DNA from: Aggregatilinea lenta
GTDB taxonomy: Bacteria > Chloroflexota > Anaerolineae > Aggregatilineales > Aggregatilineaceae
Reading direction: 5' to 3'
Length of the DNA: 64,000 bases
Assembly (NCBI RefSeq): GCF_003569045.1
Contig: NZ_BFCB01000003.1
Coordinates: 62,001-126,000, forward strand
Shown: positions 1 to 64,000 of the stretch, in pieces
Position numbering within the stretch: position 1 is the stretch's first letter
Layout of the letters: every line of letters begins with the position of its first letter
Notes under the pieces: model-generated
Told to the model about the DNA's origin: nothing
Database searches by the model: none
Seen by the model: the letters and a program-made list of their open reading frames with translations, nothing else
Made by a program: the position numbers and the translations under genes

Positions 1-517
1 GCGCACGCAGATCCGCGTCGCTGCGGTACAGGTACGCCTGGATCACGATGCCCACGTTGTCGAAGCCCTCGGCGCGCAGCGTGCGGAAGACGTCCAGCGT
101 CGCGTCGGTCGTGTCGGAGCCTTCCATGTCGATCGTGATGTGGTTGCCATGCCCGCGCGCGCAGGTCAGGATGCGCCGCAGGTTGTCCAGGCACAGCGCC
201 TCGCTGACGCCCAGACCGAGCTGCGTCAGCTTGAGCGAGGCCGTCGCGTTGACGTCCTCGGCGGCGATGCAATCCAACATCGTGACGTAGGCATCAGCGG
301 CTTCACGGGCGCTGGCCTCGTCGAAGACGCTTTCGCCCAGGTAGTCGAGCGTGACATCCATCCCCTTTTGGTTGAGGTTCCGCACGACGATCATCGCGTC
401 GTCGAGGGTGTCCCCCGCCACGAAGCGATAGGCGGTGCGCTGAGCGATGCCCAACCGCATCACCCAGGATTTGGCCCACGTGGCTTGAGCCAGATAAAGA
501 AGCAGCGAACGCAGCAT
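1..517 (-). CDS. Proline dehydrogenase (partial, C-terminus outside window)
   Basis: The first 172 codons of a monofunctional FAD-dependent proline dehydrogenase, which oxidises L-proline to 1-pyrroline-5-carboxylate as the first step of proline catabolism. Reading the minus strand from the ATG at 515-517 gives the TIM-barrel motifs of the family: VTLDYLGE (about residues 55-62), SLKLTQLGL (about 94-102), IDMEGS (about 129-134) and IQAYLYRS (about 159-166). The family is usually about 300 residues, so roughly the last 130 residues lie beyond position 1. A GAAGGG upstream of the ATG may be the ribosome site, though the spacing is long. Longer open frames on the plus strand here are antisense shadows. 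The family call is firm; whether P5C dehydrogenase is adjacent cannot be seen. Confidence 0.9.
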   Translation of the reverse strand, partial: MLRSLLLYLAQATWAKSWVMRLGIAQRTAYRFVAGDTLDDAMIVVRNLNQKGMDVTLDYLGESVFDEASAREAADAYVTMLDCIAAEDVNATASLKLTQLGLGVSEALCLDNLRRILTCARGHGNHITIDMEGSDTTDATLDVFRTLRAEGFDNVGIVIQAYLYRSDADLRA

Positions 518-665
518 AATATAGTTTACCCTTCAAGACGCCAAACGGACGCCAGACAATGCGCTCTATTGTAAGCCTTCCGTCGAGGTGCTCACAAGAG
601 TGTATTCGGCAGCAACCGTGCGCCGAAAAGCATGATTTACGCGCTGCGCCGGGGTGGGGGCGCGG

Positions 666-1535
666 TCAGGAGGCGGCGTCTTCGGTGGCGGGGATGGGGG
701 TCGGCACCGGTGTATCCTGGGGGGTGGCGGTGGGTCGCGGGTGGTCTTCGCCGGGCGGTGGGGCGGCAGCATCGCGCGAGATGCCGGGCACGGCCAGCGC
801 CAGCTCGTAAGCCTGCTCGTCCGGGCCGATGACCTGCACGCGGTTGACCGTGTCGCGCAGCACGCCCCAGATCTCCTCGACGGGTTCGCCGTGCAGCCAG
901 CGCGCCTCGCCGTTGGCGACCAGATCGGCGGGCGTAAAGTCGAGGTCTTCCGGCCAGTACCAATGCGGCAGCCGGTCGTCGCGCTCGATAGGATAAGCGC
1001 TCACCCAGCCGGCCCACGGCAATACCAGGACCGGCGTCTCGCTGAGTTGTTCGCACCGCGCAAGGATGGTGTCGAAGCCGTTGGCGGGCCAGTTGCTCGA
1101 CCGCTGCACGGTGTGCAGCTCGTCGTAGAGGTATATCGACACGGTCTGGGTGACGCCGGTGCCCGCCTCTGCCGGGATCAGCTCGTCTTCCCAGGTATAG
1201 AATCCGCGATTGATGATGTCTTGCAGGAATACACGCATCGTGTCGTCGGTGGCGCGCGCTTCGAGGACCTGTTCCTGGCCGCTGCCGCCGCTTGTGACCC
1301 ACACCACGCGGCCATCGCCCCACAGCGTGCAGGGCGGGATCGCGTTCAGGCTCTCGGCAGGGGTGGCACTGGTGCCGCGCGCGTCCAGTCGCACGATGAT
1401 CGTGCCGGGGTCGCGGTCCCAATCCATGCGATCCAGGCTCCCGTCGGACGCGGTATCGTCCGGGCGGACACTGCCGCAGCCCGCCAGGAGCGCGCCCAGC
1501 GTGGCGACTGCGATCAGGAACATGTAACGGCGCAT
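666..1535 (-). CDS. Secreted lipoprotein, unknown function
   Basis: A 289-residue protein with a lipoprotein signal: MRRYMFLIAVATLG followed by the lipobox LLAGC, giving a lipidated Cys at residue 20. The middle contains aromatic-rich segments and no motif that I recognise. The C-terminus is a Pro/Thr-rich low-complexity tail (residues about 255-285), common in cell-surface proteins of Chloroflexota. A GGGAGA ribosome site sits 8 bases upstream of the ATG, supporting the start. It stands alone between proline dehydrogenase and a plus-strand stress gene. No enzymatic role is claimed. Confidence 0.8.
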   Translation of the reverse strand: MRRYMFLIAVATLGALLAGCGSVRPDDTASDGSLDRMDWDRDPGTIIVRLDARGTSATPAESLNAIPPCTLWGDGRVVWVTSGGSGQEQVLEARATDDTMRVFLQDIINRGFYTWEDELIPAEAGTGVTQTVSIYLYDELHTVQRSSNWPANGFDTILARCEQLSETPVLVLPWAGWVSAYPIERDDRLPHWYWPEDLDFTPADLVANGEARWLHGEPVEEIWGVLRDTVNRVQVIGPDEQAYELALAVPGISRDAAAPPPGEDHPRPTATPQDTPVPTPIPATEDAAS

Positions 1536-1746
1536 GGTTATCTCCCGGTACTACGCCCCAGCGTTTATTCTAGCTGCATTCTAGCCTGAGGCCCTGTTCA
1601 CCACAAGCGCCTATTGGTCCCATGACGCGCCCCGCTGCACGCGCTCAATTGCTGGCGCGGCGGCGGGCGTGCTAAGGTTTGGATAGATAGGGTGACTCAA
1701 AAAGTAGGCCATACAGGTAACGAATGGGCTGCAAGGAGGACCGTGC

Positions 1747-2223
1747 ATGAAGACCATTTTCGCGCTGTTTGACACCTATGAGGACGCGAAGGCCGCCGTC
1801 GAAGGGCTGCTGGAGCGTGACTTTACGCCCGACCAGATCAACGTGGTGCTGCAAGCGCCAGTGGCGAAGACCGGCCAGGAGTCGGGTGACGGCTCGGCGA
1901 CGCTCGACCGGCTGACCCGCGAGGAGCAGCCTGTGCTGCTTTCTGGCAGCGGGCCGGTGATCGCGGCGGGCGATCTGGCGACGATGCTGGTCAAGTCGGC
2001 GGCAGCGCCCGGCACAGGTGGCCTGACCGACGCCCTGCAAGATCTGGCGATCCCCGAAACGGTCGCAGAAGCGTTCGCCAGCGGCGTCGAGGAGGGCAAA
2101 GTTCTGTTTTGCGTCAAGACCGACGACGACCGCCGGGCTGAGAACGCGCATACCGTGCTTGCGACTTATTCTGCCCGCTATCCGGGCGACTACGACCATC
2201 TGCCCACGGACGACCAACTCTAG
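1747..2223 (+). CDS. General stress protein 17M-like domain protein
   Basis: A 158-residue soluble protein starting MKTIFALFDTYEDAKAAVEGL, the hallmark opening of the GSP17M/YflT-type ferredoxin-fold domain found in Bacillus general stress protein 17M and relatives. The N-terminal strand-helix unit (about residues 1-45) and a matching C-terminal unit (EGKVLFCVKTDDD, about 115-150) are visible; the middle is Ala/Gly-rich. A strong AAGGAGG-like site precedes the ATG. Function in the family is poorly known; association with stress is by homology only. Confidence 0.75.
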   Translation: MKTIFALFDTYEDAKAAVEGLLERDFTPDQINVVLQAPVAKTGQESGDGSATLDRLTREEQPVLLSGSGPVIAAGDLATMLVKSAAAPGTGGLTDALQDLAIPETVAEAFASGVEEGKVLFCVKTDDDRRAENAHTVLATYSARYPGDYDHLPTDDQL

Positions 2224-2429
2224 CGCCGCGCAGCACCGGACCGTCCGCACCCGCCTGACAGGTGAGGGGTTGGGCGACGGGTCATCCGGCCTATCAGCAG
2301 AGTGCCCGCCCGGCTGCCGCCATATCCTCTACCTGCCTCATGCCCGCTGCTTGCGCACCCGTTATACTGGCAATAAGGTGGCGGATGGATTTTCGGGCCA
2401 GGGGTGTGTAGGTAGCGGGAGGAAGACAC

Positions 2430-3089
2430 ATGGAACTGCGATTTCGCGATCGGGGGGAGGCAGGACGGATGCTCGCATCACGTCTTGCCGTCTATTCCGG
2501 TCGAAGCGATGTATTTATTCTGGCGTTGCCACGCGGCGGCGTGCCGGTTGCCTATGAAGTGGCGCGCGTGCTGCATGCGCCACTGGACGTGTTTGTCGTG
2601 CGCAAGCTGGGCCTGCCGGGCAACTCGGAGCTGGCCTTCGGCGCGATCGCGTCGGGCGACGTGCAGGTGTTCAACGACGATATCGTGTTTGGCGCGAGCC
2701 TGCCGGACGCGATGATCAAGCGCGTTGCGGCGCGGGAACAGAGTGAGCTGGGCCGCCGCGAGCATCTCTATCGCGGTGACCGGCCCTATCCCGATCTGCG
2801 CCACAAGACGGTGATCCTGGTGGACGACGGCCTGGCGACCGGGGCGTCGATGCGGGCGGCGGTGCGCGCCGTGCGCCAGCACGATCCCGCGAAGGTCGTG
2901 GTCGCCGTGCCGACCGCGTCGGTGCAGACGTGTGACGCTTTGCGCGGCGAGGCGGATGAAGTGATTTGCGCCATGACGCCCGATCCGTTTTCGGCGGTTG
3001 GGCTGTGGTACGAGGACTTCACGCAGGTGAGCGATTCTCAGGTGCGCCGCCTGCTGCGTCAGGCCAGCGACGCACAGGCGGGAGTTTAA
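2430..3089 (+). CDS. Phosphoribosyltransferase-family protein
   Basis: A 219-residue member of the type I phosphoribosyltransferase fold, resembling the stand-alone predicted phosphoribosyltransferases of COG1926. The PRPP-binding loop is clear: VILVDDGLATGASMRAA (residues about 128-144). An N-terminal LPRGGVPVAYEVA segment (33-45) and VVRKLGLPGN (56-65) match the family. The substrate is unknown. The ATG follows a GGGAGGAAG ribosome site. The stop is only 4 bases from the LigD-type polymerase start, so the two are almost certainly co-transcribed. In other bacteria this family is often found beside dienelactone hydrolase or stress genes; the pairing with a DNA-repair polymerase here is worth noting. 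Confidence 0.85.
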   Translation: MELRFRDRGEAGRMLASRLAVYSGRSDVFILALPRGGVPVAYEVARVLHAPLDVFVVRKLGLPGNSELAFGAIASGDVQVFNDDIVFGASLPDAMIKRVAAREQSELGRREHLYRGDRPYPDLRHKTVILVDDGLATGASMRAAVRAVRQHDPAKVVVAVPTASVQTCDALRGEADEVICAMTPDPFSAVGLWYEDFTQVSDSQVRRLLRQASDAQAGV

Positions 3090-3093
3090 ACGC

Positions 3094-4005
3094 ATGGCCG
3101 ATCGCGTGGAAATTGGGGCGCATACCGTCGCGCTGACCAGCGCCGACCGCATCTATTTCCCTGAGACGGGCATTACGAAGGGCGCGCTGGTCGATTATTA
3201 TCGCCGCATCGCAGACACGATGCTGCCCCACCTGCACGACCGTCCCCTGACGCTGCACCGCTTCCCCGATGGCGTCGGCGAGAACGGTTTTTTCCAGCAG
3301 AACGCCTCGGACTATTTCCCTGAATGGATCGCGCGCGTTGAGGTCGCTAAAGAGGACGGTCAGGTCGCGCACGTCATGGCGAATGACGCCGCTTCGCTGG
3401 TCTATCTGGCGAACCAGGGCGTGATCGTTTTTCACGCCTGGCTCAGCCGCGCCGGCCAGCTCGACACGCCCGACCGCCTCATTCTCGATCTCGACCCGTC
3501 CGGCACGGATCTGGCAGTACTGCGTCGTGCGGCGCGCGATGTGGGCGATTTCATGCGTGAAGTGGGTCTTGTGCCCCACGTGATGACCACCGGCTCCAGC
3601 GGGTTCCACGTGGCCGCGCCGCTCAAGCGTGAGCATCCATTCGATGTCGTGCGCGCGTTTGCGCGCGATCTGGCCGATCTGCTGGCCCGCCGCGATCCCG
3701 ATCACCTGACGACCGAGCAGCGCAAACGCAAGCGCGAGAACCGCATTTTCCTTGACACGCTGCGTAACTCCTACGCACACACCGCCGTCGCGCCCTATTC
3801 CGTGCGCGCGAAGGAAGGCGCGCCGGTCGCCGCGCCGCTCGACTGGTCCGAGTTGGACGGCGTGACGCCCCAACAGTACACCATCACCAACCTCTTCCGG
3901 CGGCTGGCGCAAAAGCCCGATCCCTGGCGCGATATGCAGGCGCATGCCGTTGCGCTGGACGGCCCGCGCCGGGCGCTCGACGCGCTGCTGGACGAGGATC
4001 GCTAG
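3094..4005 (+). CDS. LigD-type DNA polymerase/primase domain protein (stand-alone)
   Basis: A 303-residue archaeo-eukaryotic-primase-type polymerase equivalent to the polymerase domain of LigD, the bacterial non-homologous end-joining enzyme; it would add nucleotides, often ribonucleotides, at broken ends. Visible motifs are GFFQQN (about 65-70), the metal-binding LDLDPSG (131-137, Asp132 and Asp134) and TTGSSGFHV (165-173), which binds the incoming nucleotide. There is no ligase or phosphoesterase domain in the protein, and no Ku gene in the window, so it is a split or ligase-free form. It follows the phosphoribosyltransferase by 4 bases. Its stop codon overlaps that of the convergent uracil-DNA glycosylase gene. 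Confidence 0.93.
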   Translation: MADRVEIGAHTVALTSADRIYFPETGITKGALVDYYRRIADTMLPHLHDRPLTLHRFPDGVGENGFFQQNASDYFPEWIARVEVAKEDGQVAHVMANDAASLVYLANQGVIVFHAWLSRAGQLDTPDRLILDLDPSGTDLAVLRRAARDVGDFMREVGLVPHVMTTGSSGFHVAAPLKREHPFDVVRAFARDLADLLARRDPDHLTTEQRKRKRENRIFLDTLRNSYAHTAVAPYSVRAKEGAPVAAPLDWSELDGVTPQQYTITNLFRRLAQKPDPWRDMQAHAVALDGPRRALDALLDEDR

Positions 4006-4604
4006 CCGGCGAACGGCGCCAGCGCGCGGATGTCCTCATCCATCGCGGCACGCAGGCTGCGGTTATAAAAGCCCGATGCCGGGTGATAGAGCGGCACCAC
4101 CGTAACCGTGCCGTAGTCGGCCTTGCCCTCCAACTGCTTGCCGTGCAGCTCACCGATTTTCTGCCCCAGTTCCGGCATGTCCAACAAGTCGAGGATGAAC
4201 TCCATCGAGAAGCGCCCCAAGGTGGCGATCACTTTGGGCTGGATGATAGCGATCTGGCGTTCGAGGAACGGTGCGTACAGCTCGACCTCGACCGTGCGCG
4301 GATCGCGATTTTTGGGCGGGCGGTCCTTCACGATGTTGGTGATATAGACGTCCTCGCGCTGCAGGCCGATGGACGCCAGCAGCTCGTCCAGCACACGTCC
4401 TGCCGCGCCGACGAACGGTTGGCCGGTTTCGGCTTCGTGCTCGCCGGGCGCTTCGCCGATGATCATGATCGCGGCGTCGGGGCTGCCCGTGCCGATAACC
4501 GGCAAATAGTCGTTTTCGACCCGGTATTCGTAGAGGGGCGATTCTTTGAACGCGCGCAGCTCAGCGGCGATTTTTCCCAGTTGTTGAATGCGTGTTTCGG
4601 TCAT
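4002..4604 (-). CDS. Uracil-DNA glycosylase family 4-like, without Fe-S cysteines
   Basis: A 200-residue UDG-superfamily protein that would excise uracil from DNA. Family-4 motif A is present (GEAPGEHEAETGQPFVG, about 50-66), as is the ITNIVK-RPP-NRDP segment and a motif B-like YHPAS near the C-terminus. The four cysteines that hold the 4Fe-4S cluster in classical family 4 enzymes are absent: the family KCRPP is KDRPP here, and there is no cysteine anywhere in the protein. The start at 4604 was chosen because a GGGAGG ribosome site precedes it; an upstream ATG at 4670 lacks one. The gene converges on the LigD-type gene with overlapping stops. Confidence 0.85.
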   Translation of the reverse strand: MTETRIQQLGKIAAELRAFKESPLYEYRVENDYLPVIGTGSPDAAIMIIGEAPGEHEAETGQPFVGAAGRVLDELLASIGLQREDVYITNIVKDRPPKNRDPRTVEVELYAPFLERQIAIIQPKVIATLGRFSMEFILDLLDMPELGQKIGELHGKQLEGKADYGTVTVVPLYHPASGFYNRSLRAAMDEDIRALAPFAG

Positions 4605-4863
4605 ACGGCCTCCCGATCTGAAAAGTGTATGCCTTCCGATCATAACCGGATGGCGCGCAATTTCGTACACCGTGCACCAGCCATTTGTTGTTGACTCCTG
4701 GTATAATTAAAAATGTAAACGTAGCGCGACCCGGTTTGCAGGCCAGGCGGGGAGAGAAACCAGGGCCTGCTGACAGTGTGGTCGCATGCTGGCCCCACGG
4801 CGACGTCTTGAAGCTGAGACTCGCCTTATTGTTTGGCGGGGGCCGGTGCGAGGAGGCGGCACG

Positions 4864-5280
4864 ATGAACGAAGAGAGTCCATCAATCGACGAGATCGCAC
4901 ACACGCTCACTTTCAGCCAGTTGACGCCGGAACAGTGGAAAGTCTGGAAGGCGCAGATGCGCCGCTGCCCGCAGTGGTTCGTGTTGGGCAAGCCGGGCTG
5001 GAACGCCGATCGCTGGCGCGCCCTGGCCGGTCCGTTTAATAATCCCCAGGAAGCTCAGCGAGTGGCCGACACGTATGCCGACGACGGCATGCGCGGTGAC
5101 CACCAGGATCTTCGACTTGTGTATTGTACGCAGGTTAAATCCCTTACTGAAACGGTGCGCATGTATCGGAATAACTTACTTCAGGTGGCCGAGGATCTTG
5201 AAGACGCGGGTCTGAGCGGCAGCCCGCCGCTGATGCCCATCGCTGACGAGGACACGACAGCGCCTAGACTGCCGTCCTAA
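4864..5280 (+). CDS. Hypothetical protein
   Basis: A 138-residue soluble protein, not recognised. The ATG at 4864 is chosen over an in-frame ATG at 4786 because GAGGAGG lies 7-8 bases before it. The sequence contains a Trp-rich segment (EQWKVWKAQMRRCPQWFVLG) and a helix with YADDGMRGDHQDLRLVYC; the C-terminal 25 residues look disordered. It is followed by a good intrinsic terminator, so it forms its own transcription unit. Confidence 0.7.
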   Translation: MNEESPSIDEIAHTLTFSQLTPEQWKVWKAQMRRCPQWFVLGKPGWNADRWRALAGPFNNPQEAQRVADTYADDGMRGDHQDLRLVYCTQVKSLTETVRMYRNNLLQVAEDLEDAGLSGSPPLMPIADEDTTAPRLPS

Positions 5281-5311
5281 AGCGCGGTTCATCCCATCCG
5301 GTTCACAAACA

Positions 5312-5345
5312 ACCCGGCCTTGCCTCTCCCGCAGGCCGGGTTTTT
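5312..5345 (+). terminator. Intrinsic terminator after hypothetical gene
   Basis: An 8-bp perfect stem ACCCGGCC (5312-5319) / GGCCGGGT (5334-5341) followed directly by a run of T, 32 bases after the stop of the preceding gene. Confidence 0.85.
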
Positions 5346-5447
5346 GGTGCTCCGGACCGGCTTGCGCTGCGTCCGGTGCGCTGGCTGTCACAACTCATGC
5401 TATAGTTTAACTGTGCTTATGCTTGGGCATCAACCGTTACAAGTGTT

Positions 5448-6023
5448 ATGGATCAACCCGTTTTACATCTGGTCGAACGCATCCAGGCTGGCGACGAAGA
5501 GGCGCTGCTGGCGCTGCATGCCCGCTATGCGAGCCTCGTCTATTCGGTGGCGTACCGCATCATGAACGATGCGATGGCCGCCGAAGAAGTGACGCAGGAT
5601 ACGTTTATGCGGCTGTGGCACAAGGCGGCGCTCTACGACGCAGGCAAAGGCTCGTTCGTCACGTGGCTGCTGACGATTGCGCGGCGCATCGCAATCGACA
5701 CGTTTCGCCGCCAGCGGCGCGACCCGATCCTGAACACGCTGTGGATCGACGACAACATCGAACAGTGGGAAAATACGTTGAGCGTCGGCCAGAACGGCGA
5801 GCTCGCGCGCTTGATGCGTGTGCTGATGGATGATCTGCCGGGCGAGCAGCGGCAGGCGATCGAGCTGGCATACTTTTATGGCATGACGCACAGCCAGATT
5901 TCAGAATACGTTGATCTGCCGCTGGGCACGGTCAAGACGCGCCTCCGGCTCGGCATGGAAAAACTGCGTGCGGCCTGGATTGCCGACCCATCGACAGATC
6001 CGGCATCTAACGATCATGCGTAG
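5448..6023 (+). CDS. ECF-type RNA polymerase sigma factor
   Basis: A 191-residue extracytoplasmic-function sigma factor. Region 2 includes EEVTQDTFMRLW (about 46-57) and the WLLTIARRIAIDTFRR segment; region 4 includes the helix-turn-helix YGMTHSQISEYVDLPLGTVKTRL (about 143-166), both diagnostic. The gene is followed 42 bases later by an RskA-type anti-sigma gene, the standard layout in which the sigma factor is held at the membrane until the anti-sigma is degraded. The SigK-like group is the closest by architecture. The promoter and regulon are unknown; self-activation is typical of the family. Confidence 0.95.
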   Translation: MDQPVLHLVERIQAGDEEALLALHARYASLVYSVAYRIMNDAMAAEEVTQDTFMRLWHKAALYDAGKGSFVTWLLTIARRIAIDTFRRQRRDPILNTLWIDDNIEQWENTLSVGQNGELARLMRVLMDDLPGEQRQAIELAYFYGMTHSQISEYVDLPLGTVKTRLRLGMEKLRAAWIADPSTDPASNDHA

Positions 6024-6065
6024 AGTCAGTTAACGGAGTATCGTGAAAGTTATCACGCCTGAACT

Positions 6066-6836
6066 ATGGAACCCGAAGACCTGTTTGACCTGATTCCGGC
6101 CTATGCGCTGGGAGCGCTCGACGCGGACGAGAAGCGCCGCTTCGAAGCGTGGCTGCGCGAGCATCCCAACGCGCAATCTATGCTGGACGATTACCGGCAG
6201 GTGGCCGATCATCTGGTGGTGATGGCCTCGCCCCGCCCCGCGCCGCCGCACCTGCAGGATGATCTGCGTGCCCGGCTGGCCGCCGACCGGGGCGCAAAGC
6301 GGCCCGCTGCCCTACCCAAACCGGACATCTCGCCGGGGCGCACGCTGCGGCTGCACCGCCGCTGGCGGCGTCTGGCGCTGCTGGCGGCAGCGGTCGTGCT
6401 GCTGGTCGTGGTTGGCCTTGTCCTGATCCGGCCCGCGTCCGCGCCGGGCGAAGACCCGGCGGAGGCATACGCGCGCATCGCCGCCGTTGACGACGCGGGC
6501 TGGTATGACGTGGTGCCCGGCGACGTGACGGACACCGTTACGGGCGACCTCGTGTCCTCGCCGGACGGCGACGAGGCCGTGATCCGCGTGGCGCAGCTTC
6601 CCCCCATCGAGCAGAACCAGACCTTCCAGTTGTGGCTGGTGGACGATAGTGGCAGCCGTGTGAGTGGCGGTCTGTTCCGTCCTGGAACAGACGATGCGAC
6701 CTATATCCGCGTGCCGCTCGACCAGCCGCTGGACAACTACCAGGCGTTTGGCGTCTCGCTTGAGCCGGAAGGCGGCAGCCCCATGCCCGACGCGCCCAGC
6801 GGTCCGCGTGTGTTCCTCGTGCCGCTGAGTTCGTGA
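6066..6836 (+). CDS. RskA-like anti-sigma factor
   Basis: A 256-residue single-pass membrane protein. The cytoplasmic part (1-100) has the anti-sigma signature LFDLIPAYALGALDADEKRRFEAWL. One transmembrane segment follows at about 103-121. The extracytoplasmic domain (125-256) is the RskA C-terminal domain, with QLPPIEQNQTFQLWLVDDSG and a C-terminal SLEPEGGSPMPDAPSGPRVFL segment characteristic of anti-sigma-K factors. It would bind the ECF sigma factor encoded just upstream and release it through regulated proteolysis after an envelope or redox cue. The cue is not known. Confidence 0.93.
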   Translation: MEPEDLFDLIPAYALGALDADEKRRFEAWLREHPNAQSMLDDYRQVADHLVVMASPRPAPPHLQDDLRARLAADRGAKRPAALPKPDISPGRTLRLHRRWRRLALLAAAVVLLVVVGLVLIRPASAPGEDPAEAYARIAAVDDAGWYDVVPGDVTDTVTGDLVSSPDGDEAVIRVAQLPPIEQNQTFQLWLVDDSGSRVSGGLFRPGTDDATYIRVPLDQPLDNYQAFGVSLEPEGGSPMPDAPSGPRVFLVPLSS

Positions 6837-7091
6837 GGGCGGCTTAAGTAGCCGTTTGAGAACCCCCCCATCCCCAGCCCTTCCCTCACAAGGAGGGAAG
6901 GGAGAAAAGCAGAGGAGGGGTTTGGGGCGGGGCAAACGCGAATCGACGTCACTTTTCAAATGGTTCTAAGGACTTGGTCCGGCCCTTGCAGAGACCTTAC
7001 TCCCGGCCCCTCGGCAATTAAGTTTGAGGGGGGAGGCAAGCGAAAAATAGGTAGATTGTGTAGGGGCGGGTTTCGAACCTGCCCGTTTTTT
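6837..7091. repeat. Composite short palindromic repeats after the anti-sigma gene
   Basis: No gene is visible between 6837 and 7233. The stretch holds a perfect 10-bp hairpin CCCTTCCCTC (6878-6887) / GAGGGAAGGG (6893-6902), a degenerate copy of the CCCCTC...GAGGGG element around 7005-7030, and a GTAGGGGCGGGTTT...AACCTGCCC element (7060-7084) followed by seven T (7085-7091). The last could act as the terminator of the sigma/anti-sigma unit. Related copies occur at six other intergenic sites in the window. Confidence 0.75.
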
Positions 7092-7233
7092 TGCTGTCCC
7101 CCGATCCGGACCAACTGGACCTGATTCTTCACCGCATCCGGCGGCTGGTTAGCTTTCCAAATCATGATGGTGTACCCTTCTTTACGTTGGCTCTGTAAGG
7201 GTTGCGTGGGGGTCAACAGAGGGGGACGCCGGT

Positions 7234-8001
7234 ATGATATCTTTTATCAGTTCACACGCACTATTTAGCGCGCTGGTGTTATACGGACTCTGGACCGTGG
7301 CGACCTATCTGCTGGAGGGGCGGCTGCGAACGCTACTGCGCCCGAAAGCGACCCGACTGCGGCTGGCCTATAACGCGGTCGCCAATATGCTGATCGGCCT
7401 GCTGCTCGCGGGGTGGGTTCTGCGGGTGCTGGTGGAGCACAACGGCTTCGACCCGTCCCGCGCGGGCTTTGCAGGTCCGCTCCATGCCCTGATCGCCGTT
7501 GGAGTCGCGCTGCTGCTGGGCCTTGTGTTTCTTTTTATTCAGAAGCTGCCATCTCGCCACCCCATCGTGCTATTGAACGGCTTCGCACAGGTGTGGATCG
7601 TTTCGTCGGCAGAGGTCATGGTCTGTTGGGCCGTGGTCGGCGCGGTCGAGGAAGCACGCCTCAAAGCTATCAACATGCCGGTGCCCGCCGTGCTGGCTGC
7701 CGTAGTGGCCGCGTTCTTATTCAGCCTCTATCACGTGGGCCACAGCCCACCGTTTAACACGATTCCGATGATCGCAAAGCTGATGGTGGTAGGGCTGGCG
7801 ACGAGTGCGTTTTTCTTCGTCTCGCGCGACATATACGGCACGCTGGTGTTCCACAACTTCCTGGCGCTGTTCGGGGTGGTCACGTCGCTCGGACAGGCGG
7901 GCGTGCTGCACCGGTACGAGAAGCCGATCCCGCCGCTGCTGATCACGGCAGCAGTGTCACTGGTGCTGCTGATCGTCGTCCACATCGTATGGCTGGCCTG
8001 A
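7234..8001 (+). CDS. CPBP-like polytopic membrane protein
   Basis: A 255-residue integral membrane protein with about seven hydrophobic segments. It resembles CPBP (Abi/CAAX-protease-like) intramembrane proteins: EEARLK (Glu139-Glu140) for motif 1, FSLYH (Phe163, His167) for motif 2, and HNF (His207) for motif 3. The match is imperfect: motif 1 ends in Lys rather than Arg, and motif 3 lacks the usual Asn/Asp four residues on. It may be a divergent protease or a non-catalytic relative. It is monocistronic and ends at a GC-rich hairpin shared with the convergent gene. Confidence 0.6.
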   Translation: MISFISSHALFSALVLYGLWTVATYLLEGRLRTLLRPKATRLRLAYNAVANMLIGLLLAGWVLRVLVEHNGFDPSRAGFAGPLHALIAVGVALLLGLVFLFIQKLPSRHPIVLLNGFAQVWIVSSAEVMVCWAVVGAVEEARLKAINMPVPAVLAAVVAAFLFSLYHVGHSPPFNTIPMIAKLMVVGLATSAFFFVSRDIYGTLVFHNFLALFGVVTSLGQAGVLHRYEKPIPPLLITAAVSLVLLIVVHIVWLA

Positions 8002-8024
8002 ACGAAACCGGTCACCCACAAGAC

Positions 8025-8053
8025 GGGGCCGCCCCGGTTACAGGAGCGGCCCC
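8025..8053. terminator. Hairpin between convergent genes
   Basis: An 8-bp perfect stem GGGGCCGC (8025-8032) / GCGGCCCC (8046-8053) lies between two convergent genes. It has no T-run on either side, so it is at best a weak or factor-assisted terminator. Confidence 0.4.
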
Positions 8054-8106
8054 GCCGTATCCCCGGCGTTGCCCAGGCGGGGATCGGGCGAACGGCGGTA
8101 AGTGGC

Positions 8107-9801
8107 CTAGCGGTTGCTGAGGTAGTCGATGACCGCCTGACGCTCCTCCGGCGTGAGCTGCGCGCCGTAACCGATCATCCGGTCCACCGTAGATTCCCAA
8201 CCCGCCTGATCCTTGACGGCGTTATCGATACGCTCGCGGGAGTGGCAGACGGTGCAGCGCTCGCTGACCAGCGCATCGCCGTCCAGCGCCGACGTCGCGC
8301 CACTGTCCATCGACGCGGCGTCTTCGGTCGCCATCGCGTCCATATCGGCGGCCTCTGTGGCGCTGGCATCCATCTCCATGCCTGCGTCGCCGGAGAGGTT
8401 GAGCGGCCCCACGACGACGCTGCCGCCGACCGAGATCGGGCCGTCCGCGCCCTCGACCGTGCCGAACTCGTAGACGCCCATTTCACCCGTATCGTGGTGC
8501 AGCATGGGGAAGACCTGGCTGCCTGCCTGGGCCGGATCCACGTCGATGTGAATGTTCGTGCTCAGCCCTTCCGGCAGCGGGTAGCTGGCGATCACCGGAC
8601 CGGGCGCACCGTCCTGGCTGCTGTGTACCGCGATCCAGCCGGGACCGCCGATCAGCGCTTGTTTGATAACCAGGGTCGAGCCGTCCAGCGTCTGGTCTTC
8701 CAGCGTGAGCGACGGCGCGACGTTGACCGGGAAGGTCAGCACCGAGCCATCGACCGAAACGGGGCCGTCCGCGCCTTCGACCGTGCCGAACTCATAGGTG
8801 CCAGCCGCGCCGGTATCGACGTGCAGCATGGGCCACACGACCGGCGTCAGGGCGTTTGCATCAAGCTCGACGGCCACATCTGTGCTGAGGCCCGCCGGAA
8901 CTGCCGTGTACCCCAGCACCGGGCCGGGCGCGCCGTCTGCATCGGCATGAACCACCAGCCACCCGGCGGTGTCGGCCAGGACCGACTTCGCAACCAGCAT
9001 CGGCGCGCCGGAATCCATCATCATATCCATCTCATCGCCGAACAGCAGCACCTGCCCGTCCACGCGGACGTGCGGCACAGTCCGCAGCGGCGTCACCGCG
9101 ACCTGGCCGTTGACCGCCACCGGGCCGTCTGCGCCGTCGACGGTGCCGAACTCGTAGGTTCCGATCTCGCCGGTATCGACGTGCAGCATCGGCCACAGCG
9201 TGCTCGTCGCTTCACTGCTCAGGTCAACGGTCACGTCGGCGTTGGCTCCGGCAGTCACCTGGGCCTGCCCCAGCACCGGGCCGGGGCCGCCGTCCGCGTC
9301 GGCATGGATCACCAGCCAACCGTCCTGCTGCGCGACGACCGAGGGGAGGGTCACCTGCGCGCCGTCCACGATCTGATCCTGCGCATCGATCAGGTTCACG
9401 TTAAAGGGCGGAGTCACCGGCGCGCCATCGACTGTCACCGGGCCGTCCGCCCCTTCGACCGTGCCGAACTCGTAGACGCCCGCCTCGCCTGTATCTTGGT
9501 GCAGCATGGCGAACAGCGTCGGCGTGGCGGCCAGCGGATCAATTGTCACTTGTAGGGCGTAAGTGTCGCCCGCGTTCACGGCGCGATAGCCGATCACCGG
9601 GCCGGGCGAGCCGCCGCCATCCGCATGGATCACGATGAAGCCCGGCGTGGGGCTATGCACCATATCAATAGTGACGGTACCGTCCAGCGAGACCTGATCG
9701 GAAACGGTGACCGCCGCCTGGTCCTGGCGGGCATGAACTGGCAGGGCGAAAATGGCCAGCAGGAGTGCGATAACAGCCCAAATCGACAGTCTTTTTAACA
9801 T
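8107..9801 (-). CDS. Secreted protein: four DUF7282-like repeats plus C-terminal cytochrome c domain
   Basis: A 564-residue exported protein. After a signal peptide (1-24, ending PVHA) come four homologous units of about 105-115 residues, each with the core pattern GW(L/I)VIHAD..GPGPV and ending PMLH.DTGE.G.YEFGTV.GADGP; these match the DUF7282 type of domain. A Met/Asp/Ala-rich linker leads to a mono-haem cytochrome c domain (last 55 residues) with CTVCH and a Met in RMIGYG as likely haem ligands, and the usual C-terminal LTPEERQAVIDYLSNR helix. The domain pattern implies an extracellular electron-transfer or redox-sensing protein whose repeats bind something or form a scaffold. The partner is unknown. 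A strong AGGAGGA site precedes the start. Confidence 0.85.
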   Translation of the reverse strand: MLKRLSIWAVIALLLAIFALPVHARQDQAAVTVSDQVSLDGTVTIDMVHSPTPGFIVIHADGGGSPGPVIGYRAVNAGDTYALQVTIDPLAATPTLFAMLHQDTGEAGVYEFGTVEGADGPVTVDGAPVTPPFNVNLIDAQDQIVDGAQVTLPSVVAQQDGWLVIHADADGGPGPVLGQAQVTAGANADVTVDLSSEATSTLWPMLHVDTGEIGTYEFGTVDGADGPVAVNGQVAVTPLRTVPHVRVDGQVLLFGDEMDMMMDSGAPMLVAKSVLADTAGWLVVHADADGAPGPVLGYTAVPAGLSTDVAVELDANALTPVVWPMLHVDTGAAGTYEFGTVEGADGPVSVDGSVLTFPVNVAPSLTLEDQTLDGSTLVIKQALIGGPGWIAVHSSQDGAPGPVIASYPLPEGLSTNIHIDVDPAQAGSQVFPMLHHDTGEMGVYEFGTVEGADGPISVGGSVVVGPLNLSGDAGMEMDASATEAADMDAMATEDAASMDSGATSALDGDALVSERCTVCHSRERIDNAVKDQAGWESTVDRMIGYGAQLTPEERQAVIDYLSNR

Positions 9802-10026
9802 GTAATCCTCCTGTATCGGTGAAGCTCGTTTTTGGATCGGGCTTACATTCCTCTCTACGGGGGCATAGCTCCGTTTGGATCTATTTCTCTGATCTCCGTG
9901 TCTTTAATTCGCCGTGTGGAAGGAGAAAATGCAGAACGCGTGGGGCATATGAGTCTTTTTGCACATGCACTCATCTAATAAAGTGAAGATAGTCGTCTGA
10001 AGTCTAAAATGAGGAGCAAAAGAGAC

Positions 10027-10251
10027 ATGGCGCTCATTAACTTTCTAGCAAGTTCGACGGGGCGCATCGTGCGCATTGTGGCCGGTGCGGCGCTGGTCGT
10101 GTTGGGTCTGGCCGTCGTCGGCGGCACAGGCGGGATCATTCTGGCGGTTGTTGGGTTGGTGCCGCTGCTGGCTGGCCTGTTCGACTTCTGTGTATTCGCG
10201 CCGTTGTTCGGCATGCCATTCGGCGGAAAAGACATTCGCAGCCGTCCATAA
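10027..10251 (+). CDS. Small membrane protein, YgaP/DUF2892-type
   Basis: A 74-residue protein beginning MALINFLASSTGRIVRIVAGAALVVLG, with two hydrophobic helices (about 15-35 and 38-55) and a Pro-Leu-Phe-Gly rich end containing LLAGLFDFCVFAPLFG; this is the DUF2892 inner-membrane domain. The ATG at 10027 follows GAGGAG (10011-10016) at normal spacing; an ATG at 10009 would overlap that site. The family often accompanies rhodanese or SRPBCC domains; here it is free-standing and ends at a strong terminator. Confidence 0.75.
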   Translation: MALINFLASSTGRIVRIVAGAALVVLGLAVVGGTGGIILAVVGLVPLLAGLFDFCVFAPLFGMPFGGKDIRSRP

Positions 10252-10273
10252 CTGAAGGTGCGGTTTAAACGAC

Positions 10274-10311
10274 AGCCGCCGGATCGTAACGCGCGATCCG
10301 GCGGCTTTTTT
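10274..10311 (+). terminator. Strong intrinsic terminator
   Basis: A 13-bp perfect stem, AGCCGCCGGATCG (10274-10286) paired with CGATCCGGCGGCT (10294-10306), followed by six T. It ends the small membrane gene and lies just 3' of convergent panD. Confidence 0.95.
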
Positions 10312-10333
10312 GATCCGTGTGCAGCGGTTGCGC

Positions 10334-10708
10334 TTACGTGTAGCGCCCTTCCGACTCGATGGACAGGACCGCGTTGCGTTTGTCGAGCACGACGACGTGC
10401 GGCTGCCAGTCCGCGATGGGCGGGAACTCGACCAGCCCGAAGGCCATCACGATCAGGCGGTCGCCCAGGTTGACGAGGTGCGCCGCCGCGCCGTTGACCT
10501 GGATCACGCCGCTGCCCGCCGCGCCGGGGATGATGTACGTCTCGAAGCGCGCGCCATTTTCGACGTCCACGACCAGCACTTGCTCGTAGGGGATCATCTT
10601 CACCTGCGCGAGCAGATCCGTGTCGATGGTGATGCTGCCCACATACTCGATGTTGGCGTCTGTCACGCGGGCGTGGTGCAGCTTCGCCCGCAGCATGGAA
10701 ACTTGCAT
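10334..10708 (-). CDS. panD: Aspartate 1-decarboxylase
   Basis: A 124-residue pyruvoyl-dependent enzyme that makes beta-alanine from L-aspartate for pantothenate synthesis. The proenzyme self-cleaves at the Gly-Ser bond in YVGSITID, visible here at about residues 22-29, to give the pyruvoyl group on the alpha chain. The N-terminal MLRAKLHHARVTDANIEYVG and the PGAAGSGVIQVNGAAAHLV segment are standard. The ATG at 10708 is preferred to the one at 10720 because GGAG lies just upstream of it. It is the last gene of the panB-panE-panC-panD operon; the gap after panC is 32 bases. Confidence 0.95.
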   Translation of the reverse strand: MQVSMLRAKLHHARVTDANIEYVGSITIDTDLLAQVKMIPYEQVLVVDVENGARFETYIIPGAAGSGVIQVNGAAAHLVNLGDRLIVMAFGLVEFPPIADWQPHVVVLDKRNAVLSIESEGRYT

Positions 10709-10740
10709 AGAGTTCTCCATCCAGGGACCGCGCCGCCGGG

Positions 10741-11601
10741 TCAGGCGCGCAGGTCCGCCTCGCCGTAGCCTACGATCAGATTATCGATGAGCCGTACGCT
10801 TCCGACGAATACAGCCATGCTCAGCAGGGCGTGATCCGTGCTGCCCTCAAGCTCGCGCAGCGTGATCGGGTCGGCGGCGCTGATGTAATCGATGCGCGCC
10901 AGCGGCTCGGCTTCGACGATCGCGCGCATCGTCGCGCGCAGGTGTTCCGCGTCGCGCTGGCCCCCCATCCATTCGTCGCGCGCGGCGTTCAATGCCCGCG
11001 AGAGCACCAATCCGGCCTGCCGCTCGTCGAGCGAAAGCAGCAGGTTGCGGCTGCTGAGCGCCAGCCCGTCCGGCTCGCGTACGATGGGGCACACCACCAC
11101 GGCGAGGTTGAAGCCCAGGTCGCGCACCATTTGCTTGATGACCGCGACCTGCTGCGCGTCCTTCTGCCCGAAGTAGGCGTGCTTTGGCTCGATCACGTTG
11201 AACAGCTTGGCGACCACGGTCGTCACGCCCCGGAAGTGCCCCGGACGCGACGCGCCTTCGAGCGGCTGCGTGATCTCCTCCACGCTGACGTACGTCTGGA
11301 AGCCGGACGGGTACATCTGGTCCTCGTCGGGGGCCCAGACCAGATCCACGCCTTCCGCTTCGAGCAGCCCCAGGTCGTGATCGAGCTGGCGCGGGTAGGC
11401 GTCGAGGTCTTCGCGCCGGTTGAACTGGATCGGGTTCACAAAGACGCTGACCGCGACGCGGTCGTTTTCGGCGCGCGCACGCCGCACCAGCGACAGATGC
11501 CCCTCGTGCAGCGTGCCCATTGTCGGCACGAGGCCCCAGGTGAGGTAGGGATCGGTCCAGCGGGCCGCGCGCACCTCTTCTACGGTTTTTACGACTTGCA
11601 T
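10741..11601 (-). CDS. panC: Pantothenate synthetase (pantoate-beta-alanine ligase)
   Basis: A 286-residue ATP-dependent ligase that joins pantoate and beta-alanine. The nucleotidyl-transferase signatures are intact: PTMGTLHEGHLSLV (about 26-39, with the HxGH motif), FVNPIQF (about 54-60), YFGQKDAQQ (about 145-153) and the KMSKS-like LALSSRN (about 182-188). Length is normal. It is third in the pantothenate operon, 34 bases after panE. Confidence 0.96.
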   Translation of the reverse strand: MQVVKTVEEVRAARWTDPYLTWGLVPTMGTLHEGHLSLVRRARAENDRVAVSVFVNPIQFNRREDLDAYPRQLDHDLGLLEAEGVDLVWAPDEDQMYPSGFQTYVSVEEITQPLEGASRPGHFRGVTTVVAKLFNVIEPKHAYFGQKDAQQVAVIKQMVRDLGFNLAVVVCPIVREPDGLALSSRNLLLSLDERQAGLVLSRALNAARDEWMGGQRDAEHLRATMRAIVEAEPLARIDYISAADPITLRELEGSTDHALLSMAVFVGSVRLIDNLIVGYGEADLRA

Positions 11602-11635
11602 GGTGTTCTTGTCCTTCGGTTCTGCGGCCCTGCCG

Positions 11636-12559
11636 CTACCTGATTCGTCTCTGCGCTGTGTCCTCCAACGCTTTCACCAGCCGGTACAGCGTGCGCACGG
11701 CGGGCGTCTCGACTCCCGACGCCGCGCCCAGGCGCATCACCGCGCCGTTGATCATCTCGATTTCGGTCGCCGCGCCGCGCAGCACGTCTTGCAGCATCGA
11801 CGAGCGGTTGAGCGCGGCCATCTCAGCGGCCCGCTCCGCGTAGACGCCTGCATCAGCGAACGGCAGCGCCACGCCCTGCGCCGCCGCGACCGCTGCCACC
11901 TCGCGCGCGGCCTCGACCATCAGATCGTGCGCCCAGGCGGAGTCCAGCAGCACGCCGTTTTGCACGCGCAGGACCGCCGTCAGCGGATTGATCGAGGCGT
12001 TCACCACCAGCTTGGCCCACAGCAGCGCGCCCACGTCCGCCACGACGTGCGTTTCGCAGCCCGCGCGCTCCAACAGCGCCCCAACGTCGCGGATCACCGG
12101 ATCGCCGGGGAAGCGCTCCGCGAGGTGCGTCGGTCCTTCGCCGCCGTAAACCATCACACCCGGCCCGCGCAGCGACGCGGCTTGCAGCGTGACGCCCTGC
12201 GCGGCGCGCTCGTCCCCAACCGCTGCTGCCAGCACATCGCGGTTGCCCAGGCCGTTTTGCAGCGTGATCGCTACGCCATCCGGCTTGAGCATCTGGGCCG
12301 CTTCGCGCGCGGACGTCTCGATCTGCGAGGCTTTGGTCAGGATCAGGGCCGCGTCGCACGGCGCGACACCGTCCGTTCCGCACGCGACGTCCAGCGGGAT
12401 CACGTCCTCGTGCCCGTCCGGGTGTACGTAGCGCAGCCCGGCGCGCAGCGCGTCGATCTGCTCCGGCCAGTGACCGATCAGGGTGACGTCCGCGTGGCGG
12501 CTGAGGCGCGCCCCAAACAGGCAGCCCAGCGCCCCGATGCCTAAAATCGTTATGCGCAC
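11636..12559 (-). CDS. panE: 2-dehydropantoate 2-reductase
   Basis: A 307-residue NADPH-dependent ketopantoate reductase. The N-terminal dinucleotide-binding loop is ILGIGALGCLFGARL (about 4-18). The family lysine and asparagine are seen in the LLWAKLVVNASINPLTAVL segment (about 184-202), and an Asp/Glu-bearing C-terminal helix completes the fold. It reduces the product of PanB to pantoate. The ATG follows panB after only 6 bases, so translation is probably coupled. Confidence 0.93.
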   Translation of the reverse strand: MRITILGIGALGCLFGARLSRHADVTLIGHWPEQIDALRAGLRYVHPDGHEDVIPLDVACGTDGVAPCDAALILTKASQIETSAREAAQMLKPDGVAITLQNGLGNRDVLAAAVGDERAAQGVTLQAASLRGPGVMVYGGEGPTHLAERFPGDPVIRDVGALLERAGCETHVVADVGALLWAKLVVNASINPLTAVLRVQNGVLLDSAWAHDLMVEAAREVAAVAAAQGVALPFADAGVYAERAAEMAALNRSSMLQDVLRGAATEIEMINGAVMRLGAASGVETPAVRTLYRLVKALEDTAQRRIR

Positions 12560-12565
12560 GGCGGT

Positions 12566-13423
12566 TTACTCCGTCTCCGGCGCGTCGAGGTGGGCGCGCA
12601 GCGCCTGAAGCACCTCGTCCGAGAGCGAAAATTCGTGCTCGGCGGCGGGGAAGGTCCGCGCCCGCACGTCGTCGCGGTACGCTTCGAACGCACCGCGCAT
12701 GGCGGCGCCGAGGTCGGCGTACTGCTTGACGAACGAGGGCACGAAGCGGTCGTAGAGGCCGAGCAGGTCGTGCATGACGAGCACCTGCCCGTCGCAGCCC
12801 GCGCCCGCGCCGATGCCGATCGTTGGTACGCTCACGGCGCGCGTGATGATGTCCGCCAGCGGCGCGGGGATGCCTTCCAGCACGATGGCGAAGACGCCCG
12901 CCGCTTCCAGCGCACGCGCATCGTCCAGCACGTGCTGCGCCGCTTCGAGCGTTTTGCCCTGCACCTTGAAGCCACCCATCGCGCTGACGCTCTGCGGAGT
13001 CAGCCCGACGTGGCCCATCACCGCGATGCCGGTTTCGGTCAAGCCGCGCACGGTCGCGGCGACGGTCTGCCCGCCTTCCAGCTTGACCGCGTCCGCGCCG
13101 CCTTCGGCCAGCAGGCGCGCGGCGTTGGCTTTGGCCTGCTCCGGGCTGATCTGGTAGCTCATGAACGGCAGATCCGCCACCAGCAGCGCGCGTTTCAGGC
13201 CGCGCCGCACCGCCTGACAGTGCAGCACCATCATGTCCATCGTCACCGGCAGCGTGGTCTCGAAGCCGTGCACCACCATGCCGAGCGTATCCCCGACCAG
13301 CGCCATTTCGAGCTTGGCCTGGTCGATCAGCAGTGCGGTCGGATAGTCGTAGGCGGTGAGCATACTGATCGGCTCGCCGCGCGTTTTCATCTGCCGCAGG
13401 GTGTGAATCGTGACCTTGTCCAT
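12566..13423 (-). CDS. panB: 3-methyl-2-oxobutanoate hydroxymethyltransferase
   Basis: A 285-residue TIM-barrel enzyme transferring a hydroxymethyl group from methylene-tetrahydrofolate to ketoisovalerate, the first committed step to pantothenate. Motifs seen: MLTAYDYPTALLID, LVGDTLGMVVHGFETTLPV (metal-binding Asp in GDT), ADLPFMSYQ, VKLEGG, MGHVGLTPQ and IGIGAGAGCDGQVLV. The ATG at 13423 (MDKVTIHTLRQMK) fits the family start and has AAAGGTG upstream; a longer start at 13462 is possible. It heads the operon and has a plausible promoter upstream. Confidence 0.95.
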   Translation of the reverse strand: MDKVTIHTLRQMKTRGEPISMLTAYDYPTALLIDQAKLEMALVGDTLGMVVHGFETTLPVTMDMMVLHCQAVRRGLKRALLVADLPFMSYQISPEQAKANAARLLAEGGADAVKLEGGQTVAATVRGLTETGIAVMGHVGLTPQSVSAMGGFKVQGKTLEAAQHVLDDARALEAAGVFAIVLEGIPAPLADIITRAVSVPTIGIGAGAGCDGQVLVMHDLLGLYDRFVPSFVKQYADLGAAMRGAFEAYRDDVRARTFPAAEHEFSLSDEVLQALRAHLDAPETE

Positions 13424-13465
13424 CGCGTTGTGCACCTTTCGATGCGTTTGCATCCCTGACACTTT

Positions 13466-13494
13466 AGCATAGCCGCCGGACCGGGTTTTGTCAT
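13466..13494 (-). promoter_or_regulatory. Promoter of the pan operon
   Basis: On the minus strand, -35 ATGACA (13494-13489) and -10 TATGCT (13471-13466) are separated by exactly 17 bases, about 45 bases before the panB ATG. Confidence 0.55.
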
Positions 13495-13527
13495 CCCTGA
13501 ACGCGGCTCGATCGCGCGCACCTGGGT

Positions 13528-13533
13528 TATAAT
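13528..13533 (+). promoter_or_regulatory. Possible -10 element for ribokinase
   Basis: A perfect TATAAT lies 60 bases upstream of the ribokinase ATG, but no convincing -35 hexamer is found at 16-18 bases. Confidence 0.35.
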
Positions 13534-13593
13534 GGGCGCGCGCCGTGCGTCCGGCCTCACGACACTTTGTGTACCCGCAGAAAGGGATTTTCT

Positions 13594-14508
13594 ATGGCAG
13601 CCAAAATAGTGATTGTCGGCAGCTTCAACACCGACCTGACGACGTATATGGAGCGTATGCCCCGGCCCGGCGAGACGGTCTATGGCCGCGAATTCGTGAT
13701 CGGCCCCGGCGGCAAGGGATCCAATCAGGCGGTGGCCGCTGCCCGCCTGGGCGCGGACGTGACCTTTATCGGGCGCGTCGGGCAGGACGTGTTTGGCGAG
13801 ATGGGCCTGAAGATCTGGCAGGACGAGGGCATCAACACCGACTTCATCGTGCGCGATCCGAATCACGCGACGGGCGTTGCACCGATTTTTGTGGAAGACA
13901 GCGGCGAGAACGTGATCGTCGTGGCGTTGGGCGCGAATCAGGCGATCCAGAAGGCGGATCTGGATGCCGCTGCCGAGATCATCGCGCAGGCGGACGTGCT
14001 GGTCACGCAGTTGGAGATCAATTACGACATGGTGGCTTACGCGCTCAAGCTCGGCAAGGAAAAGGGCCTGCGCACGATCCTCAATCCTGCGCCCGCGGGG
14101 ACGCTGCCGCCGGACGTGGTCGCCCTGGCGGACTACATCACGCCTAACGAGACGGAACTGGAAGTGCTCAGCAAGATGCCCGGCGGCGAGTTCACCGCGC
14201 AGGCGCAGTCGCTGCTGACGACCGACGATCAGACTGTCATGGTGACGATGGGATCGAAGGGCGTGCAGTATGTGCGCAAGAACGATTCAGGGCTGATCCC
14301 AAGCTTCAAGGTGGACGTGGTGGACACGACCGGCGCGGGCGATGCGTTCAACGCGGGCATGGCTGTTGCGCTGGCGGAGGGTCTAGAGTTGCGCGACGCG
14401 CTGGCGTTCGGCAACGCGACGGCGGCGCTGGCCTGCACGCGGCCCGGCACGGCGCGTGCGATGCCGCACCGCGACGAGGTCGATGCGCTGCTGGCGAAGA
14501 GCAAATAG
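13594..14508 (+). CDS. rbsK: Ribokinase (PfkB family)
   Basis: A 304-residue PfkB-family sugar kinase most like ribokinase, which phosphorylates ribose at O5. The N-terminal signature GPGGKGSNQAVAAARLG (about 36-52) and the C-terminal DTTGAGDAFNAGMAVAL (about 245-261, with the catalytic Asp in GAGD) are both intact, and NPAPAGTLP and NETEL are as in ribokinases. The ATG at 13594 follows AAAGGGA; the in-frame ATG at 13567 lacks a ribosome site. No ribose transporter is adjacent. It is divergent from the pan operon and ends at a hairpin. Confidence 0.88.
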   Translation: MAAKIVIVGSFNTDLTTYMERMPRPGETVYGREFVIGPGGKGSNQAVAAARLGADVTFIGRVGQDVFGEMGLKIWQDEGINTDFIVRDPNHATGVAPIFVEDSGENVIVVALGANQAIQKADLDAAAEIIAQADVLVTQLEINYDMVAYALKLGKEKGLRTILNPAPAGTLPPDVVALADYITPNETELEVLSKMPGGEFTAQAQSLLTTDDQTVMVTMGSKGVQYVRKNDSGLIPSFKVDVVDTTGAGDAFNAGMAVALAEGLELRDALAFGNATAALACTRPGTARAMPHRDEVDALLAKSK

Positions 14509-14543
14509 CGTTTAACTCGGAGTTATTGAACACGAAGTGATGC

Positions 14544-14574
14544 CAGGGGCGGCCCATCCAGCGGGCCGCCCCTG
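14544..14574. terminator. Hairpin between ribokinase and the WD40 gene
   Basis: A 12-bp perfect stem, CAGGGGCGGCCC (14544-14555) and GGGCCGCCCCTG (14563-14574), lies between convergent genes. No T-run follows. A related sequence occurs at 16732-16764 on the other side of the WD40 gene. Confidence 0.6.
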
Positions 14575-14643
14575 TGTCATGCTTACGGTGGGCAACTGTG
14601 GTGCTCACTGACTTGATGCACGGATAAAATCAGATAGCCGGTT

Positions 14644-16644
14644 TCAAGAGACGCCCCACAATTGAATGATGCCATCATCACTTGTTGTTATCAGTAGAGT
14701 TCCGTCTGGCACAAACGCGATATCGGTGAAGACAATTGGAGGGGCGATCTCCCGCACAGCCAATTCATTTCCGCTTTCAAAGTCCCAAATATGGAGGTGT
14801 GTTCCCTCAATGCCTAGCAGAAGCCTACCGTCGGGACTAAATGTCAAATCACTAACGGACCCGCTCAGTTGCGCGAAGATCTGTTCGCTGCCAGATTCTG
14901 CATCCCATAACCAGATAGTAGTCCTTGCATCCTTAAACACGTTTTCCTTATACCCCAACACATCTGCCGTCAGAGTGGTCGTGTGACTAATGGCCAATAG
15001 GGGACGAGTGGGATGAAACACCAGCCCGCTGACTGCCCCAGGGTGCATCAACGAAGTAGTTTGTGCGCCGGTGTTTACGTCCCAGACCTTTACCTCATGA
15101 TCAGCAGACGGATCGTTTACTTTTGTATTTCCTGCAGCTAACAAGCTTCCGTCAGAGCTAAATGCTACACCAAATAGCGCCTCTAGAGCGGTCGTCTGCC
15201 AGAGCACGTCGATTTCTTGACCGGTTGAAACGTCCCAGCGGCGGAGCGTAGCATTTATTCCACCGCCTGCCAACAGTTCTCCCGCAGAGTCAAAAGCAAT
15301 ACCGATTACCTGTGCGCCACTACCTTCCAAAACTGTGTTCAGTTCACCTGTAACAACATCCCATAGGCGCACATTCCCGTCAGCAGCCGTAGTAGCCAAC
15401 AACGCGCCGTCTGGACTATAAGCTATATCAACAACCGGCCCCGCTTTGCCATCAAACTTCTGCAGCACTGTAAAGCCTTTAATATCAAAGATGCGCGCGA
15501 TACCATCCCGGCTGCCTACAGCAATTTGATCTCCCGCAGGATGTACTGCTACTGCCCAAAACGGACCGCTGTGTACGTCGGGCAGTGCGATTTGGGTTTG
15601 CGTGGCGATATCCCATACGTGAGGGATAAAGCCTTCGACGATTGCAACCTGAGTACCATCTGGGTTGAAGGCGAACGAGTCTGGGAGGTTGGCTGAATTC
15701 AGTGTAGCAACCAGATCGCCTGTCGAGCTGTTCCACACTTTAACCGCAAATCCGCCGCCCCTTATCATGGAAGCCCATACGCATGCTACCATCTGCCCGT
15801 CAGGGCTGAATGACACCTGCTGAAGATTTCCATGTGTTTGGATGACGTGATCGATAACACCACTCGCGGCATCGACTAACGTCAGTTGCCCCGCCGCCCA
15901 GGTGATGGCCAATAAATCACCCGAGGGACTGAAGGCGACATCTTCCGGCATTAAATACTCTTCCAGTTCGGGATTCGCCTGGACATCAAGCAATACACGT
16001 ATTGTGCCTGAATCCAAATCCATCATCCGTACACTGCTCCCAAACAGGAGAGCGACCGTCACGTTGTCAGGACTCAACGCAAGCGCCTGAAGGCCGAACA
16101 GGCTGCCTAAAGCATCATTCGGGTCGCCCTCAAGACGTCCGAATAACGGCTCATTGTCGTGCCCACCTTTTACCCGCCAACCCGTTAACCCTGTGTTGGT
16201 GAGGGTGATCAACCATTCACTGTTCGCACTGAAGCTAAAGTCTCTTACCGACTCCTCTAGCAGTGTGATATCTGTGATTTCTTGGGCATCAGGATTGAAC
16301 TCGCCTGTATATAGGGAGCCATTTGGGTTAGCCATCGCTATTGTTTGACCATCTGGGCTAATGGCAAAGTTCCAGACCCAACCGGGAAGAGGTACTACCA
16401 GGTTTGGGTCTGCATCCAGGTCTTGCGCATCATAGAACCAAAGACCCTGAACCCCTGCCAGCACAAATTGAGAATTATCCGGTGTCCAGCCTGCTACCCT
16501 TACTTGTCCGCGCCCAAAGTGTGCAAGCGATCTCAGGTGGTCAACAGTTTCAGGCGTGATCCGCTGCGGATTATCTTGTGCCGAGATAGGGGATCCGATT
16601 GCAATGCAAGATAAGACCATGCACAGGATAAGTAAACGTCGCAT
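14644..16644 (-). CDS. Secreted WD40-repeat beta-propeller protein
   Basis: A 666-residue exported protein with a signal peptide (1-22, ending SAQD) and then WD40-type repeats throughout: units such as FSPDGQMVACVW, YSPDGALLATTAADGNVRLWDVVTGE and FAPDGTLLITTSDDGIIQLWGVS recur about every 42 residues, enough for one or two propellers (about 12-14 blades). No catalytic domain is attached, so it is likely an extracellular binding or scaffold protein. The gene has visibly lower GC and more A/T-ending codons than its neighbours, suggesting acquisition. It is flanked on both sides by related hairpin sequences. AGGAGGAAAT precedes the ATG. Confidence 0.88.
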   Translation of the reverse strand: MRRLLILCMVLSCIAIGSPISAQDNPQRITPETVDHLRSLAHFGRGQVRVAGWTPDNSQFVLAGVQGLWFYDAQDLDADPNLVVPLPGWVWNFAISPDGQTIAMANPNGSLYTGEFNPDAQEITDITLLEESVRDFSFSANSEWLITLTNTGLTGWRVKGGHDNEPLFGRLEGDPNDALGSLFGLQALALSPDNVTVALLFGSSVRMMDLDSGTIRVLLDVQANPELEEYLMPEDVAFSPSGDLLAITWAAGQLTLVDAASGVIDHVIQTHGNLQQVSFSPDGQMVACVWASMIRGGGFAVKVWNSSTGDLVATLNSANLPDSFAFNPDGTQVAIVEGFIPHVWDIATQTQIALPDVHSGPFWAVAVHPAGDQIAVGSRDGIARIFDIKGFTVLQKFDGKAGPVVDIAYSPDGALLATTAADGNVRLWDVVTGELNTVLEGSGAQVIGIAFDSAGELLAGGGINATLRRWDVSTGQEIDVLWQTTALEALFGVAFSSDGSLLAAGNTKVNDPSADHEVKVWDVNTGAQTTSLMHPGAVSGLVFHPTRPLLAISHTTTLTADVLGYKENVFKDARTTIWLWDAESGSEQIFAQLSGSVSDLTFSPDGRLLLGIEGTHLHIWDFESGNELAVREIAPPIVFTDIAFVPDGTLLITTSDDGIIQLWGVS

Positions 16645-16731
16645 ATTTCCTCCTAGAGCCTGTTCACGACACGAAGTATCGGGTCAAATAGATACTTGTG
16701 CCAGTCTGTTTCACGAAATAGGGAAATGAGA

Positions 16732-16760
16732 AGGGGCAGCCCACTCAACAGGCTGCCCCT
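16732..16760 (-). terminator. Hairpin downstream of crtI
   Basis: A 10-bp perfect stem AGGGGCAGCC (16732-16741) / GGCTGCCCCT (16751-16760) lies between the crtI stop and the WD40 start. It probably ends the carotenoid operon; there is no clear T-run. It resembles the hairpin at 14544-14574. Confidence 0.5.
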
Positions 16761-16794
16761 GTGTGTTACTTTACGGTAGTCAGCGGCGGTTTTC

Positions 16795-18330
16795 TCACCC
16801 ACTGACCGCCGGAACCGTCGCCGTGCGCCGGATGGCGTGAGGTGCGCGGACCTCCTGCGCGATGCGCTCCGACACCAGCCGCGCCGAAAGCAGCGCCATC
16901 GGCACACCCGCGCCGGGATGCGTGCTCGATCCGCAGAAGTACAGGTTGCGGTAGCGGGCGTGGCGGTTGTGTGGGCGAAGGTAGCCCACCTGGAACAGCG
17001 TGTGGCTGAGGCCGAACGTCGCACCCTTCGCCAGCCCGTAATTCTGCTCCCATTCGACCGGGGAACACGTCAGCTCGAACTTGATGTGCTGCGCGAGGTC
17101 GGTGATGCCGTCTTGCGCCAGCCGCGCAAAGATCGCCTCGCGGGCGCGGTCGCGCAGCGCGTCCCAGTCCTGCGGGTGTGCGGCGTCCAGGTGGCCGACC
17201 GGGACCAGCCCGAACAGCGTGTCCTGGCCTTCCGGCGCGGCGTCGGGATCGACATGCGCGGGCGCGTGGATGTAAAAGCTCGGCTCGTCGGGCAGGCCGC
17301 GCTGCTTGAAGATCTGGTCGAAGCTGCCGCGATAGTCCTCCGCCAGATAGATGTTGTGCAGCCCGAACTGGTCGTAACGCTTATCCACACCCCAGTAGAA
17401 CATGATCGCGGAGCAAGTGTACTGCTTGCGGTCGAGCTTCTGCGCGGCACGCGCGTCCGGCAGCATATTGCGGTACACGGTCGGCAGATCCGCGTTGGCG
17501 ACGATCACGTCCGCTTCCAGGCGCGATCCGTCAGCCAGCGTGACGCCCGTCGCGCGCGATCCGTCCGTCTCGATGCGCGTCACCGGCGCGTTGTAGATGA
17601 AGCGCACGCCCTTCGAGCGGGCGATGCTTTCGAGGCGCTCGATCACGGCATACATGCCGCCGATGGGGAACCACACGCCGTTGCCCAGCTCGGTGTATTG
17701 CAGCAGCGAATAGGTCGCCGGGGCGTCGAACGGGCTGAGGCCCAGGTACATGTTCTGGAAGGTGAACGCCGCCTTCAGGTACGGGTGCTTGAAGAAGCTC
17801 CCGATGTGGTTGTAGTGTTTGGCGAGCGGCTTCATCTGCCAGATCAACTTCAGATTGGCGGGATTGAAGTACTGCACGGCGTGGGTGAAGTTGCGCCCCA
17901 CGAACTTTTCGAGCGCGAGACGGTAGTGCCGCTCGCCCTCAGCCAGATAGCGCAGCAGCCCGCCGAAGCTGCCCGGCTCCAACGCCTCGACCTGCGCCTG
18001 CATCGCGGGCAGATCGGCGGTCAGCGCCAGGGTTGTGTCGTCGTGGAAGTGAATGCGATAGGTCGGATCGATGCGCCGCAGATCGAGGTGATCCTCCATG
18101 CGCTCGCCCAGTGCCGCGAACGTCTCCGCGAAGACTTCCGGCATCAGGAACAGCGTCGCGCCGACGTCGAAACGGTGGCCGTCGTGCATGATGCGGCTGC
18201 ACCGCCCGCCGGGGGTGGCGTTCTTTTCGAGCACGGTGACGGAATAGCCCTGCTGCGCCAGCCGTGCCGCTGCCGCGATGCCGCCGATGCCTGCGCCGAT
18301 GACGAGTGCGGTTGAACGTGAACGCCCCAT
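16795..18330 (-). CDS. crtI: Phytoene desaturase (CrtI type)
   Basis: A 511-residue FAD-dependent desaturase that converts phytoene to lycopene. The N-terminal dinucleotide-binding motif is VIGAGIGGIAAAARLAQQG with a following EKNATPGGRC; the C-terminus carries the bacterial phytoene dehydrogenase signature region NLYFCGSSTHPGAGVPMALLSARLV. Length is typical for CrtI. It is the last gene of the operon crtB-crtY-crtI, separated from crtY by 227 bases of palindromic repeats, so its expression may be set partly by those structures. Confidence 0.95.
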   Translation of the reverse strand: MGRSRSTALVIGAGIGGIAAAARLAQQGYSVTVLEKNATPGGRCSRIMHDGHRFDVGATLFLMPEVFAETFAALGERMEDHLDLRRIDPTYRIHFHDDTTLALTADLPAMQAQVEALEPGSFGGLLRYLAEGERHYRLALEKFVGRNFTHAVQYFNPANLKLIWQMKPLAKHYNHIGSFFKHPYLKAAFTFQNMYLGLSPFDAPATYSLLQYTELGNGVWFPIGGMYAVIERLESIARSKGVRFIYNAPVTRIETDGSRATGVTLADGSRLEADVIVANADLPTVYRNMLPDARAAQKLDRKQYTCSAIMFYWGVDKRYDQFGLHNIYLAEDYRGSFDQIFKQRGLPDEPSFYIHAPAHVDPDAAPEGQDTLFGLVPVGHLDAAHPQDWDALRDRAREAIFARLAQDGITDLAQHIKFELTCSPVEWEQNYGLAKGATFGLSHTLFQVGYLRPHNRHARYRNLYFCGSSTHPGAGVPMALLSARLVSERIAQEVRAPHAIRRTATVPAVSG

Positions 18331-18417
18331 GATGTGCTGCTCCTGATCGTGCTCAGTGATTGGTTTTCAATGTCTGGTCGTTGGGCTGGGCAGGGGCGCA
18401 AATCACCTCACCCCCGG

Positions 18418-18544
18418 CCCCTTTCCAATCCGATTGGAGAGGGGAGAAAAACGGATACCCAGCGGTCTGCGACGGGGCAATTCACGAATTGCCCCTACGG
18501 GTGCGGTCGGGTCTGTGTAGGGGCGTATTGCGATACGCCCCTAC
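18418..18544. repeat. Three consecutive palindromic repeats between crtY and crtI
   Basis: Within the crt operon lie (i) a CCCC-TTTCCAAT...ATTGGAGAGGGG hairpin (18418-18444), (ii) GGGGCAATTC-acg-AATTGCCCC (18474-18495), and (iii) a perfect 12-bp inverted repeat GTAGGGGCGTAT-TGCG-ATACGCCCCTAC (18517-18544) that ends 14 bases before the crtY stop codon's last base. The same three element types recur at other intergenic sites. Being inside an operon, they may stabilise or attenuate the mRNA. Confidence 0.85.
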
Positions 18545-18557
18545 AAAACATGGCGTG

Positions 18558-19733
18558 TTACTGGCTCGTCGTGCGGCACAGATCCGTGCGTGGTTGTGGC
18601 GCGGCGGGGCGTGGCGTGAGCGCCTGCCGGACCAGCACCGACAGCACCGACGCGCCGACGGCCAGCCGCTCGATCCAGCCCGCGCGCTCGTCCAGAAAGC
18701 GCAGGATGCGATCGGGCGGGTTTTGCGCGAACAGCCCGGCCATTAGCGGATTCAGCCACTCGCCGCGCTGCTGCATGATCCGCAGCGTGCCCGCATCACA
18801 CAGGCGCGGGAACCGGCGGCTCTCACGCACGCCGAACGGGTCCTCGTCGTGCAGCAGCGCGCGCGCGATCGCCGCCGAGTCGTCCTGAATGCGTTGGAAC
18901 GCGTAACCGGACGACGGCTTGACCCGCCCGCCGCGCACGCCGATGGTCATCACGTGCTGCCCGATACGGCGTGGGAAGCGCCAGTCGCTCAGCGGCGTGA
19001 CTCCGGCTTCCTTCGCCAGCACGCGGTAATGGCTGATGCCCAGCGTGCGCTCGATGTAACCGCGCAGCAGCATATCGAACCCGTCACGGCTGAGCGCCAC
19101 GACCTCAACCAGCGCGCGATGCTCGGTATAGGGCAGCACATAGAAGAAGCGCCACTCGCCGCGCTGCGGCAGGCGGCAGTCGAACAGCGTCGCCACGCCG
19201 GGATCGAAGACGGGTTCCGCCGTTTCGATCTCCCAGCCCTTGAAGTGCTGGTACAGCGTGCGGGCCGTGCCATCCGGGTCGCAGTCACTGGGACGGAAAC
19301 GGCTGTCGAAGGCCCACGTCGCCTGCACGCGCTGCCCGTCGATCGTCACCGCTGCGCCGTGCGCGCCGTCCTCGATGGCCTCGACCGTGCCCGTCACGAT
19401 CTCCGCATGCGGGCAGGCCGCGATCGCCTGGTGCACGAAGGCGACAAAATCCTCGCCGCGCACCGTGTGGTAGCGGTACTCGTCCAGGCCGATGGCCTGC
19501 GCGCTGCCGTCTTCGTGGACCATTTGCAGGCGGTCCCAACTGCGCGCGGCGATGGCGTCGAACGGTGTGGGGCGGTCCGCCCAATAGCTCAGGGTCCGGT
19601 TGGCGGTCTGCGCGATGCTGCGCTCCACGATCAGGATCGAGCGATCGCGCAGCGGGCTTTGCGTCAGCGCGTAGGCCAGACTCAGCCCGGCCACCCCGCC
19701 GCCCGCGATGATGATGTCGTAACGCTGCTGCAT
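18558..19733 (-). CDS. crtY: Lycopene cyclase (CrtY/CrtL family)
   Basis: A 391-residue flavoprotein-fold lycopene beta-cyclase. The N-terminal dinucleotide-binding segment is IIIAGGGVAGLSLAYALT, followed by SYWADR. A family-typical FFYVLPYTEHRALVEV segment and IGVRGGRVKPSSGYAFQRIQ are present. It would cyclise the ends of lycopene to give gamma- or beta-carotene. It lies 18 bases after crtB in the same operon. Whether one or both ends are cyclised cannot be told from sequence. Confidence 0.92.
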   Translation of the reverse strand: MQQRYDIIIAGGGVAGLSLAYALTQSPLRDRSILIVERSIAQTANRTLSYWADRPTPFDAIAARSWDRLQMVHEDGSAQAIGLDEYRYHTVRGEDFVAFVHQAIAACPHAEIVTGTVEAIEDGAHGAAVTIDGQRVQATWAFDSRFRPSDCDPDGTARTLYQHFKGWEIETAEPVFDPGVATLFDCRLPQRGEWRFFYVLPYTEHRALVEVVALSRDGFDMLLRGYIERTLGISHYRVLAKEAGVTPLSDWRFPRRIGQHVMTIGVRGGRVKPSSGYAFQRIQDDSAAIARALLHDEDPFGVRESRRFPRLCDAGTLRIMQQRGEWLNPLMAGLFAQNPPDRILRFLDERAGWIERLAVGASVLSVLVRQALTPRPAAPQPRTDLCRTTSQ

Positions 19734-19751
19734 GATCGTCGGTCCTTCGTG

Positions 19752-20690
19752 CTAGCGGCTGTGCTGCCAGATGCCCGGCAGGCGTACCAGCTTACCCAGC
19801 GTGCCCACGTGGGCGCGACGGGAGAAAACGTCGTAGTCGTGCGCTTCGATGTCGCGCAGGATGGCGCGATAGAGGCCGCTCGCGGCGGCCACCGCGAAAC
19901 GCCCGTCGCGGTTCAGCAGGGCGATGCCCGGCTCCGCTTCGGCGTACAGGCGGCGGTTGCGCGCGATCTGCATCTGCATGAACGCGCGCCAGCGATCGTC
20001 CACCTGCCCGCGCGCAAGGTCATCATCCGTCAGGTCAAACGCGGCCAGATCTTCGCGTGGCAGATAGACGCGCCCCGCGTCCCAATCTTCGGCCACGTCG
20101 CGCAGGATGTTGGTGATCTGGAGCGCGACGCCGAGCTTGATCGCGTAGGGCAGCGCCGCCGACCCCGCGAAGCCGATGATGTGCATACTCATCAGCCCGA
20201 CCGTCGAGGCGACGCCGTACGAATAGGCCGCCAGCTCCGCGAAGGTGTCGTAGCGCGACTGCTGAAGGTCGCGCGCCACACCGTCGATGAGCTGTTCCGC
20301 GAAGTGCAGCGGGATGTGATAGCGCAGGCGCGCGTCAGCCCAGGCCAGCGCGACCGGATCGTCCAGCGTCGGCTCGGGCGAGAGCGCCCGCTCGCGCCAC
20401 GCGACCAACGCCCCCGCCGCGTCGCCCTGGGCGTGATCTACGAGGTCGTCGGTGGTGCGGCAGAAGGCGTAGAGTGCGCGCACTGCGCGGCGCTTATCGC
20501 CGGACATCCAGCGTGAGGCCAGCGAAAACGACCGGCTGTGCTCGGCGGTCAGGGCCTCACAGTGCGCGTAGGCGTTCTCCAACAGCGTGGGGTCCACGTC
20601 CAACCCGGCGGGGGCGGCGGTGATGGCCCGTACGTCGGAGGCCAGCGCCAGCAGGTTGTATTCCCAGGTTGTCACGTGAAGGGCGTTCAT
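19752..20690 (-). CDS. crtB: Phytoene synthase
   Basis: A 312-residue squalene/phytoene synthase that condenses two geranylgeranyl diphosphates. The two aspartate-rich motifs are present: [11 protein letters not shown] (first DxxxD) and [21 protein letters not shown] (second, DVAED), with the [12 protein letters not shown] and VASTVGLM segments normal for the family. GGGGAG precedes the ATG. It follows a small zinc-protein gene by 33 bases and leads crtY and crtI, so the three-step route from GGPP to a cyclic carotene is encoded here. Confidence 0.96.
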
Positions 20691-20723
20691 GATGTGCTCC
20701 CCGCAGCGGTCGGATGGCGGACT

Positions 20724-20924
20724 TTACGATTTGAGCGCTTCGTGCGCCTTGCGCCCGTAGACTTTTTCGTAGGCCTGGCAGGCCGGGCAGAAGCTGCCTT
20801 CGATGTTCTTCACGAAGAAATAGGCGACGCCCTTCTGCTTGTCACGCGCGCGGCGGCAGACGGGGCAGTTCACGCATCGCTTGGCGAGTTCGCGGTCCTG
20901 GTCGGTGATGGTGGTTGTTTCCAT
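20724..20924 (-). CDS. Small CxxC zinc-ribbon-like protein heading the crt operon
   Basis: A 66-residue protein with two cysteine pairs, CVNCPVC (residues about 17-23) and CPAC (about 46-49), spaced for one zinc site, joined by a basic, aromatic loop. I do not recognise the family. The ATG at 20924 has GGAGGG at ideal spacing and is preferred over 20939. It is the first gene after a CRP/FNR-like operator (21002-21015) and lies 33 bases before crtB, so it is probably co-transcribed with the carotenoid genes. A regulatory or assembly role is possible but unproven. Confidence 0.7.
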   Translation of the reverse strand: METTTITDQDRELAKRCVNCPVCRRARDKQKGVAYFFVKNIEGSFCPACQAYEKVYGRKAHEALKS

Positions 20925-21001
20925 GGTGTCCCTCCTCAAAGGTCAACTACTCCTTATTACGAAGTGGGCAAATGTCACGTTGCGCCGGGATCGATAAAGA
21001 A

Positions 21002-21015
21002 GTGATAAAAATCAC
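21002..21015 (-). promoter_or_regulatory. CRP/FNR-family operator upstream of the carotenoid operon
   Basis: A perfect inverted repeat GTGATTTTTATCAC, with GTGA and TCAC arms separated by six bases as in CRP-type sites, is centred 85 bases before the ATG of the small zinc-protein gene. A TAATAA hexamer starts 43 bases beyond its 3' end, which puts the site near -62, the class I activator position. The neighbouring promoter at 21710-21723 has the same site and the same geometry, plus a shared CGATCC-CGGC-CAACG segment downstream. Confidence 0.7.
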
Positions 21016-21101
21016 AAATCTGAGTAACTCGTGAGGCGAACAGGCACGAAAAAGCCCCATGCGCGGCATAGGGCTTTGGGAGCATGGACCGGATCGCGCG
21101 C

Positions 21102-21629
21102 TCAGGCGGCGGCGTGGCTGCGTCGGATGGCGCTGCGCATCGAGGTATACACGACGAGATGGTGGAAGGGCCGGATGATGTTGAAATAGACCCGCCCGCG
21201 CTGGTTGTGATAATGCACGACGGTTATGGTGTAGAAGCGGTTGACGCCCTCACCCAGCGGCTCCGCGACGATGGCCGCCCCGGCGCTCAGGTGCGTATCA
21301 TCGACGGCGCCCAGCCAGAAGCGATCCTCTTCCGCCGCCAGCGTATTGAAGAACGACACCTTGCCGCCCGGCGCGAAGACCAGATCCTCCGGGCGGGTCT
21401 GTCCCTGGCCGATCGGCACGCCGTCGGACGGAATGCCCAACACCCGCACGAGACGCTCGCGTATGCGGTACAGCGCAACCATCCAGCCCGGTTCGTAGGT
21501 CATCGTCGCGGCGACGAACGCGCGCAGATCCAACCGCGCGTCAATGTGCTTGATGTCGATGTGATCGGCATCGTCCATATACGCCGCGAGGGCGGGGAAC
21601 TGGCGAGCGTACTCGATTCCGTGATCCAT
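21102..21629 (-). CDS. DUF2867-family protein
   Basis: A 175-residue soluble protein of the DUF2867 type: the C-terminal YFNIIRPFHHLVVYTSMRSA matches the characteristic PFHxLIV...MLR end of the family, with YTITVVHYHNQRGRVYF before it. Function is unknown. In other genomes DUF2867 domains occur alone or behind NAD(P)-binding domains. The ATG at 21629 is fixed by GAGGAGG just upstream. A CRP/FNR-like operator lies 81-94 bases upstream and is identical to that of the carotenoid operon, so the two units are probably co-regulated. Confidence 0.75.
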   Translation of the reverse strand: MDHGIEYARQFPALAAYMDDADHIDIKHIDARLDLRAFVAATMTYEPGWMVALYRIRERLVRVLGIPSDGVPIGQGQTRPEDLVFAPGGKVSFFNTLAAEEDRFWLGAVDDTHLSAGAAIVAEPLGEGVNRFYTITVVHYHNQRGRVYFNIIRPFHHLVVYTSMRSAIRRSHAAA

Positions 21630-21709
21630 GACTGCCTCCTCAAGAAGTCGTTCACTCACATACCTATACGGGGACGGTCGAGGCGGCGTTGTGCCGGATC
21701 GGGTATTAA

Positions 21710-21723
21710 GTGATAAAAATCAC
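21710..21723 (-). promoter_or_regulatory. CRP/FNR-family operator upstream of the DUF2867 gene
   Basis: The same GTGATTTTTATCAC palindrome as at 21002-21015, centred 87 bases before the ATG. A TATAGG hexamer lies 42 bases beyond it. The match extends beyond the palindrome to ATTT on one side and TT on the other. Confidence 0.7.
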
Positions 21724-21754
21724 AAATAGCCGCGAAAGATGGTATGCGGCGGGG

Positions 21755-22510
21755 CTACTCCGCGAGGCCCTCGCGCAGCAGGTCGTCGATGAGCTGCTGC
21801 ATATGCACTGTGTGCGAGCCTTTCCAATACACGCGCCCGCAGCCCGTGCAGCGCTGGAACTCGTCGTAATATTCGAGCGTGCGCGGTTCCAACTGGTCCG
21901 CCACGTCGGCCTTATCGACCGATTCCAGCGGGGCATTGCAGTGCACGCAGCGGCGGAACGGCTCGATCAGGTGGTACAGGTCGAAGCGGCGCACCACTTC
22001 GGACACCTGCTGGCGCGGATCGGTCGAGCGCACGTAGTAGCCGTGCGTGACGCGGCGGCGCTTGAGCAGGCCCAGGTCGCGCGTGAGCAGAATGCGTTCT
22101 TCCAGATCAGACGTTTCGGCCAGTTCGGGATCGTCGTAGTCGTTGCGGTAAAGCGTGTCGAAGCCCAGTGCGCGCAGATAGGCCGCCAGCCGTCCGAGGT
22201 GCTGGTCGAGTACGAAGCCGGGGCGATGCTGGGCATCGAAGCGGGCGCGCAGCAGCGGCGTCACGTCGAGCGCTTCAAACGTGGGATACACGCTGATCCG
22301 GTCGCCGTCGTTCAGCAGGGCGCTGAAATCGACCGGCTCGCCGTTGACCAGGATCAGTTCGACCTCGGTGTGCGGCACGCCAAGCGACTCGATCAGGTCT
22401 TTGACCGATTGGTGCGCCGCGACGGGCAGGTCAAAGGTGACCTGCCGCCGCGCCGCCGGAAGGAAGAAGTTCAGCTCGGCGTAAAACCGCAGGGTTGCCT
22501 GTATCGTCAT
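21755..22510 (-). CDS. Mut7-C ubiquitin/RNase domain protein
   Basis: A 251-residue protein in three parts: an N-terminal ubiquitin-like (ThiS/MoaD-fold) domain (about 1-80, TLRFYAELNFFLPAARRQ), a PIN-like RNase domain with LRALGFDTLYRNDYDDPELAE and RILLTRDLGLLKRRRV (about 110-165), and a C-terminal zinc ribbon with CVHC and CTGC pairs. This is the prokaryotic Mut7-C arrangement, inferred to be an RNA-processing nuclease. The ATG at 22510 is chosen because the extra 29 residues of a longer frame overlap the upstream gene and are not family-like. It lies 13 bases after the MBL-fold gene. Confidence 0.85.
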   Translation of the reverse strand: MTIQATLRFYAELNFFLPAARRQVTFDLPVAAHQSVKDLIESLGVPHTEVELILVNGEPVDFSALLNDGDRISVYPTFEALDVTPLLRARFDAQHRPGFVLDQHLGRLAAYLRALGFDTLYRNDYDDPELAETSDLEERILLTRDLGLLKRRRVTHGYYVRSTDPRQQVSEVVRRFDLYHLIEPFRRCVHCNAPLESVDKADVADQLEPRTLEYYDEFQRCTGCGRVYWKGSHTVHMQQLIDDLLREGLAE

Positions 22511-22523
22511 GCGTTCGCGCCCC

Positions 22524-23342
22524 TCATGAGGGCAGCCCGTCCTCGATGGCGCGGATGTAGCGATCGGCTGAGCGGCGCACCGCCGCTTTAGCATCATCAG
22601 GGACCACGCGGCCCCACCACGCGCCGTAGATGCGGTCGTATTCGAATGGCTCCACCGCGTTAGCCACCTGGCGTACGGCGCGGGCGTTGAGCGGGATCAG
22701 GTTGGGGAAGCTGTACATGAAGCTGACGTAGCGCCGGTCTGGCACGACATTGATGATATCGCCGGTCAGCAGCACGCCGCGCCCTTCCGCGCCTGCATCC
22801 CAGTGTAACACCGTGCCGCCCGCGAAGTGCCCGCCGCAACGCACCAGTGTGATCCCGTCGCCGAGCGGGCAGGTTTCGCCGTCCCAATAGCGGATGGACG
22901 CATCGGGGCGCATCACCCACTGCTGGTCCGCCGCATGCAGGTAGACCGGCGCGTCGAAGGCGTGGCTCCACTCGACCATCGAAGAATAGTAGTGCGGGTG
23001 CGAGATGGCGATGGCCTTAATGCCGCCCAGGGCGTTGATCGTCGTCACCGCCATGTCGTCCAGCACGGTGATGCAGTCCCACAGGATATTGCCGTCTGGC
23101 CTCTGGACGAGCAGCGCGCGCTGGTTGATGGCGAAGCCCGGCTCCATCCCGACGCCATACAGGCCGGGTTCTTCCGGCGCGATGTGAGTGTGATGTTTGG
23201 CCCTCAGCGCGTCGAGCGTGGTCCACTGCTGCCCGTTCGCCCCTACATACTGCCGCTGATCCTGGCAGATCGGGCAGTCGGGCGGGGGGGCGTCGCTGTC
23301 GGGGAACTGCGTGCCGCAGGTCGCACAAACGTAGTGAGTCAT
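22524..23342 (-). CDS. MBL-fold hydrolase-like protein with N-terminal rubredoxin-like zinc knuckle
   Basis: A 272-residue protein. The first 30 residues carry two pairs of cysteines (C6, C9, C23, C26), likely a metal knuckle. The rest has the metallo-beta-lactamase fold: HPHYYSS (115-121), a GGH (170-172) and TGDIINVV with Asp195. The canonical HxHxDH motif is altered to HPHYYS, so the second metal site is probably missing. It may be mono-metal or non-hydrolytic. AGGAGAAGG precedes the ATG. It probably forms an operon with the Mut7-C gene downstream. Confidence 0.8.
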   Translation of the reverse strand: MTHYVCATCGTQFPDSDAPPPDCPICQDQRQYVGANGQQWTTLDALRAKHHTHIAPEEPGLYGVGMEPGFAINQRALLVQRPDGNILWDCITVLDDMAVTTINALGGIKAIAISHPHYYSSMVEWSHAFDAPVYLHAADQQWVMRPDASIRYWDGETCPLGDGITLVRCGGHFAGGTVLHWDAGAEGRGVLLTGDIINVVPDRRYVSFMYSFPNLIPLNARAVRQVANAVEPFEYDRIYGAWWGRVVPDDAKAAVRRSADRYIRAIEDGLPS

Positions 23343-23630
23343 GTCCTTCTCCTATTGCATCTGGATCCGGGGACACACCCCCGGCGATTGGCACGTTCGC
23401 GGCGTGCCAGTTTATGCATATCATAACGGTGAACCGTCTGGCGTGGTAGAGAACCCCGGTTGTCGGTCGGGCTACAGTCACGCTGAGGTCACGCTGGTGC
23501 CCCACACTGGACTTATCGTCAACACCGACGCCGAACCACACACCGGATCGCCGGGTAGCCACCTGGCCGCGTTTCGGCGCTTAAGCCAGCGTCCAAAACA
23601 GGGGATGAAATCGCAGAAAGGGGTCCTGCC

Positions 23631-24965
23631 ATGAACAAGCGCACGTCGCTCGTCGTCGCCATCGTCCTGATCGTCAGCCTGCTCGCGCCGCTGCCGAGCT
23701 TCGCGCAGTCCGACGATGACAAGCCCACGCCCATCGACACCTATCCACTGCCCAACGAGCCGGGCGCGAGCCGCTATTCGCTGGTGGACCGCTGGAACAA
23801 AACGGGCATCACCTACTATTTCCACAACTGCCCCTCGACGCTCGACTGCGCTACCGCGCAGGATCTGGTGCGGCAGGCGTTCGCCACATGGGATGGCGTG
23901 ATCGCGCTGAGCTTCAGCGAGGCCGCCAGCGCCGCACAGGCGGACATCGAGATCGAGTGGACGCTGAACGGCGACGGGTTCGGCAAGCCGGGCGGCGTGC
24001 TGGCCTACACCTACTTCCCCAGCTACGGCGGCGACATGTACTTCGATGACGGAGAATATTGGGTGGGCGGCAGTGAGAGCGACCTCTACGCGACGGCGCT
24101 GCACGAGATCGGGCACGCCATCGGCCTGGATCACACCGACGATCCCAACGCGATCATGTTCCCGTACCTGAGCGATCACATCTCACTCGGCCCCGACGAC
24201 ATCGCGGGCGCGCAGCAGCTCTACGGCGCGGAGACGGGCGAGGGTCCGACCGTCACCGTGCCCGACACGACCACGATTCTGCCCAACGACACCGCCACCG
24301 TGGACGAGATCGAGAGCCAGATCACCGATCAGGTCTACTACGAGCTGTGGACCATCGACGCGCAGGCCAACGAGACGATCACGTTTACGCTGGAAGCGCT
24401 CGACGGCGATCTGGACGCCTACCTGGGCCTGATGACGCCGGACTCGCAGACAGTGCTGGCCGAAGACGACGACAGCCTGGGCGGCACGGACGCCATGCTG
24501 ACCTATACCTTCCCGACGGCGGACCTGTACGTCGTCGTGGCGACGCGCTACGACCTGGAAACCGGTACGACCTCCGGCGCGTATCGCCTACGCGCCTACC
24601 GCAACGGGACCGGCCCGGATACGCCTGACGGTACGATCCCCGACAGCACCATCCCCAACGACACGATCCCCAACGATACGACGTCCGGCGGCTACCCGGT
24701 TCTGACTCTCACCAACGCCAGCGGCACGGATCTGTGCGGCGTATGGATCAGCCCCTCCAGCAGCGACGACTGGGGCGGCGACTGGCTGCCCAGTGCCGGG
24801 GTGACGAGCCTCGCGTCCGGCCTGTATGCGTGGTGGGAAGTCTATGCCGACAACTACGACATCGCCGTGGCGGACTGTTACGGCAATGAGATGGACCTGT
24901 ACTTTGTCACCGTGGCGGGCGACACCGAGGTTGTCGTGTACCCGACCTACATGGCCGCGCAGTAG
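23631..24965 (+). CDS. Secreted matrixin-type metalloprotease
   Basis: A 444-residue exported protease. The signal peptide (1-25) ends PSFAQ. The catalytic domain (about 45-195) has the metzincin zinc motif HEIGHAIGLDH (158-168) and a Met-turn at AIMFPYLS (Met176), as in matrixins (M10A). A PPC-like beta domain follows (about 220-325, with the pattern ETITFTLEALDGDLDAYLGLMTPDS), then a linker of PNDTIPNDT-type repeats and a C-terminal beta domain of about 95 residues with two cysteines. No prodomain cysteine switch is seen. It is probably an extracellular peptidase. AAAGGGG precedes the ATG. Confidence 0.92.
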   Translation: MNKRTSLVVAIVLIVSLLAPLPSFAQSDDDKPTPIDTYPLPNEPGASRYSLVDRWNKTGITYYFHNCPSTLDCATAQDLVRQAFATWDGVIALSFSEAASAAQADIEIEWTLNGDGFGKPGGVLAYTYFPSYGGDMYFDDGEYWVGGSESDLYATALHEIGHAIGLDHTDDPNAIMFPYLSDHISLGPDDIAGAQQLYGAETGEGPTVTVPDTTTILPNDTATVDEIESQITDQVYYELWTIDAQANETITFTLEALDGDLDAYLGLMTPDSQTVLAEDDDSLGGTDAMLTYTFPTADLYVVVATRYDLETGTTSGAYRLRAYRNGTGPDTPDGTIPDSTIPNDTIPNDTTSGGYPVLTLTNASGTDLCGVWISPSSSDDWGGDWLPSAGVTSLASGLYAWWEVYADNYDIAVADCYGNEMDLYFVTVAGDTEVVVYPTYMAAQ

Positions 24966-25281
24966 AGTAGCGGTTAGCCGTTAGCCGTTCGTGTTTTGCT
25001 CTTGAGCAAAATGGCGGCGCCCCAATACTCGACAGGTTTTGTAGGGGCGGGTTTCCAAACCCGCCCGATTTTTTTACCTTCGGTTCCCTTTCCTCCGCTT
25101 GCGAGATTGAGTCCAGGGATCCACTCATTCGGCGCTCATGGAACGCCTCACCGCACACCCCGCGCCCCTCAGCACGCGCCTTATCCTCTAAAGCGCCCTT
25201 CATCTGCCACACAGGGTCGTCTCACGCCTGCCCCGCATAATTGGGCCACTGCGCCCGGCCCATCTTCAAGGACACCAGACT
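24966..25281. repeat. Intergenic stretch with a palindromic-repeat terminator
   Basis: No gene is visible. A short tandem GTTAGCC-GTTAGCC lies at about 24973-24988. The main feature is GTAGGGGCGGGTTT-cc-AAACCCGCCC (25041-25066), a 10-bp perfect stem followed by GA and seven T, which makes this copy of the dispersed repeat a good intrinsic terminator for the protease gene. The rest to 25281 shows nothing clear. Confidence 0.8.
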
Positions 25282-26175
25282 ATGACGCGCTTTGGCTATG
25301 CCTGCATCTCCGACCTGCTCGGCGTGACGACCAGCCGCACCTGCCGCCTGACGTCCGCCACGCCCGACCGCCTGCGCGAGCTGATCGACATCAACCTGAC
25401 GGCGCTAATGACCATCCTGGAACATAACCGCGCACACGGCTGGGGCCTGTTTCGCATTGGGTCGGGCGTGATCCCCTTCGGCTCGCACTCGATCAATATG
25501 TTGGAATGGGACGCCGAATTCGCCCCGCAGTTGGCCGCCATCGGAACGTTCGCGCTGCGCCATGACATGCGCCTGTCGATGCATCCCGGCCAGTACACGA
25601 TCATCAATTCGCCCAACCCGGACGTGCGCCGCGCGGCGGTGGCGGAGCTGGCGTACGCTGCCCGCTTTCTGGACGCGCTCGGCCTGCCCCCCGCGCATAA
25701 GCTGGTGCTGCACGTTGGCGGCGTGTATGGCGACAAGCCCGCCGCGCTGGCACGTTTCGCAGAGGAGGCGAACCGTCTGCCGGATGCGGTTCGGCGGCGG
25801 CTCGTGGTCGAGAACGACGACCGGCACTATACGCTGGCCGACGTGCTGGCGATCTCGGAGCAAACCGGGTTGCCGGTCGTGTTCGACAACCTGCACGACC
25901 GCCTGCATCCCTCGCCGGAGCCGCCGGAAGTGCTGCTGCCGCGTGTCTTCGCAACGTGGGGCGGGCAGCATGGCGCGCCGAAGGTGCACTTTTCGTCCCA
26001 GGCAACCGGCCAGCGGCCCGGCAAGCACGCCGAGTTCGCCGATCCCGACGAGTTTCGAGCCGTGCTCGATTTGTGCGGGCGGCACGGCGCGTTTGACCTG
26101 ATGCTCGAAGCGAAGGCGAAGGACACGGCGCTGCGAGCGGTCCTGGCGGCGATCGAAAGCGCTGCCGCCACTTAG
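25282..26175 (+). CDS. uvsE: UV damage endonuclease
   Basis: A 297-residue TIM-barrel DNA endonuclease of the UvdE/UvsE family, which nicks DNA 5' of UV photoproducts as an alternative to UvrABC. Family motifs are plain: GYACISDLLGV at the start, RIGSGVIPFGSH, MHPGQYTIINSP, LVLHVGGVYGDK, VVENDDRHYTLADVL, VVFDNLHDRLHP and a C-terminal DLMLEAKAKDTALR. His, Glu and Asp metal ligands lie in these segments. It is a lone gene; no LexA-type box was found upstream. Confidence 0.96.
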   Translation: MTRFGYACISDLLGVTTSRTCRLTSATPDRLRELIDINLTALMTILEHNRAHGWGLFRIGSGVIPFGSHSINMLEWDAEFAPQLAAIGTFALRHDMRLSMHPGQYTIINSPNPDVRRAAVAELAYAARFLDALGLPPAHKLVLHVGGVYGDKPAALARFAEEANRLPDAVRRRLVVENDDRHYTLADVLAISEQTGLPVVFDNLHDRLHPSPEPPEVLLPRVFATWGGQHGAPKVHFSSQATGQRPGKHAEFADPDEFRAVLDLCGRHGAFDLMLEAKAKDTALRAVLAAIESAAAT

Positions 26176-26298
26176 GACCAGCGGCAGAGGCTCATACCCT
26201 CCAAGCGTCCTACATGCAAATCCCCTGGTCTGCCCATGCAGGCTCCGGTGCTGTGATCTACCATCGGGGTGCTGTACAAGTAGAGTGAGGAGATTTGT

Positions 26299-27039
26299 AT
26301 GCGTTACCCACGAACCTTGAAGATTCTGGCCGCTGTGTTTGCAGTGGCGTTATTCGCGGCCTTCAGCCCGCTGGCCGCCCGGACCGTCTCGGCGCAGGGC
26401 GATGAGCAAGACCGCACCCTGACGGTGACCGGCACGGGCGACGCCAGCGGCACCCCAAACGTGGCGTATATCACGCTTGGCGCGGAGATCCGCGACGCGG
26501 ACATCACGGCGGCGGTCGAGCAGTCCAACAGCGTGATGGACGACGTCCGTGCGGCGCTGGCGGACCAGGGCATCCCCGATGAGGACATGCAGACAGCCCA
26601 GTTCAACGTGAACCAGGACCAGCCGCGCGATCCGCAGACGGGCGAGATCACCGGCGACGCGACGTATATCGTGACTAACATGCTTCAGGTGAAGGTGTCC
26701 GACATCGCGCAGATCAGCGCGGTCATCCAGGCTGCGCTGGACGCGGGCGCGAATCAGGTCTACGGCCTGAACTTCGGCCTGGACGATCCTGACGCGCTGC
26801 TGAGCGACGCCCGCGCCAACGCCGTGGCCGACGCGCAGGTGCGCGCCGAAGATCTGGCGTCCGCGTTTGGCATGACGCTCGGCGACGTGGTTCGCGTGAC
26901 TGAGGGCAGCCAGGGCAGCCAGCCGCCTCAGCCTTACGCGCTCCAGGCGCAGGGTCTGGGCGGTGGCGGCCCGACGATCAGCCCCGGCGAGTTGTCGGTG
27001 ACCGTGCAGGTCAGCGTGACCTTCGAAATTACGCCCTAA
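26299..27039 (+). CDS. Secreted SIMPL (DUF541) domain protein
   Basis: A 246-residue exported protein with a signal peptide (1-35, ending VSAQ) and a single SIMPL domain: LTVTGTGDASGTPNVAYITLG at the start, a conserved SNSVMDDVRAALADQGIPDEDMQT helix, YIVTNMLQVKVSD and the C-terminal SVTVQVSVTFEI. The family includes periplasmic and secreted proteins of uncertain function, some linked to oxidative-stress tolerance. TGAGGAG precedes the ATG. It is followed by a LysM-GerMN secreted protein with a hairpin in between. Confidence 0.9.
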   Translation: MRYPRTLKILAAVFAVALFAAFSPLAARTVSAQGDEQDRTLTVTGTGDASGTPNVAYITLGAEIRDADITAAVEQSNSVMDDVRAALADQGIPDEDMQTAQFNVNQDQPRDPQTGEITGDATYIVTNMLQVKVSDIAQISAVIQAALDAGANQVYGLNFGLDDPDALLSDARANAVADAQVRAEDLASAFGMTLGDVVRVTEGSQGSQPPQPYALQAQGLGGGGPTISPGELSVTVQVSVTFEITP

Positions 27040-27086
27040 AATCCACGCACGACATCAAGGGTCTTTTAGCACCCTCGATTCGAATT

Positions 27087-27127
27087 TGCATAGGGAGGTT
27101 GCCGCAGTTTGACACCTCCCTAATGCA
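27087..27127. other. Intercistronic hairpin
   Basis: A 9-bp perfect stem TAGGGAGGT (27091-27099) / ACCTCCCTA (27114-27122), extended by TGCA/TGCA outside one mismatch. No T-run follows, so it may protect mRNA ends or attenuate rather than terminate. Confidence 0.5.
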
Positions 27128-27174
27128 CGTCTCAACCCAATCCCCGTTTTGAACACTTACTGGAAGGATTTGCC

Positions 27175-28176
27175 ATGACCACTCGACGATTACGTTTGGA
27201 TACCTTACGCCGCTGGATATTTGCAGTGGCGATTCTGGCGGCGCTGGTCGCCGCAGTCCCGGTCGCGCTGGCTCAGAGCAGCCCGACCGTGGCCCTCTCA
27301 CCTACCAGTGGGCCGCCCGGCACCGAAATCACCGTGATGGCCAACGGCTTCCCGCCCAATACACCGGTCGTGATCGGCATTGGGCCGCCCGCGTCCGAGT
27401 ACGGCGTGGTGCGGACGATGACCACCACCGACGACGGTGCGCTGTTGGCGACGGTCAACGCGCCGGATGGCTCGACGGGTGACGAGTGGGTGATTGTGGT
27501 CGATGTCGAGGCGGATCGCAGCACCGGCGCGACAGCAACCTTCACCCTGACCGGGATTAATTCCGGCCAGCCGCAGGTTTGCCCGAACCCGTATACTGTG
27601 CAGCGCGGCGACACCCTGTGGGGCATCGCGCGCGAGTGTAATACGTCCGTCGCCGGACTGCTGATGGCAAATCCGCAGGTCGCCAACCCGCGCCTGCTTT
27701 ACGCCGGGACACAGCTGACGATCCCTGGTGCAGGCCAGCCGGCGCAGCCGACGCCTACACCTGACACGAATCCGCCGTCCTTCACGCGTACGCAGATTTT
27801 CCTGATCGCGCTGGAAGACGGGGGACAGTCCGGCCAGGAGATCGGCTGCGGTGATAGTGTGATCCCGGTCGAGGTACAGATCGAGCCGACCGACGCCCCG
27901 TTTACGGCGGCGCTGGAGCAGCTGTTCTCGGTGGGTGAGTCCTACGGCCAGTCGGGTCTGTACAATGCGCTGAGTAACTCCACGCTGGCGGTACAGGGCA
28001 TCGACATTACGGACGGCCACGCGACCGTAGCGCTGACCGGCCAGCTTCAGGTGGCCGGGACGTGCGAAACGCCGCGCATCCAGGCGCAGCTTGAACAAAC
28101 GGCGCTGCAGTACAGCACCATCGACAGCGTCGAATACACGATCAACGGCGAGCCGCTGGAGTCGGCCCTGGGCTAA
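27175..28176 (+). CDS. Secreted LysM and GerMN domain protein
   Basis: A 333-residue exported protein. The signal peptide (1-33) ends ALAQ. An IPT/TIG-like beta domain follows (about 36-125: SPTSGPPGTEITVMANGFPP). A LysM peptidoglycan-binding domain (about 140-185: YTVQRGDTLWGIARECNTSV) and, after a Pro/Thr linker, a GerMN-type domain (about 205-333: LEQLFSVGE and the GIDITDGHATVALTG pattern) complete it. It probably sits in the cell wall. LysM plus GerMN without a catalytic module suggests a structural or binding role. It ends at a clear hairpin shared with the convergent gene. Confidence 0.85.
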   Translation: MTTRRLRLDTLRRWIFAVAILAALVAAVPVALAQSSPTVALSPTSGPPGTEITVMANGFPPNTPVVIGIGPPASEYGVVRTMTTTDDGALLATVNAPDGSTGDEWVIVVDVEADRSTGATATFTLTGINSGQPQVCPNPYTVQRGDTLWGIARECNTSVAGLLMANPQVANPRLLYAGTQLTIPGAGQPAQPTPTPDTNPPSFTRTQIFLIALEDGGQSGQEIGCGDSVIPVEVQIEPTDAPFTAALEQLFSVGESYGQSGLYNALSNSTLAVQGIDITDGHATVALTGQLQVAGTCETPRIQAQLEQTALQYSTIDSVEYTINGEPLESALG

Positions 28177-28209
28177 AAACCCTAATCCTATAAAGTAGCG
28201 CGAACGAAA

Positions 28210-28240
28210 AAGCGCGGCAGGCCATCTGGTCGCCGCGCTT
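28210..28240. terminator. Bidirectional terminator hairpin
   Basis: A 9-bp stem AAGCGCGGC (28210-28218) / GCCGCGCTT (28232-28240), with A-rich sequence on the left and T-containing sequence on the right, between two convergent genes. Confidence 0.7.
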
Positions 28241-28276
28241 GTGTTATGCGATCGATTTGATTTGTGGAGAGGGATG

Positions 28277-29449
28277 CTAGAACTCGCCCGCTGGTTCCGG
28301 CTGCATCGTCGCCAGCCGCTGCTGGATCTCCTCGACGGCCTGCCGTCCTTCGACGCCCATGTTATACAGCGCGCCCTTGCCCTGGTAGTACGTGCCGACG
28401 AGGTACAGGCCGGGGTAACCCTTCACTGCGCGCTTGCCGCTGGTCACGTCGCCGGGGTGCTCGTCCACGCGCACCGGCCAGCCGTCGCGATTGCAGTCCA
28501 CATCGAGATCGAGGTAGTTGAACAGGGCAGGCAGGTAGCCGGTCGCCATGATGACCACGTCCACGACCTCCCGCGACCCGTCGGTGAGCACGACCGCGTC
28601 CGGCTCGAAGTGATCCGGCCCATCGACCGACTTCACGCGTCCGGCCTTGGCTGCCTCGATCAACTCGTAGCCGCGCGTGCCGCCCGCCGCCGAGCTTTCT
28701 TCCTCGGTGCGCGGCACCTTCAGCCCGATCTTGTCCAGATTTTCGAACTTCAGCGACTCGATTTTGTCCATCAGCGGTTGGCCGATTGCGTCCGGCAGCG
28801 CGTCCGAAATCATCATCCAGACGTGTTTGGGCAAGCCCCACGGATAGCGCTGGCGTAGTACGACGCCGGTCCGCTGCGAGAGCAACACGGGCCGCGCTGC
28901 GACGCCGCCCAGCTCTGCCGCGATGTCCACGCCGCTCGGCCCGTTGCCCACGACCATCACGCGCTTGCCTGTGAACGGCTCCGGCCCCAGGTAGTCGCAG
29001 GCGTGCAGGATCTGGCCCCGGAACTCATCCACACCGGGGAAAGTCGGCGCGCACGGTTTGCAGAAGCGCCCCGTTGCGGAGATCACCGCGCGGTACCATG
29101 CCGGGCCTTCGCTGGTCAGCACGCGCCAGCCGCCGTCTTCCTCGCAGGCACGGTCTACGGTGACGCCCAGGTGAATGTTGAAGCCGTTCGACCTGGCGTA
29201 GCGCTCCAGGTAGGCGTGAAACTGTCGTCCGGTGGGGAACATGCCATAATGCAGCGGGAAGCGCTGGCCGGGTAGGTGCGAATAAAAGCGCGTCGTGTTC
29301 AGGCGCAGCGACGGGTACAGGCCGCTCCAGGTGGATGCGATCACGTCCGCGCGGTCGATCACGCGGTACGAGATGCCCGCCTGCTCCAAATAATAGGCGC
29401 TGGCCAGCCCACCGGGGCCGGCTCCAATAACCAGGACATCTTCAGCCAT
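28277..29449 (-). CDS. Flavin-containing monooxygenase-like FAD/NAD(P) oxidoreductase
   Basis: A 390-residue two-dinucleotide-binding flavoprotein of the CzcO/YUCCA-like type. The FAD motif is VIGAGPGGLASAYYLEQAG (6-24), the NADPH motif MVVGNGPSGVDIAAEL (about 166-181), and the ATG motif VVIMATGYLP (about 297-306). Between them is the family-typical YPSLRLNTTRFYS and FPGVDEFRGQILHACDY. The true substrate cannot be inferred. It stands alone, converging on the LysM gene and divergent from selD. Confidence 0.85.
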   Translation of the reverse strand: MAEDVLVIGAGPGGLASAYYLEQAGISYRVIDRADVIASTWSGLYPSLRLNTTRFYSHLPGQRFPLHYGMFPTGRQFHAYLERYARSNGFNIHLGVTVDRACEEDGGWRVLTSEGPAWYRAVISATGRFCKPCAPTFPGVDEFRGQILHACDYLGPEPFTGKRVMVVGNGPSGVDIAAELGGVAARPVLLSQRTGVVLRQRYPWGLPKHVWMMISDALPDAIGQPLMDKIESLKFENLDKIGLKVPRTEEESSAAGGTRGYELIEAAKAGRVKSVDGPDHFEPDAVVLTDGSREVVDVVIMATGYLPALFNYLDLDVDCNRDGWPVRVDEHPGDVTSGKRAVKGYPGLYLVGTYYQGKGALYNMGVEGRQAVEEIQQRLATMQPEPAGEF

Positions 29450-29743
29450 CGATACTCAACTTACCTGCGTGCCCGCAGTTCTCATCTGCACAAGGGTCGG
29501 CGTGGCGTTCCCTCAAACAGGCCGCTCACCGCGCCACTTCATGATCGCGCAAAGCCGGGTTGTGAGCAAGGGTCGGATGGCATAGCCGATATGGGCTGAT
29601 GTTCCTGTCTTTGGGCGGGCCAGATAGGTAAGCGACTCACCGTGATTCGGGTCCGGGGATCGCTCGATTTGTCGAATGCCATTGCGGATTCATTTTCGCT
29701 TGGGCATACTCCGTTATATCGTTCGGTGAGCGGTGGACGGATC

Positions 29744-30802
29744 ATGACCCGCGACGAGATTTTCCGGCTGACGGCCCTGTCATCCTGCGCTGGTTGAGCG
29801 TCGAAGCTGGCCCCTGAGGCCCTGGCGCACGTGCTGCGTCCGATGCAAGACCTGTTCCCTGCCGCAGAGTCACCCGACCTGTTGGTGGGATTAGGCACGC
29901 CTGATGATGCCGCCGTTTATCGCCTGGACGACGCGCGCGCGCTGATCGTCACGACCGACTTTTTCACGCCCATTGTGGACGACGCGCACGCCTACGGCGC
30001 GATTGCGGCGGCCAACGCGCTCAGCGACGTGTACGCGATGGGCGGATCGCCGCTGCTGGCGCTGACCATCGCCGCGCTGCCGCCCGATCTGCCGCTCGAC
30101 GTGACGAGCGGGATTATGCGGGGGTTGGCGGAGACGGTGCGCGACGCGCGCGCGGTGATCGCGGGCGGGCACACGATCCAGGACAAAGAGCCGAAGGTCG
30201 GGCTGGCGGTCGTCGGATTGGGGCATCCCGATCGCCTGCTGACGAAAGGCGGCGCGCGTCCCGGTGATGCGCTGGTACTGACTAAACCGCTCGGCACAGG
30301 CTGTATCACGACCGCCGCCAAGAACGACAAAGCCGATCCCGCCGCGTTGCAAGAGGCGGTCGGCTGGATGACGCGCCTCAACCGCGACGCGGCGGAAGTC
30401 GCGGTGGACCTCGGCTTGCGCGCGGCGACGGATATTACCGGCTTCGGGCTGTTGGGTCACGGCACGGAAGTGGCCGCTGCCAGCGACGTGACGCTGCGCA
30501 TTGCGTTTGGGCAGATCCCGTTTATGGCGGGGGCGTGGGCCTGCGCCGAGCAGTGGACCTTCCCCGGCGGCGCGTCCGCGAATCGCGTGGCGTACGAAGC
30601 GGGTGTGGCCTTCGATCCGGCGCTGGACGAGATGCGCCAGATGATGCTGTTCGATCCGCAGACCAGCGGCGGCCTGCTGATCGGCGTGCCGCAAGATCGG
30701 CTGGACGCGTTCGGCGCGGCAATGGCGGCGCGCGGGGCCGCGTGGTGGCAAATCGGCACAACAGAGCCGCGCGGGGCGGCGGGTATCATCGTGACGGCCT
30801 GA
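29744..30802 (+). CDS. selD: Selenide, water dikinase (selenophosphate synthetase), predicted selenoprotein
   Basis: SelD makes selenophosphate, the selenium donor for selenocysteine, from selenide and ATP. Reading from the ATG at 29744 gives MTRDEIFRLTALSSCAG, then an in-frame TGA (codon 18), then ASKLAPEALAHVLRPM and the rest of a full SelD. The TGA aligns with catalytic Cys17 of the E. coli enzyme and Lys21 with its Lys20, and homology continues across the codon, so TGA is best read as selenocysteine. Later motifs include TPDDAAVY, TTDFFTPIVDD, AANALSDVYAMGG, GGHTIQDKEPKVGL, TDITGFGLLGHG and DPQTSGGLL. A conventional caller would start at the GTG at 29831 and lose the active site. Full length is 352 residues, normal for the family. 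No selA, selB or selC is in the window. Confidence 0.9.
29795..29797 (+). other. In-frame UGA predicted to encode selenocysteine in selD
   Basis: The TGA sits in the sequence Ser-Cys-Ala-Gly-UGA-Ala-Ser-Lys, at the catalytic position of SelD. A possible small stem, GGCC (29809-29812) and GGCC (29818-29821) with a 5-base loop, lies 12-24 bases downstream, roughly where a bacterial SECIS apical loop would be, but I could not build a longer canonical SECIS stem by eye. Confidence 0.8.
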
Positions 30803-30923
30803 TCCGTTTATTGGATCATCGCAAGAGACTTCGCCGTTTGCCCGTGATAAGGCGATAATCCCCTTTCGTTTAGTAGTGTACCAACGATCATCTGACAATT
30901 TGCGCGTAAGGGACAAAAGCACC

Positions 30924-32150
30924 GTGCAGCTTTATAACACACTCTCCGGCCAGCTTGAGCCGGTCACCAGTGACGACAATATTTTCCGCATGTACGTCTG
31001 TGGCGTCACGCCCTACGACACGACGCACCTGGGGCACGCCTTCACCTTCGTGATGTTCGACGTGCTGGAACGCTACCTGGAATATCTGGGCTACGAGACG
31101 CAAACCGTCCAGAACGTAACCGACATCGACGACGACATCCTGCGCCGGGCGCGCGAACTCAGCCTGCCGTGGAATGAGCTGGCCCACCAGGAGACGGAAA
31201 AGTATCTGGCTGATATGCGCGCGCTCAACGTGCGCCCACCCGATCATTTCGTCTACGCGACCAGCGTGATCGAGCAGATCCAGGCGATGGTCGCCGCGCT
31301 GCTGGAAGGCGGTTACGCCTACGCCAGCGGCGGCAGCGTCTACTACGACGTGTGCAGCGATCCTGGCTTCGGCAAGCTGGGCAAAATGAATTACGAGGAT
31401 ATGCTGGCGACCGCCAACGAGCGCGGCAACTTTCCCGACGACCCGAACAAGCGCGATCCGCTGGACTTCGTGCTGTGGCAGGCGGCGAAGCCCGGCGAAC
31501 CGACCTGGGACAGCCCGTGGGGAGAGGGTCGCCCCGGCTGGCACATCGAGTGCTCGACGATGAGCACGCACTACCTCGGCCCCAAGATCGACATTCACAG
31601 CGGCGGCGAGGACCTCGTCTTCCCGCATCACGACTGCGAGATCGTGCAGTCCGAGCACGCGACGGGCGAGCACCCCTTCGTGCGCTACTGGTTCCACGTG
31701 GCGATGGTCCGGCTCGACGGCGAAAAAATGAGCAAGTCGCTGGGCAACATGCTATTCGTCGGCAAACTGATCGAAACCTATTCGCCCGACACGCTGCGCG
31801 TTTATCTGCTGACGCACCACTACCGCGATGCGTGGTCCGCCGACGGCTACGAGGACGATCTGAAGCGCATCGGCGCTCTGTTGAAGCAGTGGTGCGAGGT
31901 GCTGGCCCGGCCCAGCGAGGGCGAGTCGTTCGACGCCTCGGCGTACGAGGCGGACTTCCGCGCGGCGATGGACGACGATCTGCACACGGCGGGCGCGATC
32001 GAAGCGATGGATGCGCTTGCCAACGCGATCAACGCGGCGGCGCTGCAGGGCCAGGACGTGACCGCTGCCCAGAATCTGCTGCGCACGCTGGGCGATACGC
32101 TCGGCCTGCGCCTGGACACGCAGCATCCCGGCTGCGACGAGCTGCAATAA
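30924..32150 (+). CDS. cysS: Cysteinyl-tRNA synthetase-family ligase with MshC-like active-site motif
   Basis: A 408-residue class I ligase that activates cysteine with ATP. The zinc and ATP motifs of CysRS are present: MYVCGVTPYDTTHLGHAF (with the HIGH-equivalent HLGH), PGWHIECS, GGEDLVFPHHDCE and GEKMSKSLGN. The segment CGVTPYD-TTHLGHA is closer to the MshC mycothiol ligase form than to the usual CGPTVYDYxHIGNA of CysRS, and the protein is shorter than most CysRS (about 460 residues). With no mycothiol genes visible, tRNA charging is the default call. The GTG at 30924 (MQLYNTLSGQLEP) is chosen over 30876 because AAGGGA precedes it and the frame start fits the family. Confidence 0.82.
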   Translation: MQLYNTLSGQLEPVTSDDNIFRMYVCGVTPYDTTHLGHAFTFVMFDVLERYLEYLGYETQTVQNVTDIDDDILRRARELSLPWNELAHQETEKYLADMRALNVRPPDHFVYATSVIEQIQAMVAALLEGGYAYASGGSVYYDVCSDPGFGKLGKMNYEDMLATANERGNFPDDPNKRDPLDFVLWQAAKPGEPTWDSPWGEGRPGWHIECSTMSTHYLGPKIDIHSGGEDLVFPHHDCEIVQSEHATGEHPFVRYWFHVAMVRLDGEKMSKSLGNMLFVGKLIETYSPDTLRVYLLTHHYRDAWSADGYEDDLKRIGALLKQWCEVLARPSEGESFDASAYEADFRAAMDDDLHTAGAIEAMDALANAINAAALQGQDVTAAQNLLRTLGDTLGLRLDTQHPGCDELQ

Positions 32151-32183
32151 ACAGTCATCAAGGGCCGCGCTAAACATGGATTC

Positions 32184-32304
32184 GTAGGGTCGGGGCTTGC
32201 GCCGCCCGGCGTTTGGCAAAAAGGCCGGGCAGGTTGCACACCTGCCCCTACAAAACCCGGTCGGGCGCTGCCTGTCTCCCCTCTCCAAGCAAGTTGGAGA
32301 GGGG
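32184..32304. repeat. Cluster of palindromic repeats after the cysS-like gene
   Basis: Between the two genes (32151-32510) lie a CGTAGGGTCGGGGCTTGCGCC fragment (about 32183-32203), GGGCAGGT-tgcac-ACCTGCCC followed by CTAC (32227-32251), and an 11-bp perfect hairpin CCCCTCTCCAA-gcaag-TTGGAGAGGGG (32278-32304). They are the same types as at 18418-18544 and 50926-51000. No gene is visible in this stretch. Confidence 0.85.
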
Positions 32305-32440
32305 CCGGGGGCGAGGTCTCTCCGCCGCCGGATCGCTCCTTTTTCCCGCACCAAACCCACTCGATTTACCTCTTCCCGCCGCCCTAGTTTCTCCCTGGGC
32401 CGAAACAGGCTAAAATCACCACAATCCTCGCCGGGATGCA

Positions 32441-32456
32441 GCTTAAATCTTTAAGC
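32441..32456. promoter_or_regulatory. Perfect AT-rich palindrome upstream of the vWA-PP2C-kinase operon
   Basis: GCTTAAA-TC-TTTAAGC, 7-bp arms with a 2-base centre, 55 bases before the first ATG of the operon. The form suggests an operator; no regulator is assigned. A TAAAAT hexamer about 30 bases upstream could be a -10. Confidence 0.4.
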
Positions 32457-32510
32457 CGCCGCTGTGCGTGGCTCCCCAAGGGGTGGGGGTAATAAAAGGA
32501 GAGTGTTTGG

Positions 32511-33350
32511 ATGGCCTATCAAGCTGAAATTAGCCGCTCGAATCCATCGTGCTTCCTGTTCCTGATCGACCAATCCGCGTCGATGGCCGATCCGTTCGGC
32601 ACGGGGGACGCCAAGAAGAAGAAGGCGGACGGCGTCGCGGACGCGATCAACCGCCTGCTGCAAAACCTCGTGATCAAGTGCGCCAAGGCCGAAGGCGTGC
32701 GCGATTATTACCACGTCGGCGTGATCGGCTACGGCAAGGACGTCGGCCCGGCGTTCAGCGGTCCACTGGCGGGTAAGACGCTGGTGCCGATCAGCGAGGT
32801 GGCCGAGATGCCCGCGCGCATCGAGGAGCGCACTAAGAAGGTCGATGACGGCGCGGGGGGGCTGGTGGACCAGACGGTCAAGTTCCCGGTGTGGTTCGAC
32901 CCGGTGGCGAACGGCGGTACGCCCATGTCGCAGGCGCTGATGCGCGCCACGAGCGTGATCAAGGGCTGGCTGACCGACCATCCCGACTGCTTCCCGCCCA
33001 TCATCATCAACATCAGCGACGGCGAAGCGACCGACGGCAGCCCCAGCGCTCTGACCGATGCCCTCAAGAAGCTCAGCAGCAGTGACGGCGGCGTATTGCT
33101 GTTCAACCTGCACCTGTCGTCTACGGATGCCGCGCCGATCCAGTTCCCCGCGCACGAAGAGGGGCTGGCCGACAAGCACGCCAAGCTGCTCTACGCCATG
33201 TCCAGCCCGCTGCCGGACTACATGCGCACCATCGCGGCGCAAGAAGGTTTCAACGTGGACGAGGACGCCCGCGGCTTCGTCTTCAACGCCGACATCGTTT
33301 CGGTGATCCAGTTCCTGGACATCGGTACGCGGCCCAGCAACTTGCGCTAG
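32511..33350 (+). CDS. vWA-domain protein (TerY-like)
   Basis: A 279-residue cytoplasmic von Willebrand factor A domain protein. The metal-ion-dependent adhesion site is complete: DQSAS (20-24), a Thr in NGGTPMSQAL (about 142) and ISDGEATDG (about 171-179). The fold fills the whole protein, as in TerY-type stand-alone vWA proteins that act as metal-linked adaptors. It is the first gene of a three-gene operon with a PP2C phosphatase 9 bases later and a kinase after that. This order is that of the TerY-P triad known from comparative genomics. AAAGGAG precedes the ATG. Confidence 0.9.
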   Translation: MAYQAEISRSNPSCFLFLIDQSASMADPFGTGDAKKKKADGVADAINRLLQNLVIKCAKAEGVRDYYHVGVIGYGKDVGPAFSGPLAGKTLVPISEVAEMPARIEERTKKVDDGAGGLVDQTVKFPVWFDPVANGGTPMSQALMRATSVIKGWLTDHPDCFPPIIINISDGEATDGSPSALTDALKKLSSSDGGVLLFNLHLSSTDAAPIQFPAHEEGLADKHAKLLYAMSSPLPDYMRTIAAQEGFNVDEDARGFVFNADIVSVIQFLDIGTRPSNLR

Positions 33351-33359
33351 GCGGTGAGC

Positions 33360-34133
33360 ATGCAAGTCCACGCGCGCGTCTTCTGGCTGCCCAAGACCGG
33401 CAACACGGCGGAGGAATACGAAGACGCTTTTTATCCCAGCCGTGACGGCGACTATGGCGGGACGCAGCTGCGCTTCGCGGTGGCCGACGGGGCCAGCGAA
33501 GGCATGCTCAGCGGCCAGTGGGCCAACATCCTCGTGCGCGCCTACTGCCGCGCGGTCAACACGTCGCAGATGCCCGATCTGCTGGCCCGCGCGCTGCCAT
33601 CCTGGCGCGACTGGAAGCAGCATTACCTCGACCTGCGCGCGCGCCAGGATCGCCCGGTGCAGTGGTTCGAGGAGCCGGGGCTGGAAAAGGGCGCGTTTTC
33701 GACGCTGCTGGGCCTGACGCTGCACGACGGCGAGACGCCGGGCTGGGACGCGACCGCGTTGGGCGATAGCTGCCTGTTCCAGGTGCGCGCAGATGAACTG
33801 GTCGCCGCGCTGCCCATCGACGACGCGGAGGCGTTTGGCAGCCGCCCGTTCCTTATCGCCAGCAACCCGGCGCGCAACAATGGCCTGCTGGAGCGCGTGC
33901 ATTACGCGGCGGGTGAGTGGCAGCCGGGCGATCGCTTCTACCTGATGACCGACGCGCTGGCGCACTGGTTCGTGCGCGAGCTTGAAGCGGGTGCGGCCCC
34001 GTGGGAAGCGCTGCACGCGGCGGAGGGGCCGGAGGCTTTCGACGCCTGGACCGCCGCCCTCAAGCGCGACCGCCAGATCCGCAACGACGACATTACACTG
34101 CTGTGCCTGGAGGTCGCTGAGGACGCGCCATGA
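33360..34133 (+). CDS. PP2C-family protein phosphatase (triad member)
   Basis: A 257-residue serine/threonine phosphatase. Metal-binding and fold motifs: YEDAF (20-24), VADGASEG (41-48, Asp43), GDSCLF (135-140), LMTDALAHW (196-204, Asp198) and NDDITLL (242-248). It would remove phosphates placed by the kinase encoded next. The ATG at 33360 is preferred since GGTGA lies 5 bases before it; a GTG at 33354 is possible. The TGA stop overlaps the kinase ATG (ATGA), a sign of translational coupling. Confidence 0.9.
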   Translation: MQVHARVFWLPKTGNTAEEYEDAFYPSRDGDYGGTQLRFAVADGASEGMLSGQWANILVRAYCRAVNTSQMPDLLARALPSWRDWKQHYLDLRARQDRPVQWFEEPGLEKGAFSTLLGLTLHDGETPGWDATALGDSCLFQVRADELVAALPIDDAEAFGSRPFLIASNPARNNGLLERVHYAAGEWQPGDRFYLMTDALAHWFVRELEAGAAPWEALHAAEGPEAFDAWTAALKRDRQIRNDDITLLCLEVAEDAP

Positions 34134-35989
34134 CATCCTGGCCGACGATGACCGACTACCAGGAGGCGATGCAAAACCCGCGCTACAGCTTTAGCGATCC
34201 GGAGTTGCAGCGCGGCACACCTGTGCTCAACATGCTCGGTCTGCCCAAGCCCATCACGGGCGCGTTCGCCAGCGTCTACCAGATCGCCTCCGGCGGACAC
34301 CAGTACGCGGTGCGCTGTTTCCTGCGCTACCACGCCGACCAGGCCCAGCGCTACGCCGCGATCAGCAACTATCTCCAACAAGTCCGCCTGCCCTATACGG
34401 TCGAATTCAACCTTCAGCCCAAAGGCATCCGCATGCGCGGCGAGTGGTTCCCCCTCCTGAAGATGGAGTGGATCAACGGCCAGTCGCTCGACGGCTACAT
34501 CGAGCAGCACCTCGATCACCCCGCCGTGCTGCGCAATCTGGCCGACCGCTTCGCCAAGATGATCGGGGACCTGGGCCGCGCATCCATCGCCCACGGCGAC
34601 CTTCAGCACGGCAACATCCTCATCGTCAACCACCAGTTTTTACTGATCGACTATGACGGCATGTACGTCCCCACGCTGGACGGCATGGCGAGTCACGAGC
34701 TGGGCCACCGCAACTACCAGCACCCCGGTCGCCAGGAAACCGACTTTGGCCCGCACATCGACAACTTCTCCGCGTGGGTGATCTACCTGTCGTTGATGGC
34801 GCTCAGCGTCCAGCCAGCACTGTGGCGCACGCTGCGCGCCGGGGACGAGTGCCTGCTGTTCCGCCAGCACGACTTTCAGAATATCACTTCCTCGCCCGCG
34901 ATGAAGGCCGTCAGCCAGGTGCCCGACCGCAACGTGCATGCCCTGGCCGAACGCTTCCGCACGGCGGTGCTGTCGGACTTCGCGCAGATCCCGTCGATTT
35001 TGCGCAACAGCGCCCTGACCGGCGGCCCGGAACGGCGGTTGGTCAGTGGGCTGAGTTGGCTGGAAGACTACGTGCGCCCGCGCGAACAGCGCGAGCCGCC
35101 CCTGCCCCCGACGCTCCCTGAGCAGCCCCCGGCCCACGCCGCGACACTGACGGGCGGCTCCTCGTGGGTGCTCGACTATCTCGACGAGCCGATCGAGCCG
35201 GAGCCGCCTGCGGCGCAGACGCGCCCCTCCGATCAGACCGATCTGCGTGAGCGCGTCGTGATCGGCACCTACGGGCTGGTGATGCATGCAGGGTTCAGCG
35301 CGGTGGCGCTCGGTGCGCTGCCGTCCAGCCTCGTGGGGATCACCGCCGGGGGCGGCGTGATTCTGATCGCCGTCTATCTCGTGCTGCAATACTCGCTGTT
35401 CCCGGAGGTGCGACACAAGCGCCGCCTGCTTCTTCGCCGCGTGCGCCTGCGGTGGGACCGGGCCATCGCGGGCCAGCAGCTTTATTGGAATGCTATCGCG
35501 CGCAAGCGCGTCGAGGGCGAGGAACAGCAGCAGCTCGCCCGCCTGAACCAGAATCTCAACCACTACATCGAGGTCGAGCTGCGGCGCTACCCGGTGGCCT
35601 ACCACGAAATTCCCGGCATCGATCCGGCACTGGCGCAGCGGCTGCGCGCGGCAGGCGTGATGTCGGCGGCGGATGTGACGTATTGGCGTGTGGAGCAGGT
35701 GCCGGGCGTGGATGACGTGCGCGCCGAGGCGCTGGTGCGCTGGCGGCAGCAGCTCGAAACACGCCTGAAGACGCAAAAGCTCCAGCCGCTGGTGTCGTGG
35801 CAGATGTCGCAGAAGGCCGCGCTGCAAAACGTCTACGGCCACAAGCGCCGTACCTTGACTGCGCGCGAAGTCAGCTTTCAGCAGCGCCGCGCCTATGCCG
35901 TGTCCGACCTGGCGCGCATCCGTGACGAGCTGATCAGCTACCGCGATGTGAACTTCCGCACCTATCTGCGCTGGGTGTTCAGCGGCTGA
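34130..35989 (+). CDS. Protein kinase-like protein with membrane segments and HhH-like tail (triad member)
   Basis: A 619-residue protein. The kinase domain (about 40-290) has the catalytic loop HGDLQHGN (155-162) and a DFG-like IDYDG (173-177); the glycine loop is GAFASVYQ and the usual beta3 lysine position (AVRCF) is occupied by Arg62, so catalytic competence is uncertain. A Pro-rich linker follows, then two hydrophobic segments (about 383-420), then a basic helical region and a helix-hairpin-helix-like module (about 505-550: IPGIDPALAQRLRAAGVMSAADV...VPGVDDVRAEAL). The HhH tail is typical of kinases in TerY-P systems. Overlap with the PP2C gene by 4 bases ties them in one operon. Confidence 0.85.
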   Translation: MTSWPTMTDYQEAMQNPRYSFSDPELQRGTPVLNMLGLPKPITGAFASVYQIASGGHQYAVRCFLRYHADQAQRYAAISNYLQQVRLPYTVEFNLQPKGIRMRGEWFPLLKMEWINGQSLDGYIEQHLDHPAVLRNLADRFAKMIGDLGRASIAHGDLQHGNILIVNHQFLLIDYDGMYVPTLDGMASHELGHRNYQHPGRQETDFGPHIDNFSAWVIYLSLMALSVQPALWRTLRAGDECLLFRQHDFQNITSSPAMKAVSQVPDRNVHALAERFRTAVLSDFAQIPSILRNSALTGGPERRLVSGLSWLEDYVRPREQREPPLPPTLPEQPPAHAATLTGGSSWVLDYLDEPIEPEPPAAQTRPSDQTDLRERVVIGTYGLVMHAGFSAVALGALPSSLVGITAGGGVILIAVYLVLQYSLFPEVRHKRRLLLRRVRLRWDRAIAGQQLYWNAIARKRVEGEEQQQLARLNQNLNHYIEVELRRYPVAYHEIPGIDPALAQRLRAAGVMSAADVTYWRVEQVPGVDDVRAEALVRWRQQLETRLKTQKLQPLVSWQMSQKAALQNVYGHKRRTLTAREVSFQQRRAYAVSDLARIRDELISYRDVNFRTYLRWVFSG

Positions 35990-36032
35990 GCGCCGCCTTT
36001 CAAACTTTTAGGACTTTTTTAGACTCCGACCG

Positions 36033-36061
36033 TTTACGACTTAGCGCAAGTCCGCTATACT
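36033..36061 (+). promoter_or_regulatory. Distal promoter of the ABC exporter operon
   Basis: -35 TTTACG (36033-36038), 17-base spacer, -10 TATACT (36056-36061). Transcription would begin near 36068, giving a leader of about 235 bases before the exporter ATG. Confidence 0.6.
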
Positions 36062-36065
36062 GTGA

Positions 36066-36215
36066 AAGCTCGCCAAACCTCACCGGCGGGTAGAGGAGCT
36101 TATTCTTCGTGACAACTTTACTCGCCTGAATCAATCGCGGTCGGCTTCGCGCCCTCCGCACCCCCAATTCCGCTGCACCCTGATTGCGCGGCTCTGCCGG
36201 ACAGCCTCTGTCCGG
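36066..36215 (+). other. Structured leader between two promoters
   Basis: The stretch 35990-36303 has no credible gene. In the leader of the distal transcript are AAGCTC (36066-36071) paired with GAGCTT (36096-36101) around an inner GCC/GGC, and an 8-bp perfect hairpin CCGGACAG-cct-CTGTCCGG (36197-36215). No known riboswitch class is recognised. Confidence 0.4.
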
Positions 36216-36238
36216 GTCCACCCTTTTCGTTTCACCCT

Positions 36239-36267
36239 TTGACATTCGAACGCCTGTTCGATAAACT
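36239..36267 (+). promoter_or_regulatory. Proximal promoter with LexA-type SOS box
   Basis: Consensus -35 TTGACA (36239-36244), 17-base spacer, -10 TAAACT (36262-36267). The spacer contains the perfect inverted repeat CGAAC-GCCT-GTTCG (36247-36260), flanked by T and A. CGAAC-N4-GTTCG is the LexA/DinR box of Bacillus-type bacteria. A bound repressor would block this promoter until DNA damage. The ATG of the first exporter subunit is 37 bases after the -10. Confidence 0.75.
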
Positions 36268-36303
36268 CTCTAGATGCGGCATCATCATTAGGAGTGACGC
36301 GCG

Positions 36304-38160
36304 ATGAGTGTTTCCGCCCCCCCCTCTAAGAGCGAGTTCTCGGTCGAGAACGCCTACCGCTACGATCTATCCTCTGCGTCCCATTGGATCTTTTCGCACG
36401 TCTGGCGCTACAAGTGGCTGTTTATCGGGGCCATCTTGTGCAGCGTGATCGACTTCGTGGCCTACTCGCAAGCGCCTATGCTGATCGGCGACGTCGCCGG
36501 TGCGCTGATGGAATCGGACGCGAGCAGCAAGCTGGTGTCGCTCTCGCTGGCGATCCTGGCCGTGCAGATCGTCAGCAGCGTGGCGTTCGGCGTGGGCAGC
36601 CTGCTCACCGAGACGACCGCGCAGCGTATGGAAGCCGACGCGCGCCACGAGCTGTACATCAGTCTGCTCGGCAAAAGCCAGACCTTCCACAACCGCCAGC
36701 GCGTGGGCGACATCATGGCCCGCGCGACGGACGACGTGCGCCAGCTCAACGGCATGGTCAGCCCTGGCTTCCGTTTCATGTACGAGACGGTGATTGGCAT
36801 CGTTGTGCCGCTGATTTACATCGCCGCGCTGCGGCTGGAACTGCTGGTTGTCCCGGCACTGTTCATTCTGAGCTACATCGTCTTGGTGCGGCGCTACATG
36901 CACCGGCTTAATCCCGTCATGCACGCGCAGCGCGAGTCGTATGGCGCGCTCAACGCGGGCGCGGAAGAGACGATCTCGGGCATCGAGATCGTCAAGGCCA
37001 GCGTGCAGGAAGCCTTCGAGCGCCTGCGCTTCCGCCGCAACTCGACGGCCTACCGCGACTATTTCGTGGAGCAGGGCAAGATCGAAGCGGGCTACCTGCC
37101 GCTGCTGGTCTTCGGCATCGCGCTGGGCGGGGTCTTCCTGCACAGCATGCTGATGTACCGCCGGGGCGACCTGGACATCGCGGGCATCATCGCCGTGATG
37201 GGCCTGATGAACGTGCTGCGCTTCCCCACGATGATGTCGTTATGGTCGTTTTCGCTGGTGCAGCTGGGGTTAACCAGCGCCAAGCGTATCATGAACATCA
37301 TTAAGGCCGAAACGGAGCTGGATGAGAACGCGGGTGGCTTCAGCAAGCCGCTCGAAGGTGACATCGTGTTCGAGAACGTCTCGTTCACCTACCAGTCCAG
37401 CAGCGACGACTGCGACGAGTGCGAGGCCGCCGTGATCGAGGACATCTCGTTCCACATCGCGCCCGGCCAGACGGTCGCCATCGTCGGGCAGACCGGGTCC
37501 GGCAAGAGCACGCTGGCACAGCTCATCAACCGCACCTACGACGTGACCGAGGGCCGCGTGCTGATCGACGGCGTGGACGTGCGCGAGTGGGACCTGGACG
37601 GGCTGCGCTCGCAGATCTCGAAGATCGAGCAGGACGTGTTCCTGTTCTCGCGCTCCGTCGCGGAGAACGTCGCGTTCGGCGCGCCGGGCACGCCCATTGA
37701 GCAGATCCAGCAGGCCGCGCGCGAAGCCCAGGCGCACGACTTCATCATGTCTTTCGCGGACGGCTACGACACGAAGATCGGCGAGCGCGGCACGATGCTG
37801 TCCGGCGGGCAGCGCCAGCGTATCGCCCTGGCGCGCGCCTTCCTGAGCAACCCGCGCATCCTGATCCTGGACGACAGCACGAGCGCCATCGACAGCGCGA
37901 CCGAGGACGAGATCCAGAAGGCTATCCGCCGCGCGCAGCAGGGCCGGACGACGCTGCTGATCACCCATCGTCTGGCTCAGATTCGCTGGGCCGACCTGAT
38001 CTTGGTGCTCGACCACGGGCGTCTGGTGGCGGCTGGCTCGCACGAGAAGCTGCTGCGCAGCTCGCCCGACTACCGGCGCATCTTTGTCCGTTACGATGTC
38101 GAATTGCCGCCGCTCGAAATGACTGAGTCTCAGATCGCCTATTCATCCCAAGATGCCTAG
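36304..38160 (+). CDS. ABC exporter subunit, degenerate-site half (heterodimer)
   Basis: A 618-residue half-transporter: six transmembrane helices (about 35-320) fused to an ATPase domain (about 350-590). Walker A is GQTGSGKST and the signature is LSGGQRQ, but Walker B reads LILDDSTSAID, with Asp where the catalytic Glu should be. This is how the non-catalytic subunit of heterodimeric exporters such as TmrAB or BmrCD looks. A CDECE insert lies before Walker A. GGAG precedes the ATG. The next gene, 13 bases on, encodes the partner. Multidrug or lipid/peptide export is likely; the substrate is unknown. Confidence 0.92.
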   Translation: MSVSAPPSKSEFSVENAYRYDLSSASHWIFSHVWRYKWLFIGAILCSVIDFVAYSQAPMLIGDVAGALMESDASSKLVSLSLAILAVQIVSSVAFGVGSLLTETTAQRMEADARHELYISLLGKSQTFHNRQRVGDIMARATDDVRQLNGMVSPGFRFMYETVIGIVVPLIYIAALRLELLVVPALFILSYIVLVRRYMHRLNPVMHAQRESYGALNAGAEETISGIEIVKASVQEAFERLRFRRNSTAYRDYFVEQGKIEAGYLPLLVFGIALGGVFLHSMLMYRRGDLDIAGIIAVMGLMNVLRFPTMMSLWSFSLVQLGLTSAKRIMNIIKAETELDENAGGFSKPLEGDIVFENVSFTYQSSSDDCDECEAAVIEDISFHIAPGQTVAIVGQTGSGKSTLAQLINRTYDVTEGRVLIDGVDVREWDLDGLRSQISKIEQDVFLFSRSVAENVAFGAPGTPIEQIQQAAREAQAHDFIMSFADGYDTKIGERGTMLSGGQRQRIALARAFLSNPRILILDDSTSAIDSATEDEIQKAIRRAQQGRTTLLITHRLAQIRWADLILVLDHGRLVAAGSHEKLLRSSPDYRRIFVRYDVELPPLEMTESQIAYSSQDA

Positions 38161-38173
38161 GAGATAACCGCCG

Positions 38174-39994
38174 ATGGGCTTCATTATGGATGGCCTCGAC
38201 GCCGAGGCCTACGACCGGACTTACAGTGACAGTGTGCTGGTCAAGCGCATCGTCAGCTACTTCCGTCCCGAAACCTTCCGTATGTCGGTCTCAGCCGTGA
38301 TGATCGTGCTGACGTCGCTGTTCAACACGCTGCTGCCGATCTACATTTCGAAAGCCATTGACGAGATCCAGACCGATTCGTCGACGGGAACGCTGCTGCG
38401 CATCACGGCGGTGATCACCGTGCTGGGGGTGCTGGGCTGGCTGTTCAACGCCGCGCGCCGCTGGTATTCCGCGATCGCGGTCGGTAACGTGGTGCTCAAC
38501 ATGCGCGAGGACGCGTTCAACGCCGTGCTCAAGCGCGACCTGTCGTTCTACGACAGCTACCCGTCGGGTAAGATCGTCAGTCGCGTCACGTCCGACACGC
38601 AGGCGTTTACCCAGGTCGTCACGCTGACGATGGAGCTGCTCAGCCAACTGCTGCTGATCGTGCTGCTACTCGGCTACCTGTTCACGGTGGACGTGCCGCT
38701 GACGCTGATCACCATGCTGCTTGCGCCGCCCATCATCCTCGTCGCGCTGGCCTTCCGTACGCTGGCGCGCGTGACCGTAACCCAGTCACGGCGTATCATG
38801 GCGGAAGTCAGCTCGCACATTCAGGAGTCGGTGAGCGGGATCGGCGTGGCGAAATCGTTCCGCCAGGAGCACGCGATCTACGATGAGTTCCTGGACGTCA
38901 ACCAGCAGTCGTACCGCATCAACCTGCGTACTGGCTACGTGTTCAGCGGCATCTTCCCGATCCTCAACTTGCTGGCCGCGTTCGGGACCACGGCGCTGGT
39001 GTACTTCGGTGGGCGGCAGGTGCTGGACAGCGGCCTGTCGGCGGGCGACTGGTTCTTGTTCATCCAGGGCGTCGGCATGTTCTGGTTCCCGCTGACCAGC
39101 ATCGCGTCGTTCTGGAGCCAGTTCCAGCTTGGGCTGGCGGCAGGAGAGCGCGTCTTCGCGCTGATCGACGCCGATCCGAAGGTCGTGCAGACTGGTGACG
39201 ACCGGCTGGGCACGGACAAGCTGAGCGGGGAGATCCGCTTCGAGCACGTGGCCTTCAGCTACAACGACAAGGAGCAGGTGCTCAAGGACTTCTCGATGAC
39301 GATCAAGGCGGGCGAGACGCTGGCACTGGTTGGCCACACGGGGTCCGGCAAGTCGAGCATCGCACGCCTGATCACGCGCTTCTACGAGTTCCAGGGCGGG
39401 CACATCCTGGTGGACGGTCACGACGTGCGCAGCCTGAACCTGGAAGCGTTCCGCCAGCATCTGGGCATCGTGACGCAGGTTCCGTTCCTGTTCGACGGCA
39501 CGGTGATGGACAACATCCGGTACGGCAACCAGGACGCGACCGAAGCGGAAGTGCTTGCGGCAGCGGAGCGTGTGGGTGGCGGCGACTGGCTCGACAGCCT
39601 GCCCGACGGCCTGAACACCGAGGTCGGCGAGCGCGGCAGCAGCCTGTCGATGGGCCAGCGGCAGCTTGTCGCGCTGGCGCGTGTGCTGCTGCAAAACCCG
39701 TCGATCTTCATTCTCGACGAAGCGACGGCCAGCATCGATCCGCTGACCGAGACGCTGATTCAAGAAGGGCTGGACGAGATCCTGGAGCAACGCACGTCCA
39801 TCGTGATCGCGCACCGCTTGAGCACCGTGCGCAACGCCGACCGCATCATCGTGCTGCGCGACGGCGAGATCATCGAGGAGGGCAGCCACGACGGGCTGCT
39901 GGCGAGCGGCGGCTACTACGCGGAACTGTACAACATGTATTTCCGCCACCAGAGCCTGGAGTACATCGAGAACGCAGCCTTCGCCGCGCGGTAG
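38174..39994 (+). CDS. ABC exporter subunit, catalytic half (heterodimer)
   Basis: A 606-residue half-transporter with six transmembrane helices (about 40-330) and an ATPase domain (about 355-595). Walker A is GHTGSGKSS, Walker B FILDEATASID with the catalytic Glu, the H-loop is IVIAHRLSTVR, and the signature is LSMGQRQ rather than LSGGQ. Together with the upstream gene it makes one full exporter with one consensus and one degenerate ATP site. Its ribosome site AGGAG lies across the preceding stop codon, so translation is coupled. A terminator follows. Confidence 0.93.
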   Translation: MGFIMDGLDAEAYDRTYSDSVLVKRIVSYFRPETFRMSVSAVMIVLTSLFNTLLPIYISKAIDEIQTDSSTGTLLRITAVITVLGVLGWLFNAARRWYSAIAVGNVVLNMREDAFNAVLKRDLSFYDSYPSGKIVSRVTSDTQAFTQVVTLTMELLSQLLLIVLLLGYLFTVDVPLTLITMLLAPPIILVALAFRTLARVTVTQSRRIMAEVSSHIQESVSGIGVAKSFRQEHAIYDEFLDVNQQSYRINLRTGYVFSGIFPILNLLAAFGTTALVYFGGRQVLDSGLSAGDWFLFIQGVGMFWFPLTSIASFWSQFQLGLAAGERVFALIDADPKVVQTGDDRLGTDKLSGEIRFEHVAFSYNDKEQVLKDFSMTIKAGETLALVGHTGSGKSSIARLITRFYEFQGGHILVDGHDVRSLNLEAFRQHLGIVTQVPFLFDGTVMDNIRYGNQDATEAEVLAAAERVGGGDWLDSLPDGLNTEVGERGSSLSMGQRQLVALARVLLQNPSIFILDEATASIDPLTETLIQEGLDEILEQRTSIVIAHRLSTVRNADRIIVLRDGEIIEEGSHDGLLASGGYYAELYNMYFRHQSLEYIENAAFAAR

Positions 39995-40014
39995 GAATAG
40001 CCAGGGGAAATACG

Positions 40015-40050
40015 AGCGGCGCGAGGATCATTCCCCGCGCCGCTTTAGTT
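40015..40050. terminator. Intrinsic terminator after the ABC exporter
   Basis: A 9-bp perfect stem AGCGGCGCG (40015-40023) / CGCGCCGCT (40036-40044), then TTAGTTTTT. It lies between convergent genes. Confidence 0.85.
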
Positions 40051-40072
40051 TTTGTAGTATACACAACAAAGT

Positions 40073-41335
40073 TCAGTCCGCGCGCCAACCGATCATCACT
40101 CGATCATCATGGTATTCTGCATAAGGATAACTGACACCCTGGTAGGCAACCGTGTGGGCCTCCCACGAATTAACGTCGAAAACTTGCAGAGGGACCTGCC
40201 CTTCGCCTGGGCCAACAAAAGCCAAGTGGTTTGTTTCAGGCGACCATGCGACGCCCCACCCAACAGGCAGGCACGTATCGATGATCTTTTGCTCCTGTAA
40301 GTCGGCAATCATAATGTGATTTGACCCGGGTTTGGCACTTCTCGCCGTGACATATCTGAGATCTTCGCCCGGCTCATAATGGGAGTCTTGTATGAGATCA
40401 AAGGTGACGTAGCGGCCATCCGAGGACCATTGGAGGCTGTCAAGCCCCACCGCCTCGCCCTCACCGGAAAACGTAAAAATAGTCTGAGTGATCGTGCCAT
40501 TTCGATCAAACAGTGCCAGTATGTTGTTATCCGTGTATGCGGCAAACTGCGTTGAGTCGGGCGACCATGCCAGGGCAGAAGGTAAATAAGCCTCGCCCAG
40601 AGGAATATCTGCTGTACGCGCAAAAGCGTTATCTTCAAAGCTATAAAGTCCCCAGTTTCCTTCATAATTAACTGTAGAGCCTGAGCGCACATACCCGTAG
40701 TAGGGCGCGACAAACGCTTTCCAATCAGGGGCTGGATATAAATATTCTGGAAGGCTAGTAACCGCGTTTGCAAGTAGTGTCCAGGTCTCTATAGTTCCCG
40801 AAACGGGTGTAATGCGGATAAGTCCTGCGGTGTCGGGATTCTCATAGTCCATGTTCTGAAATAGGACGTGTTCGTTATCCAGCCAGACGGCCTTATCGTA
40901 AGCGCTTTGGTAGCCTTGCGCACGGAGCGCCACACGATATTCGCGCGCGTCACGGGTGCTGTGAACCCGTAGCTCGCTCACAGACGTGATCGCATTGTAA
41001 GTCTCGGTGATGAAAAACTCACCCCAGGGGTATGCGTACCAGTTGCCATCGGGCGATAAGGCCCCGCCGCGCACTGCGTTGGATTTGTGCAGAAAAACTA
41101 GGACGTGCGGCGTTTCCCACCCAGCTTGATAGCCGTGGATGCCATAATCGCCAAGCATCAAAATCGTGCCGTCGAATGTCCAGCCAGCGGGCGGAGGGGT
41201 AATGTTGACACAGTGCTGCTCGACGGGCCAACCCGCCGAGGGGTCTTCCGTCGCATCGCCGGATTGGGCCAGGACTGGAACAGATAGGGGGATGCACAGC
41301 ATCGCCAGGATAATCAGCAGTGCCCGGTATTTCAT
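40073..41335 (-). CDS. Secreted beta-propeller-like protein (TolB/WD40-like)
   Basis: A 420-residue exported protein with a signal peptide (1-23, ending PVLAQ) and repeated beta-strand units such as ALSPDGNWYAYPW, LAWSPDSTQFAAYTDNNILALFD, LQWSSDGRYVTFDL and VAWSPETNHLAFVG, which mark a six- or seven-bladed propeller of the TolB or WD40-like kind. No enzyme motif is seen. Like the gene at 14644-16644, its GC content and codon choice are lower than its neighbours, suggesting a shared history of acquisition. It is alone in its transcription unit. Confidence 0.8.
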   Translation of the reverse strand: MKYRALLIILAMLCIPLSVPVLAQSGDATEDPSAGWPVEQHCVNITPPPAGWTFDGTILMLGDYGIHGYQAGWETPHVLVFLHKSNAVRGGALSPDGNWYAYPWGEFFITETYNAITSVSELRVHSTRDAREYRVALRAQGYQSAYDKAVWLDNEHVLFQNMDYENPDTAGLIRITPVSGTIETWTLLANAVTSLPEYLYPAPDWKAFVAPYYGYVRSGSTVNYEGNWGLYSFEDNAFARTADIPLGEAYLPSALAWSPDSTQFAAYTDNNILALFDRNGTITQTIFTFSGEGEAVGLDSLQWSSDGRYVTFDLIQDSHYEPGEDLRYVTARSAKPGSNHIMIADLQEQKIIDTCLPVGWGVAWSPETNHLAFVGPGEGQVPLQVFDVNSWEAHTVAYQGVSYPYAEYHDDRVMIGWRAD

Positions 41336-41433
41336 GTTGTTCGCCCCTGGAACAGAGTTGGCTCTAGTTCCATTGTAGGCGTGTTTTGGGGCGGCAAGTG
41401 AGCGCGTGCGCCAGGCGGCGGTAAGGCGACAGG

Positions 41434-42402
41434 TTAAGCCGCCGCGCTCTCCGCCAGGAACACAAGCCGCGCCGCGCCGAAGATGCCCGCGTGGTCGCCC
41501 AGCTCCGCACGCACGATCGGGATCTCGTCCAGGCCGGGCAGCAGCCGCGTCCGCGCCCGCACCACCTGATCCAGGCGCGGTTGCAGCACGTCCCAGCTCT
41601 CCATCACGCCGCCGCCCATCACCACGATCTGCGGCGCGAGAATGACCAGCAGATTGGCAATGCCCACCCCAAGCGTGTAGGCCGTGTGATCCATGATGCG
41701 CCGCGCCACCGGATTACCTTCCATCGCCATCTGCGCGATGAGCGGCGCGTTGATCTTGGCCGGATCGTCGTTGGCGGCGGCCAGCAAACCCTCATCCTCC
41801 GCTTCGCGGCCCATCCGTGCGATCGCTGGACCAGACGCCAGCGCTTCCCATGCGCCGTCGAGGTCTTCCAGCAGTGCGTCGCCGGGCGCGATGGTCATTA
41901 GCCCGACCTCGCCCGCGTAGGCGTTGTAGCCCCGGTGCAGGCGGTTGCCGAGGATGATGCCCGCGCCGATGCCCGTGCTCACGGTGATATAAATCATGTC
42001 TTCGCAGCCGCGACCGGCGCCCAACCAATGTTCACCCAGCGCTGCCGCGTTGCAGTCGTTGTCGAGCAGGGTGAGCAGGCCGAACCGCTCCGAGAGCAGC
42101 TGCACGATGGGAACCTCGTTCCAACCGGGCATATTCCACGGGCTGGTGAACACGCCACGCTTGACGTCGAGCGGTCCCGTCGCGCCGATGCCGATCCCGG
42201 CCAGTGCAACCGCCGGGCACCCGGCCTCATCCATCACGCGCTCGATCAGGTCCCCGATGCGGCGGACGCCGCGCTCCGGCCCTTCCTGGGCCAGGGTGGG
42301 CTGGCTGGCCAGCGCCAACGGACGCCCCAGCGTGCGGTCGATGACCGCTGCGCGCACGTTGGTTCCGCCCAGATCGATGCCAATCGCTGCCTCTGTCGCC
42401 AT
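41434..42402 (-). CDS. ROK-family sugar kinase (glucokinase-like) lacking the zinc motif
   Basis: A 322-residue ROK protein: ATP-binding GIDLGGTNVRAAVID (about 7-21), the catalytic Asp in LLDNDCNAAALGEHWLGAG (about 111-129), STGIGAGIILGNRLHRGYNAYAGEVG and GGGVMESWDVLQP. Most ROK kinases then carry a CxCGxxGCxE zinc site; here that stretch reads TIAPGDALLEDLDGAWEALASG with no cysteine, though the following EALASG aligns. Glucose is the likely substrate, which would fit a product of the cellobiose phosphorylases 10-20 kb away, but this is inference. The ATG at 42402 matches the family start; upstream frame is unrelated. Confidence 0.87.
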   Translation of the reverse strand: MATEAAIGIDLGGTNVRAAVIDRTLGRPLALASQPTLAQEGPERGVRRIGDLIERVMDEAGCPAVALAGIGIGATGPLDVKRGVFTSPWNMPGWNEVPIVQLLSERFGLLTLLDNDCNAAALGEHWLGAGRGCEDMIYITVSTGIGAGIILGNRLHRGYNAYAGEVGLMTIAPGDALLEDLDGAWEALASGPAIARMGREAEDEGLLAAANDDPAKINAPLIAQMAMEGNPVARRIMDHTAYTLGVGIANLLVILAPQIVVMGGGVMESWDVLQPRLDQVVRARTRLLPGLDEIPIVRAELGDHAGIFGAARLVFLAESAAA

Positions 42403-42555
42403 GCTCACAGTCTCCGCCCGTGCAGGCCCTGATGTGTTTCGGTCGAACACCGCAGGATTATACTGGGTTTTTGTGAGGGGCAGGATGGCACAAACGCACA
42501 ATTGGCGGCAGGACACGGGGATAAATCGGGTTGGCGAAACGGCGGTACGGGCGGA

Positions 42556-43182
42556 CTAGGGCGTGCCCTCGCTGCGGCGGTCGTAATACTCGACCAGCGC
42601 CACCTGGAAGACGTTGAACACCTGATTGACTTTGCGCAGCAGGCGCAGCTGCGCGTCCGATTCCAGGTGAGCGACCTGCGGCATTTGCAGCGCGACTTCG
42701 GTCATGGCGTCACGGAAGAACGCCGTCGCTTCCAGCCCTTCGGCGGCAGACAGGCCCGCCTGCTCGGAATTCTGCGCGTAACGGGTCGCAATACTCTTGA
42801 CCTCGACCAGCAGCGACTGCGCTGCGTCCGGCGCGGAGATGTGCTGCATGATGATGCTCATCAAGCGCCGTCCCAGCTCGCGCTTTTCCTCACGGTGATC
42901 GGCGCTGAAGGCGGCCAGCCAGCCCGGTTCGGGGCTGTGGACCAGTCGCTCGCGGGTTTCGACCAGGGCGTAATCGCTCCAGATGCGCTCGGTGCCGGAC
43001 GTCGCCGAAGCCGGAACCTCGATGCCGCTGAGCGCCACCAACTCTTTGCGCAAAAAACGCCGGTGTCCGCCGGGGGTGACGTGGACAGGGAGCTTACCGC
43101 TGTCTGCCCATCGCCGGACGGTCGTGGGGTGTACGCCCAACAACTCGGCAGCGCCGGTCAGTGAGAGCCATTCCGGTTTCAT
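42556..43182 (-). CDS. MerR/excisionase-type HTH transcriptional regulator
   Basis: A 208-residue regulator. The N-terminal winged helix-turn-helix LSLTGAAELLGVHPTTVRRWADSGKLPVHVTPGGHRRFLRKEL (residues about 6-48, quoted in part) is of the MerR/helix-turn-helix-17 kind; only its core, AAELLGVHPTTVRRWADSG, is needed to identify it. The C-terminal 130 residues are helical (QHISAPDAAQSLLVEVKSIA...AFFRDAMTEVALQMP) and may be a sensor domain. The ATG at 43182 is chosen, though no strong ribosome site is seen; a TTG at 43194 is possible. A consensus promoter and a TTGACGTCAA palindrome precede it. Confidence 0.8.
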   Translation of the reverse strand: MKPEWLSLTGAAELLGVHPTTVRRWADSGKLPVHVTPGGHRRFLRKELVALSGIEVPASATSGTERIWSDYALVETRERLVHSPEPGWLAAFSADHREEKRELGRRLMSIIMQHISAPDAAQSLLVEVKSIATRYAQNSEQAGLSAAEGLEATAFFRDAMTEVALQMPQVAHLESDAQLRLLRKVNQVFNVFQVALVEYYDRRSEGTP

Positions 43183-43184
43183 AG

Positions 43185-43194
43185 TTGACGTCAA
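43185..43194. promoter_or_regulatory. Palindrome in the leader of the HTH gene
   Basis: TTGACGTCAA, a perfect 10-base palindrome ending two bases before the ATG. It could be an autoregulatory operator for the HTH protein. Confidence 0.35.
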
Positions 43195-43238
43195 GTGCTT
43201 GTCTTCCCGATTATCTGAGGTCCTGAGGTGCTGCTACC

Positions 43239-43267
43239 ATTAAATCGCCCGGCCTACCCGGTGTCAA
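43239..43267 (-). promoter_or_regulatory. Promoter of the HTH regulator gene
   Basis: On the minus strand: -35 TTGACA (43267-43262), 17-base spacer, -10 TTTAAT (43244-43239), about 57 bases before the ATG. The rest of 43268-43519 has no gene; a TATACT at 43464-43469 may be a -10 for the ClC gene, with a poor -35. Confidence 0.65.
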
Positions 43268-43519
43268 GTGCGGGGGTGCATCGGTGGGCGCTGCGTAGAT
43301 CCTAACGCTGAGGGGTATTTTAGCCCCGATTGGCCGTTTGGCGAGATGCTGCCGATGGAGCAAACACGCGCCGGAATTGGCAACCTGGGGTCCTCTATGG
43401 CACGTTATACAATAGGAGTGTGCAGGAGAAAAAGATTAGCTTCGCCCTTATAGCGGTCCGAGCTATACTTCCACAAGCACTCATCGAAAGCGGTTTTGGC
43501 ACGTTGTTAGGAGGCACTC

Positions 43520-45535
43520 TTGATAGGTTTAGCGGACGAGCGTCAGAGGCGACTCGTCTTAGATGCATTGTTGCTGGGCGTCGTCGGCGCGCTGGCCGCG
43601 CAGCTTTTCACCCTTATGCTCGATCTGGCCCAGAAACTGTTAATCAACGGCATCGCAGGTTATCACGCGCCCGGGCTGCCCAACGAGGGCGGCCAGCTCA
43701 TCGAAACGATCGGTTCGCACGGCCTGTGGCTGGTGCCGCTGGTAACGACCCTCGGCGGCCTGGTTGCGGGTATTATGGTCTATTCCATTGCGCCAGAAGC
43801 CGAAGGCCACGGCACGGATTCGGCAGTAAAAGCACTGCACCGCGCCGGGGGATTTATCCGCCTACGTGTCCCTCCACTGAAGATGGTCGCTTCTGCCATC
43901 ACGATTGGATCGGGCGGCGCGGCTGGTCGTGAAGGACCAACGGCGCTCGTCGCTGCCGGGATCGGCTCAGCTTATGCCACGCTGCGCCATCGTTCGGAGG
44001 ACGAGCACCGCTTGCTGGTGATGATGGGCATGGCCGCCGGGCTTTCGGCGATTTTCCGCACGCCCATTGGCGCGGCAATCTTCGCTATCGAAGTGCTCTA
44101 TAGTGAGATGGAGTTCGAGACGGGTGCGCTGCTGTACACCATCCTCGCATCGGTCGTGGCGTTCAGCATTAACGGAATCTTCTCCGGCTGGGATCCGCTC
44201 TTCGATGTCCCGGCTAATCTCGTGGTGTCCGGTGCGACCGGTTACCTGCAATATGCTGTGCTCGGCATCGCGGGTGGGATCGTGGCCGCCCTCATTCCGG
44301 TTATCTTCTATAAAACCCGCGATCTTTTCAGCCGCATTCCAATCATGCCGCATTTCAAGCCTGCCATCGGTGGGTTCCTTGTGGGCCTGATCGCATTGCA
44401 GTGGCCAGCCGTGCTAGGCGGCGGCTACGGCTGGATCCAGGAAGCCATGAATGGCCAGCTTGGGTGGCAGCTGCTGCTGACGCTGATGGTGGCGAAAACG
44501 GTCGCTTTTTCACTCACAATTGGGTCCGGCGGATCCGGCGGCGTGTTTGCGCCAAGTCTGTTTGTCGGGGCGATGCTTGGCGGCATACTGGCGGACGCGT
44601 TTAATGGGTCCTATGCGGCATTTGTTCTGGTTGGCATGGCTGCGGTGTTCAGTGGTGCGGGCCGCGTTCCCATCGCCACACTGTTCATGGTCACGGAAAT
44701 GACCGGTGGCTACCATCTGCTGCCCGCTGCGGCACTGGTGGTCACTCTGAGCTATATGATCCAGGTCACGCTCTCGCAGGTGTTTAAGTATACGTCGCTT
44801 TACGAAGCCCAGGTCCCAACTCGCGCCGGTCGTGACGTGGATCTGCTCGAAGGCGTGCAAGTGAGAGATGTGATGTCTGCCCAGCTTGATTCGGTGCCTG
44901 CTACAATGCCGGTCCGTCAACTGCTGGACGAATTTCAGCGAACGCATCACCACGGTTTTGCCGTGTTGGATGAGGAAAATAATCTGATAGGCATGGTCAC
45001 GGTGGGCGACATCGAACGTGCCGTCCTGTCCGACGAAAAATCACTCGATGGTAAAACAGTGGCCGATCTTGCGACTGTGGACGGGTTGGCCGTCGGTTAT
45101 GCGGATGAGACAATGAGCGTGGCGCTGTGGCGCATGGGCGTACGCGGCATTGGTCGTCTGCCGATTGTCGAGCGCGGGAACCGCCGCCATGTGGTTGGTG
45201 TAATCCGCCGCGAGGATGTGATCCGCGCGTACGAGCAGGCCGTCGCGCGCCGCACGTATACCAGCCACCGCTTGAAGGAGCTGCGCGAAGCCTACGAAGG
45301 CAACGTGCGCGTGGTCGAGGTCGATATCACCGACCGTCACCCGCTGGCAGGGCAGTCGGTGCGTGAGATTGCGCGTAATCTGCCCTCGGACTGTATCCTC
45401 GTCTCGATCCGGCGCGATAAACGGCTGCTTATCCCACACGGCGACACGGTCATCCAGCCCGGCGACCATCTCGTCTCGCTGGCGAGCGAAGAGGCGGCAG
45501 CTCAGGCGCAGCGCCTGCTGGCGCCCACACGCTAA
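43520..45535 (+). CDS. ClC-family chloride channel/antiporter with CBS pair and TrkA-C domain
   Basis: A 671-residue membrane protein. The ClC core (about 1-430) shows GSGGAAGREGPT with the gating glutamate, EGHGTDS in place of GSGIP, and GSGGSGGVFAPSLFVGA. Then two CBS domains (about 450-570: VRDVMSAQLDSVPATMPVRQLL and VADLATVDGL...GIGRLPIVER) and a TrkA-C-like domain (about 595-671: VVEVDITDRHPLAGQSVREIA). The cytoplasmic domains probably bind nucleotides or other ligands and gate the channel. The start is a TTG at 43520, supported by AGGAGG at 43509-43514; no ATG fits as well. Confidence 0.92.
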   Translation: MIGLADERQRRLVLDALLLGVVGALAAQLFTLMLDLAQKLLINGIAGYHAPGLPNEGGQLIETIGSHGLWLVPLVTTLGGLVAGIMVYSIAPEAEGHGTDSAVKALHRAGGFIRLRVPPLKMVASAITIGSGGAAGREGPTALVAAGIGSAYATLRHRSEDEHRLLVMMGMAAGLSAIFRTPIGAAIFAIEVLYSEMEFETGALLYTILASVVAFSINGIFSGWDPLFDVPANLVVSGATGYLQYAVLGIAGGIVAALIPVIFYKTRDLFSRIPIMPHFKPAIGGFLVGLIALQWPAVLGGGYGWIQEAMNGQLGWQLLLTLMVAKTVAFSLTIGSGGSGGVFAPSLFVGAMLGGILADAFNGSYAAFVLVGMAAVFSGAGRVPIATLFMVTEMTGGYHLLPAAALVVTLSYMIQVTLSQVFKYTSLYEAQVPTRAGRDVDLLEGVQVRDVMSAQLDSVPATMPVRQLLDEFQRTHHHGFAVLDEENNLIGMVTVGDIERAVLSDEKSLDGKTVADLATVDGLAVGYADETMSVALWRMGVRGIGRLPIVERGNRRHVVGVIRREDVIRAYEQAVARRTYTSHRLKELREAYEGNVRVVEVDITDRHPLAGQSVREIARNLPSDCILVSIRRDKRLLIPHGDTVIQPGDHLVSLASEEAAAQAQRLLAPTR

Positions 45536-45541
45536 GACTTG

Positions 45542-45577
45542 ACGCCCCGGCTCATTCATCTCCACGAGCCGGGGCGT
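45542..45577 (+). terminator. Terminator after the ClC gene
   Basis: An 11-bp perfect stem ACGCCCCGGCT (45542-45552) / AGCCGGGGCGT (45567-45577) followed by TTTC, four bases after the stop. Confidence 0.8.
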
Positions 45578-45743
45578 TTCTATATACCATCTGTCCTATC
45601 CGTTATTCCACCATTCAGCCTACTCCAAGTTCGTCCGATTACCTCATGCTGGCTGGGGCGTTCGCCTCTAAAGTAATAAATATGTGGGAACCCGCAGGCT
45701 GGCTCCCCACGTCTAGAGGATCGCACACGCAAATGAGGCATAA

Positions 45744-46445
45744 ATGAGTCAAATTCGAGGCGTCATTCTGGACGTCGATGGCACGCTGGTTGACAGTAAC
45801 GACGCACACGCGCAGGCATGGGTCGATGCGCTGACCGAGGCGGGATACATCGCGCCGTACGAGATGGTCCGGCCCCTGATCGGGATGGGCGGCGACAAGC
45901 TGCTCCCGGCAGTGATCGGCGTGCAGATAGACACTGACGAAGGCCAACTGCTGGACGAGCGGCGCGGCCAGATCTTTAAGGCGCGCTATTTACCGGAACT
46001 TAGCGGCTTCGAAGGCGTGCCCGCGCTGCTGGAACGCCTGAAACGTGACGGCATCCGGCTGGTGGTGGCGTCGTCCGCGAAGGCGGAGGAGCTGGAACAC
46101 CTGCTGAAGATCGCCCAGGCGGACGGCTATATCGAGAAGCAGACCTCGTCGGATGACGTGGATCACTCCAAGCCCTCGCCGGACGTCGTGCATGCGGCGC
46201 TGGACCGGCTCGGGCTGCCGCCGTTGCAGACGGTGATGCTGGGCGACACGCCCTACGACGTCGAGGCGGCCACCCGCGCCCAGGTGCCGATCATCGGGCT
46301 GCGCTGCGGTGGCTGGCGTGAAGACCAGCTCGAAGGCGCGGTCGCCGTGTACGACGATCCGGCGGATCTGCTGGCGCATTACGACGACTCGCCGCTGGCG
46401 AACGGGCAGAACGGCTCATCACTCGCATGGCATGATGTTGCTTAG
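45744..46445 (+). CDS. HAD-superfamily phosphatase
   Basis: A 233-residue haloacid-dehalogenase-type hydrolase. Motif I is LDVDGTLVDSN (nucleophile Asp in DVDGT), motif II VVASSAK, motif III the Lys in KPSPDVV, and motif IV MLGDTPYDVEAA. The helical cap between motifs I and II makes it subfamily I (phosphoglycolate phosphatase or beta-phosphoglucomutase-like). The mutase GTDT-type cap is not obvious, so phosphatase is the safer call. ATGAGG precedes the ATG. A GTGGGA...TCCCCAC inverted repeat lies at about 45683-45709 upstream. Confidence 0.9.
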   Translation: MSQIRGVILDVDGTLVDSNDAHAQAWVDALTEAGYIAPYEMVRPLIGMGGDKLLPAVIGVQIDTDEGQLLDERRGQIFKARYLPELSGFEGVPALLERLKRDGIRLVVASSAKAEELEHLLKIAQADGYIEKQTSSDDVDHSKPSPDVVHAALDRLGLPPLQTVMLGDTPYDVEAATRAQVPIIGLRCGGWREDQLEGAVAVYDDPADLLAHYDDSPLANGQNGSSLAWHDVA

Positions 46446-46486
46446 AAACGCTGCACCGAAACAGTTAGCCCGGAAGGAAGGGGAAC

Positions 46487-47332
46487 ATGGCCGTAGGCCA
46501 GGTTGTTAGAGAGAAATTGACGGCTTCACACGTGAATGTCGCGGACAACGAACGTTATCTGTCGCTGGCCGGCGGCACACTGCTGGCGCTGGTCGGCCTG
46601 CGCGAGCGCGGCTGGTTCGGCGTCGCGCTGGGTGTGCTCAGCGGCGAGCTGCTCTATCGCGGCCTCAGCGGACACAGCCACATCTACCGGATGCTGGGCC
46701 TCGATTCGGCAGCGCGACAGGCGGGCCGCGCCAGACCCCGCCAGGTCGTCCGGCTGGAACAGACTGTGACCGTGGATCGTCCGGTGGACGACGTCTATCG
46801 CTTCTGGCGCGACATCGAAAACTTCTCGTCGTTTTTCGATTACCTCAAGGTGACCCGCCTCAGCGACGTGCATTCGCGTTGGGTGATCAACCTTAACGGC
46901 GACGCGTGCGCCGAATGGAACACCAAGATCATCAACGAAGCGGAAAACACGTTGATCGCGTGGCGCTCGCTCGACAATTCCGATGTGGACAACGCGGGCG
47001 CGGTGTACTTCACGCCCTCGGAAGACAGCCAGTCCACGGAGGTGCGCGCGGTAATCAACTACACGCTCGGGTCGGGCGGTGCCGGTCGCGCGCTGGCGTC
47101 CGTGTTGGGCAAGGACCCGAACCAGCAGCTCGCCGCCGAGCTGGAACACATGAGGGCGCTGGTCGAGGCGGGCGGCAAGGCTGCACTGCCGAAGCACGAA
47201 GAGGAACCAAGGGAAAGAATCGTGGAGGCGGAACACGACGCCCAGCGCGAGCACGCAGATGTGGTCGAGCAGGCGTCTGATAGCTCATTCCCGGCCAGCG
47301 ATCCGCCGGGCTGGACCTCAACCAGCGTTTAG
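46487..47332 (+). CDS. SRPBCC-domain protein with N-terminal DUF2892-like membrane segment
   Basis: A 281-residue protein. The N-terminal part (about 20-70) has a hydrophobic segment as in YgaP-type DUF2892. The SRPBCC (cyclase/dehydrase, coenzyme Q-binding-like) domain spans about 85-235: VRLEQTVTVDRPVDDVYRFWRD and WNTKIINEAENTLIAWRSL are standard. The C-terminus carries QASDSSFPASDPPGW, a short motif often seen at the ends of small stress proteins. Such proteins are usually annotated as putative polyketide cyclases but probably bind lipids. AAGGAAGGGG precedes the ATG. ChaB follows at 60 bases. Confidence 0.85.
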   Translation: MAVGQVVREKLTASHVNVADNERYLSLAGGTLLALVGLRERGWFGVALGVLSGELLYRGLSGHSHIYRMLGLDSAARQAGRARPRQVVRLEQTVTVDRPVDDVYRFWRDIENFSSFFDYLKVTRLSDVHSRWVINLNGDACAEWNTKIINEAENTLIAWRSLDNSDVDNAGAVYFTPSEDSQSTEVRAVINYTLGSGGAGRALASVLGKDPNQQLAAELEHMRALVEAGGKAALPKHEEEPRERIVEAEHDAQREHADVVEQASDSSFPASDPPGWTSTSV

Positions 47333-47392
47333 CAGGACAGCGTATCGTTAGCGTTGAAACCGGAGACGTATTGGAATGCCGGAGGAGTGAGT

Positions 47393-47626
47393 ATGCCGTA
47401 CGATTCGATCAGTGACCTGCCGGACAGCGTCCGGGACAACGTGCCGAAGCACGCGCAGGAGATTTACAAAGAGGCGTTCAACAGCGCATGGAAGCAGTAT
47501 GACGAGCCGGAGGAACGGCGCGGCGATTCGTCGCGCGAGGAAACGGCGCACCGGGTGGCCTGGTCCGCCGTGAAGAAGGAATACGAAAAGGGCGACGACG
47601 ACAAGTGGCACAAGAAGAAGGACTGA
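47393..47626 (+). CDS. chaB: ChaB-family protein
   Basis: A 77-residue ChaB-like protein: SISDLPDSVRDNVPKHAQEIY followed by FNSAWKQYDEPEERR and AHRVAWSAVKKEYEK, the complete family pattern, ending in a Lys-rich tail. ChaB is linked to the ChaA cation antiporter in E. coli and is a stress-associated protein elsewhere. The ATG at 47393 follows GGAGGAG. It follows the SRPBCC gene and ends at a strong terminator. Confidence 0.92.
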   Translation: MPYDSISDLPDSVRDNVPKHAQEIYKEAFNSAWKQYDEPEERRGDSSREETAHRVAWSAVKKEYEKGDDDKWHKKKD

Positions 47627-47666
47627 TCGCCACATCTTCGCCTGAGTGACTACTGTATAGCGACAT

Positions 47667-47695
47667 GCGGCGGGTTCAAGCCTGCCGCGTTTTTT
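47667..47695 (+). terminator. Terminator after chaB
   Basis: GCGGCGGG (47667-47674) pairs with CCTGCCGC (47681-47688) with one G-U pair, followed by G and six T (47690-47695). Confidence 0.85.
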
Positions 47696-47698
47696 GCG

Positions 47699-48511
47699 TC
47701 AATCGCCGGGATCGCGGTGCAGCGCGACGAGCTGCCAACCGTACCCGGCGGGCAGTAGGATCGGGTAGAGCCGCTTCAGCAGGCGCACGCTGCGCAGCCG
47801 CCGGTAATGTGGCAGCAGCCACTCGACGTACCGCCTGCGCCGCAGATGCAGCAGGTCGCGCACGTGGTCCGGCACGAGGCTGGCCTGCACGTCGAGCAGG
47901 GCGCGCATCCGCAGCGGGCCGACGTGCCGCCGGTACTGTGCGTAAAGCTGGTCGGTGAACGCGGTGCGCGCGAGGTGATTGTGCAGATGCTGTGCGCGAG
48001 CATTCAGGTAAACTTCGTAGCTGTCCGGCAGGCCGAGAATCCCCAGCGCGCCCCCCAGCGCCATCGAGTCGCGCCAGAACTCGTCGCGCTCGGCGGGCTG
48101 CATCGTCCCGAAGACGATCTCGTGTGCGCGCTCGCCGTACTCGACCAGCATGAACAGCGTGTCGCGGTGCGACCACTGCGGGATCACGCCGCCCCGCGCG
48201 GCCTCGACCGCGTGATGCGCGTCGCGTACGGCGCGCACCGCGGCGCTGGCCGTTTCCTCGTCGCCAAACACCATCGCCTGCGCGAACCGCACCGTCTCGA
48301 AAAAGCGCTCGATAGGCGCGTTGGGCAGTGCGTTGGTGAAAAACAGCCAGTCCACGGCCTTGTTCAGCGCGAACTCTGCCGCCGATCCGGCGAACATCAG
48401 CAGAATCGCATCGCCGCTGCCCCAGATACGCCGCGCGACAGGGCTGGCATACGGGCGAATGGCGTCGCCGGTGTCCGGCTGGGCCATGGGCTGGTGTACG
48501 TGTGTGATCAT
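47699..48511 (-). CDS. MpaB-like / DUF2236 protein
   Basis: A 270-residue protein of the oxygenase-MpaB (DUF2236) family. Segments GSAAEFALNKAVDWLFFTN, RFFETVRFAQAMVFGDEETASAA and AVRDAHHAV (the family HxxV region), then a helical core and a C-terminal basic helix pair (LRRRRYVEWLLPHYRRLRSVRLLKRL, only partly diagnostic), match the family. Members include the latex-clearing protein Lcp and fungal MpaB oxygenases with a haem-linked or unknown cofactor. The ATG at 48511 is chosen; ribosome site is weak. Confidence 0.75.
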   Translation of the reverse strand: MITHVHQPMAQPDTGDAIRPYASPVARRIWGSGDAILLMFAGSAAEFALNKAVDWLFFTNALPNAPIERFFETVRFAQAMVFGDEETASAAVRAVRDAHHAVEAARGGVIPQWSHRDTLFMLVEYGERAHEIVFGTMQPAERDEFWRDSMALGGALGILGLPDSYEVYLNARAQHLHNHLARTAFTDQLYAQYRRHVGPLRMRALLDVQASLVPDHVRDLLHLRRRRYVEWLLPHYRRLRSVRLLKRLYPILLPAGYGWQLVALHRDPGD

Positions 48512-48543
48512 GCGTGAAGGATACCGGGCGACGGCCCGCACCG

Positions 48544-48996
48544 CTAAATCTCCGGAGCTTCACGCTCCGGCGGCAGATCGCCATCGAGGTCCGCGATCGC
48601 CTCGTCTTCTACCGGGCGCTCACCCTCGGAGTCGTTCGCCATGCCGCGCAGCCGGTCGTTGGGATCGTCCTCGTCCACGCCCGTGTCAGATTCCCAGCCC
48701 GGGGTTGGTCCGGCGCTCGGCACGCTCACGATTTCGTCATTGTCCATCAGGTCGTAGCCGTATTCTTCGAGATTTTCCTCGATCACCTCGGGATCTTCGT
48801 CCTCCGGCCCGATGACCTCAAGCTGGGGCGCTTCCTCCTCGTATTCGGCTTCCTGCTCGTCCCATTCGCGCACGTCGCTGCGCGCGCGCCGCGCGGCGAA
48901 GCGTTCTGGATCGCGCAGCGATTCGAGGTCTTCGCGCGACGGTTCGTTGGTGTGTTCCAGATCCCGATCGCCTGACTTCTGATCTCGTGTGCCCAT
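48544..48996 (-). CDS. Acidic hypothetical protein
   Basis: A 150-residue, strongly acidic, probably disordered protein with runs of Glu and Asp and an Arg-rich N-terminal third. No family is recognised. GAGGAG precedes the ATG. It probably forms a unit with the MpaB-like gene 32 bases downstream. Confidence 0.65.
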   Translation of the reverse strand: MGTRDQKSGDRDLEHTNEPSREDLESLRDPERFAARRARSDVREWDEQEAEYEEEAPQLEVIGPEDEDPEVIEENLEEYGYDLMDNDEIVSVPSAGPTPGWESDTGVDEDDPNDRLRGMANDSEGERPVEDEAIADLDGDLPPEREAPEI

Positions 48997-49159
48997 AATC
49001 TCCTCACTGACGGTTACATTCTCACTTCCCCTTCACTGTACCGGACAACAAACCGGGCGACATGCCCTGTCTGGCGGGTTTGGCCATAGGCCATGTGGTG
49101 CATTCCGCCGGATTCCGCTACCCTAAAGCCCTGAGCGACGAGCGACGAAAGGAAACGCA

Positions 49160-50059
49160 ATGGAACACCGGCAGATGGGGACGGACGGCCCGCAAATCCC
49201 GGTTCTGGGGCTGGGCGCGTGGCCGTTGGGCGGCGGTATGGGCCGCGTGGACGAGGGCACGGCGATCGATACGATTCACGCCGCGATCGACAGCGGCATC
49301 ACGCTGATCGACACGGCGCAGGCGTACAAGGACAGCGAGACGTTTCTGGGCCGCGCGCTGGCGAATGGATACCGCGACCGCTGCTTCCTGGCGACGAAGG
49401 CCAGCTTCGACTTTTCGCCGCAGGGTATCCGCGCCGGGATGGAAAACAGCCTGCGCGACCTGAAAGTGGACTACGTGGACCTGTACCAGCTTCACCGCTG
49501 GGACGACGGCACGCCCATCGAGGCGCAGATGGAGACGCTCGCGCAGCTTCAGGCTGAGGGTAAGACGCGTTTCATCGGCGTCTCGAATTACACGGGCGCG
49601 CAGCTTGAGCAGGCGTACGAGGTCGCGCCGTTCCAGTCGGATCAGCCCGGCTATAACCTGTTCGACCGCCACATCGAGGCGGATGTGCTGCCCGCCTGCC
49701 GCAAACATGGGATCGGCGTGTTGGCGCACAGCCCGCTGGCGAAGGGCCTGCTGACGGGCAAGTACACCGCCGACACCGTCTTCCCGCCGGACGACGAACG
49801 CTCGTGGCTGCCGTCGTTTCAAGGCGAGAGCTTCCGCACGGATCTGGACATCGCCGGGAAGCTCGAAGCGCTGGCGCGCGACAAGGATCTGACGTTGGTC
49901 CAGTTCGCGATCGCGTGGCTGCTGCGCGACCCGGTCATCACCTGCGTGTTGGTCGGCGCGAAGGCGCCCGCGCAGGTCGCGGACTACCTGCCCGCCGTGG
50001 GCGTGACCTTCAGCCAGCCGGAGCTGGCCGCCATCGACGCGGCGATGGGCCTCGCCTGA
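49160..50059 (+). CDS. Aldo/keto reductase
   Basis: A 299-residue NADPH-dependent reductase. The catalytic tetrad is visible: Asp and Tyr in LIDTAQAYKDSE, Lys in LATKAS and His in LYQLHRW. The C-terminal cofactor region VLVGAKAPAQVADYL is standard. Substrate is unknown; aldehydes and ketones are typical. AAAGGAAACG precedes the ATG. It ends at a strong terminator. Confidence 0.93.
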   Translation: MEHRQMGTDGPQIPVLGLGAWPLGGGMGRVDEGTAIDTIHAAIDSGITLIDTAQAYKDSETFLGRALANGYRDRCFLATKASFDFSPQGIRAGMENSLRDLKVDYVDLYQLHRWDDGTPIEAQMETLAQLQAEGKTRFIGVSNYTGAQLEQAYEVAPFQSDQPGYNLFDRHIEADVLPACRKHGIGVLAHSPLAKGLLTGKYTADTVFPPDDERSWLPSFQGESFRTDLDIAGKLEALARDKDLTLVQFAIAWLLRDPVITCVLVGAKAPAQVADYLPAVGVTFSQPELAAIDAAMGLA

Positions 50060-50079
50060 TCCCAACATAGTTCACGCGA

Positions 50080-50110
50080 ACGGCCCTGTTCGTTTGACAG
50101 GGCCGTTTTT
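50080..50110 (+). terminator. Terminator after the aldo/keto reductase gene
   Basis: A 10-bp perfect stem ACGGCCCTGT (50080-50089) / ACAGGGCCGT (50097-50106), followed by five T. Confidence 0.93.
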
Positions 50111-50192
50111 ATAATAGCTGTGTGCGGAAGGTCCGGCGTTGGGTCGCCGCCTCCGCAGTGATTTTTCCCCCGCAGCAAGGACAGGGCACGTT

Positions 50193-50918
50193 ATGGATCG
50201 AGGACAAGGGGCGGAACCGCTCGTCACCGTGGTGACCGGGGCCGGACAAGGGATTGGCCGCGCGGTGGCGCTCAAGCTGGCCGCGCACGGCGCGCATGTG
50301 GTACTGGTGGGCCGTACGCGGGGCAAGCTGGAGGCGGTCGCCGCTGAGGTGATCGCGGCAGGCGGATCGGCCACCGTGGTCGAGGCGGACGTCACGCAGG
50401 CCGATCAGGTGCAGCGCGTAATGGATGCCGTTGGGGCTGTCGCCCCACATCTCGACGCGCTGGTGAACTGCGTGGGCGAGGCGTTCATAGCGACGCTTGA
50501 CGACACGACCGAAGCCGACTTCGACCGGCTGCTGACAGCCAACCTTAAGACGGCCTACCTCACCTCGCGCGCGGCGCTGCCGCTGCTGCGCCAGAGTGCC
50601 AACGCCAGCATCGTCAACGTGGTGTCGAAGGTCGCGCTGGCGAGTCACGGGACGGTGACGGCTTACACGGCGGCCAAGGCCGGGCTGCTGGGCTTCACGC
50701 ATTCGCTCTCCGACGAGTTGAAGCCGGAGGAAATTCGCGCGGTGGCGATCTGCCCCGGCGCGGTCGATACCCCGATGCGCTGGGCCGCCACGCCCGATTA
50801 CGAGCGGCACATGGTGATCGACCCCGTGCAGGTCGCGGATCTGGCGTGGTACGTGATCACGCTGCCGCGCGGCGCGACAACCGGCGATCTGGTCGTCACG
50901 TCGATGTATTACGACTGA
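50193..50918 (+). CDS. Short-chain dehydrogenase/reductase
   Basis: A 241-residue classical SDR. The cofactor motif is TGAGQGIG (about 14-21), then DALVNCVG, and the catalytic Ser, Tyr and Lys in VVSKVALASHGTVTAYTAAKAG. The ATG at 50193 matches the family and follows AAGGACAGGG; the longer frame from 50139 has no ribosome site. Substrate cannot be told. It ends 8 bases before a dispersed-repeat hairpin. Confidence 0.92.
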   Translation: MDRGQGAEPLVTVVTGAGQGIGRAVALKLAAHGAHVVLVGRTRGKLEAVAAEVIAAGGSATVVEADVTQADQVQRVMDAVGAVAPHLDALVNCVGEAFIATLDDTTEADFDRLLTANLKTAYLTSRAALPLLRQSANASIVNVVSKVALASHGTVTAYTAAKAGLLGFTHSLSDELKPEEIRAVAICPGAVDTPMRWAATPDYERHMVIDPVQVADLAWYVITLPRGATTGDLVVTSMYYD

Positions 50919-50925
50919 AACCTGG

Positions 50926-51004
50926 CCCCTCTCCAATCAAGTTGGAGAGGGGAGACAAGCCGGATCGGATGACCTGTAGGGGCGGGGCTTGCTCCGCCCG
51001 TTTT
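50926..51004. repeat. Dispersed palindromic repeat pair after the SDR gene
   Basis: An 11-bp perfect hairpin CCCCTCTCCAA-tcaag-TTGGAGAGGGG (50926-50952), then GTAGGGGCGGGGCTTGCTCC (50976-50995) completing to CGCCCG and TTTT (51001-51004). Same two types as elsewhere in the window. Confidence 0.85.
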
Positions 51005-51040
51005 CTTGTTTGCCCATTCCCTCCTCGACGCCCCAACGAC

Positions 51041-51070
51041 TTCACACCCGGCGCGAAATAGCAGTATGAT
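51041..51070 (+). promoter_or_regulatory. Possible promoter of the first GH94 gene
   Basis: -35 TTCACA (51041-51046), 18-base spacer, -10 TATGAT (51065-51070), 46 bases before the ATG. No CelR-type operator is present here. Confidence 0.45.
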
Positions 51071-51116
51071 GAAAGGTGGGATTTGGGGCTGGCTTCCACA
51101 CTGAGGAGCATTCTGT

Positions 51117-53531
51117 ATGACGACCTACGGCACGTTTGACGACGCGCAGCGCGAGTACGTGATCACCAATCCGCACACGCCGGTGAAGTGGATCAACTAC
51201 GTCGGCACGCTGGCCTTCGGCGGCTTCGTCGATCACACCGGCGGCGCGCTGATCTGCAAGCAGGACCCGGCCCTCAACCGCATCACGCGCTACCTCGCGC
51301 AGCTCCCCGCGTCAGAGTTCAAGGGCGAGACGCTCTACCTGCGCCTGAAAACGCCGGACGGGGTCCGGATCTTTTCGCCGTACGTCGTGCCCACGCTCGA
51401 TCCGTACGACCGCTTCGAATGCCACGTCGGACTGGGCTATTCGCGTTTCGTGACCGAGATGCACGGCATCCGCGCCGAGATCACGGTCTTCGTGCCGTTG
51501 GGGGAAAGCGTGCTGGTGCGCGACGTGTGCCTGACCAACCTGGGCACGGAGCCGATCGAGCTGGACGCGATCCCCGTGGTGGAATATTCGCACTTCGACG
51601 CGCTGAAGCAGCTCACCAATGCCGACTGGGTTCCGCAGACGGTGCAGAGCCGCGCCTATTACGAATCCGGCGGGCACATGATCCTGGCGCAGTATGCCTT
51701 CATGAAGCGCGACACGGCGGTGAATTACCTGGCTTCCAACTGGCCGGTGTCGTCGTTCGAGTCGGATCGCCGCCGCTTTTTGGGCGCCAACGAGTACGGC
51801 ACGTGGCAGCGCCCGCTCAGCCTGCTGGAGCCGGAACTGGGCAGCTATGAAGCGCAGCGCGGCGACAATATAGGCGCGCTGATGCACCATCTGGGCACGG
51901 TCGAGCCGGGCGCGATGGTGCGTCTGATCACGCTGCTGGGGCAGGCGGCCAGCGTCGAGGCGGCGCGGCCCACCATCGAACGATTCCGCGATCCGGCCCA
52001 GGTCGATGCGGCGCTCGACGCGATGGCGCGCTTCTGGGATGGTTACCTCAGCCGCCAGCAGGTCGAGACGCCGGACGCCAGCATGAACAGCATGCTCAAC
52101 GTGCACAATCCGCGCCAGTGCCACACCACGAAAAACTGGTCGCGCTACCTGTCGCTGTACCAGCTCGGTTACGGCGCGCGCGGCATCGGCTTCCGCGACA
52201 GCGCGCAGGACGCACTCGGCGTGCTGCCGAACATGCCCGGCGAAGCGAAGGATCTGATCGCGCTGCTGCTGCACGTCCAGAAACGCGACGGCTCCGCGAT
52301 GCACCAGTTCAACCCGCTGAGCATGATCGCCACCGAGGGCGACTCGCGCGAATACGAGGATCGCCCGCACTACTACGGCGACGATCACCTGTGGATCGTG
52401 CTGGCGGTATGCGGCTACCTCAAGGAGACGGGCAATCTCGCGTTTCTGGACGAGGTGATCCCGTACTACGAGAAGGACCGGAACGAGCAGCCGCTCGAAG
52501 CGGGAACCGTATTCGATCACCTTCAGCGCGCGCTGGCTTTCACGCGCGATCATACCGGCGCGCACGGCCTGCCCTTGCTGGGCTTCGCGGACTGGAACGA
52601 CACGGTCAATCTGCCCACCGGAGCGGAATCGTTGTTCATCGCCAACCAGTACGGGACCGCGCTGCGCGAGATGATCGAGTTGTGCGAGCACCTGGGGCGC
52701 GCCGATCTCGCCGCATCGTACACGGCAGATTACGAAGCGATGCGCGACTGTGTGAATGCAGTGGGCTGGGACGGCGCGTGGTATCTGCGCTACTTCGACG
52801 CGGACGGCTCCCCGATCGGCTCGCACACCAACGCGCAGGGGCAGATCTTTCTCAACGCGCAGTCGTGGGCGGTGATCTCCGGTTTCGCCACGCCAGAACG
52901 CGCCCGTGCCGCGCTCGATTCTGCCTACGAGCGGCTCAACACGCGCCACGGCATCAAGCTCAGCGCGCCCGGCTACAACGGCTACGATCCGAACAAGGGC
53001 GGCGTAACGACCTACCCGCCCGGCGCGAAGGAAAACGGCGGCATCTTCCTGCACGCCAATCCGTGGGCGATGATCGCGGAGACGCTAATCGGCAACGGCG
53101 AGCGTGCTTTCCAGTACTACGACCAGATCAACCCCGCCGCCAAGAACGAAATCATCGATCTGTTCGAGTGCGAGCCATATGTCTACCCGCAGAATATCCT
53201 GGGCGACGAACACCCGCAGTTCGGATTGGCGCGCAACAGTTGGCTGTCGGGCACAGCCTCGTGGACCTACCAGGCCGGGACGAAGTACATCCTCGGCATC
53301 CGGCCCACCTACGCCGGGCTGCTGGTCGATCCGTGCATCCCGCCCGCGTGGGACGGGTTCCGCGTGACGCGCGTCTTTCGCGGCGCGACGTACACAATTG
53401 AGGTGCGCAACCCAGAGCACGTGACGAAGGGCATCGTCTCACTGCGCGTAGATGGGCAGCCGGTTCCCGGCGCGGTGATCCCGATCTTCACCGACGGCGG
53501 CACTCATCACGTCGAGGCGGTGATGGGGTAG
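51117..53531 (+). CDS. GH94-family glycoside phosphorylase (specificity uncertain)
   Basis: An 804-residue cytoplasmic disaccharide phosphorylase of GH94. It opens YGTFDDAQREYVITNPHTP, like cellobiose phosphorylase, and has the catalytic stretch GFADWNDTVN (Asp495 is the likely general acid) and GFRDSAQDALG, plus PPGAKENGGIFLHANPW and EPYVYPQNILGDEHPQFGLARNSWLSGTA-type C-terminal motifs. It differs more from classical cellobiose phosphorylases than the second copy at 61305 does, especially in the N-terminal acceptor region (FGGFVDHTGGALICKQD instead of FFGLISNTAGG). It might act on longer or differently linked glucans. There is no operator in front of it, so it is probably not in the CelR-type regulon. 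Confidence 0.87.
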   Translation: MTTYGTFDDAQREYVITNPHTPVKWINYVGTLAFGGFVDHTGGALICKQDPALNRITRYLAQLPASEFKGETLYLRLKTPDGVRIFSPYVVPTLDPYDRFECHVGLGYSRFVTEMHGIRAEITVFVPLGESVLVRDVCLTNLGTEPIELDAIPVVEYSHFDALKQLTNADWVPQTVQSRAYYESGGHMILAQYAFMKRDTAVNYLASNWPVSSFESDRRRFLGANEYGTWQRPLSLLEPELGSYEAQRGDNIGALMHHLGTVEPGAMVRLITLLGQAASVEAARPTIERFRDPAQVDAALDAMARFWDGYLSRQQVETPDASMNSMLNVHNPRQCHTTKNWSRYLSLYQLGYGARGIGFRDSAQDALGVLPNMPGEAKDLIALLLHVQKRDGSAMHQFNPLSMIATEGDSREYEDRPHYYGDDHLWIVLAVCGYLKETGNLAFLDEVIPYYEKDRNEQPLEAGTVFDHLQRALAFTRDHTGAHGLPLLGFADWNDTVNLPTGAESLFIANQYGTALREMIELCEHLGRADLAASYTADYEAMRDCVNAVGWDGAWYLRYFDADGSPIGSHTNAQGQIFLNAQSWAVISGFATPERARAALDSAYERLNTRHGIKLSAPGYNGYDPNKGGVTTYPPGAKENGGIFLHANPWAMIAETLIGNGERAFQYYDQINPAAKNEIIDLFECEPYVYPQNILGDEHPQFGLARNSWLSGTASWTYQAGTKYILGIRPTYAGLLVDPCIPPAWDGFRVTRVFRGATYTIEVRNPEHVTKGIVSLRVDGQPVPGAVIPIFTDGGTHHVEAVMG

Positions 53532-53561
53532 AGGTAGAGCCAAGTCCGAGCACAGGGTCTG

Positions 53562-53670
53562 GTAGGGGCGGGGCTTGCTCCGCCCTTTGCATTTTCCCCG
53601 CGTGACAGGAGATTCCGTAGGGGCAATTTACGAATCGCCCCTACCGGGCGGGTTTGTAACCCGCCCCTAC
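53562..53670. repeat. Three dispersed palindromic repeats
   Basis: GTAGGGGCGGGGCTTGCTCC with CGCCC (53562-53585), GTAGGGGCAATT...AATCGCCCCTAC (53617-53644) and, immediately following, GGGCGGGTTtgtAACCCGCCCCTAC-type (53645-53670). No gene is seen from 53532 to 53995; the second half holds the promoter and operators listed separately. Confidence 0.85.
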
Positions 53671-53786
53671 GAAACAACATCGCGTCGTGTTCGCCAACAG
53701 TATCGTTTGCGTGGAGGAAGAGGCTTTTCACTTGTGCAATGGCCCAATCCGCGCGGCTTGTTTTTCGGCAACCTGCCCGATCACTA

Positions 53787-53816
53787 TTGACAGCCCGATA
53801 GAAACACTCCTATAAT
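53787..53816 (+). promoter_or_regulatory. Near-consensus promoter of the cello-oligosaccharide regulon
   Basis: -35 TTGACA (53787-53792) and -10 TATAAT (53811-53816), both perfect, with an 18-base spacer. Transcription would start near 53823, just before a CelR-type operator at 53829. Confidence 0.85.
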
Positions 53817-53828
53817 GATGGCAACGAT

Positions 53829-53842
53829 TGGGAGCGCTCCCA
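53829..53842. promoter_or_regulatory. CelR-type LacI operator 1
   Basis: TGGGAGCGCTCCCA, a perfect 14-base palindrome identical to the CelR operator described in Thermobifida fusca. It lies at about +6 to +20 of the promoter at 53787-53816. Confidence 0.88.
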
Positions 53843-53976
53843 TTTTGTGGCTTGCATCGGCGAGCGTTCCGGGGCCTGTATACCGGCTGAACGGCGCTAT
53901 TTGCTCAACAGATGTCTGTGAAAGTGCTGTTTAGGGGCTAAATAAGCAACAATGGTTCTTTTTCTTTAGGCATTTT

Positions 53977-53990
53977 TGGGAGCGCTCTCA
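53977..53990. promoter_or_regulatory. CelR-type LacI operator 2
   Basis: TGGGAGCGCTCTCA, one mismatch from the palindrome, 6 bases before the regulator's first ATG. Centres of operators 1 and 2 are 148 bases apart, about 14 helical turns, compatible with looping. Confidence 0.8.
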
Positions 53991-53995
53991 AGATT

Positions 53996-55033
53996 ATGAG
54001 GGCACAGTCAAAAAATACGACCATGAAACTTGAGGACATTGCCCGCCTGTCGGGCGTGTCGCGCTCGACGGTATCGCGCGTCGTCAACGACGATCCGAAC
54101 GTCAGCGCGCAGACGCGCCAGCGGGTCCTCAAGGTGATCGAAGAACATAATTTTGCGCCGAACCTCGCTGCGCGCTCGCTCGTCACCCAGCGCACCCGTA
54201 TGCTCGGCATCTACATCCCCTACCTCGTTGGCAACCTGTTCTCCGATCCGTACTTTCCGACATTCATCCAGGCCACCACGGCGCGCGCCAACGAGCAGGA
54301 CTACGACGTGATGCTGTGGCTGAAGGGCAACGCCGACTCGATGGATCACCTGCGCCGCCGCGTGCTGGATAACCGTATGGCGGACGGCCTCGTTCTGGCG
54401 TCGACACCACGCCACGACGGCCTGATCCAACTGCTGCTGGAACGGGGCAAGACGTTCATCCTGAATGGGCGGCCCTGGGAGCACGAGGACTCGATCAACT
54501 ATGTCGATACGTCCAACGTGCGCGGCGCACAGCAGGCGATTGAGCACCTCGCCCGCCTCGGACGCCGCCGTATCGCGACGATCACCGGGCGCATCGATCT
54601 GAACTCTGGTTACGACCGGATGATCGGCTACCGGCGAGGGCTGGAAGATATGGGTTTTAAACTCGATCCCAGGCTCGAAGTCGAAGGCGACTTCACCGAG
54701 GTGAGTGGCTACCTGGGCATGCGCAAGCTGCTGCCCGAAAGGCCCGACGCGGTCTTCGTCGCCAGCGACCATATGGCGATCGGCACGCTGCGCGCCCTGC
54801 GCGAGGCCGGGCTGACTGTGCCGGACGACATCGCGATCGTCGGCTTCGACGACATGCCGTTTGCAACCCTGGCGAATCCGCAGTTGACCACGGTTCGCCA
54901 GCCTGTCCAGCGTCTTGGCTACCTGGCGGCGGAGGGCTTGATCGGTCTGCTGGAACACACGATCACCGCGCCGTATCAGGTTTCACTACCGACCCAACTG
55001 GTTATTCGAGAATCGTGTGGGTTTCCCGCATGA
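53996..55033 (+). CDS. LacI-family transcriptional regulator (CelR-like)
   Basis: A 345-residue repressor. The LacI helix-turn-helix is KLEDIARLSGVSRSTVSRVV with the hinge region ARSLVTQRTRMLGIYIP after it; a periplasmic-binding-protein-like effector domain follows (about 70-340, with FVASDHMAIGTLRALREAG and IAIVGFDD). Two CelR-type operators sit just upstream, one at 6 bases, which implies autoregulation. In Thermobifida CelR, cellobiose releases the repressor; the same effector is expected here from context. The first ATG at 53996 is used; 54023 (MKLEDIARL) is an equally good alternative, since no clear ribosome site marks either. Confidence 0.92.
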   Translation: MRAQSKNTTMKLEDIARLSGVSRSTVSRVVNDDPNVSAQTRQRVLKVIEEHNFAPNLAARSLVTQRTRMLGIYIPYLVGNLFSDPYFPTFIQATTARANEQDYDVMLWLKGNADSMDHLRRRVLDNRMADGLVLASTPRHDGLIQLLLERGKTFILNGRPWEHEDSINYVDTSNVRGAQQAIEHLARLGRRRIATITGRIDLNSGYDRMIGYRRGLEDMGFKLDPRLEVEGDFTEVSGYLGMRKLLPERPDAVFVASDHMAIGTLRALREAGLTVPDDIAIVGFDDMPFATLANPQLTTVRQPVQRLGYLAAEGLIGLLEHTITAPYQVSLPTQLVIRESCGFPA

Positions 55034-55050
55034 GCTTTTTTTCATGCAAT

Positions 55051-55064
55051 TGGGAGCGCTCCCA
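55051..55064. promoter_or_regulatory. CelR-type LacI operator 3
   Basis: A perfect TGGGAGCGCTCCCA with AAT/ATT flanks, 99 bases before the binding-protein ATG and 18 bases after the regulator stop. A TTGTCGACAA palindrome lies further on at 55096-55105. Confidence 0.88.
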
Positions 55065-55162
55065 ATTAAGGAGGTGAGCGGATCGAACGAGAATGTTGTC
55101 GACAAATGCAACGCCCTGCCTTTTTGACCAAGTTTTAAGTGTCTATGAGGAGCAGTTACACC

Positions 55163-56605
55163 ATGACTAACCGTCTCAAGGCTTTAATCCCGGTCGTCGT
55201 AATGATGGCCCTGGTGGTGATGTCGGTGGTGCCCGGCATGCCCGCCAAGGCGCAGTCTGAACCGGTCACCATCAAGATCTTCGTCGGGCTTGGCACGGGC
55301 TATCTGCCCGAGCAGCAGGCAGCCCAGGTCGCTCTGGCTGATGAGTGGAACGCCGCTCATGACGACATCAAAGTCGAATTTGAATTTCACGACAACGACA
55401 CGGCTCGTGACGAGCTGCTGACCCGCGTCGCCGCCGGTGACGCGCCCGCGATCGTCGGCCCTGCCGGTGTCCGTTCCGTGTACGAAACCAGCGAACTGTG
55501 GGCGGACCTGACCTCCTACATCGAGCGCGATTCGGAAGAACTGGGCCTGGACGACTTCGACGCCGCCAGCCTGGGTCTGTACGAATTGGGCGACAAGACG
55601 ATCGCTCTGCCGTTCGGCGTATATCCCTCGTTCATGTACGTGAACGAAACGATCTTCAACGACGCCGAAGTGGAGCTGCCCCCCACCGAAATCGGTGCGT
55701 GGAGCTGGGCCGACCTGCGCGACAAGGCGATGGCCGTGACGCAGGACGCGAATGGCGTTTACCTTGGCGAAGAAGGCTTTGACCCGGACAACATCGAGGT
55801 CTACGGCTACTTCCCCTTCTGGACCAACTTCCGCGCCAGCACCATTCTGTTCAGCCCGACCGACGCAGGCGTCCAGCTCAATGACGACGGCACCGTGACC
55901 GCGACCTTCAACCAGGAAGCGATCCAGCAAGCCGTGCAGTTCTATCAGGACGCAATCTTCGTCGATCACTTCGAGCCGAATATTGATGCCGAAAACGCGA
56001 TCAGCGAAGGCGTGACCAACCCGTTCGTGTCGGGCCGCGTCGCGATGGGCGCGAGCCACACCTGGCTCTTCGGCGGTATGCAGGAAGCGATCAGCAGCGG
56101 CGCATTCACCGACCAGTGGAACGTCTACCCGATCCCGGCTGCTCCCAACGGCATCACGACTGCCCGCGTTCACGCGGACACGTTCGCCATCATGGACAGC
56201 TTCGAAAACAAGGACGCCGCATGGGAAGTCCTCAAGTGGCTGACCTCCGGCGAACCTGCTCTTCAGCTCGCGACCACCTACGGCGCGATGCCCGCTCGCC
56301 TGTCGCTGCGCAGCGACTGGGAAGCGACCTGGCTGGAAGCTTTCCCCCAGCTCAACCTGGACGTGGTCTACGGCGCGCTGGAATATCTCGACGCCCCCAA
56401 CCACGAAGGCTACATGCCCAACTACGCGCGCGCCTGGGACGCGCTGGAGCAGTACTGGAACAACCTGCGCTCGCAGCCGGACTTCGACGCGATCGGCGAG
56501 CTTGATGCCGTGAACGCCCAGGTTCAGGAACTCTTCGACGAGGCCCTGTCCGGCGAAGCTACGGACTACGTACCGACCGCCGTCGCTACCGAAGCGGCTC
56601 AATAA
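55163..56605 (+). CDS. Sugar ABC transporter substrate-binding protein
   Basis: A 480-residue exported solute-binding protein (family 1). The signal peptide runs from MTNRLKALIPVVVMMAL to PAKAQ (about residue 31). The mature part shows EWNAAHDDIKVEFEF, AGDAPAIVGPAG, LPFGVYPSFMYVNETIF and the typical late segments FVSGRVAMG and AAWEVLKWLTS. There is no lipobox; anchoring may be by other means. The ATG at 55163 is chosen since GAGGAG lies 10 bases upstream. Operator 3 controls it. It is followed by two stem-loops and two permease genes; no ATPase gene is present, so a shared MsiK/UgpC-type ATPase is expected elsewhere. Confidence 0.92.
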   Translation: MTNRLKALIPVVVMMALVVMSVVPGMPAKAQSEPVTIKIFVGLGTGYLPEQQAAQVALADEWNAAHDDIKVEFEFHDNDTARDELLTRVAAGDAPAIVGPAGVRSVYETSELWADLTSYIERDSEELGLDDFDAASLGLYELGDKTIALPFGVYPSFMYVNETIFNDAEVELPPTEIGAWSWADLRDKAMAVTQDANGVYLGEEGFDPDNIEVYGYFPFWTNFRASTILFSPTDAGVQLNDDGTVTATFNQEAIQQAVQFYQDAIFVDHFEPNIDAENAISEGVTNPFVSGRVAMGASHTWLFGGMQEAISSGAFTDQWNVYPIPAAPNGITTARVHADTFAIMDSFENKDAAWEVLKWLTSGEPALQLATTYGAMPARLSLRSDWEATWLEAFPQLNLDVVYGALEYLDAPNHEGYMPNYARAWDALEQYWNNLRSQPDFDAIGELDAVNAQVQELFDEALSGEATDYVPTAVATEAAQ

Positions 56606-56622
56606 ATCGTTCGCACCGTCGT

Positions 56623-56713
56623 CTATGCGGTGGCCTCCGGGTCACCGCATAGCCTTCATTGCACTGTCCCCTCTGGTTTTCCGCAGCGGCAGGCTTCCGG
56701 CGCCGTGAAAACC
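56623..56713 (+). other. Two intercistronic hairpins between binding protein and permease genes
   Basis: Hairpin 1: CTATGCGGTG (56623-56632) / CACCGCATAG (56643-56652), a 10-bp perfect stem without a T-run. Hairpin 2: GGTTTTC (56675-56681) / GAAAACC (56707-56713), extended by CTC/GAG beyond a bulge. Such structures usually stabilise the binding-protein mRNA and lower read-through to the permeases. Confidence 0.7.
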
Positions 56714-56735
56714 GAGTGACGCCGAGGTTAGAAGG

Positions 56736-57806
56736 ATGTCCCAAGTCGATTACGCAGTCCACGATGAGCTACAGTCCGGTGAGACTCCGCGCCGGAGGAC
56801 CCTGGCACCCCGGCGCGCGCAGATTCTCTGGGGCTACGTGTTTCTTGCGCCGTGGATCATCGGGTTTCTGATTTTTGTGTTCGGCCCCATGCTGGCCTCG
56901 CTGTACCTCTCACTGACCGATTACAACATCGAGCATCCGAGCGACACGAAATTTATCGGTTTTGACCACTATCAAAGAATGTTCTCGGTAGATATTGTGC
57001 GCGAGGACGCCGCCGGCGCGGTTCAGCTTCAGTCCGGCTATCAGGATGTGTTTAACATCGGCGATTATCATTTGACCGCGAGGGACCAGCGCTTCTGGAA
57101 GTCGATCCAGGTGACGTTGAACTTTGCGCTCTTCTCGCTGCCGGTCAATCTCATTCTGGCGCTGACATTTGCGGTGTTGACCAATACCAGGGTGCCCGGA
57201 GTCACTCTCTTCCGAACCCTGTTTTACTTACCCAGCGTGATCCCGACCGTCGTCGCGGCGTTCGTGTTCCAGCAGTTTTTGCGCACGCAGGACGGCTGGC
57301 TGAATATGTACGTGCTGCACCCGTTGGGGCTGGGCAATCCCGGCTGGCTGCAAGACCCGAACTGGGCCATCCCGGCGCTGACGCTGGTCGGCACGTGGGG
57401 CGTGGGCACGGCGATGCTGATGTTCCTCGCCGGGCTGCAGAATGTCCCGACCGAGCTGTACGAAGCGGCGCGCGTCGATGGCGCGGGGTGGTGGTCGCGG
57501 CTGCGCCACATTACGGTTCCGATGATTTCGCCGGTCATTCTCTATAACCTCGTGATCGGTCTGATCGGCACGTTTCAATATTTCGTCATCGCCTACACCA
57601 TTACCATTCCGGCAGGGCGCGGCGGCAACGAGCTGTCGATGTACGTCTACAATCTGCACGTTTACCGTGAGGCGTACGTGTTCTTCGACATGGGCTATGC
57701 CTCGGCGCTGGCGTGGTTCCTGCTGGTTATCGTGCTGATTGTGACCGGGCTGGTCTTCCGCAGCTCCAGCAAATGGGTGTACTACGCAGCAGGAGGAAAG
57801 GCATAA
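56736..57806 (+). CDS. Sugar ABC transporter permease (MalF/UgpA-type)
   Basis: A 356-residue inner-membrane permease of the carbohydrate uptake transporter-1 family. The first helix is YVFLAPWIIGFLIFVFGPMLASLYLSL; the cytoplasmic EAA loop is ELYEAARVDGAGWWSRLRHITVP. A 50-residue segment between helices 1 and 2 (SVDIVREDAAG...YHLTARDQ) is longer than usual. It pairs with the next gene to form the channel. GAGG precedes the ATG at 8 bases. The stop is 2 bases from the next ATG. Confidence 0.93.
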   Translation: MSQVDYAVHDELQSGETPRRRTLAPRRAQILWGYVFLAPWIIGFLIFVFGPMLASLYLSLTDYNIEHPSDTKFIGFDHYQRMFSVDIVREDAAGAVQLQSGYQDVFNIGDYHLTARDQRFWKSIQVTLNFALFSLPVNLILALTFAVLTNTRVPGVTLFRTLFYLPSVIPTVVAAFVFQQFLRTQDGWLNMYVLHPLGLGNPGWLQDPNWAIPALTLVGTWGVGTAMLMFLAGLQNVPTELYEAARVDGAGWWSRLRHITVPMISPVILYNLVIGLIGTFQYFVIAYTITIPAGRGGNELSMYVYNLHVYREAYVFFDMGYASALAWFLLVIVLIVTGLVFRSSSKWVYYAAGGKA

Positions 57807-57808
57807 TC

Positions 57809-59281
57809 ATGGACCGGCTGCGCAGCATTCTTAGTGGGGAAAACCGGCGCGATTACCTGAAGCTCGAGGCGTACAAGTACCTCGGCACAGGTACGCTGCT
57901 GATGATTTTGATCGTCCTGGCGGGCATTTACCTCAGCCCACTGCTGTACATGGGCAGCACGGCGCTCAAGAGCGAGGCCCAGCTCGCCGATCCTGACGAC
58001 CCGATCCTGCCACAGTCGCCGCAGGTGTATCACTACGTCAGCGACGAGTCGCAGTCCTTCCGCTACACGTGGCGTCACCCCGCGACGTTCGAGTATGAGG
58101 GGCAGGAGCTGCCCGTTTATGAAGTGATCGCGCAGGGCAAGATCTACAAGTACGCCCTGCTGGAGGATCGCGGTGAGAGCGGCTTGTTCATCGATACCGA
58201 GGACCCCGACGCGGGGCCGGTCGAGGTGGATACCGCGCCCGCGAGCCTCAGTCCCTCGATGGCGCGCGAGCAGCTCGAAGTCGCGCTGTATAACGTCGAG
58301 GTGGACGGCACGGAAAAGACGCTGGGCTTGGTCAACGAGTTCGACGACGGCTCGACGCTGTGGATGGACCCGGCGAACGTCAACGCCGAGCCGGTCCGCC
58401 TGCCGATCACCGTGGACGAGGCCAGCCTGGCTCGCGACGAGCAGGATCTGACGATGTACCACGTGCCGATCGACGGCGAAACGCGCGAGCTGGCCCTGCT
58501 GGAAACGACCCGCAACGGCGCGACGTTTGTCGATCCCGACACGAACGATCTGATCAAGGTGGATGAGCGCGTGCGCGGCCTCGACCCGGTGTACGAACTC
58601 GAGGTCCACCCGGAGAACTTCAAGACGGCGGTCGAGACGATCAACTACGGGCGGCTGTTCCTGAACACGTCGATCGTGTCGCTCGTCGGCGCGCTGGGCG
58701 CGATGATCTCCGCGACGCTGGTCGCCTACGGCTTCACGCGTTTCAACATCCCCTACGCCAACATTCTGTTCATGATCCTGCTGGCGACGATCATGCTGCC
58801 CCAGCAGGTGACGCAGATCCCGACCTATATCCTGTTCCGCCAGTTGGGCTGGGTCGGTACTCTGCTCCCGCTGATCGTGCCGCACTTCTTTGGCAACGCC
58901 TACAACGTGTTCCTGCTGCGGCAGTACATGATGGGCATCCCGCTGGAACTGGACGAGGCCGCCCGCGTGGATGGCGCGAACCCGCTGCAAATCCTGTGGC
59001 ACGTGATCATCCCGGCGGCGCGACCCGCACTGGTGGCGGTATACTTGTTCCACTTCCTGTTCGCCTGGAACGAATTCCAGCAGGCGCTGATTTACATCGG
59101 CGGCAACGAGAACAATCAGGTGCTGGCGGTCGGGCTGCAGCGTTTCTCTCAGATCTACTCGTCGCAGCAGAACCTGATGATGGCGGCGGGCGTGCTGACG
59201 ATGCTCATCCCGCTGATCGTCTTCTTCCTCGCCCAGCGCATTTTCATGCAGGGCGTGGTTATCACCGGAGTTGAGAAGTAA
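57809..59281 (+). CDS. Sugar ABC transporter permease (MalG/UgpE-type) with large triplicated insert
   Basis: A 490-residue permease, against about 280 for the family. Helix 1 (about 28-50) is followed, at SALKSEAQLADPDD-like text, by a hydrophilic insert (about 70-270) and then the ordinary remainder from NYGRLFLNTSIVS, with the EAA loop LDEAARVDGANPLQILWHVIIP. The insert holds three copies of a unit of about 38-40 residues: 103-140 (VYEVIAQGKIYKYALLED), 159-198 (ALYNVEVDGTEKTLGLVN) and 216-251 (MYHVPIDGETRELALLET), each ending in a DPxxxxxV turn. It faces outside and may touch the binding protein. The ATG at 57809 follows AGGAGGAAAG. Confidence 0.92.
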   Translation: MDRLRSILSGENRRDYLKLEAYKYLGTGTLLMILIVLAGIYLSPLLYMGSTALKSEAQLADPDDPILPQSPQVYHYVSDESQSFRYTWRHPATFEYEGQELPVYEVIAQGKIYKYALLEDRGESGLFIDTEDPDAGPVEVDTAPASLSPSMAREQLEVALYNVEVDGTEKTLGLVNEFDDGSTLWMDPANVNAEPVRLPITVDEASLARDEQDLTMYHVPIDGETRELALLETTRNGATFVDPDTNDLIKVDERVRGLDPVYELEVHPENFKTAVETINYGRLFLNTSIVSLVGALGAMISATLVAYGFTRFNIPYANILFMILLATIMLPQQVTQIPTYILFRQLGWVGTLLPLIVPHFFGNAYNVFLLRQYMMGIPLELDEAARVDGANPLQILWHVIIPAARPALVAVYLFHFLFAWNEFQQALIYIGGNENNQVLAVGLQRFSQIYSSQQNLMMAAGVLTMLIPLIVFFLAQRIFMQGVVITGVEK

Positions 59282-61170
59282 TGAAGCGCTTGCTGGTCTG
59301 CCTGCTGGTCCTGACGCTGGCCATGCCGGGGTTTGCCCTGGCGCAAGGCGGAACGCCGGTGCCCGAAGGCGTAACCGGCGAGCTGCTGTATATCCCCTTC
59401 CCGGTGTCGATCACCGTGGATGGTGATCTGTCCGATTGGGCAGATGTGCCGCACTACACGGTGGACAAGGGGCCGAACCTATCCGGTGACCCGGCGGAGA
59501 ACGGCTCGTTTATGGTCGCGGTGGCAGCCAGCGCGGACACGTTTTACATCACCATGACGATGGCCGACCGTAACATCGTGTCCGGGCAGCATGGCACGAA
59601 CTTCTGGAACGAGGACTCGCTGGAGTTCTACCTCAACTTGACCGGCGACTTCTATACGCCGATTTACGCCGAGGGCATGTATCAGGTCAATATCAATGCC
59701 GCCGATATCGGCAACACCGATCCCGGCGGGCTGACGCTGACCGGCGTGCGCAGCGATGAGCTGCCCCTGAGCGCCTACGTGTTCAAGACGGATGACGGCT
59801 GGGGCTTCGAGGCGGAAGTGCCGCTGGCGGGCCTGTTCGAGATCGCGCACGGGGCGGAGATCGGCTTCCAGGCGCAGGCCAACGGCGCGACGCAGATGGA
59901 CCGCGATGTGAAGCTGATCTGGTCCAACGCCGATACGGGCGACACGTCCTGGCAGAATCCGGCGGTGTTTGGCCGCGCGATCTTCTACGAGCTGGGGCAG
60001 ACCGGCGTGCCGGAACCAAGCGGCCCGCCCGCCGAGGATGAATCGGGCGGGTTCGACTGGGCCGGAGTGCCCTGGGACGAGATCGTGCGCGCGACGTGGG
60101 AAGGCTATAAGGCCAATTACATCTTCTGCGGCGAGCCGTGCGGGGACAATATGGGCCTTGTCTTCGACCCGAACATGAACTATCAGGCGGTCAGCGAGGG
60201 CGTCGGTTATGGGCTGCTGATGGCCGTCATGATGGACGATCAGGCGACGTTCGACACCATTTATGACGCGGCGCACGCTATCATGCTCGACCCGGCGACG
60301 GGCCTGTTCAACTGGCGCGTGGATAATACCGGCGCGGTCACGGGCGAGACGTCCGCGACGGACGCCGAGGAAGACATCGCCGCCGCGCTGATCTTCGCGC
60401 AGTCGCGCGTGGATCGCGGTGAGTGGGTGCAGCACGCGGAGCGACCCTACGGCGACCGCGCCAACGCGCTGATCGACGCGATCTATCTGTACGAGGTCGC
60501 GGACGGGCGCTACCTGACGCCCGGCGATGCCTGGGAAGGCGAGGGACAGGAGATTTTGAACCTCTCCTACTTCGCGCCCGCATGGTACCGTATCTTTGAC
60601 GACTTCCAGGGCACGGATCGCTGGCAGCCAGTGATCACCTACGGTTACCGCTCGCTGTTCACCACCCACGGCGCGCCGCTGGGCCTCGCGCCGGACTGGT
60701 CCACCAGCGAGGGCGGCCCGGCTTACGAGTACTGCGACGCGCACGGGCGTTCGCGCGAAACGTGCCTGTACGAAATGACGTTCGACGCCATCCGCGTGCC
60801 GTGGCGCATCGGCCTGGACTGCCTGTGGTTCGGTGATTCGCGGGCGTGCCAGTGGTCGGGGCGCACCGCCGAGTTCCTCAAGGCGCTGCCGCCGGATCAG
60901 TTCGGGCGGCTGTACGACATGGACGGCGTGCCGGTCGTCAGCTATCAGAACGAGATGATGGACGGCATGTGGCTCGTGGCGAGTTTGGCATCTGGTGATG
61001 AGGAATTACAACAACAACTTGCACAACAGTTGTATACTGTAACTGGGAACGCTCTCACAGAGGGATATTGGGGCGGCAGCGCGCAGTACTACTTCAACCA
61101 GAGCCTTGCCTGGTTCGGTGCGTCGCTGCTCTCGGGCGATTTCCAAAATCTATACTATTCTGCCGATTAA
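59281..61170 (+). CDS. Secreted GH8 glycoside hydrolase with N-terminal CBM9/DOMON-like domain
   Basis: A 629-residue exported glucanase. After the signal peptide (1-22, ending ALAQG) comes a CBM9-like sugar-binding domain (about 38-240: SITVDGDLSDWADVP and NEDSLEFYLNLTG). A GH8 catalytic domain follows (about 258-629), with SEGVGYGLLMAV (Glu306, proton donor) and the family signature ATDAEEDIAAALIFA (Asp361). GH8 enzymes cut beta-1,4-glucan, lichenan, chitosan or xylan; context favours cellulose or mixed-linkage glucan. Its ATG overlaps the permease stop by one base. The last 50 codons contain an AT-rich patch that holds operator 4. Confidence 0.93.
   Translation: MKRLLVCLLVLTLAMPGFALAQGGTPVPEGVTGELLYIPFPVSITVDGDLSDWADVPHYTVDKGPNLSGDPAENGSFMVAVAASADTFYITMTMADRNIVSGQHGTNFWNEDSLEFYLNLTGDFYTPIYAEGMYQVNINAADIGNTDPGGLTLTGVRSDELPLSAYVFKTDDGWGFEAEVPLAGLFEIAHGAEIGFQAQANGATQMDRDVKLIWSNADTGDTSWQNPAVFGRAIFYELGQTGVPEPSGPPAEDESGGFDWAGVPWDEIVRATWEGYKANYIFCGEPCGDNMGLVFDPNMNYQAVSEGVGYGLLMAVMMDDQATFDTIYDAAHAIMLDPATGLFNWRVDNTGAVTGETSATDAEEDIAAALIFAQSRVDRGEWVQHAERPYGDRANALIDAIYLYEVADGRYLTPGDAWEGEGQEILNLSYFAPAWYRIFDDFQGTDRWQPVITYGYRSLFTTHGAPLGLAPDWSTSEGGPAYEYCDAHGRSRETCLYEMTFDAIRVPWRIGLDCLWFGDSRACQWSGRTAEFLKALPPDQFGRLYDMDGVPVVSYQNEMMDGMWLVASLASGDEELQQQLAQQLYTVTGNALTEGYWGGSAQYYFNQSLAWFGASLLSGDFQNLYYSAD
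61044..61057. promoter_or_regulatory. CelR-type LacI operator 4, inside the GH8 coding region
   Basis: TGGGAACGCTCTCA, two mismatches from the palindrome, 113 bases before the GH8 stop and 248 bases before the second GH94 gene. A TATACT (61033-61038) lies just upstream, at the distance a -10 would have if transcription began within the operator; no good -35 is seen. The surrounding codons are unusually AT-rich for this gene. Confidence 0.65.
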
Positions 61171-61183
61171 TTCCCGGCGTCCT

Positions 61184-61211
61184 GCCTGACTGTTCGGGGT
61201 GGCAGTCAGGC
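61184..61211. other. Hairpin between GH8 and GH94 genes
   Basis: GCCTGACTG (61184-61192) / CAGTCAGGC (61203-61211), a 9-bp perfect stem without a T-run, in the 134-base gap between the two genes. Confidence 0.55.
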
Positions 61212-61304
61212 GGACGCCTGCCCGTACGATTCGAGCAATCCCGGCGGCTTTAAATCCCCGGTGGACTGCGCCACAGCTTACTACGACATTCGGAGATTGG
61301 ACCT

Positions 61305-63749
61305 ATGCACTACGGCTCATTTGACGATGTGCGCCGCGAGTATGTGATCACGCGGCCCGACACACCTTTGCCCTGGATCAACTATCTGGGCAGTGAAGCT
61401 TTCTTCGGCCTCATCTCGAACACGGCGGGTGGTTATGCGTTCTACCGCGACGCGCGCCTGCGCCGCCTGACGCGCTACCGCTACAACAACGCCCCGCCCG
61501 ACAGCGGGGGCCGCTACCTCTACCTGCGCGACGAGGCGACGGGCACGTACTGGTCGCCCTCGTGGATGCCCACCCGCACCGACCTGGACGAGTACACCTG
61601 CCGCCACGGTCTGGGCTATACGATCATCGAATCGGCGTACCGGGGCATCCGCGCGGAGACGCGCTATTTTGTTCCGGTGGGCGCGGACCTGGAAGTCTGG
61701 CAGACGACGATCACTAACGAGCACGCGGAACCGGCGGCGCTGTCGCTGTTCGGCACGGTCGAGTTCTGCCTGTGGGATGCCTACGACGACATGACCAACT
61801 TCCAGCGCAATTTCAACACGGGTCAGGTCGAAATCGAAGATGGCGTGATCTACCACAAGACCGAGTACCGCGAGCGCCGCGATCACTTTGCGTACTTCGC
61901 GTGCAGCGCACTCGTCGCGGCCTACGACACGCAGCGCGAGGCGTTCCTGGGAGCCTATCGCGGCTGGGATGCGCCGCTGGCCGTGGAGCGCGGCGCGTGC
62001 GGTGATTCCGTGGCGCACGGTTGGGCACCTATCGCCGCGCAGCAGGTGAAGCTCGACCTCGCGCCCGGCGAGTCGCGCACGGTGATCTTCCTGCTCGGCT
62101 ACGGCGAAAATCTGCAGGACGAAAAGTTCGACCCGCCAGAGTCGCAGGCGGTCAACAAGCAGCGCGTGCGCCCGGTCATCGCGCGTTACCTCGATCCGGC
62201 GCAGGCGGACGCGGCCTTCGAGGATCTGGGTCGCTACTGGGAACGGCAGTTGGCGGGCCTGCAAGTCACCACGCCGGACGAGCACACCAACCGCATGGTC
62301 AACATCTGGAACGCCTACCAGTGCATGGTGACGTTCAACCTGTCGCGCTCGGCCTCCTATTTTGAATCGGGCGTGGGGCGCGGCATGGGCTTCCGCGATT
62401 CGGCGCAGGACCTGCTCGCCTTCGTGCAAATGGACCCGGTCCGCGCGTGCGAGCGCCTGCTCGATCTGGCCGCGACGCAGTTGGAGACAGGCGGCGCATA
62501 CCACCAATACCAGCCGCTGACGAAAAAGGGCAATGACGCGGTCGGCAGCAACTTCAACGACGATCCGCTGTGGCTGGTGCTGGCGGCGGCGGCGTATGTC
62601 AAGGAGTCGGGCGACTGGTCGATACTGGACGCGTCGGTCCCCTACGAAAACCGCCCCGGCACGGAACAGCCATTTTACGAGCATCTACAGCGCTGCGTGC
62701 AGTACACGCTGGACCGGCTCGGCCCGCACGGCCTGCCGCTGATCGGGCGCGCCGACTGGAACGACTGCCTGAACCTGAATACATTCTCCGACACGCCCGG
62801 CGAGAGCTTCCAGACGACGACCAACAAGGACGGCGCAGTAGCCGAGTCAGTGCTGATCGGGGGCATGTTCGTGCAGGCTGCCAACGAAATGGCCGATCTC
62901 GCGGCACGCTGCGAGGGTGGCGAGGCAGCGGAGCGTTATCGCGCGGTGGCACAGCAGATCGAGGCCGCCGTGCGCGAATACGGCTGGGACGGCGCATGGT
63001 TCCTGCGCGCCTACGACGCGCTTGGGGACAGGGTCGGCTCGCACGAGTGCGCCGAGGGGCAAATCTACGTGGAGCCGCAGGGCATCTGCATCCTGGCCGG
63101 GATCGGCGTCGAGGACGGGCTGGCCGAGCGCGCGCTGGAGTCGGTCGCGGAGCGGCTCGCCACGCCGCATGGCATCCTGCTGCACCAGCCCGCCTATACA
63201 CGCTATTACCTCAACCTGGGCGAAATTTCGTCGTACCCACCCGGCTACAAGGAGAACGCGAGCGTGTTCTGCCATACCAACCCGTGGATCATGATCGCGG
63301 AGGCGATCGTGGGGCACGGCGACCGGGCGTTCGACTATTACACGCGCATCAGCCCGTCCGCGCGCGAGGCGATCAGCGACGTGCATCGCAGCGAGCCGTA
63401 CGTCTACGCGCAGACCATCGCCGGGCGCGATGCGCCGACGCAGGGCGAAGCGAAAAACTCGTGGCTGACCGGCACGGCGGCGTGGAATTACGTCGCCATC
63501 ACGGAGTGGATTCTGGGCATCCGCGCCACGCACGAGGGCCTGTGCGTCGCGCCGGTCATCCCGGAGGCATGGTCCGGCTTCACCGCCACGCGCGCCTTCC
63601 GGGGCACGCCCTACCACATCACCGTGACGCGCAAGGGACCGGGGAATGCCCTGGCGCTGACGGTGAACGGCCAGCCGGTCGCGGGTACGGTTGTGCCGCT
63701 GGCGGCGGGTCCCGATCCGGTCACGGTCGAGGTGGCGCTGGGCGGGTGA
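61305..63749 (+). CDS. Cellobiose phosphorylase (GH94)
   Basis: An 814-residue cytoplasmic enzyme that splits cellobiose with phosphate to glucose 1-phosphate and glucose. It is close to classical cellobiose phosphorylase throughout: YGSFDDVRREYVITRPDTP, NYLGSEAFFGLISNTAGGYA, RDARLRRLTRYRYNN, MGFRDSAQDLLAF, the catalytic RADWNDCLNLN (Asp487 the likely general acid), SSYPPGYKENASVFCHTNPW and GEAKNSWLTGTAAWNY. Length is normal. It follows the GH8 gene and operator 4 and ends at a strong terminator, closing the regulon. Confidence 0.95.
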   Translation: MHYGSFDDVRREYVITRPDTPLPWINYLGSEAFFGLISNTAGGYAFYRDARLRRLTRYRYNNAPPDSGGRYLYLRDEATGTYWSPSWMPTRTDLDEYTCRHGLGYTIIESAYRGIRAETRYFVPVGADLEVWQTTITNEHAEPAALSLFGTVEFCLWDAYDDMTNFQRNFNTGQVEIEDGVIYHKTEYRERRDHFAYFACSALVAAYDTQREAFLGAYRGWDAPLAVERGACGDSVAHGWAPIAAQQVKLDLAPGESRTVIFLLGYGENLQDEKFDPPESQAVNKQRVRPVIARYLDPAQADAAFEDLGRYWERQLAGLQVTTPDEHTNRMVNIWNAYQCMVTFNLSRSASYFESGVGRGMGFRDSAQDLLAFVQMDPVRACERLLDLAATQLETGGAYHQYQPLTKKGNDAVGSNFNDDPLWLVLAAAAYVKESGDWSILDASVPYENRPGTEQPFYEHLQRCVQYTLDRLGPHGLPLIGRADWNDCLNLNTFSDTPGESFQTTTNKDGAVAESVLIGGMFVQAANEMADLAARCEGGEAAERYRAVAQQIEAAVREYGWDGAWFLRAYDALGDRVGSHECAEGQIYVEPQGICILAGIGVEDGLAERALESVAERLATPHGILLHQPAYTRYYLNLGEISSYPPGYKENASVFCHTNPWIMIAEAIVGHGDRAFDYYTRISPSAREAISDVHRSEPYVYAQTIAGRDAPTQGEAKNSWLTGTAAWNYVAITEWILGIRATHEGLCVAPVIPEAWSGFTATRAFRGTPYHITVTRKGPGNALALTVNGQPVAGTVVPLAAGPDPVTVEVALGG

Positions 63750-63780
63750 TGCCCGGCGTGTATTGGATACGTCACACAAA

Positions 63781-63807
63781 ACGCCCCGCGAACCGGGGCG
63801 TTTTTTT
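63781..63807 (+). terminator. Terminator of the cello-oligosaccharide locus
   Basis: An 8-bp perfect stem ACGCCCCG (63781-63788) / CGGGGCGT (63794-63801) followed by seven T. Confidence 0.93.
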
Positions 63808-63832
63808 GTGAGGCGGAGATGGGCACAAATGC

Positions 63833-63902
63833 GTAGGGGCAATTCATCTACGGAAATGCCTGCGATATGTGATGCCGTAGGGGCGTAGCCATACGCCCCT
63901 AC
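63833..63902. repeat. Dispersed palindromic repeats
   Basis: A half copy GTAGGGGCAATTC (63833-63845) and a full 11-bp palindrome GTAGGGGCGTA-gcca-TACGCCCCTAC (63877-63902), in the gap before the last gene. Confidence 0.85.
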
Positions 63903-63918
63903 GAGATGGTTTGCGGCC

Positions 63919-64000
63919 TTACACCAACCCCAACGTGCGCGCGATGGTGGCCGTGGTGATGGTGATGGCGAAGCCCATGACCAGCGGCAGCAGCGTCGCG
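63919..64000 (-). CDS. C-terminal end of a membrane protein (partial)
   Basis: The minus strand ends ATLLPLVMGFAITI followed by TTATIARTLGLV and a TAA at 63919-63921. The 27 hydrophobic residues look like the last transmembrane helix of a polytopic protein. The family cannot be told from this fragment. Confidence 0.45.
   Translation of the reverse strand, partial: ATLLPLVMGFAITITTATIARTLGLV

What the first reader, a model, noticed from the sequence alone, without database searches (positions are those of the whole stretch)
20924..21723. Twin CRP/FNR-like promoters shared by the carotenoid operon and a DUF2867 gene
Seen: the identical palindrome GTGATTTTTATCAC at 21002-21015 and 21710-21723, each about 85 bases before an ATG, each with a -10-like hexamer 42-43 bases further on (site near -62) and a shared CGATCC-GGC-CAACG block in between. 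Known: in Thermus, a CRP/FNR-family protein (LdrP) activates crtB as part of a light/B12 response. Inference: a class I activator of that kind controls carotenoid synthesis and the DUF2867 gene together.
Basis: partly seen in the sequence, partly recalled or inferred. Interest (0 to 1): 0.7.

Follow-up and report, generated by a model that had tools for sequence, protein, structure and literature searches.

The report
Stress-sigma promoters for carotenoids, shared operator
Two neighbouring promoters, one for carotenoid genes and one for a small unknown gene, look like targets of a cell-envelope stress sigma factor, and both carry the same extra regulator site that may add a second signal.

Summary
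GTGATTTTTATCAC occurs exactly twice in the 6.2-Mb genome, both times here; about 0.005 copies are expected. The promoters align at 35 of 42 columns. The "shared block" and "-10-like hexamer" fit the two boxes of an ECF-type promoter, [C/A]AAC-N16/17-CGTA. Those boxes precede the operon's first gene, an unnamed five-cysteine small protein, in 10 of 10 orthologues (random windows 117 of 20,000). They precede crtB in another genus and a SigW-like sigma gene in 17 of 18 genomes (1 of 20,000). A matrix built only from relatives' sigma promoters ranks the window's two promoters first and second in the 64 kb. The palindrome is an upstream addition found only in this genome, about 59 bases before the estimated start. 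A CRP/FNR-type site is plausible, and similar sites precede cydA and hypA. However, none of the five CRP/FNR genes shows the site in its upstream region, the one tested is not LdrP, and Rex is not excluded. Best reading: sigma-driven carotenogenesis with a second, unidentified input. Nothing here tests light or B12.

The parts
21002..21015 (-). Palindromic operator GTGATTTTTATCAC, carotenoid promoter
21710..21723 (-). Palindromic operator GTGATTTTTATCAC, DUF2867 promoter
20979..20984 (-). ECF-type -35 box CGCAAC, carotenoid promoter (spacer 17)
   Evidence: footprint in 10 of 10 orthologues
20956..20961 (-). ECF-type -10 box CGTAAT, carotenoid promoter
21688..21693 (-). ECF-type -35 box CACAAC, DUF2867 promoter (spacer 17)
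21665..21670 (-). ECF-type -10 box CGTATA, DUF2867 promoter
20724..20924 (-). 66-residue five-cysteine protein, first gene of the operon; unnamed family conserved within the bacterial family
19752..20690 (-). crtB-like phytoene synthase
   Evidence: Pfam SQS_PSY 5e-72
18558..19733 (-). lycopene cyclase
   Evidence: Pfam Lycopene_cycl 1.6e-51
16795..18330 (-). crtI-family phytoene desaturase
   Evidence: TIGR02734 498.9 bits, cut-off 238.1
21102..21629 (-). DUF2867 protein, 175 residues; predicted helix-grip (Bet v 1-like) fold, weak matches
21045..21090 (-). Hairpin followed by T-run between DUF2867 and the carotenoid promoter, likely terminator
   Evidence: fold -18.8 kcal/mol; not listed by the scanner

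Best explanation
Each promoter has two layers. The core is an ECF-type promoter, [C/A]AAC-N17-CGTA, most likely read by the autoregulated SigW-like sigma factor at G000:C3:2666641-2667234, which is followed by a membrane-protein gene that is probably its anti-sigma factor. The sigma factor would thus switch on the five-cysteine protein plus crtB, lycopene cyclase and crtI as one transcript, and DUF2867 as another, within a membrane and envelope stress regulon. Upstream, centred near -59, an identical palindrome is the binding site of a dimeric regulator, most likely CRP/FNR-like and acting as an upstream activator, which adds a second input, perhaps redox or energy state. The second promoter probably arose by copying the operator-to--35 segment. 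Shown: sequences, footprints, ranks, absence from relatives. Inferred: which sigma factor, which regulator, activation rather than repression, the signal.
For: Footprint 10 of 10 small-gene orthologues against 117 of 20,000 random windows; independent crtB promoter AGCAAC-N17-CGTAAT in G009; sigma gene's own promoter 17 of 18 genomes against 1 of 20,000; matrix from 16 relatives ranks the two promoters 1 and 2 in the window. Sigma best matches SigW, whose consensus is TGAAAC-N16,17-CGTA (PMC2375139, passage). Genome matches of GCAAC-N16/17-CGTAWW: 29 against 13 control, including sites before PspC, Pmp3, LPG_synthase_TM, DUF4013 and DUF4870 genes and the sigma gene. Operator found exactly twice only, at nearly the same distance from both cores (17 and 16 bases to the -35 box).
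Against: No transcript or binding data. The genome has many other ECF sigma genes; L091 also has an AAC/CGT-type match upstream. In a 400-kb sample the matrix gives 4 matches at 14.5 or more, 3 called coding (one of them, the L129 site, probably because a start was drawn too early), so a match alone is weak. G009's crtB promoter scores only 11.2. DUF2867 relatives show no such promoter. CRP/FNR identity rests on site shape; the recognition helix of L031/L032 (TPETISR) resembles FNR's, which prefers TTGAT (recalled), not GTGAT.
Confidence: 0.72

Rival explanations
1. One reading: a CRP/FNR-family class I activator of the LdrP kind is the main switch, working with the housekeeping sigma factor in a light/B12 response.
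For: TGTGA-N6-TCAC dyad near -59 to -62; five CRP/FNR-family genes; LdrP activates crt in Thermus (PMC5401885, passage).
Against: Core boxes are ECF-type and conserved while the dyad is not; no sigma-70 promoter; no CRP/FNR gene with its own copy; L031 far below the LdrP cut-off. Light and B12 untested.
Confidence: 0.1
2. The palindrome is an operator of the NADH-sensing repressor Rex or another redox regulator; the sigma core still drives transcription.
For: Rex sites read TTGTGAAW4TTCACAA (PMC2883068, abstract), the window sites TTGTGATTTTTATCACTT. Similar sites precede cydA in 8 of 13 loci, all in this family, and hypA. G009 has the cydA site, but its three matches to the CRP query do not span a CRP DNA-binding domain (genome 86% complete).
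Against: GTGAT/ATCAC differs from GTGAA/TTCAC. No Rex-like motif in the fetched loci, which cover only part of the genome. The cydA site is imperfect and may have another binder.
Confidence: 0.25
3. The palindrome has no regulator: the shared AT-rich segment is a copied promoter piece acting at most as an UP element.
For: Similarity runs beyond the dyad to 35 of 42 columns, as a duplication would give; no matching site in the orthologues.
Against: A near-perfect 14-base dyad retained in both copies while flanks drifted; none of the other 28 sigma-type matches has a comparable dyad.
Confidence: 0.17

Closest known systems
Bacillus SigW/RsiW regulon promoters
   Same: AAC at -35, CGTA at -10, spacer 16-17, autoregulated sigma followed by a membrane protein, membrane-stress targets such as PspC (the Bacillus regulon's content is recalled).
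   Different: -35 is [C/T]GCAAC rather than TGAAAC; targets include carotenoid genes; the sigma protein is below NCBIfam's SigW cut-off (157.7 against 209 bits).
LitS of Streptomyces coelicolor and CarQ of Myxococcus xanthus
   Same: An ECF sigma factor controls a carotenoid operon (titles and passages).
   Different: Those are dedicated light-response sigma factors; here the best candidate is an envelope-stress type, and no photoreceptor was looked for genome-wide.
LdrP of Thermus thermophilus
   Same: A CRP/FNR-like site upstream of crt genes.
   Different: No LdrP found; ECF-type core; no light data; site absent from relatives.
Rex operators (cydA and anaerobic genes)
   Same: TTGTGA-N6-TCAC layout; similar sites before cydA and hypA in this genome.
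   Different: Fifth base pair differs from the Rex consensus; placed upstream of the core rather than over it; rex gene not found in the part searched.

Membership tests
ECF sigma (SigW-type) promoter | AAC in -35, CGT(A) in -10, spacer 16-17 | tested here: met
   both window promoters spacer 17; ranks 1 and 2
ECF sigma (SigW-type) promoter | conserved upstream of orthologous genes | tested here: met
   10 of 10 for the carotenoid-operon promoter; for DUF2867 not seen in relatives
ECF sigma (SigW-type) promoter | cognate sigma gene with the same promoter | tested here: met
   17 of 18 genomes
SigW (as a named protein) | NCBIfam equivalog score at or above cut-off | tested here: not met
   157.7 bits against 209 and 139.4 against 243.1; ECF superfamily TIGR02937 met at 126.2 against 42.9
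CRP/FNR class I activation | TGTGA-N6-TCACA dyad | tested here: met
   one outer base differs
CRP/FNR class I activation | site centred near -61.5 or one or more helical turns further upstream | tested here: inconclusive
   centre -59.5 and -58.5 on an assumed +1; no mapped start
CRP/FNR class I activation | a regulator gene linked to or carrying the site | tested here: not met
   five genes, none
LdrP system | LdrP-family protein | tested here: not met
   L031 34 bits, cut-off 300; L032-L035 not tested against NCBIfam
LdrP system | LitR/CarH photoreceptor and light response | not tested
   no genome-wide search made
Rex operator | TTGTGAA-N4-TTCACAA and a rex gene | tested here: inconclusive
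   GTGAT not GTGAA; rex motif (recalled) absent from part of the genome only

The most novel reading that the evidence does not exclude
A carotenoid cluster has been captured behind the promoter of a conserved five-cysteine gene in an envelope-stress (SigW-type) regulon, and this lineage then added an upstream CRP/FNR-type operator, so that one ECF promoter integrates membrane stress with a redox or energy signal by upstream activation of the ECF holoenzyme; the operator-promoter piece was then copied to recruit DUF2867, perhaps a lipid or pigment carrier.
Probability: 0.25. Interest if true: 0.62.

Novelty: new variant of a known kind. Interest (0 to 1): 0.42.

Why it matters
It would put carotenoid synthesis, usually discussed as a light response, under a general membrane-stress sigma factor in little-studied Chloroflexota, and would be a case where an ECF promoter also takes a classical dimeric regulator. 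It also gives a ready regulon, an autoregulated sigma factor, its promoter motif and an unnamed conserved small protein, for experiments in the phylum.

Tried and rejected
Conservation of the palindrome upstream of crtB: no good copy at the 29 relatives' CrtB loci fetched (of 49 relatives with a match; 8 of the 29 have one or more one-mismatch GTGA-N6-TCAC sites at scattered places), nor in the 500 bases upstream of 79 further CrtB loci, of which 12 have such a weak site (L275 left out as too short). The ECF boxes near crtB were found only in G009/L215 (L264 has a match at -434 and is not counted), so most crtB genes in the order are controlled otherwise. Operator at other sigma-type promoters: none comparable in the other 28. 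DUF2867 relatives (11 loci): neither the operator nor ECF boxes seen; L082 has one imperfect dyad, TGTGAAAATTGACACA. L031-type regulator as binder of the cydA site: presence does not match (G004, G008, G009 have the site without it). Five-cysteine protein: no significant Pfam match and a low-confidence model (pLDDT 69), not searched further. DUF2867 fold: Bet v 1-like matches with TM-scores about 0.4, too weak for a function.

Papers: PMC2375139, PMC6739363, PMC5401885, PMC8103513 seen as passages; PMC2883068 abstract start only. Library searches for Chloroflexota with ECF sigma factor and carotenoid, and for SigW with carotenoid and ECF, listed 1 and 5 papers, none on this subject by title and abstract start; this is not a full literature search. 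The CRP, FNR and LdrP site and helix preferences beyond those passages are recalled.

Full report
What was seen. The palindrome GTGATTTTTATCAC lies on the minus strand at 21002-21015 and 21710-21723. It occurs exactly twice in the 6,202,555-base genome, where about 0.005 copies are expected at the sample G+C of 63%. Within the window, 8 sites with up to 3 mismatches were found against a mean of 1.58 in shuffles, none of which reached 8. The promoters are alike over 42 columns, 35 identical. The genes are DUF2867 (21102-21629) and an operon of a five-cysteine protein (20724-20924), crtB, lycopene cyclase and crtI. A hairpin with a T-run lies between the two units, although the terminator scanner did not list it.

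The core promoter. Orthologues of the five-cysteine protein were found in 10 of 101 genomes, own included, all in the same family. Their upstream regions share [C/A]AAC-N16/17-CGTA: 10 of 10 within 220 bases, nine of them at -57 to -78 and one (L070) at -200; random windows of that length match in 117 of 20,000. In the relatives whose downstream DNA was held, no carotenoid gene was seen after it. Only one other family member, G009, has a close crtB (61% identity; others in the family match at 40% or less); it lacks the small gene but has AGCAAC-N17-CGTAAT 95 bases before crtB. The same sequence appears in record JAFGNU010000061 (L215), likely the same genome.

The sigma factor. PF08281 matches 37 places in the genome, response regulators included. 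Of the 30 loci read, one ECF sigma gene, L084, has CGCAAC-N16-CGTATA at -75; L091 has a looser match. L084's best family is SigW, below that model's cut-off, and its best solved relative is SigW. Orthologues are in 18 of 18 genomes searched; 17 have GCAAC-N16/17-CGTA within 130 bases upstream, against 1 of 20,000 random windows. The exception is L186; the second, distant match in G021 (L191) was left out of the count and has no such promoter. A gene for a protein with a hydrophobic, probably membrane-spanning, segment, unnamed by Pfam and NCBIfam in this genome, follows the sigma gene in most of them and is probably the anti-sigma factor. A weight matrix from 16 relatives' sigma promoters, with no sequence from this genome, puts DUF2867 (16.9) first and the carotenoid promoter (14.8) second in the window, next best 13.9. 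GCAAC-N16/17-CGTAWW has 29 matches in the genome and 13 in the control; several precede membrane or envelope genes (PspC, Pmp3, LPG_synthase_TM, DUF4013, DUF4870) and the sigma gene, while others lie inside reading frames. In a 400-kb sample the matrix gave 4 matches at 14.5 or more, so matches alone prove little; conservation carries the argument. SigW's published consensus is TGAAAC-N16,17-CGTA (PMC2375139), and AAC/CGT boxes with autoregulation are hallmarks of ECF factors (PMC8103513).

The operator. With +1 taken 7 bases after the -10 box, the dyad centres at -59.5 and -58.5 (from the 52.5 and 51.5), near but not at the classical -61.5 (recalled). It lies 17 and 16 bases upstream of the -35 boxes. 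It is missing from the 9 other small-gene upstreams, where only L063 has an imperfect match over its own -35, and from G009's crtB promoter. Of the 28 other sites with up to 2 mismatches, 11 show no long frame over the site (L008, L011, L012, L013, L017, L022, L024, L026, L027, L028, L029), among them sites before cydA (L024), hypA (two, L028 and L029) and a molybdo-enzyme-like gene (L017) (gene names read from the sequences, not searched). Upstream of cydA a related site, GTGGCTTTTGTCACATGA or close, is kept in 8 of 13 loci, all 8 among the 10 family members with cydA, 22 or 24 bases before TAAACT. This suggests a redox regulator using such sites, but not which. The genome has five CRP/FNR-family genes (L031-L035); none has a GTGA-N6-TCAC site (up to 1 mismatch) where its promoter should be. 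L031/L032 carry an FNR-like recognition helix, TPETISR (comparison recalled). Three family members have the cydA site without an L031-type protein. Rex therefore remains open; a recalled Rex motif was absent from the loci held, part of the genome only.

Judgement. The carotenoid operon and DUF2867 share an ECF-type promoter (about 0.85 for the carotenoid one, 0.75 for DUF2867), most likely of the SigW-like factor (0.7). The dyad is a real regulator site (about 0.75), CRP/FNR-like rather than Rex or other at about even odds, and an activator site rather than a repressor site at perhaps 0.55. The LdrP light/B12 analogy has no support beyond site shape. The most interesting point is evolutionary: a carotenoid cluster sits behind a promoter that in relatives serves a small gene without carotenoid genes.

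Noticed in passing
window 20724-20924: Unnamed 66-residue protein family with five invariant cysteines, found in 10 of 101 genomes, all one family, always behind an ECF-type promoter.
   Followed up: partly
L283-L290, upstream of cydA: Conserved site GTGGCTTTTGTCACATGAAAA or close, 22 or 24 bases before TAAACT, in 8 of 10 family members with cydA.
   Followed up: partly
L028/L029, G000:C4:149602-149645: Two GTGA-N6-TCAC-like sites 30 bases apart before a hypA-like gene.
   Followed up: no
window about 5440-6013, strand +: A second ECF-type sigma gene (L092) in the window, without the CAAC/CGTA promoter, and GTGAAAGTTATCAC at 6043 just after it.
   Followed up: no
window 25282-26175, strand +: Reading frame that looks like a UvsE-type UV damage endonuclease (recalled resemblance, not searched), 3.7 kb from DUF2867.
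   Followed up: no
window 21102-21629: DUF2867 model is confident (pLDDT 90.2) with weak Bet v 1-like matches, compatible with a hydrophobic-ligand binder.
   Followed up: partly

Follow-up and report, generated by a model that had tools for sequence, protein, structure and literature searches.

Among the known systems closest to the locus studied here are the TerY-P systems, which protect bacteria against T7-like phages (PMC7699616). In P. aeruginosa, TerY-P protected the population at both low and high phage load, most cells survived, and the effect was specific for Autographiviridae (PMC10889362). Kinases fused to an OB fold define the stand-alone antiphage TerY-P and those with a zinc ribbon the CoCoNuT form, and TerY-P has been proposed to be a metal-sensing phosphorylation switch (PMC11090510). 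Two further Ser/Thr kinases are relevant. E. coli YegI is an autophosphorylating membrane kinase from which the product of the neighbouring gene, PphC, removes the phosphate (summarized in PMC13232886), and B. subtilis YabT is activated by DNA binding (PMC12189002).

We analyzed a window of 64,000 nucleotides from Aggregatilinea lenta (contig NZ_BFCB01000003.1, 62,001 to 126,000); all positions below refer to this whole stretch, and every feature of the three genes lies on its + strand. Three co-directional genes, at 32511–35989, encode a vWA protein, a PP2C-type protein phosphatase and a protein kinase. The terY-like vWA gene (32511–33350, 279 aa) was supported by its ORF, the PADLOC TerY profile and the vWA fold of its AlphaFold model. 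The phosphatase gene occupies 33360–34133 (257 aa from the ATG at 33360, or 259 aa from an alternative GTG at 33354), and the kinase gene 34130–35989 (619 aa, with a membrane hairpin and a helix-hairpin-helix, HhH, tail). An earlier note on this DNA had described three genes in this order, with a 9-base gap and a 4-base overlap, and had called them a TerY-P-type triad. The ORF coordinates agreed with the overlap (ATGA at 34130) and, given the ATG start at 33360, with the gap; the TerY-P assignment was upheld by the profiles, the gene order and family-wide co-occurrence. The PADLOC TerY-P profiles matched all three proteins (373 bits for TerY, 105 for PP2C and 279 for the kinase), and the triad cannot be attributed to chance, since the profile E-values go down to 2e-112 and the three genes occur together in 65 of 80 loci elsewhere. 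The long ORFs on the opposite strand were dismissed as the usual shadow of a high third-position GC, without support of their own.

The TerY protein matched its profile over the full length (373 bits, E 1.8e-112), while the generic Pfam model was weak for it. Its MIDAS is complete, with the DxSxS residues D20, S22 and S24 plus T137 and D170, all of them invariant in an 11-member alignment. The AlphaFold model (pLDDT 88.7, pTM 0.87) resembles the vWA domains of Ku80 and the integrins, and the structure that it matched best was a vWA domain of Ku80 in complex with a peptide motif. The adjoining phosphatase was recognized by Pfam PP2C_2 (31.9 bits, cut-off 24) as well as by the PADLOC profile, and its metal residues D22, D43-G44, D136, D198 and D243/D244 are kept in 75-78 of 78 relatives.

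The third protein begins with a kinase domain (34130–34999, aa 1-290), supported by an alignment of 62 family members. The AlphaFold prediction, built on 17 sequences, was confident in this part (pLDDT mostly >90), Foldseek placed it among protein kinases, and a profile of the kinase family matched kinase chains, so that the fold is that of a kinase. The PADLOC STK_OB match (278.7 bits) identifies it as a Ser/Thr kinase of the TerY-P family whose catalysis is predicted; it was confined to aa 3-290 and ended at position 290 of the 562-position model. The generic Pfam score was weak, which is normal for this family, because Pkinase was matched in 46 of 60 relatives at E <=0.01 and the best value was only 2.9e-12. 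The catalytic loop, HGDLQHGN (aa 155-162), is near-invariant among 62 relatives. The earlier note had regarded the DYD, the Arg at the beta3 position and the membrane helices as variant traits. All of them are present, but the label of variant did not hold, because such traits are widespread among the family members, some of them almost universal: the DYD at aa 174-176 is near-invariant among 62 kinases (D 61, Y 56, D 61), and at beta3, where this protein has Arg62, 41 of the 62 have Arg and 19 have Lys.

Beyond the kinase domain, the AlphaFold model showed a disordered linker (aa 294-367), a hairpin, a long helix, an HhH head and a returning helix. The transmembrane hairpin (35234–35398) consists of two membrane-length helices, aa 369-393 and 399-423, found by hydropathy and by AlphaFold; the long helix (35402–35581, aa 425-484) and the return helix (35783–35935, aa 552-602) are modelled by AlphaFold and are likely coiled coils. 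Between them lies the HhH domain (35594–35779, aa 489-550). Pfam HHH_5 recognized it weakly (E 0.003); the region was similar to E. coli YegI (33% over 84 aa, E 2e-9 in a single comparison), and the kinase-family profile matched DNA polymerase IV in the tail (E 0.0035), a match that we read as the HhH of that polymerase. Our own tail HMM, which was seeded with the triad kinase, G049 and YegI, scored the domain at E 6e-26. Thus, the earlier claims of a complete MIDAS, complete PP2C metal motifs, an HGDLxxxN loop, membrane segments and an HhH-like tail were all confirmed, the last by AlphaFold, the YegI similarity and the polymerase IV match, with Pfam weak. The HhH hairpins of this kinase read PGID and PGVD, so that Asp stands where the GIG of most relatives has Gly, and the net charge of the domain is zero. 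Because of these hairpins and the missing net positive charge, DNA binding by this HhH is doubtful; judged from its residues, DNA sensing is uncertain and protein contact seems as likely.

The same HMM found the HhH in 33 of 77 sequences, E. coli YegI included. When kinases were classified by tail type, using a simple hydropathy scan and this one home-made HMM, 31 of 72, from many phyla, carried the HhH tail, most of them with one or two membrane helices; the survey had selected its loci for the resemblance of their TerY to the A. lenta copy, and these proportions are therefore not population frequencies. Ten other kinase tails were inspected, and WD40 propellers, TPR and an Ada-like metal-binding domain were among them. 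On the kinase-domain tree, the distribution of the HhH tail needed 10 changes versus 23.6 when shuffled, which indicates that tails are inherited in clades, yet have been gained or lost repeatedly.

Compared with the antiphage TerY-P system (Gao et al. 2020; PADLOC TerY/PP2C/STK_OB), the A. lenta triad has the same three genes and the same kinase domain family, but the antiphage kinase ends in an OB fold, whereas the A. lenta kinase ends in the membrane hairpin, long helices and HhH. No OB fold was seen in this tail: the AlphaFold model contains only helices past the linker, and the STK_OB match stops with the kinase domain. The CoCoNuT-associated TerY-P (PMC11090510) likewise consists of vWA, PP2C and kinase; however, its kinase has a zinc ribbon and the triad accompanies CnuH/CnuE, whereas the A. 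lenta triad stands alone, with neither of these recognized among its neighbours, and neither Pfam nor the AlphaFold model revealed a zinc ribbon at the end of its kinase. The departure from the experimentally supported OB form and from the CoCoNuT form is the kinase tail itself.

In E. coli K-12, yegL, pphC and yegI form a neighbouring set (L006:2040-6129) that has in common with the A. lenta triad the three-part logic and the HhH tail with membrane helices. The A. lenta kinase domain, however, is not YegI-like: BLAST gave only a 76-residue, 20-bit match between the two. PphC had no useful BLAST similarity to the A. lenta phosphatase, YegL had only a short weak one to TerY, and the PADLOC TerY-P profiles missed YegI and PphC and barely recognized YegL. 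No paper linking YegI/PphC with the TerY-P kinases was found in the literature searched. YabT serves only as a mechanistic precedent for a DNA-activated Ser/Thr kinase; we know of no triad and no HhH tail in its case.

The proline-rich linker that leads from the kinase domain to the membrane diverges fast, but a short motif, W[LVI]x[DE][HYF], is retained in it. The A. lenta kinase has two copies of this enriched motif, WLEDY (35057–35071, aa 310-314) and WVLDY (35165–35179, aa 346-350), and AlphaFold placed a small helix at each within the disordered linker (311-314 and 347-350). The motif was noticed and counted on one set, so its enrichment is descriptive: the strict form occurred 41 times per 10,000 residues in linkers, about 30-fold above the background of 1.35 given by 1312 ORFs from the surveyed loci. 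A looser form, W[LVIAT]x[DE], occurred 35 times, versus a mean of 4.5 and a maximum of 12 in shuffled linkers, and it reached 5.0 per 1000 residues in linkers, compared with 0.32 for kinase domains and 0.17 for tails. It was present as a pair 25-38 residues apart in 10 kinases, and in 21 of 31 HhH-tailed versus 8 of 41 other kinases (Fisher P 7e-5, not corrected for relatedness); it is absent from E. coli YegI. We consider the repeated motif a candidate docking motif, docking being the natural reading of its pattern. Metal sites of vWA domains often take an acidic residue from their ligand; for this reason, and because of the match to peptide-bound Ku80, the TerY vWA is the obvious partner, and we hypothesize that it docks on the linker.

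Full-length matches to the kinase were rare: they were found in one of 60 relatives, from another family of the same order, and in none of 17 other genomes of the same family. TerY was present in 31 of 400 genomes of the phylum, and relatives of the triad occurred in about 20 phyla. Among the 80 good loci of a public genome scan, the PP2C gene was present in 76 and all three genes in 65, some of the remainder being cut by contig ends; the PADLOC TerY-P kinase profile matched 60 of 60 family kinases. The TerY tree interleaves phyla (20 groups, 36 changes versus a minimum of 19), a mixing that may be inflated by binning errors and paralogy, and the A. lenta protein grouped, with support, with proteins from Bacillota, Acidobacteriota and one archaeon. 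Matches to TerY and to the kinase lie near each other on two cyanobacterial plasmids, of which one is typed as mobilizable and the other as conjugative. Copies carried by phages were also considered and rejected, as the phage collection contained none. Foreign base composition was discarded as a sign of acquisition, since the GC and GC3 of the triad resemble those of its neighbours. Because occurrence is patchy and no other gene recurs beside the triad, the pattern fits a stand-alone accessory module that would have spread horizontally.

In the window, the triad sits between a cysS paralogue upstream and an ABC exporter pair downstream. The paralogue (30876-32150) is a second cysteinyl-tRNA synthetase-like gene, about 42% similar in sequence to the copy at G000:C3:2569592; it is directly preceded by an AIR-synthase-family gene that looks like selD (29831-30802), and its one close homologue in the same family (G003, L183) lies in a different setting and was scored with one in-frame TGA. 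The exporter pair (36304-39994) was kept in 10 of 10 same-family loci examined, with the triad not beside it; its first gene was scored with one in-frame TGA in G005 and G013. Housekeeping synteny was thus rejected for the triad, and no conserved housekeeping neighbourhood was found. Flanks differ between genomes, and a clean empty site was not demonstrable. The intergenic region just before the triad (32151-32400) contains short repeats, which also occur near 6990, 18405, 25035, 50921 and 53562, and a UV damage endonuclease (UvdE) gene lies at 25282-26175. The nearest relative of the triad (L073:1104-5391) has three tandem paralogues between TerY and PP2C, 32-35% alike, with signal-peptide-like starts and a propeller-like appearance by eye; Pfam named neither of the two scanned. 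They were dropped as a fourth component because they are absent between the A. lenta genes and had no BLAST match among the window ORFs.

Residence in a defence island was rejected as well. No defence gene was recognized among the 32 window genes scanned; the PADLOC matches were limited to generic ABC ATPases, one desaturase and one repeat protein. No non-triad gene family was present in more than 6 of about 95 triad loci, except for a single cluster from 20 loci, in which the triad genes were probably read on the antisense strand as a shadow.

We consider that the triad is a stand-alone, membrane-anchored phospho-switch of the TerY-P class and most likely an antiphage module (probability about 0.55). 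According to the predictions from sequence and structure, the metal sites of the vWA and PP2C proteins are intact, the catalytic loop of the kinase is complete, and the catalytic domain is joined through a flexible linker to the membrane hairpin and the HhH-tipped long helices. The defence or stress role that the earlier note had suggested is plausible, because relatives protect against T7-like phages and the triad is accessory and patchy, although no defence genes lie nearby; by analogy with these relatives, phage defence would be the likeliest role. An appreciably weaker case can be made for a general envelope or DNA-damage stress switch of the YegI/PphC/YegL kind, in which a membrane kinase and its phosphatase would regulate proteins of the host, with phage resistance incidental or absent. 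Such a switch would be in line with the HhH tail found also in YegI, with the neighbouring set in E. coli K-12 and with the lack of defence genes in the window and of a recurrent defence partner in about 95 loci, but so patchy a distribution and such mixing of phyla would be unusual for housekeeping stress control, and the triad matches strongly the TerY-P profiles to which YegI and PphC do not respond and YegL barely does. Improbable, in our opinion, is a metal or tellurite response module, the first proposal for TerY-P triads, in which the vWA protein would sense a divalent metal and switch kinase signalling; the complete MIDAS and the metal-sensing switch already proposed (PMC11090510) speak for it. 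Against it, no ter genes or metal transporters were recognized beside the triad, and no such family recurs in the relatives. In addition, the usual function of a MIDAS is to dock proteins, not to sense. The Arg in place of Lys at beta3 and the degenerate HhH hairpins could even suggest a decayed or inactive triad, kept by chance; however, the three frames are intact, the catalytic and metal residues are conserved, and Arg is the family majority at beta3 (41/62), which makes decay very improbable.

If the triad is indeed an antiphage phospho-switch, PP2C would hold the kinase dephosphorylated at rest, and the helical/HhH head, on the cytoplasmic side of the inner membrane, would sense a cue of infection, which may be the entry of phage DNA or a protein of the phage. 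In response, the kinase would autophosphorylate and phosphorylate a host or phage target. TerY would be an adaptor that depends on metal; it may dock on the W[LVI]x[DE][HYF] motifs in the linker and thereby bring the phosphatase or the substrate to the kinase. In this scheme, the sensor, the target and the vWA coupling are inferred. The outcome would be that phage growth is blocked and cells survive, as reported for the P. aeruginosa TerY-P.

The membrane-anchored HhH form of TerY-P is widespread but little-described, although the 2012 Ter comparative-genomics study that named TerY-P may already have noted this class. A broader and rather speculative reading is that TerY-P is a plug-in core with exchangeable sensor tails (membrane-HhH, WD40, TPR, OB, zinc-binding and others), in which the vWA metal site would grip the tryptophan-acidic linker motif and the membrane-HhH class would be a broadly distributed antiphage or genome-entry sensor. 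The membrane-anchored HhH arm is the commonest identified tail in our survey, and its presence also in YegI joins the literature on antiphage TerY-P with that on E. coli YegI/PphC. The family thereby offers two candidate handles, the tail as a putative sensor and the tryptophan linker motif as a putative docking site for the vWA protein.
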